Source of the DNA: Pleurotus ostreatus/Saccharomyces cerevisiae fusant
Taxonomy: Eukaryota; Opisthokonta
Assembly (NCBI GenBank): GCA_024196135.1
Contig: JAMQCK010000818.1
Coordinates: 1 to 15,335 of the forward strand
Reading direction: 5' to 3'
DNA: 15,335 nucleotides
Below the pieces are notes generated by a model. It had not been told where the DNA came from. It did not search any database and saw only the letters and a list, made by a program, of their open reading frames with translations. Position numbers and translations under genes: made by a program. Positions 1 to 15,335 of the stretch are shown one piece after another (positions within the stretch are counted from its first letter, which is position 1; each line of letters begins with the position of its first letter).

Positions 1-40
1 CAGTCAGTATTAGTCGCAGGGGTGCTGCTCAGACACTCAC

Positions 41-809
41 AGTATCCCGTTATCTTCTCCTCGGGTGTATGGAAGTATACGCTCGTTACCCCAGCAGCAA
101 ATATCCACAGAGCGATCATGACGGTGTTGACCGCAATGGCGAAAGTGCGCGCGAGGGTCCGCGGCGCTTGCGATTTCAAGAGGGGTCGAAGCTGATCGGC
201 GAGCACCAGGATGCTCATCGTGAGCAGGAAGATGTGGCCAGAGACGTCGTGGCCGCGACGGAGCCTGGGGCGCCCGCCCCACGAGGAGGGGATGACGTAC
301 GACCCGGTGGTCGCGTCGAATTGCGCCGTGAAGAGATCGGGATGCGTCTCGGGCGAGACCTTAGTGCCCGTGTAGCAGTACTCGTGCGGGAGGATGACGA
401 CGTTCTCCATGTCTTCGTGGGGGACGACGAGGACGCACTCGCCACCGCTGGCAACGGTGACGCGGTCGATGAGGGACGGTCCAAAGAACCAGCCAGCGAA
501 CGCGAGCCAGACGGCGGTAGCGACGCCCCAGCGTAGGATCTGAGGGAGTGCACGCCGCGGAGGGCGCGCTGTTATCGCGATCGCTGCCGCCGCGGTCGTC
601 CATCCCCACGCGTTCTTGATGAAAACGGTGTTCAGGGGGTTGGCCTTGTTGGCGAAAAAGTGCGTGGGACCGAGGGGATGGGGGAGGTGTGTGAGGAGGG
701 GGTCGGAGGTATCAACATAGCTGCTCGCGAGCACCGAGTAGAGTGTTCCGAGTGCGACCGTCGCGGTCGTCGCGGCCAGCGCCTGCACGCGGACGTCGTG
801 GATGTTCAT
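41..809 (-). CDS. FIT2/Scs3-type ER fat-storage-inducing transmembrane protein (partial, 3' part outside window)
   Basis: The frame is open from the ATG at 809-807 (good GCC-ATG context) down to 41, giving 256 codons plus one base. A GTGAGT donor at 40-35 then starts an intron, so the C-terminal exon(s) lie left of the window. FIT proteins sit in the ER membrane, are related to lipid phosphatases, and promote lipid-droplet formation and ER phospholipid balance; the yeast members are Scs3 and Yft2. The family is recognised from RGHDVSGHIFLL around His187/His192 and YFHTPEEKITG around His247. These match the two conserved His motifs of FIT2, with the catalytic pair most likely His192 and His247. 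Hydrophobic stretches suit several membrane spans: about 8-30, 62-78, 86-109, 192-207 and 217-246. No intron interrupts the visible exon. It is divergent from the metallophosphoesterase at 937. Family call firm; which yeast paralogue it matches is not resolved. Confidence 0.87.
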
Positions 810-936
810 GGCAAGTCGTGTCGGCCGTCGCGGCGTCGAGTGACGTCAGGCGACGAGCGGCAGCGCGGACCGGGAGTGAACTTGGGAGCCGCCACGTTGA
901 GTTGAGTGCGCAGTGCGCGCTTGTCTCCCTCCGCTC
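810..936. promoter_or_regulatory. Shared bidirectional promoter of the FIT2-like and Cdc1/Ted1-like genes
   Basis: Only 127 bp separate the two divergent start codons (809 on the minus strand, 937 on the plus strand), so both 5' leaders and both core promoters must fit here or overlap the genes. There is no TATA box. The stretch contains the CRE/ATF-type palindrome listed separately at 841-848. Sharing of control is inferred from spacing only. Confidence 0.6.
841..848. promoter_or_regulatory. TGACGTCA palindrome (CRE/ATF-type bZIP site)
   Basis: A perfect 8-bp palindrome, TGACGTCA, lies 32 bp upstream of the FIT2-like start and 88 bp upstream of the phosphoesterase start. The sequence is the consensus for CRE/ATF bZIP factors. 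A second perfect copy occurs at 9956-9963 upstream of the isomerase gene. Function is inferred. Confidence 0.45.
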
Positions 937-3061
937 ATGGGCATCAGCGAGCGCCGCAAGTACAAGGCGACCGCGCGATGGGCGTACTCACGCCCGCTCG
1001 TCCTCAACGCTCTACGCCTCCTCTGGATCGTCATCGTCGTCTGGGGCGAGATCGGTGTCTACTACTGGTCTCTCTCGTCCTGTCGCTGGCCGGATAAGAA
1101 CTTGGTACGCAGTCAAATCATGCAATTACGCCCCTAGCTGACCTGCAACTTAAGCCTCAGCATGCCTCCCCAACCCACATACTGCTGATTTCCGTGCGTC
1201 GTTGCGTTCACGACCTTCCAACTCATCCACCGATCACCTACCCGTAGGACCCGCAAGTCCGCCCCCCACGCGATTTCTGGGAAGACACGTCCTGGCTCGC
1301 TTCTGCACGGGAGTTCTTCTTTGAGCTCAACTTGAAGCGTAACTGGCATGTTACTCGTCGTCTGAAGCCACAGACCATCTTCTTCCTCGGCGACATGCTG
1401 GCCAGCGGGAAATACGTACACAGCGAGCAAGAGTCCGTCTATTCTACTTCCCCTTTGACGCTCTGCTAACTGCGGCAGATTTGAGCAGTACTGGCAGAAG
1501 TTCCAGGACACGTTTGCCTTCGAGAATGGGACGGACGTGTACTACCTGCCAGGGAACAACGACTTTGGGTGCGTGGAATAATACAGCGAGGTAGGTCAAG
1601 GTGCTAACTATGTATAGCATGGGAGCCTCACGCTCTCTTTCCGCCAACGTGCGAGCGTACTACAAGAAATATGTAGGCCCACTCAACCAAGCCGTCCCTC
1701 TGCGCGGACACAACTTCGTTGCATTGGACGCTCCTGGCCTCGTAGATGAGGATTACAGAAGATCTGCCAGCGGCTTACCGCATCAGCAATGGAGTCCGAC
1801 CCTCGGAGGGACCTTGGACTTCATCAGAGAGTTAGACAATGGTCAGCGAAGCAGCTCCCTTTCATCTCCACGAGTCCTGCTTACAGAATAACAGAGCAAG
1901 GCCCTGTCGTGCTGTTGTCGCATATTCCCCTGCACAGACCTGATACTGCCACATGCGGCCGGCTCAGGGAGAAGGGGACTATCCGCAGGGGCGTTGGTCA
2001 CGGCTACCAGAACACCCTCGGCAAGGAGACAACATACTATCTCCTCGATACGCTCCATCCTGTCGCAGTCTTCAGGTTCGTCCTCGATACCTCTTCTTGC
2101 ATGGCTTACTCAAGTTATGCCCAGCGGTGACAACCGTGATTACTGTGAATACAATCATACCTCTCGACACATTGACCCAGAGACTCGCACGAAGATCTCT
2201 GAGGAGAGCGTCCGGGAGGTCACCATCAAGTCCTTCTCTATGGCACGAAATATTCACCACCCTGGATTTCACCTACTCTCGCTTGTCGAACCATCAGCCG
2301 GCGCGCCGTCGTTAGCAGACACGGCATGCTTCCTACCAGATCAGCCCGGCCTGTTTTCCACCCTCTACTGGCCATTCGTGGTCATTACCACCCTCCTCTT
2401 GCTCTTCCTCAACCTGCGGAAAGGACCTGGCCGTCTACCCGGTCTTGTCGGTCGCCTCACACCAGCTAGCCCATATCGTGGGCGCCATCCGACTGTCTGG
2501 ACGCCATTCACCGCCGCGCCAGAGAGTCCTACGGGATCCCGTCCCGTCGTTCGCACTCCCACATCTTCCGCCGGCCCGCAGATGAAGGCGTCGTCTCGTC
2601 CAGCATCACCCTCTGCGCTCCTCCATCCCTCGTCTGCGGCTGCCATTGCGGCCGCTGACGCTGACGAGGACGAGGATGAGACGTACCCCGCGCAGTACGC
2701 CACCAGGCGCGCGGCGTACGAGCACGACGACCTCTGGTCACCGCGACACAACAAGGGCGCGCGCAGCATCGACCAGGAGGCCGCGGACTCCTACTTCCTG
2801 CAGCAGCCCGCCGCGCCTCGACATCAGGGTAAGCGCCCGTGGTCGTGGTCATTCACGTTCGTCTTCGCGCAGCGGCGGAGGCGGATCACGCTGCGGGCGC
2901 CGACGCTGACAGCGCGGGGGGTGAAGGATGCGGTGGGGGTGCTGGAGAGCGGGGCAGACAAGTTCGATGCGGGGGTGGTGGGGAGCACGGCATTGGATGC
3001 ATTGAGTGTGCTGTGGGTGGCCGTGGTGGTATGGGCGTTCCTAGCGTGGAGATCGTTATAG
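937..3061 (+). CDS. Cdc1/Ted1/PGAP5-type ER metallophosphoesterase (GPI-anchor remodelling)
   Basis: Seven exons: 937-1104, 1161-1193, 1248-1432, 1479-1568, 1618-1841, 1895-2075, 2125-3061, encoding 605 residues ending in TAG. The metal-binding motifs of the calcineurin-like phosphoesterase fold appear in order: ISDPQ (Asp68, Gln70), LGDM (Asp116), LPGNNDFG (Asn156, Asp157), LLSHIPLHRP (His243) and FSGDNRDYCEY (294-303). SGD(D/N)xDYCE is characteristic of the Cdc1/Ted1/MPPE1 branch, which removes ethanolamine-phosphate from GPI-anchor mannoses in the ER or early secretory pathway. Hydrophobic spans are seen at about 24-45, 372-393 and 585-603. A low-complexity Pro/Ser/Ala and acidic region links the last two. 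Intron branch sites such as CTAAC at 1466-1470 and GCTAAC at 1603-1608 support the joins. The shift from exon 5 to exon 6 uses the acceptor at 1893-1894, because the one at 1885-1886 brings in a stop. Cdc1 versus Ted1 orthology is not settled. Confidence 0.88.
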
Positions 3062-3482
3062 GACGCGGCGAGGGGAGAGTGCAGGACGATGTAGGAGTAG
3101 AGTGGTGGCCCTGCAGAGCTACGATGCTATGTAATTTATTCGTAACAAGGACTTTCGTACGACTGGCGATGCGTTCTGTAGCATATAGTGGGAGCTTGCT
3201 TTCTGTCTTTACGGACAAGGACATTCAGAGTGGACTAGTCCAAGGTGCCACCGATGTGAGATGAGCCACCCCTTTCATCTCGAGTGTCCTCATCTGGCGA
3301 TTTCTGCACTGACCACCACCAAGCAGTTCCTTCGTCGCTGTAACCTCTGCGAAATTGTCATCTCTGCCTGGCTCAGGCTAGCTTGCTTCCCGAGCGGTGG
3401 CATCATCGATCACACGGTGCACAGGCGCAGCTGGATCTTGAGCTGCATACGGTACTTCTTCTCAACCATACTCCTGACGACC
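3062..3482 (+). other. Intergenic region and 5' leader of the BSD gene
   Basis: 421 bp lie between the phosphoesterase stop and the chosen BSD start. I see no RNA gene, repeat or TATA box. The frame of the BSD gene stays open upstream to an ATG at 3261, which would add 74 residues rich in Cys, Trp and Ile. That extension resembles no known domain, so I treat it as leader (see findings). Confidence 0.5.
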
Positions 3483-5059
3483 ATGAACTTCGTGGACCCA
3501 TTCGACATTGCTACTGCAAGTAGCAGCACGCCCCCACCGCGGCCTGACAATGAGCAGAGCCTGAACGAGGAGGTCAATCAGGTCATAGGCCAGCTCGGGC
3601 GCTTCTGGGGGGGCTTCCGGCAGCAGGTGCGTTGCGACGACCAACCCATCCACTCTCATGCTGATGGACTTGTGCTGCAGAGTCAAGCTGCGCTTCAGGT
3701 TGCAAAGAAGGATCTTGGAGACGTCGTGCAGCAGGCGCAGAAGGAGCTCACCAAGCTGACGACGGAAGTCACCTCCCCCGCCGCTCCCGAAACACCTGCC
3801 GGCGAGCCCGCAGAAGGCGAAGCCTCCGCTCACGACTCCGCCGACCGAACCCCTGTAGGCTCCCCCACTACCGAGCAAGCCTCCACCGCCGGCCCCTCCA
3901 CCTCCTCCACCCCCGCCGCAACCGCCACCGCCCAGGTCTCCAACATCTTCAACCGCCTCCAGGCCGCCCTCCCGCCCGCCGTCGTCTCCGCCGTGCAGCA
4001 CAACCTCGAGACCGTCCAGTACACGGTCCAGCACAACATCGAGAACCTGCAGCACACCGATCTCAATGCGCTGCGGCAGAGCCTCTCCGCCGAGTTCGCG
4101 CGCGTGCAGGGCGTGACGCGCGCGCAGGCGGAGGAGTACATGCACCGCAGTGAGGAGCTCCTGCGCGAGGCGGGCGACGTTCTCAAGGATGCGGTCAAGG
4201 TGCTGCCGCCGGAGGACGAGGGTGTGGGGATGCAGGCGGGCGTGGTCTGGGATGGGTCAGATATCTGGATGTTGCCGGAGCCTTCGTCTGGAGCAGGAAA
4301 GGGAAAGGGCCGCGCGAGCGCGGAGACGCAGCGCTCGGTGTCGACACGGGCGGAGGCACTCTTGAGGCGCCTACGCAGCGATCCGGAGATCATCTTGCAC
4401 GACCCCGAGGCCGATGAGAAGGTGAAGGGCATTTACGATGAATGGCTGAAGAACATCGAGTTCGCGCTGGGCGGTGAGAAGAAGACTACATGGGACGAGA
4501 AAGTTGAGAGCGCACTGGCTGACGGGGCGGATGGTGCTGCCTTGAAGGCGACTCATGATGCGACTGGTAAGATTCCTTGGTATTCAGCTCGCCAGCCGCG
4601 TTACTGACATTAACTCAGTGCCCGACAAGTTGACGGAAGAGGTCTTCTGGCAACGTTACTTCTTCCGCGTACATCAAATTGAGACCGAGGAGGCGAAGCG
4701 CAAGACTCTTTTGCAAGGTACGTATAGTCTTTCGAGGCGTCATCCTTCGCTAATCACATCTTGCAGCCCAAGTCAACGACAACGAGGAAGACTTCAGCTG
4801 GGGCGAAGAGGACGAAGAGGAAGAAGATATCACGTCCACTCACACCATCGAGAAGCCACCCGTCAGCGAACCAGCCGTCCAGAAGCTTGCGGAGCCCAAG
4901 CCTGAGCCCGCCAGCGCCATTCCGGCTCACCTCAGCTCTCGTGAGAGCAGCGGGGAGGAGAGCTATGACGTCGTGTCATCGAATGTTAGCGCTGTGGGTG
5001 AGGAGCCCAAGAAGGAGAAGGAGAAGGACGAGTCGGAGGAGGACAGTGATTGGGAGTAA
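3483..5059 (+). CDS. BSD-domain protein
   Basis: Four exons: 3483-3626, 3681-4566, 4619-4717, 4767-5059, encoding 473 residues. The start was chosen at 3483 (ACC-ATG context) because MNFVDPFD is a plausible N-terminus. Residues of about 75-130 are Pro/Ser/Thr/Ala-rich. Residues 133-228 form amphipathic helices with a short internal repeat (VQHNLETVQ / VQHNIENLQ). The BSD domain covers about 270-370, with PEIILHDP near 283-290 and the diagnostic FWQRYFFR at 353-360. An acidic tail (EEDEEEED) follows from about 384, and the protein ends in SDWE. BSD domains occur in TFIIH p62, in synapse-associated proteins and in Dos2-like fungal proteins. Acidic-tailed single-BSD fungal proteins like this one have no firm biochemical role. 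Intron 1 is 54 nt and stop-free, so its retention would insert 18 residues in frame. The gene converges on the O-methyltransferase 120 bp away. Confidence 0.85.
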
Positions 5060-5179
5060 ATCATCTGAATACAATGTACAGTATTGGCTACATCGGAAGC
5101 CCAGGATCCTCTGTACTTATACCACTAAATCTATGCTCGAAGTCATTATATCCTCGGACTCTACTCGACCCCATGGGAT

Positions 5180-7076
5180 TTACACCTTCCTGCACACAAT
5201 CTCGCTGAAGCAGCTCCCGGGCGTTTGGTGAACATCGAAGATCTTCCACCCTGCCTCCCTCGTCAACTCGTCGAACTCGCCGAGCGTCCGCTGCTGCCCA
5301 GTCGTCATGACCGCCATCGTGAAGTCCTGGAGGTACACCTCCGCGAAGGCCTGCCCAAGGTTCGGCAGGAGGGGCACAGGCGCGTCGAACTTGTTCATGC
5401 CGTCGAAGAAGAGGGAGTCCGGAGAGGGACACGCTTGAGGGACGATTTGCTCGGCGATCACGAGAATGGTGTCCGAAGACGCTGCAGTGCTGAGGTGCCT
5501 CAGGATATTGACGCATGCGTCGCGGGGCCAGTCGTGAATGATGTAGCGCAGATAAAAGGCCGCGACCGGTACAGATCGTTGCGCCTGGGATTCGAACATG
5601 CTGTGGGCTAGCACGGGAGTCATGAGCGGAACGTACCCTCGCCGACATCGCATGTCCTCACCTTCGAAGCTGACACGACCCATATCCACCATGGACTTGA
5701 GCGACGGATTCGCAGCCCATTCCTGTAAGAATGAACGACGATATGATGTGCAGCTCTAGCGAAACGACAAATTGACGCACCGGGACGGTCTCGTTGGCTA
5801 TGACATGCGGAAGGTCTTGGCCGAAGATGTTGAGGTTGGGGCCTCTCCTGGCGATCCTGGCGGTCTGGGTCCCTATCCCACAGCCAACGTCGACGACCAA
5901 TGAATCCTTCGGCAAATTCTCCCAAAGAAAGCCTAGAAAAACGAGGTGAGTACGCGGTAGAAGTGCAAACGCAGCAAACGCACCTCGCAGATTCTTGAAG
6001 TAACCACACAGATTGGCGAACCCTGGCATGACCATCTGCAAGCGCTGCGAGCGCCCGGGAGAGCGTCTCATGATTCCCCATATATCTTCGTCGGTGTTGA
6101 ATACCTCTGATACAGGTGCCCTTCTCAGATGTTCTCCGCGCAAGACACTGTCCGGGAGATACGCCGCTGCCTTGAACTGCTCGTCCATACTGTAATGTTT
6201 TCAGCTTAGACTCGCCGCGATAGCAACATGAAATCATGATCTTACTTGTTATCTAGAAATGCGCGGATGCTATCCGTATCCTTGTATCTATCCACGTTCA
6301 CAGGAGCCAGACCGAAAGGAAAGTTGTTGAGGGTCTTCTTCTTGTCGCTGAAAGATACGTCAGACATTAATGAGCCGTCCTGCCTCTCGAGAGACTGACA
6401 TGGCGTCTTGCGCGACCTCATGGACGTCTTTTCCTGTGTCCATGAGCCAAGACGGACGGTTGTGGGCGAAAACATTCGGGGAGAGCTGGAAAAGAGCACG
6501 TCAGGTCTGTCCATTGTAAGACTCGGATGCGGCATGAGGGATACCTCCTGGAACACATAATGCGCACAAAGAAATCTTAGCGCCCGACCTGTAGAGCCGC
6601 GCTTAGCCTCAGGTACAGAAGGACATCGTCCACAAACTCACCAAGTATATTCTCGTCCGTGCACGTCGCTGCGGCTATGAACTTGATGTGCAACCCTTCC
6701 ACACCCGCGTCCCGCAGAATTTCTGGGACGCACGCGTCTGACACAATGCGCATCGCGCTAGCAACGTAGCCCTATTGGGTGGTTCATTCACAATTGTGTT
6801 CACAATCTTTGGAAGGAATGTACGTACCGAAGCTGCACGGTCGTATAGCAGAAGGCCGCTGGGCCTCAAAGTAGCGGCTAGCTGGGACGCAGCAGAGTTT
6901 GCTAGATATGCAGCGTGGACGACGACAGAGTCGGAGATGAATCTATTCTGCTTTTCTGTGGGACGTTCGATGAGAGACGGATATCCAGGGATGCCGTGCC
7001 GTTCTGCGAGGTCTTCGATGATGTTGACTTGCTCAGTGAGAAGATGAAGGAGCTGACGAAGGTTCGAAGGCGCCAT
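5180..7076 (-). CDS. SAM-dependent O-methyltransferase, COMT-like (Methyltransf_2 type)
   Basis: Nine exons on the minus strand: 7076-6828, 6771-6642, 6588-6545, 6485-6400, 6347-6246, 6189-5984, 5932-5781, 5722-5662, 5607-5180, encoding 485 residues. The N-terminal part has the helical dimerisation type of fold (RPSWLMDTGK region). The SAM-binding motif I is VVDVGCGIG (285-293). RYIIHDWP carries the likely catalytic base His368, followed by Asp369 and Trp370. Such enzymes methylate hydroxyls of aromatic or polyketide substrates in the cytosol; the substrate cannot be read from the sequence. The last intron was set to 5661-5608 because this acceptor gives FEAHSMFESQ, the family pattern. A 36-nt alternative intron and direct read-through both fit the family worse. 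Introns are 51-59 nt. No polyketide, terpene or NRPS core gene is nearby, so a role in secondary metabolism is only possible, not shown. Confidence 0.85.
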
Positions 7077-7173
7077 TGAAGCGAGACAAGAAGGGAGGTA
7101 ACGAAAGGAGATCTGGGTTGTGAGAGAGGTAGTCGCACGTCCTCTGGTAGGGACGTTGTTTGCGTACTGCTCC

Positions 7174-7181
7174 CTTATAAG
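7174..7181 (-). promoter_or_regulatory. TATA-like box of the O-methyltransferase gene (CTTATAAG)
   Basis: CTTATAAG, an 8-bp palindrome, lies about 100 bp upstream of the minus-strand ATG at 7076. That spacing suits a TATA element. The same octamer occurs upstream of the isomerase gene at 9988-9995. Confidence 0.45.
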
Positions 7182-7757
7182 AGGCGGACGGCTGACAGGG
7201 GTCCTTGGATATCGGTCCCGATTCCGGTACTCGATATGGATCCTAGGATGATCACTCAAAGGATCATGACCGTAAAACTTGATATTGCTCGTCAAAGCAG
7301 TGTAAAAAGCTATTTTTCCTGCCTGAAGGTCAGTGTGCTAGTCTGGAGACAGGATGCTACGAAACTTACTAGGCTACGGGAGCCGGATCCGAGCAAAAAA
7401 TAGCATGAATATACATAGTCGTGGAGCGGTATACCTATAAACGTCGATAGCGGAAGGACCACCGTAGGCAATTACCTTGTCCTGCATGCAGGCAAGCCTG
7501 AGCGTGTCCCGGCGAGCGCTCGGAGTCTCATGCGCTCCGATACTAGAGAGCCTCAGCGTCAAGGTACATCCATAGTTCACGCACCAACTTCGAAAGGCGC
7601 CTCCGGAGCCGTTGCATGGACAAGCTTACATCCACTGCCCCATCCTGAGCGCACGTTGTATACCACACCTCCGATGTGTCCAAGTCGAGGGGGGAAATCG
7701 AAGTCTATGGCCGTCAAGTGATGAGCATGATGGATGTTTTGTACGAGTAGAGCTCCC

Positions 7758-7889
7758 TGAGTCTCCCGGCTATGCGGGCTGCCAAGCGCTGAGTCCCGGG
7801 TGAGTGTTCAAGTCAAGTTCATGTTGAACTTGCGTCACGGACGCGTGCGGAGGCACGTGGTCGGATCACGATCGAGCGCTTCATGAGTC
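7758..7889 (+). promoter_or_regulatory. Cluster of Gcn4/Cpc1-like TGAGTC half sites upstream of CPA1
   Basis: TGAGTC occurs at 7758-7763, 7790-7795 and 7884-7889, and the related CGAGTCA at 8011-8017. Each is one base short of the TGASTCA site bound by Gcn4/Cpc1 bZIP activators of amino-acid synthesis. The location 240-370 bp before an arginine-pathway gene fits general amino-acid control. No perfect 7-mer is present, so this is suggestive only. Confidence 0.3.
7814..7832. repeat. Perfect 8-bp inverted repeat, 3-nt spacer
   Basis: CAAGTTCA, a TGT spacer, then TGAACTTG form a perfect dyad upstream of CPA1. It could be a dimeric regulator site or chance; nothing else supports a role. An E-box CACGTG follows at 7854-7859. 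Confidence 0.4.
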
Positions 7890-7984
7890 GAATTTTCGCG
7901 TCCTGCTCCCTCCTGCTTTCGTCCTCCACCTTGCCGCCTGCCGCGTGCCCAGCAAACCCAATTGCCCGAGCCCACCCTCGGTAC

Positions 7985-8103
7985 ATGATCTTTACTCAAA
8001 ACACCCGCGACGAGTCAGTGTTTCTCTTTTCCTTCCTCTTCCACCTTTGCTAAACGTCCCCAGTTACCTCAGCGACCTCGTTTTCTCTCTCCTTAGTCTC
8101 TGA
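7985..8103 (+). promoter_or_regulatory. Candidate arginine-attenuator-peptide-like uORF, split by an intron
   Basis: The only ATG between the TGAGTC cluster and the CPA1 start is at 7985, in a weak context (T at -3). Joining 7985-8013 to 8064-8103 gives a 22-residue peptide that begins MIFTQ and ends DYLSDLVFSLLSL. The intron at 8014-8063 is 50 nt with donor GTCAGT, branch-like CTAAAC and acceptor CAG. The stop is 19 nt before the CPA1 ATG. Fungal CPS-A small-subunit mRNAs carry a uORF for the arginine attenuator peptide, whose core in Neurospora is FTSQDYLSDHLWRALNA. FT and DYLSD match, and DYLSD is followed by eight residues before the stop in both. HLWRA is not conserved and the FT-to-DYLSD spacing is longer. 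If unspliced, the uORF ends at 8053 after 22 other codons. Candidate only. Confidence 0.4.
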
Positions 8104-8122
8104 TACCGTGTCGCGCTACAAC

Positions 8123-9541
8123 ATGTTCACTCGACCTATCATTCGCATTCCTCAGCTCTACAAGGGCTTCCGGGGTATGGCGACGCACGCGTCGACCGTC
8201 CCTGGTGTCCTTCACCTCAAGTCCGGGCAGTCGTTCACTGGACGGTCTTTCGGCGCCCCGAAAAGCATCTTCGCTGAGACTGTGTTCTCAACGTCTATTA
8301 CCTCATGTAGGTGTCCATGCATCCTAGTATACACACCAGCTGACCGCCAATCAGACACCGAATCCATGACCGACCCTTCATACCGCGGCCAGATCCTAGT
8401 CTTCACCGCTCCCCTCATCGGCAATTACGGCGTCCCCGCGAACGAGGCACCTTGCGACTCCCGCGACGTTGGGGTCGTTCTGGAGTCGAAGGGCATCCAG
8501 TGCGCAGGTGTCATCGTCGCGGACGTTGCCGACCGTTACTCCCACCACTCCGCCGTCGAGTCAATTGCGACCTGGTGCCAGCGTCATGGGGTCCCTGGCA
8601 TCAGCGGCATTGACACGCGCGCTGTCACCACCCTCCTTCGTGACCAGGGTACCACCTTGGGTCGCATGGCCATTGGCGCCGACGCGTCTCTCGCACCTCC
8701 CGCCGCAGAAGAGTACTGGGACCCCACGGGCGAGAACCTCGTTGACCAGGTTTCCACCAAGAAGCCCTACGTCCTCAACCCCGCCGGCGACGTCAGCATC
8801 GCCGTCCTCGACTTTGGTGCCAAGGCCAACATCCTGCGCTCCCTCGTGCGTCGTGGCGCCAAGGTCACTGTCCTCCCGTGGAACTACGACTTCAACGCCG
8901 TGCGCGACAAGTACGACGGCCTCTTCCTCTCCAACGGCCCGGGTGACCCCGCGCACTGCATGGACGCCGCGCTCAACTTGCGCAAGACGATGGCGGAGTG
9001 GGACAAGCCTGTCTTCGGTATCTGCATGGGCCACCAGATCATCGGTATGGCTGCCGGCCTCGACGCCTACCGTATGACCTTCGGCAACCGTGGGCACAAC
9101 CAGCCCGTCCTGGCGCTCGCGTCTTCGGGCTCCATTCAGGCTGGTCGCGTCTACGTGACGAGCCAGAACCACCAGTACGCGCTCAAGCTGCAGGACCCGT
9201 TCCCGGGTGGATGGGAGCCGTTCTTCATCAACTGCAACGACTCGTCAGTGGAGGGCATCAAGTCGACCGCTGACTCGGGTCGCAAGGTGTGGGGCGTGCA
9301 GTTCCACCCTGAGAGCGCTGGTGGACCGTTGGACACTATCGAGGTACGTCTTCTTCGTAACTAGTTGTGGACTTGTATGTTGACAGTCCTTCAGATGTTC
9401 ACCGACTTCGTCACCGAGTGCCGCGCGCACAAGCTATCTATCCCCGCTGCTAAGGGTCGCGTGCCCATGGCTGATCGCACCAACGTCGACCTACCTCAGG
9501 ATCTCCCCAAGGGAGCGGCCCCTCAGGCGGCCCACGCATAA
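8123..9541 (+). CDS. CPA1: Carbamoyl-phosphate synthase, arginine-specific, small (glutaminase) subunit
   Basis: Three exons: 8123-8306, 8355-9343, 9395-9541, encoding 439 residues ending in TAA. It releases ammonia from glutamine for the large subunit to make carbamoyl phosphate for arginine. The N-terminal CPSase small domain shows TSITSYTESMTDPSYRGQIL (with Tyr62 across the first splice), GNYGVP and GISGIDTRAVT. The class I glutamine amidotransferase domain starts near 209, with SNGPGDP, FGICMGHQ (nucleophile Cys285), TSQNHQYA and GVQFHPE (His379, Glu381), so the catalytic triad is complete. The N-terminus, MFTRPIIRIPQLYKGFRG, is basic, hydroxylated and free of acids, like a mitochondrial presequence. 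The ATG at 8123 is used, not the in-frame GTG at 8108. Both introns (48 and 51 nt) are multiples of three. The leader carries a candidate attenuator uORF and Gcn4-like half sites. Very secure call. Confidence 0.96.
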
Positions 9542-9590
9542 TGTTTTGTCTTTCTGTTTATCTTGTGGATGGGATCATGTATCGTAACTG

Positions 9591-9608
9591 AAATGTAATA
9601 TAAATATA
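9591..9608 (+). terminator. AT-rich 3' processing region of CPA1
   Basis: An AATGTAATATAAATAT-type tract lies 50 bp after the CPA1 stop, in otherwise GC-rich DNA. It resembles fungal polyadenylation efficiency/positioning elements. The rest of 9542-9737 holds nothing else I can name; the promoter of the small gene at 9738 must lie in it. Confidence 0.4.
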
Positions 9609-9737
9609 GGCGTAGGAAATAGACTATACTCGTAGGGCTACAAACATATTTCTCCATATTCGCGAACGAATCAAAGGGGCCTTTCAGAGGGTGACTGAAG
9701 CCCGCTGGCGATGTCCCGCGGAAACAGAATGTTGAAC

Positions 9738-9936
9738 ATGGCAACACGTGCTCCGGATCAAAACTCCAATCAGGCAAGTTTTCTCTCAGCGACCCTCTCA
9801 CGCACCTTTTCTCTCACCATTTCAGGCCTTGAGCACTGGTATGCTCGAACATGATTCCGAGCGCGTCAAGAAGGCTCTCCTCAGCAACGAAGCTATCGGC
9901 ATCGACGCCAGCATGATCCTGGGTATGATGCTCTGA
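9738..9936 (+). CDS. Candidate 48-residue protein, GC-AG intron, function unknown
   Basis: Two exons, 9738-9773 and 9826-9936, encode 48 residues ending in TGA. The start has an optimal context (A at -3, G at +4). The 52-nt intron has donor CAG|GCAAGT, the strongest form of the rare GC-AG class, and a pyrimidine-rich end before TTTCAG. The joined protein begins MATRAPDQNSNQ, has a charged middle (EHDSERVKKALLSNEA) and ends in a Met-rich, hydrophobic GIDASMILGMML. There is no signal peptide and no recognised domain. It lies between CPA1 and the isomerase on the same strand, 196 bp and 130 bp away. I do not recognise it. The balanced composition, clean splice and start context favour a real micro-protein over a chance frame. 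Confidence 0.5.
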
Positions 9937-10066
9937 CCACGGCTTACGGTCAACATGACGTCAAGTCCCCTCCATCCGCTAGCCCTGCTTATAAGCGCCT
10001 AAGCCATAGGTCAACGTCGCCTGCATCCACCAACTCTGTCTGCACCATCCTCTGCCTCTCGAAATC
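9937..10066 (+). promoter_or_regulatory. Promoter and leader of the mannose-6-phosphate isomerase gene
   Basis: A 130-bp interval contains a perfect TGACGTCA at 9956-9963 and a TATA-like CTTATAAG at 9988-9995, about 70 bp before the ATG. A pyrimidine-rich leader follows to 10066. Spacing and order (activator site, TATA, leader) fit a compact core promoter. Confidence 0.5.
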
Positions 10067-11533
10067 ATGTCTGCGATCCACCCGAACCAAGATCACCGCC
10101 CTATGGTCCGCCTGGCATGCCAGGTGCAGCCGTATTCGTACGGCAAGAAGGGCTCGAAGAGTCTAGCCGCGAGATACGCACTCGCGACGCCGGAGAATGA
10201 CTTCAAACTCGACGAGGACCAGGAGTACGGAGAGGTATTTGCATCTACCCTCCAAGATTGGATAGTCGTGCTGAACATCCTATCCAGATCTGGATGGGCG
10301 ACCACCCCAACGGTCCCTCGAAATCCGCCGCGACAGGAGTCGAGCTCGCGACCCTAATCCAGCAACACCCGGACGAATTCCTCGGCGCAAAGGTCGCGCA
10401 AAAGTACCCCAATCCCACGAACGGCAAGCCGCAGCTCCCCTTCCTCTTCAAAGTACTCTCCTTCGACAAAGCGCTGCCCTTGCAAGCACACCCGGATAAA
10501 AAGCTCGCGGCGCAGCTATACAATGACGAGGACAAGAAGCAGGGCGGCAATCACGAGAAGTTCGTCGACACGAATCACAAGCCGGAGGTGGCAGTCGCGC
10601 TGTCGGAGACTTTTGAGGCGTTCGTGGGGTTTAGGCCGGCGGAGGAGATTGTGCAGTTTTTGCGTGATGTGCCGGAGCTGCGCGAGCCGGTTGCGTCGGA
10701 CGTGTCGTCGTCACCGGAGCTCGATAGGGAGTTAAAGGAGACCTTCGGCCGCATCTTCGACGCTGACCCTGCGACCGTCCAACGGCTCACAAAGTCATTG
10801 GTTGAGCGCGTGGAGAAGGAGGGCGACGCTGCTCTCGGCGAGATTGGGAAGAAGAAGGGCCTCGCGCGCGTCGTGAAGAAGGTGCTCGCGCAGTATCCGA
10901 ATCCGTCGACGGTCGACCAGAAGAGCATGTTCGCCGCCATCTTCTTCATGAACTTCGTCGTCGCCAAACGCGGCGAGGGTATAGCCGTCCCCGCAGACTG
11001 CATACACGCGTACTTGGAAGGCGATTGCATCGAGGTATGTCGATTCGATGTTGGCTATCCTTCCGCGCTTACGCTCGCCACAGTGCATGGCGACGTCCGA
11101 CAATATGATCTCGTGCGGCTGGCAAGGCGCGATGGGCCCGCCAGACGATGCCAGCCTCTTCGTCAAGATGCTGCTGCACAATCCAGGCCCATCCCGACAC
11201 CTCGCACTGCCTACGACGACCGTCTCCGCGCCGAGGGCTCAGTCAGGCAAGTATACGACGGAATACGGCATCAACAAGTTCATGGAGGAGTTCTCGATCT
11301 TGCGCGTTGACTTGCCTGGCGGTGCAAGGGAGACCCTCCGACTCGCTGGTCCGGCGATCTACATCGTGACGTGTGCGGACCAGGGCGTCGAGTTCAGCAT
11401 AGGTGCAGACGAGCAGCGTGCGACATTGAAGGAGGGCGAGGTCGTCTTTGTGAAGCCGGACAACGACTTGACGATTGCGGGCGTGCGCGGCGGTGGCAAT
11501 GTTGAAGTGTTCGGTGCATATTGCGAGGTGTAA
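10067..11533 (+). CDS. Mannose-6-phosphate isomerase, type I (PMI), with divergent active-site signature
   Basis: Three exons: 10067-10234, 10288-11034, 11084-11533, encoding 454 residues ending in TAA. PMI interconverts fructose-6-P and mannose-6-P in the cytosol, feeding GDP-mannose for glycans and GPI anchors. Zinc ligands of the family are visible: Gln122 and His124 in LPLQAHPDK, Glu156 in HKPEVAVAL, and His296 in IHAYLEGDCIE. Further family motifs are YGEIWMGDHPNGPS, LPFLFKVLS and ECMATSDN across the second splice. After SDNMI the type I signature continues RAGxTPK in classical enzymes, but here reads SCGWQGA, so the Arg expected at 315 is Ser. The reading frame is intact through this stretch and to the end, so this is not a frameshift. 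The family is secure. Catalytic competence or substrate preference may differ, and it could be one member of a divergent fungal PMI branch. Confidence 0.88.
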
Positions 11534-11733
11534 AAGTGCAATGGAACTCGTGCGCTATGTCCCCGTGTATGACCAAGTTTGAGCGAAGAAACAACTGTAC
11601 ATGTGGACGGAGCGATACTTGGATTTGATGGACGTGTGCGAAGCTCAAGTTCGACCATTACAAACACTGGCGAATAGACCAAGCCGTGACCTCAGCCAAC
11701 GTAGCGAATGCCGTTCGACCACGAGCATCCTAT
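11534..11733. other. Convergent intergenic region, isomerase and membrane-protein genes
   Basis: 200 bp lie between two facing stop codons (11533 and 11734). I see no gene, hairpin or repeat. Both 3' UTRs must lie or overlap here. Confidence 0.5.
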
Positions 11734-13155
11734 TTACGTCGTAGACGCGATTGCGCGCGCTCCCTCGATCCCAATCTCACCTGATGAGGTACGTACACTG
11801 CGCGTGCTTGGAGATCCTCCGCGGCTGCCCGTAGCAAGCTGCTCCAGGGAGACTCCGTCCACTGTATCCTCGTCCCTTGACCCCAGATCGTGCGTCGCCG
11901 CTGGGCGATCCGCAAATTCCATAGCCTGCGATACTTGCGCGCTGAGCAGGCTTTGGGTCGTTTGGCCCTGCAGGGAGACGAACAGGACGCAGGTAGGATA
12001 AATCCCCTGGACGCGCGCCGTCATTTGGAGGGTATCGTACGCAGACAAACGACATACAGCAACGTTATGAATGGCGTTCCCCAGGGGGACGCTGATGGAA
12101 AAGCTATTCGTTCTTGCTGTGGCGAATGTGATGCAGTCGCAGACCTGCGGGCAGTCAGATTCATGAACGCGGCCAAAAATTGAAGGCGCACCCAAAAGAG
12201 GCAGTAAACAAGCCCTGATTCCAAAAGGACCATGAGCACTTTTTCCGCCTGAGACCGCTGCTTGAAGATTCCAAGAGAGCCTTTGATCTCTCGACGGTAA
12301 TACCTGGTTTGCCACGTTCAATATTTCTGAGGAAGAGTAGCGAATGCTTCGCTTACCAAACCTTGACGCCAATCAACGAAGTTGCCACGATGTTGGTGAA
12401 CAGGAGTGGAATAAGCATGGTGAGGTACTGGGATACGCTTTCGAAACTGTGGGCGGATGGCGAGTTCGGCCAGAAGGCCCAGACGCACTCAGTGATACTC
12501 CCACCTATGTGTGGAAGGCTCAGCGAAGAAATGTAGATATATTTTTCGCCCAAACTCACCAATGCTTCCGCACATGCAAGTCAATAGTAGGGCCTTCGCG
12601 AGGCGATGATCCTGCCAAAGGCACCAAGCCCGCCAGACGAGGACCACATCACACATCACGTACTGAAAGGAGTTCAGAAATGTCTGCAATGTGCTGTGAA
12701 CAAGGGTACGCACGTTCGAGCGGCGGGCGACCGCTATAAGTACTTCCAAACGATCCAAGAGCCCATTGACGTCGTGCTCCGAAGCACCAAGAGCGGACGG
12801 AAGTTCGACCAAGTAGAATGCCGCGTTGGCAAAGACAGCGATGGTGGAAGAGAAGAAGAGCCCCAGAATCGCCACTAGCGTGAAGCGTCGTTGGCCCTGC
12901 CGATGTCTGAGAGCCGTTCAATATTCTGGCGTACGCGAATATGTTTGACCTACGCAAGGATAGACGCGGCCGCAATGAATAGCGCCAGTTGTGCTCCTGT
13001 CGGATCGTCTCAGTAGAAAATTAGGAAGGGAGGTTCAAAGACGACCACGTACCGTATAGTACAAAGTCGACGCCGATATCCGTCATGATGACTTTCCACA
13101 CATATATATCATATGCCGCCAAGGGCCCATAATCTGAGTCCGCAATAGCCCTCAT
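11734..13155 (-). CDS. Seven-helix integral membrane protein of a basidiomycete orphan family
   Basis: Eight exons on the minus strand: 13155-13053, 12996-12954, 12906-12732, 12683-12560, 12504-12357, 12303-12192, 12144-12058, 12006-11734, encoding 354 residues. Hydrophobic spans lie near 29-48, 57-83, 108-130, 133-152, 175-198, 219-243 and 252-275. YDIYVWKVIMTDIG at the N-terminus, DVVLVWRAWCLW (119-130), WYYRREIK (198-205) and LLESGLVYCLFW (224-235) recur in multi-pass proteins expanded in mushroom-forming fungi. No function is known to me for these. A Ser/Thr/Gly-rich tail of about 75 residues should face one side of the membrane. Introns at 12731-12684 (48 nt) and 12057-12007 (51 nt) are in-frame and stop-free. 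I splice them because this restores the LEVLIATFLNSFQYVMCD and GIYPT patterns. Those two joins are the least certain. Confidence 0.72.
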
Positions 13156-13631
13156 CTGGTCTTATGGAAGGAAGACCGGGAGGAGGGTGGAATGTCTACA
13201 AGCGCGATCTTGCGAGCCCGGAGGGTTATATGTGACCATGAGCGCCAGAATTCAAGCTCGGAGCAGCTGGACTGCCGCTGTATTCATAGTTCTGATGACG
13301 CTCCGGCCTTGCAATAGCGTGTCCGTATCTTCTCGCGGACAGGTCAATCAAGATGCTGTCCGCCGCATATGTGATATCAGCGTGAAACTGGGGCGTGGCG
13401 TACATGGTGGATGCTCTAAGATAGAGGCTTCATATCTCGAATTGGCGATCGCAGTGCGAGTGCTCCATTGTGCCCCTCGAGAGCAGTGGCACGCTACAGT
13501 TGATCGTTATAGCCAGGTACAGGTCAATTGCGCGAGCCCCACTAACGATGAAGGAAGGGAAGGAAAAGGACAACCACGTGCGCGGCTCGCGCGTTAATCG
13601 TGACGACGCGTGACAGAATTTTGAACCGTAT

Positions 13632-13966
13632 CTGACTTTGAGCACTGTGAGTGGTGGTAGCGAGTTGACGATCGCGGGCGTACGCGGCGGTGGTCATGTG
13701 GAGGTCTTCGGTGCATACTGCGAAATATAAAATTTACTCAACAGCGTACAATGTATTTCTATAGATAATGCACTAAACCTGTGAAGAAGAGAGGGGGAAG
13801 GAAGAAGATCTAGAGGGCCACGCGAGCCGGTAATCGGAAAGTGCCGACGGAACCAAACCTGAGTAAACTCAACTTTGATCCTGACTTTGACCACTGTCAG
13901 CGGTGTTGGCGGCGAACATGGGAGCACAGTCGCTGGCTTCGAAGCCGAGTGACTGTGCATACGACA
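13632..13966 (+). repeat. Diverged direct repeat, two copies about 250 bp apart
   Basis: Copy 1 starts at about 13632 (CTGACTTTGAGCACTGTGAG) and copy 2 at about 13882 (CTGACTTTGACCACTGTCAG), with 18 of 20 matching bases. Weaker similarity follows: a GGCGG..CATG.GAG segment, CTTCG, and GTGCATAC in both. Copy 1 contains the isomerase relic. Copy 2 looks like a further decayed or internally deleted version of the same unit. The limits are approximate. Confidence 0.45.
13664..13732 (+). pseudogene. Relic of the 3' end of a mannose-6-phosphate isomerase gene
   Basis: The frame at 13664-13732 reads ELTIAGVRGGGHVEVFGAYC then EI and a TAA stop. The intact isomerase ends DLTIAGVRGGGNVEVFGAYC then EV and a TAA stop (11465-11533). 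By hand count 57 of 69 bases and 19 of 22 residues match, and most differences fall at third codon positions. That pattern implies the copy diverged while still coding, as a true paralogue, before losing the rest. Upstream similarity stops at about 13664, and I found no other isomerase segment in the window. It could instead be the last exon of an unrecognised gene, but no frame carrying isomerase motifs leads into it. Confidence 0.7.
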
Positions 13967-14286
13967 TACTGACCTCACAGGAGCTTTTTGCGCTGTGAAG
14001 GAGTGCACGCACCGTCGAAGTCGCCGAGTGACAGCGGCTTCCCATGTTCCCTTAAGATAGTATGGCGAGAGCTTTCTGCTGTATAACGAAAGTACTCAGG
14101 TGCTCAAGCAGGCAGGCTCATGCGCCCTTCTCTCGCCCGGAAGTGGAGAGATTCCAGAATCTCTTCGCAGAATAAGAGGAGCGGAGTGCGAGACACGCCC
14201 TTGCCGTCCTTGCCTCCTTGTCCCCGCATTGAACACGACATCTCAAAATCCTTCGTGATATATCTATCTTTGCTTCTGTTACTGCA

Positions 14287-15335
14287 ATGTCGAACATGCA
14301 AGCCTCCACCCTCTTCGACTTGACGGAACGCGTCGCACTCGTCTCGGGTGGCGGCACAGGCATCGGCCTCATGATAGCGCAAGGCCTTGCTGCCAACGGC
14401 GCGAAGGTGTACATCACCGGTCGCCGTGAGCATGTCTTGACGAAGAGTGCTCAAAACTTCGAAGGCAAGGGCCAGCTCGTCCCGTGCGTGTACCCCCCTC
14501 CCCATTCCTTTTCCCTCGATACGCGCTTTTGTGCGATCCCTTCCTTACAGATCCTATGCTGACTTTTTATAGGCTGACCATGGACGTAACCGACAAGGCC
14601 AGCATCCTCTCCGCCAAAGAGACGGTCTCCTCCAACGACGGCTTCCTCGACATCCTCGTCAACAACGCTGGTCAGGATGACCCGGGCTCAGTCTGGATGA
14701 GCGACGAATCGGACGTCAAGAACAAGGAACCGGAAGCTTTCGGATTAGGCCTCTTCGACGAAAAGCAGGAGGATTGGTCGAATATATTCAGCATCAACGG
14801 GTACTCCTGCTTCTTTGTGACGAGCGCGTTCTTGGGGTTGCTGGCGAGGGGCTCTGAAAGACACGGCGCGTACTCAGCGAACGTGATCAACGTGACCAGC
14901 GTTTGTGCCTCGATTAAGGTGGCCATGAACCATGTAAGTACGTCTCCCCTTACCAGCGTATCCTCCGTTGTTCATCCCTGTCTCGTCTAGTTCGGATACA
15001 ACTCCGCTAAAGCTGCCGCCACCCATATCACCAAGATGTTCGCCACGGAATTGGCGCGTCGCAAAATTCCTGTACGCGTGAATACACTCGCGCCTGGGCT
15101 CTTCGAGTCGGAGATGACTGCGGAAAAGCTGGCGGAGAACGGGATAGAAGGTGTTACACTCGGAGTGCAGCCGTTGCCTCACGCGCGGGTCGGGAGGTGA
15201 GCGCTTCTCTGCCTCTTGGCTATTGGTATGTGCTGAAGCCGGAATCCGCAGAGCGAATGAGATGGCTGGTACCGCGCTTTGGATGGCCTCCCCGGCTGGA
15301 GGATATCTCAATGGGCAGGAGATCATGATAGACGG
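14287..15335 (+). CDS. Short-chain dehydrogenase/reductase (classical SDR), partial at right edge
   Basis: Four visible exons: 14287-14483, 14573-14933, 14991-15196, 15252->15335, encoding 282 residues before the window ends in open frame. It is a Rossmann-fold NAD(P)H-dependent oxidoreductase. The dinucleotide-binding motif is SGGGTGIG (20-27). MDVTD at 69-73 marks the cofactor-contact strand and NNAG lies at 96-99. The likely catalytic Ser175 is in NVTS, and Tyr189 and Lys193 sit in the YNSAK motif that follows the third exon's start. RVNTLAPGLFESEM and YLNGQEIMIDG are typical of the C-terminal half. The first intron is 89 nt, longer than its neighbours, because the acceptor at 14549-14550 would bring in a stop. 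There is an insertion of about 25 residues after NNAG, rich in Asp and Glu. Substrate unknown; the fold resembles 3-oxoacyl-ACP-reductase-like SDRs. Only a few residues are probably missing. Confidence 0.88.

Follow-up and report, generated by a model that had tools for sequence, protein, structure and literature searches.

A candidate splice-dependent arginine attenuator peptide in the CPA1 leader of a Schizophyllum genome

The leader of CPA1, the gene for the small subunit of arginine-specific carbamoyl-phosphate synthase, contains an upstream open reading frame (uORF) that is split by a predicted 50-nt intron and whose spliced product carries the core of the fungal arginine attenuator peptide (AAP). 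On the evidence of its sequence and position, this uORF probably (roughly 0.7) descends from the AAP and serves CPA1 as a divergent arginine attenuator that depends on splicing. The window referred to throughout is the whole stretch of 15,335 nt analyzed (G000:C1077:1-15335), from a 40-Mb genome in 1277 contigs, in which a second haplotype of the locus is found on contig C446. A first-pass annotation of the window had proposed an intron-split, AAP-like uORF; its position, the stop-anchored match, shuffling of the leader, and the pattern of exon and intron divergence between haplotypes give good support to an intron-split uORF derived from the AAP, while the register of one shared residue pair, the fungal order named for comparison, and the description of the intron had to be revised.

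The CPA1 gene and its leader

The CPA1 model (Table 1) contains two introns and encodes 439 residues, of which 431 are identical to those of the Schizophyllum commune protein P0001. Among the 120 CPA1 matches listed, P0001 and P0002, the latter from S. amplum, ranked highest, and the host is therefore assigned to Schizophyllum. This genus belongs to the order Agaricales, so that the Polyporales, originally named as the relatives to be compared, are not the relevant group.

The uORF begins at the only ATG between the main start codon at 8123 and an ATG at 7883 that overlaps the third upstream TGAGTC, in agreement with the single upstream ATG first described past the TGAGTC cluster. Removal of 8014-8063 from the frame opened at 7985 gives MIFTQNTRDDYLSDLVFSLLSL followed by a stop (22 codons), and rereading of the sequence returned the coordinates, frame, 50-nt GT-AG interval, and codon count originally given. 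The junction lies within the codon for the initial Asp of DYLSD (GA|T), also as annotated. CPA1 starts 19 nt past the uORF stop, and the uORF presumably lies inside the CPA1 transcript. As is typical of fungal AAP uORFs, its initiation context is weak: in both haplotypes, T occupies position -3 of the upstream ATG and A occupies position -3 of the CPA1 ATG.

Three of the five TGAGTC sequences on both strands of the window fall within 132 bp (7758-7889), a post hoc clustering with P of about 6e-5 (Poisson, for 223 bp). The three copies annotated as a cluster are thus present, but each is only a half-site, which we take to be of the Gcn4/CPC1 type, and the window contains no full TGA[C/G]TCA site. 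Half-sites in this position upstream of CPA1 are consistent with general amino-acid control.

Table 1. Features of the CPA1 locus (window coordinates; C446 is the contig of the second haplotype)
Feature	Position	Strand	Remarks
TGAGTC half-site 1 of three	7758..7763	+	identical in C446
TGAGTC half-site 2 of three	7790..7795	+	identical in C446
TGAGTC half-site 3 of three	7884..7889	+	identical in C446
uORF exon 1	7985..8013	+	MIFTQNTRD plus the first two bases (GA) of the split Asp codon; T at -3, a weak start context
Predicted uORF intron	8014..8063	+	GTCAGT...CTAAAC...CAG, 50 nt; in C446, CTCAC and a length of 51 nt
uORF exon 2	8064..8103	+	T of the Asp codon, YLSDLVFSLLSL, stop TGA
Spacer, uORF stop to main ATG	8104..8122	+	19 nt; A at -3 of main ATG
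CPA1 exon 1	8123..8306	+	gene model fitted to P0001
CPA1 intron 1	8307..8354	+	gene model
CPA1 exon 2	8355..9343	+	CPSase_sm_chain and GATase domains
CPA1 intron 2	9344..9394	+	gene model
CPA1 exon 3 with stop	9395..9541	+	P0001 residue 439 ends at 9538

Resemblance to the arginine attenuator peptide

Alignment from the stop codon with the Neurospora crassa AAP (PDB 2xl1_A) reveals identities at T, D, Y, L, S, and D and at a later L. The T..DY[L/I]SD core lies eight codons ahead of the stop, confirming the spacing of DYLSD noted earlier. FT had been named as a second shared element; DYLSD is in register, but FT (residues 3-4) is not, as the conserved AAP Thr aligns with Thr7 and alignment of FT would need a three-residue insertion. 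Against the Neurospora AAP, the peptide has a BLOSUM62 score of 18, a value that 143 of 400,000 shuffled versions of it reached; the score against the yeast AAP is 27 (23 of 400,000 shuffles).

The uORF resembles those of N. crassa arg-2 and Saccharomyces cerevisiae CPA1 in preceding the CPS-A small-subunit gene, in length (22 residues, vs. 24 and 25), in the T..DY[L/I]SD core, and in the placement of the stop eight codons past it; the yeast uORF is also described as having a weak start context (PMC7969011). At high arginine, the AAP is reported to stall ribosomes at the uORF stop, and in yeast the D13N substitution, which affects the Asp equivalent to the junction Asp described here, abolishes arginine regulation (PMC7969011). 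Among basidiomycetes, the Cryptococcus CPA1 homologue is reported to carry an AAP-type uORF that ribosomes occupy strongly, and the transcript increases 5-fold in a upf1-delta strain (PMC7049704); this repressive uORF of the same gene is likened to ours by its description rather than by its sequence. An arginine-responsive uORF peptide of Toxoplasma ApiAT1 likewise needs an Asp within an AAP-like sequence, although the organism is unrelated and the gene encodes an arginine transporter, and its authors propose convergence (PMC8370653).

Several features differ from the N. crassa and yeast peptides. Asn precedes the conserved Thr in place of their Phe/Tyr, Asp rather than Gln stands ahead of the critical Asp, and the HLWR/HIWK block is replaced by LVFS, the change of the tail block that the first-pass annotation had pointed out; both haplotypes lack the H[L/I]W[R/K] motif and have LVFS. 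In addition, the codon for the critical Asp is interrupted by the intron, in a comparison that covered the peptide sequences of the known AAPs. The AAP is a thoroughly studied nascent-peptide sensor; its tail has been taken to belong to the arginine-sensing unit, and Trp-19 within it was reportedly found essential by Spevak in 2010. Because HLWR has become LVFS at the place of this Trp, the peptide is classed as AAP-like and not as a proven AAP.

The likelihood of the core match was assessed with 800,000 dinucleotide-preserving shuffles of the leader (7900-8122), in which each ATG was read either straight through or after excision of a single GT-AG interval of 40-90 nt. The real leader matches D-Y-[L/I]-S-D at five of five stop-anchored positions, a score found in none of the shuffles; four of five occurred in 12. 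With no constraint on where in the peptide the core stands, four of five occurred in 123 shuffles and five again in none. Of the nine peptides read from the real leader, the unspliced one included, the runner-up scored four of five and lacked the junction Asp; the DYLSD match depends on the splice. A version requiring a CTNAY branch site was dropped, since the window intron is without the motif and the real leader scored 0; its 40,000 shuffles gave at best three of five anchored matches.

The predicted intron and divergence between haplotypes

The quality of the 5' splice site was evaluated genome-wide by counting hexamers that have CTNAC and CAG behind them at a spacing typical of introns, with the reversed pattern as a control. 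GTGAGT yielded 1960+2191 = 4151 intron-like matches against 259+241 = 500 in the control, the GTCAGT of the uORF intron yielded 806+864 = 1670 against 283+243 = 526, and the non-donor GTCACT yielded 186+211 = 397 against 310+266 = 576. GTCAGT therefore is a real but second-rank donor in this genome, its excess above the control being smaller than that of GTGAGT. The branch-like CTAAAC of the window intron falls outside CTNAY and is a poor branch site; C446 has CTCAC. What had been called a textbook 50-nt intron is thus a usable GT-AG interval with a second-rank donor and a branch sequence unlike CTNAY.

Contig C446 and the window are syntenic, at 89.0% identity over window positions 1-5924 and 89.9% over 5182-14084, and the contig encodes an identical spliced peptide (10145-10173 plus 10225-10264) around its 51-nt intron. 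The comparison is between two haplotypes of one genome and one species. In uORF exon 1, one of 29 columns differs, a synonymous change in a Thr codon, and all 40 bases of exon 2 are the same; the first 18 bases of exon 2 have exactly two exact matches in the genome, which are the two haplotypes. The intron differs at 9/51 columns (8 substitutions, 1 gap), compared with 1/69 in the exons (Fisher exact p=0.0019), and 2 of 19 columns differ in the spacer. Nine of the 14 haplotype differences in 7900-8122 fall inside the uORF intron (hypergeometric P=0.0007). The pace of the uORF intron is close to that of CPA1 fourfold sites (44/246 different, 18%), although not every intron keeps it: CPA1 intron 1 differs at 8/48 columns but intron 2 at only 3/51. 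The promoter and leader region 7700-7984 is conserved like the uORF exons (6/286 columns different), so that exon conservation alone is not specific to the peptide. The haplotype pattern is accordingly better evidence that the intron is real than that selection acts on the peptide.

Upstream of the uORF, 12 of 686 columns (under 2%) differ between the haplotypes over 7300-7984, in contrast to 24/300 over 7000-7299 and roughly 10-11% over the whole locus.

With the intron kept, the window uORF from 7985 stops within the intron; in C446, reading continues in frame to give 39 residues ending ...PSYLSDLVFSLLSL, with Ser at the place of the Asp. Because the codon of the critical Asp (GA|T) would be completed by splicing, a retained intron would leave a uORF without an intact core. 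An extension of this idea, speculative and rather unlikely, is that Schizophyllum possesses a splice-gated nascent-peptide switch in which the spliced mRNA alone makes the critical Asp and the hydrophobic tail LVFSLLSL makes tunnel contacts other than those of HLWR, perhaps with an altered choice of ligand.

Predicted regulation, alternatives, and related sequences

In the mechanism that we favor, initiation at the weak upstream ATG would yield MIFTQNTRDDYLSDLVFSLLSL once the 50-nt intron has been removed. With the uORF stop codon in the A site, the exit tunnel would hold the T..DYLSD core, whose spacing from the stop equals that in the Neurospora AAP. Under plentiful arginine, the peptide would most likely slow termination, halt scanning ribosomes a short way ahead of the CPA1 start, and make the CPA1 mRNA a target of nonsense-mediated decay; under scarce arginine, leaky scanning would reach the strong CPA1 start. 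Leaky scanning fits the T at -3 of the upstream ATG and the A at -3 of the CPA1 ATG, and the spacer probably leaves little room for reinitiation. By analogy with the known AAPs and the Cryptococcus uORF, an AAP-type mode of action is most likely here, an analogy weakened by the loss of HLWR. If the attenuator reading is true, the locus offers a natural AAP mutant, one that retains the core, has an altered Trp block, and gains its critical residue through splicing, for mapping the residues that sense arginine, and it would tie intron retention to amino-acid control.

The alternatives differ in what they retain of this mechanism. A chance likeness, which the first-pass annotation feared in so CT-rich a leader, would be in keeping with LVFSLLSL, a tail of the cheap Leu/Ser/Phe type; it is nevertheless a poor explanation and highly improbable, as none of the 800,000 shuffles that preserved dinucleotide composition reached the full core and the match sits before the one gene expected. 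It is also very unlikely that the uORF is absent from the mature mRNA, with transcription starting downstream of 7985 or the intron left unspliced and the conserved stretch serving as promoter. The strong conservation of 7300-7984 would suit such an arrangement, but conservation falls in the predicted intron and recovers in exon 2, and the DYLSD match requires the splice.

A weightier alternative, though still an unlikely one, retains AAP descent and gives up arginine sensing: with the core kept and the tail lost, the uORF would act as a general leaky-scanning brake or a trigger of nonsense-mediated decay. The change of HLWR to LVFS and the replacement of the Gln ahead of the Asp point in this direction, and a weak upstream ATG with a short spacer would suit any repressive uORF. 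Against it, all 22 residues are kept in both haplotypes while the intron changed at 9/51 columns, so that the peptide sequence may still matter, although the promoter is equally conserved. The arginine-attenuator reading, which we prefer, has the LVFS block and the poor branch site of the window haplotype against it.

Searches for relatives and prior descriptions were carried out at several levels. A scan of genome contigs for fungal CPA1 leaders with 14 Agaricomycete CPA1 proteins, drawn from the 120 CPA1 matches listed, gave 80 matching stretches, of which 29 loci were confirmed, each with a bacterial title; two scans of viral contigs confirmed 0 of 3 and 0 of 30 matched stretches. A search for gene models that join the uORF peptide to CPA1 scored two candidates, and the one returned was the S. 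commune N-terminus. Rfam gave no match at the gathering score over 7300-8400. The literature passages covered yielded no basidiomycete AAP sequence or intron position, from which no absence in print is claimed. The peptide strings had no match in literature text, an uninformative result because sequences usually appear in figures. Comparative work on fungal AAPs, said to have been carried out by Hood in 2007 and Spevak in 2010, may already catalogue such AAPs.

Other parts of the locus may have been rearranged. Contig C446 carries extra DNA (about 5200-8100), and window 5182-5924, which contains an O-methyltransferase-like ORF (Pfam Methyltransf_2), lies inside both long C446 matches, which flank a 67%-identical copy of window 6541-7098. 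Such an arrangement points to tandem duplication on C446 or, on the window haplotype, to a deletion between repeats. The 3' end of a phosphomannose-isomerase-like gene (domain match in ORF 10258-11310) seems to recur some 2.2 kb downstream (window 11464-11533 and 13661-13732, with cross matches to C446 of 84% and 81%), perhaps as a partial duplicate. Elsewhere in the genome, G000:C864:11055-11481 and G000:C896:11045-11471 are 72% identical to the methyltransferase-like window 5186-5609, and C864:11678-11778 matches window 5815-5915 at 70%.
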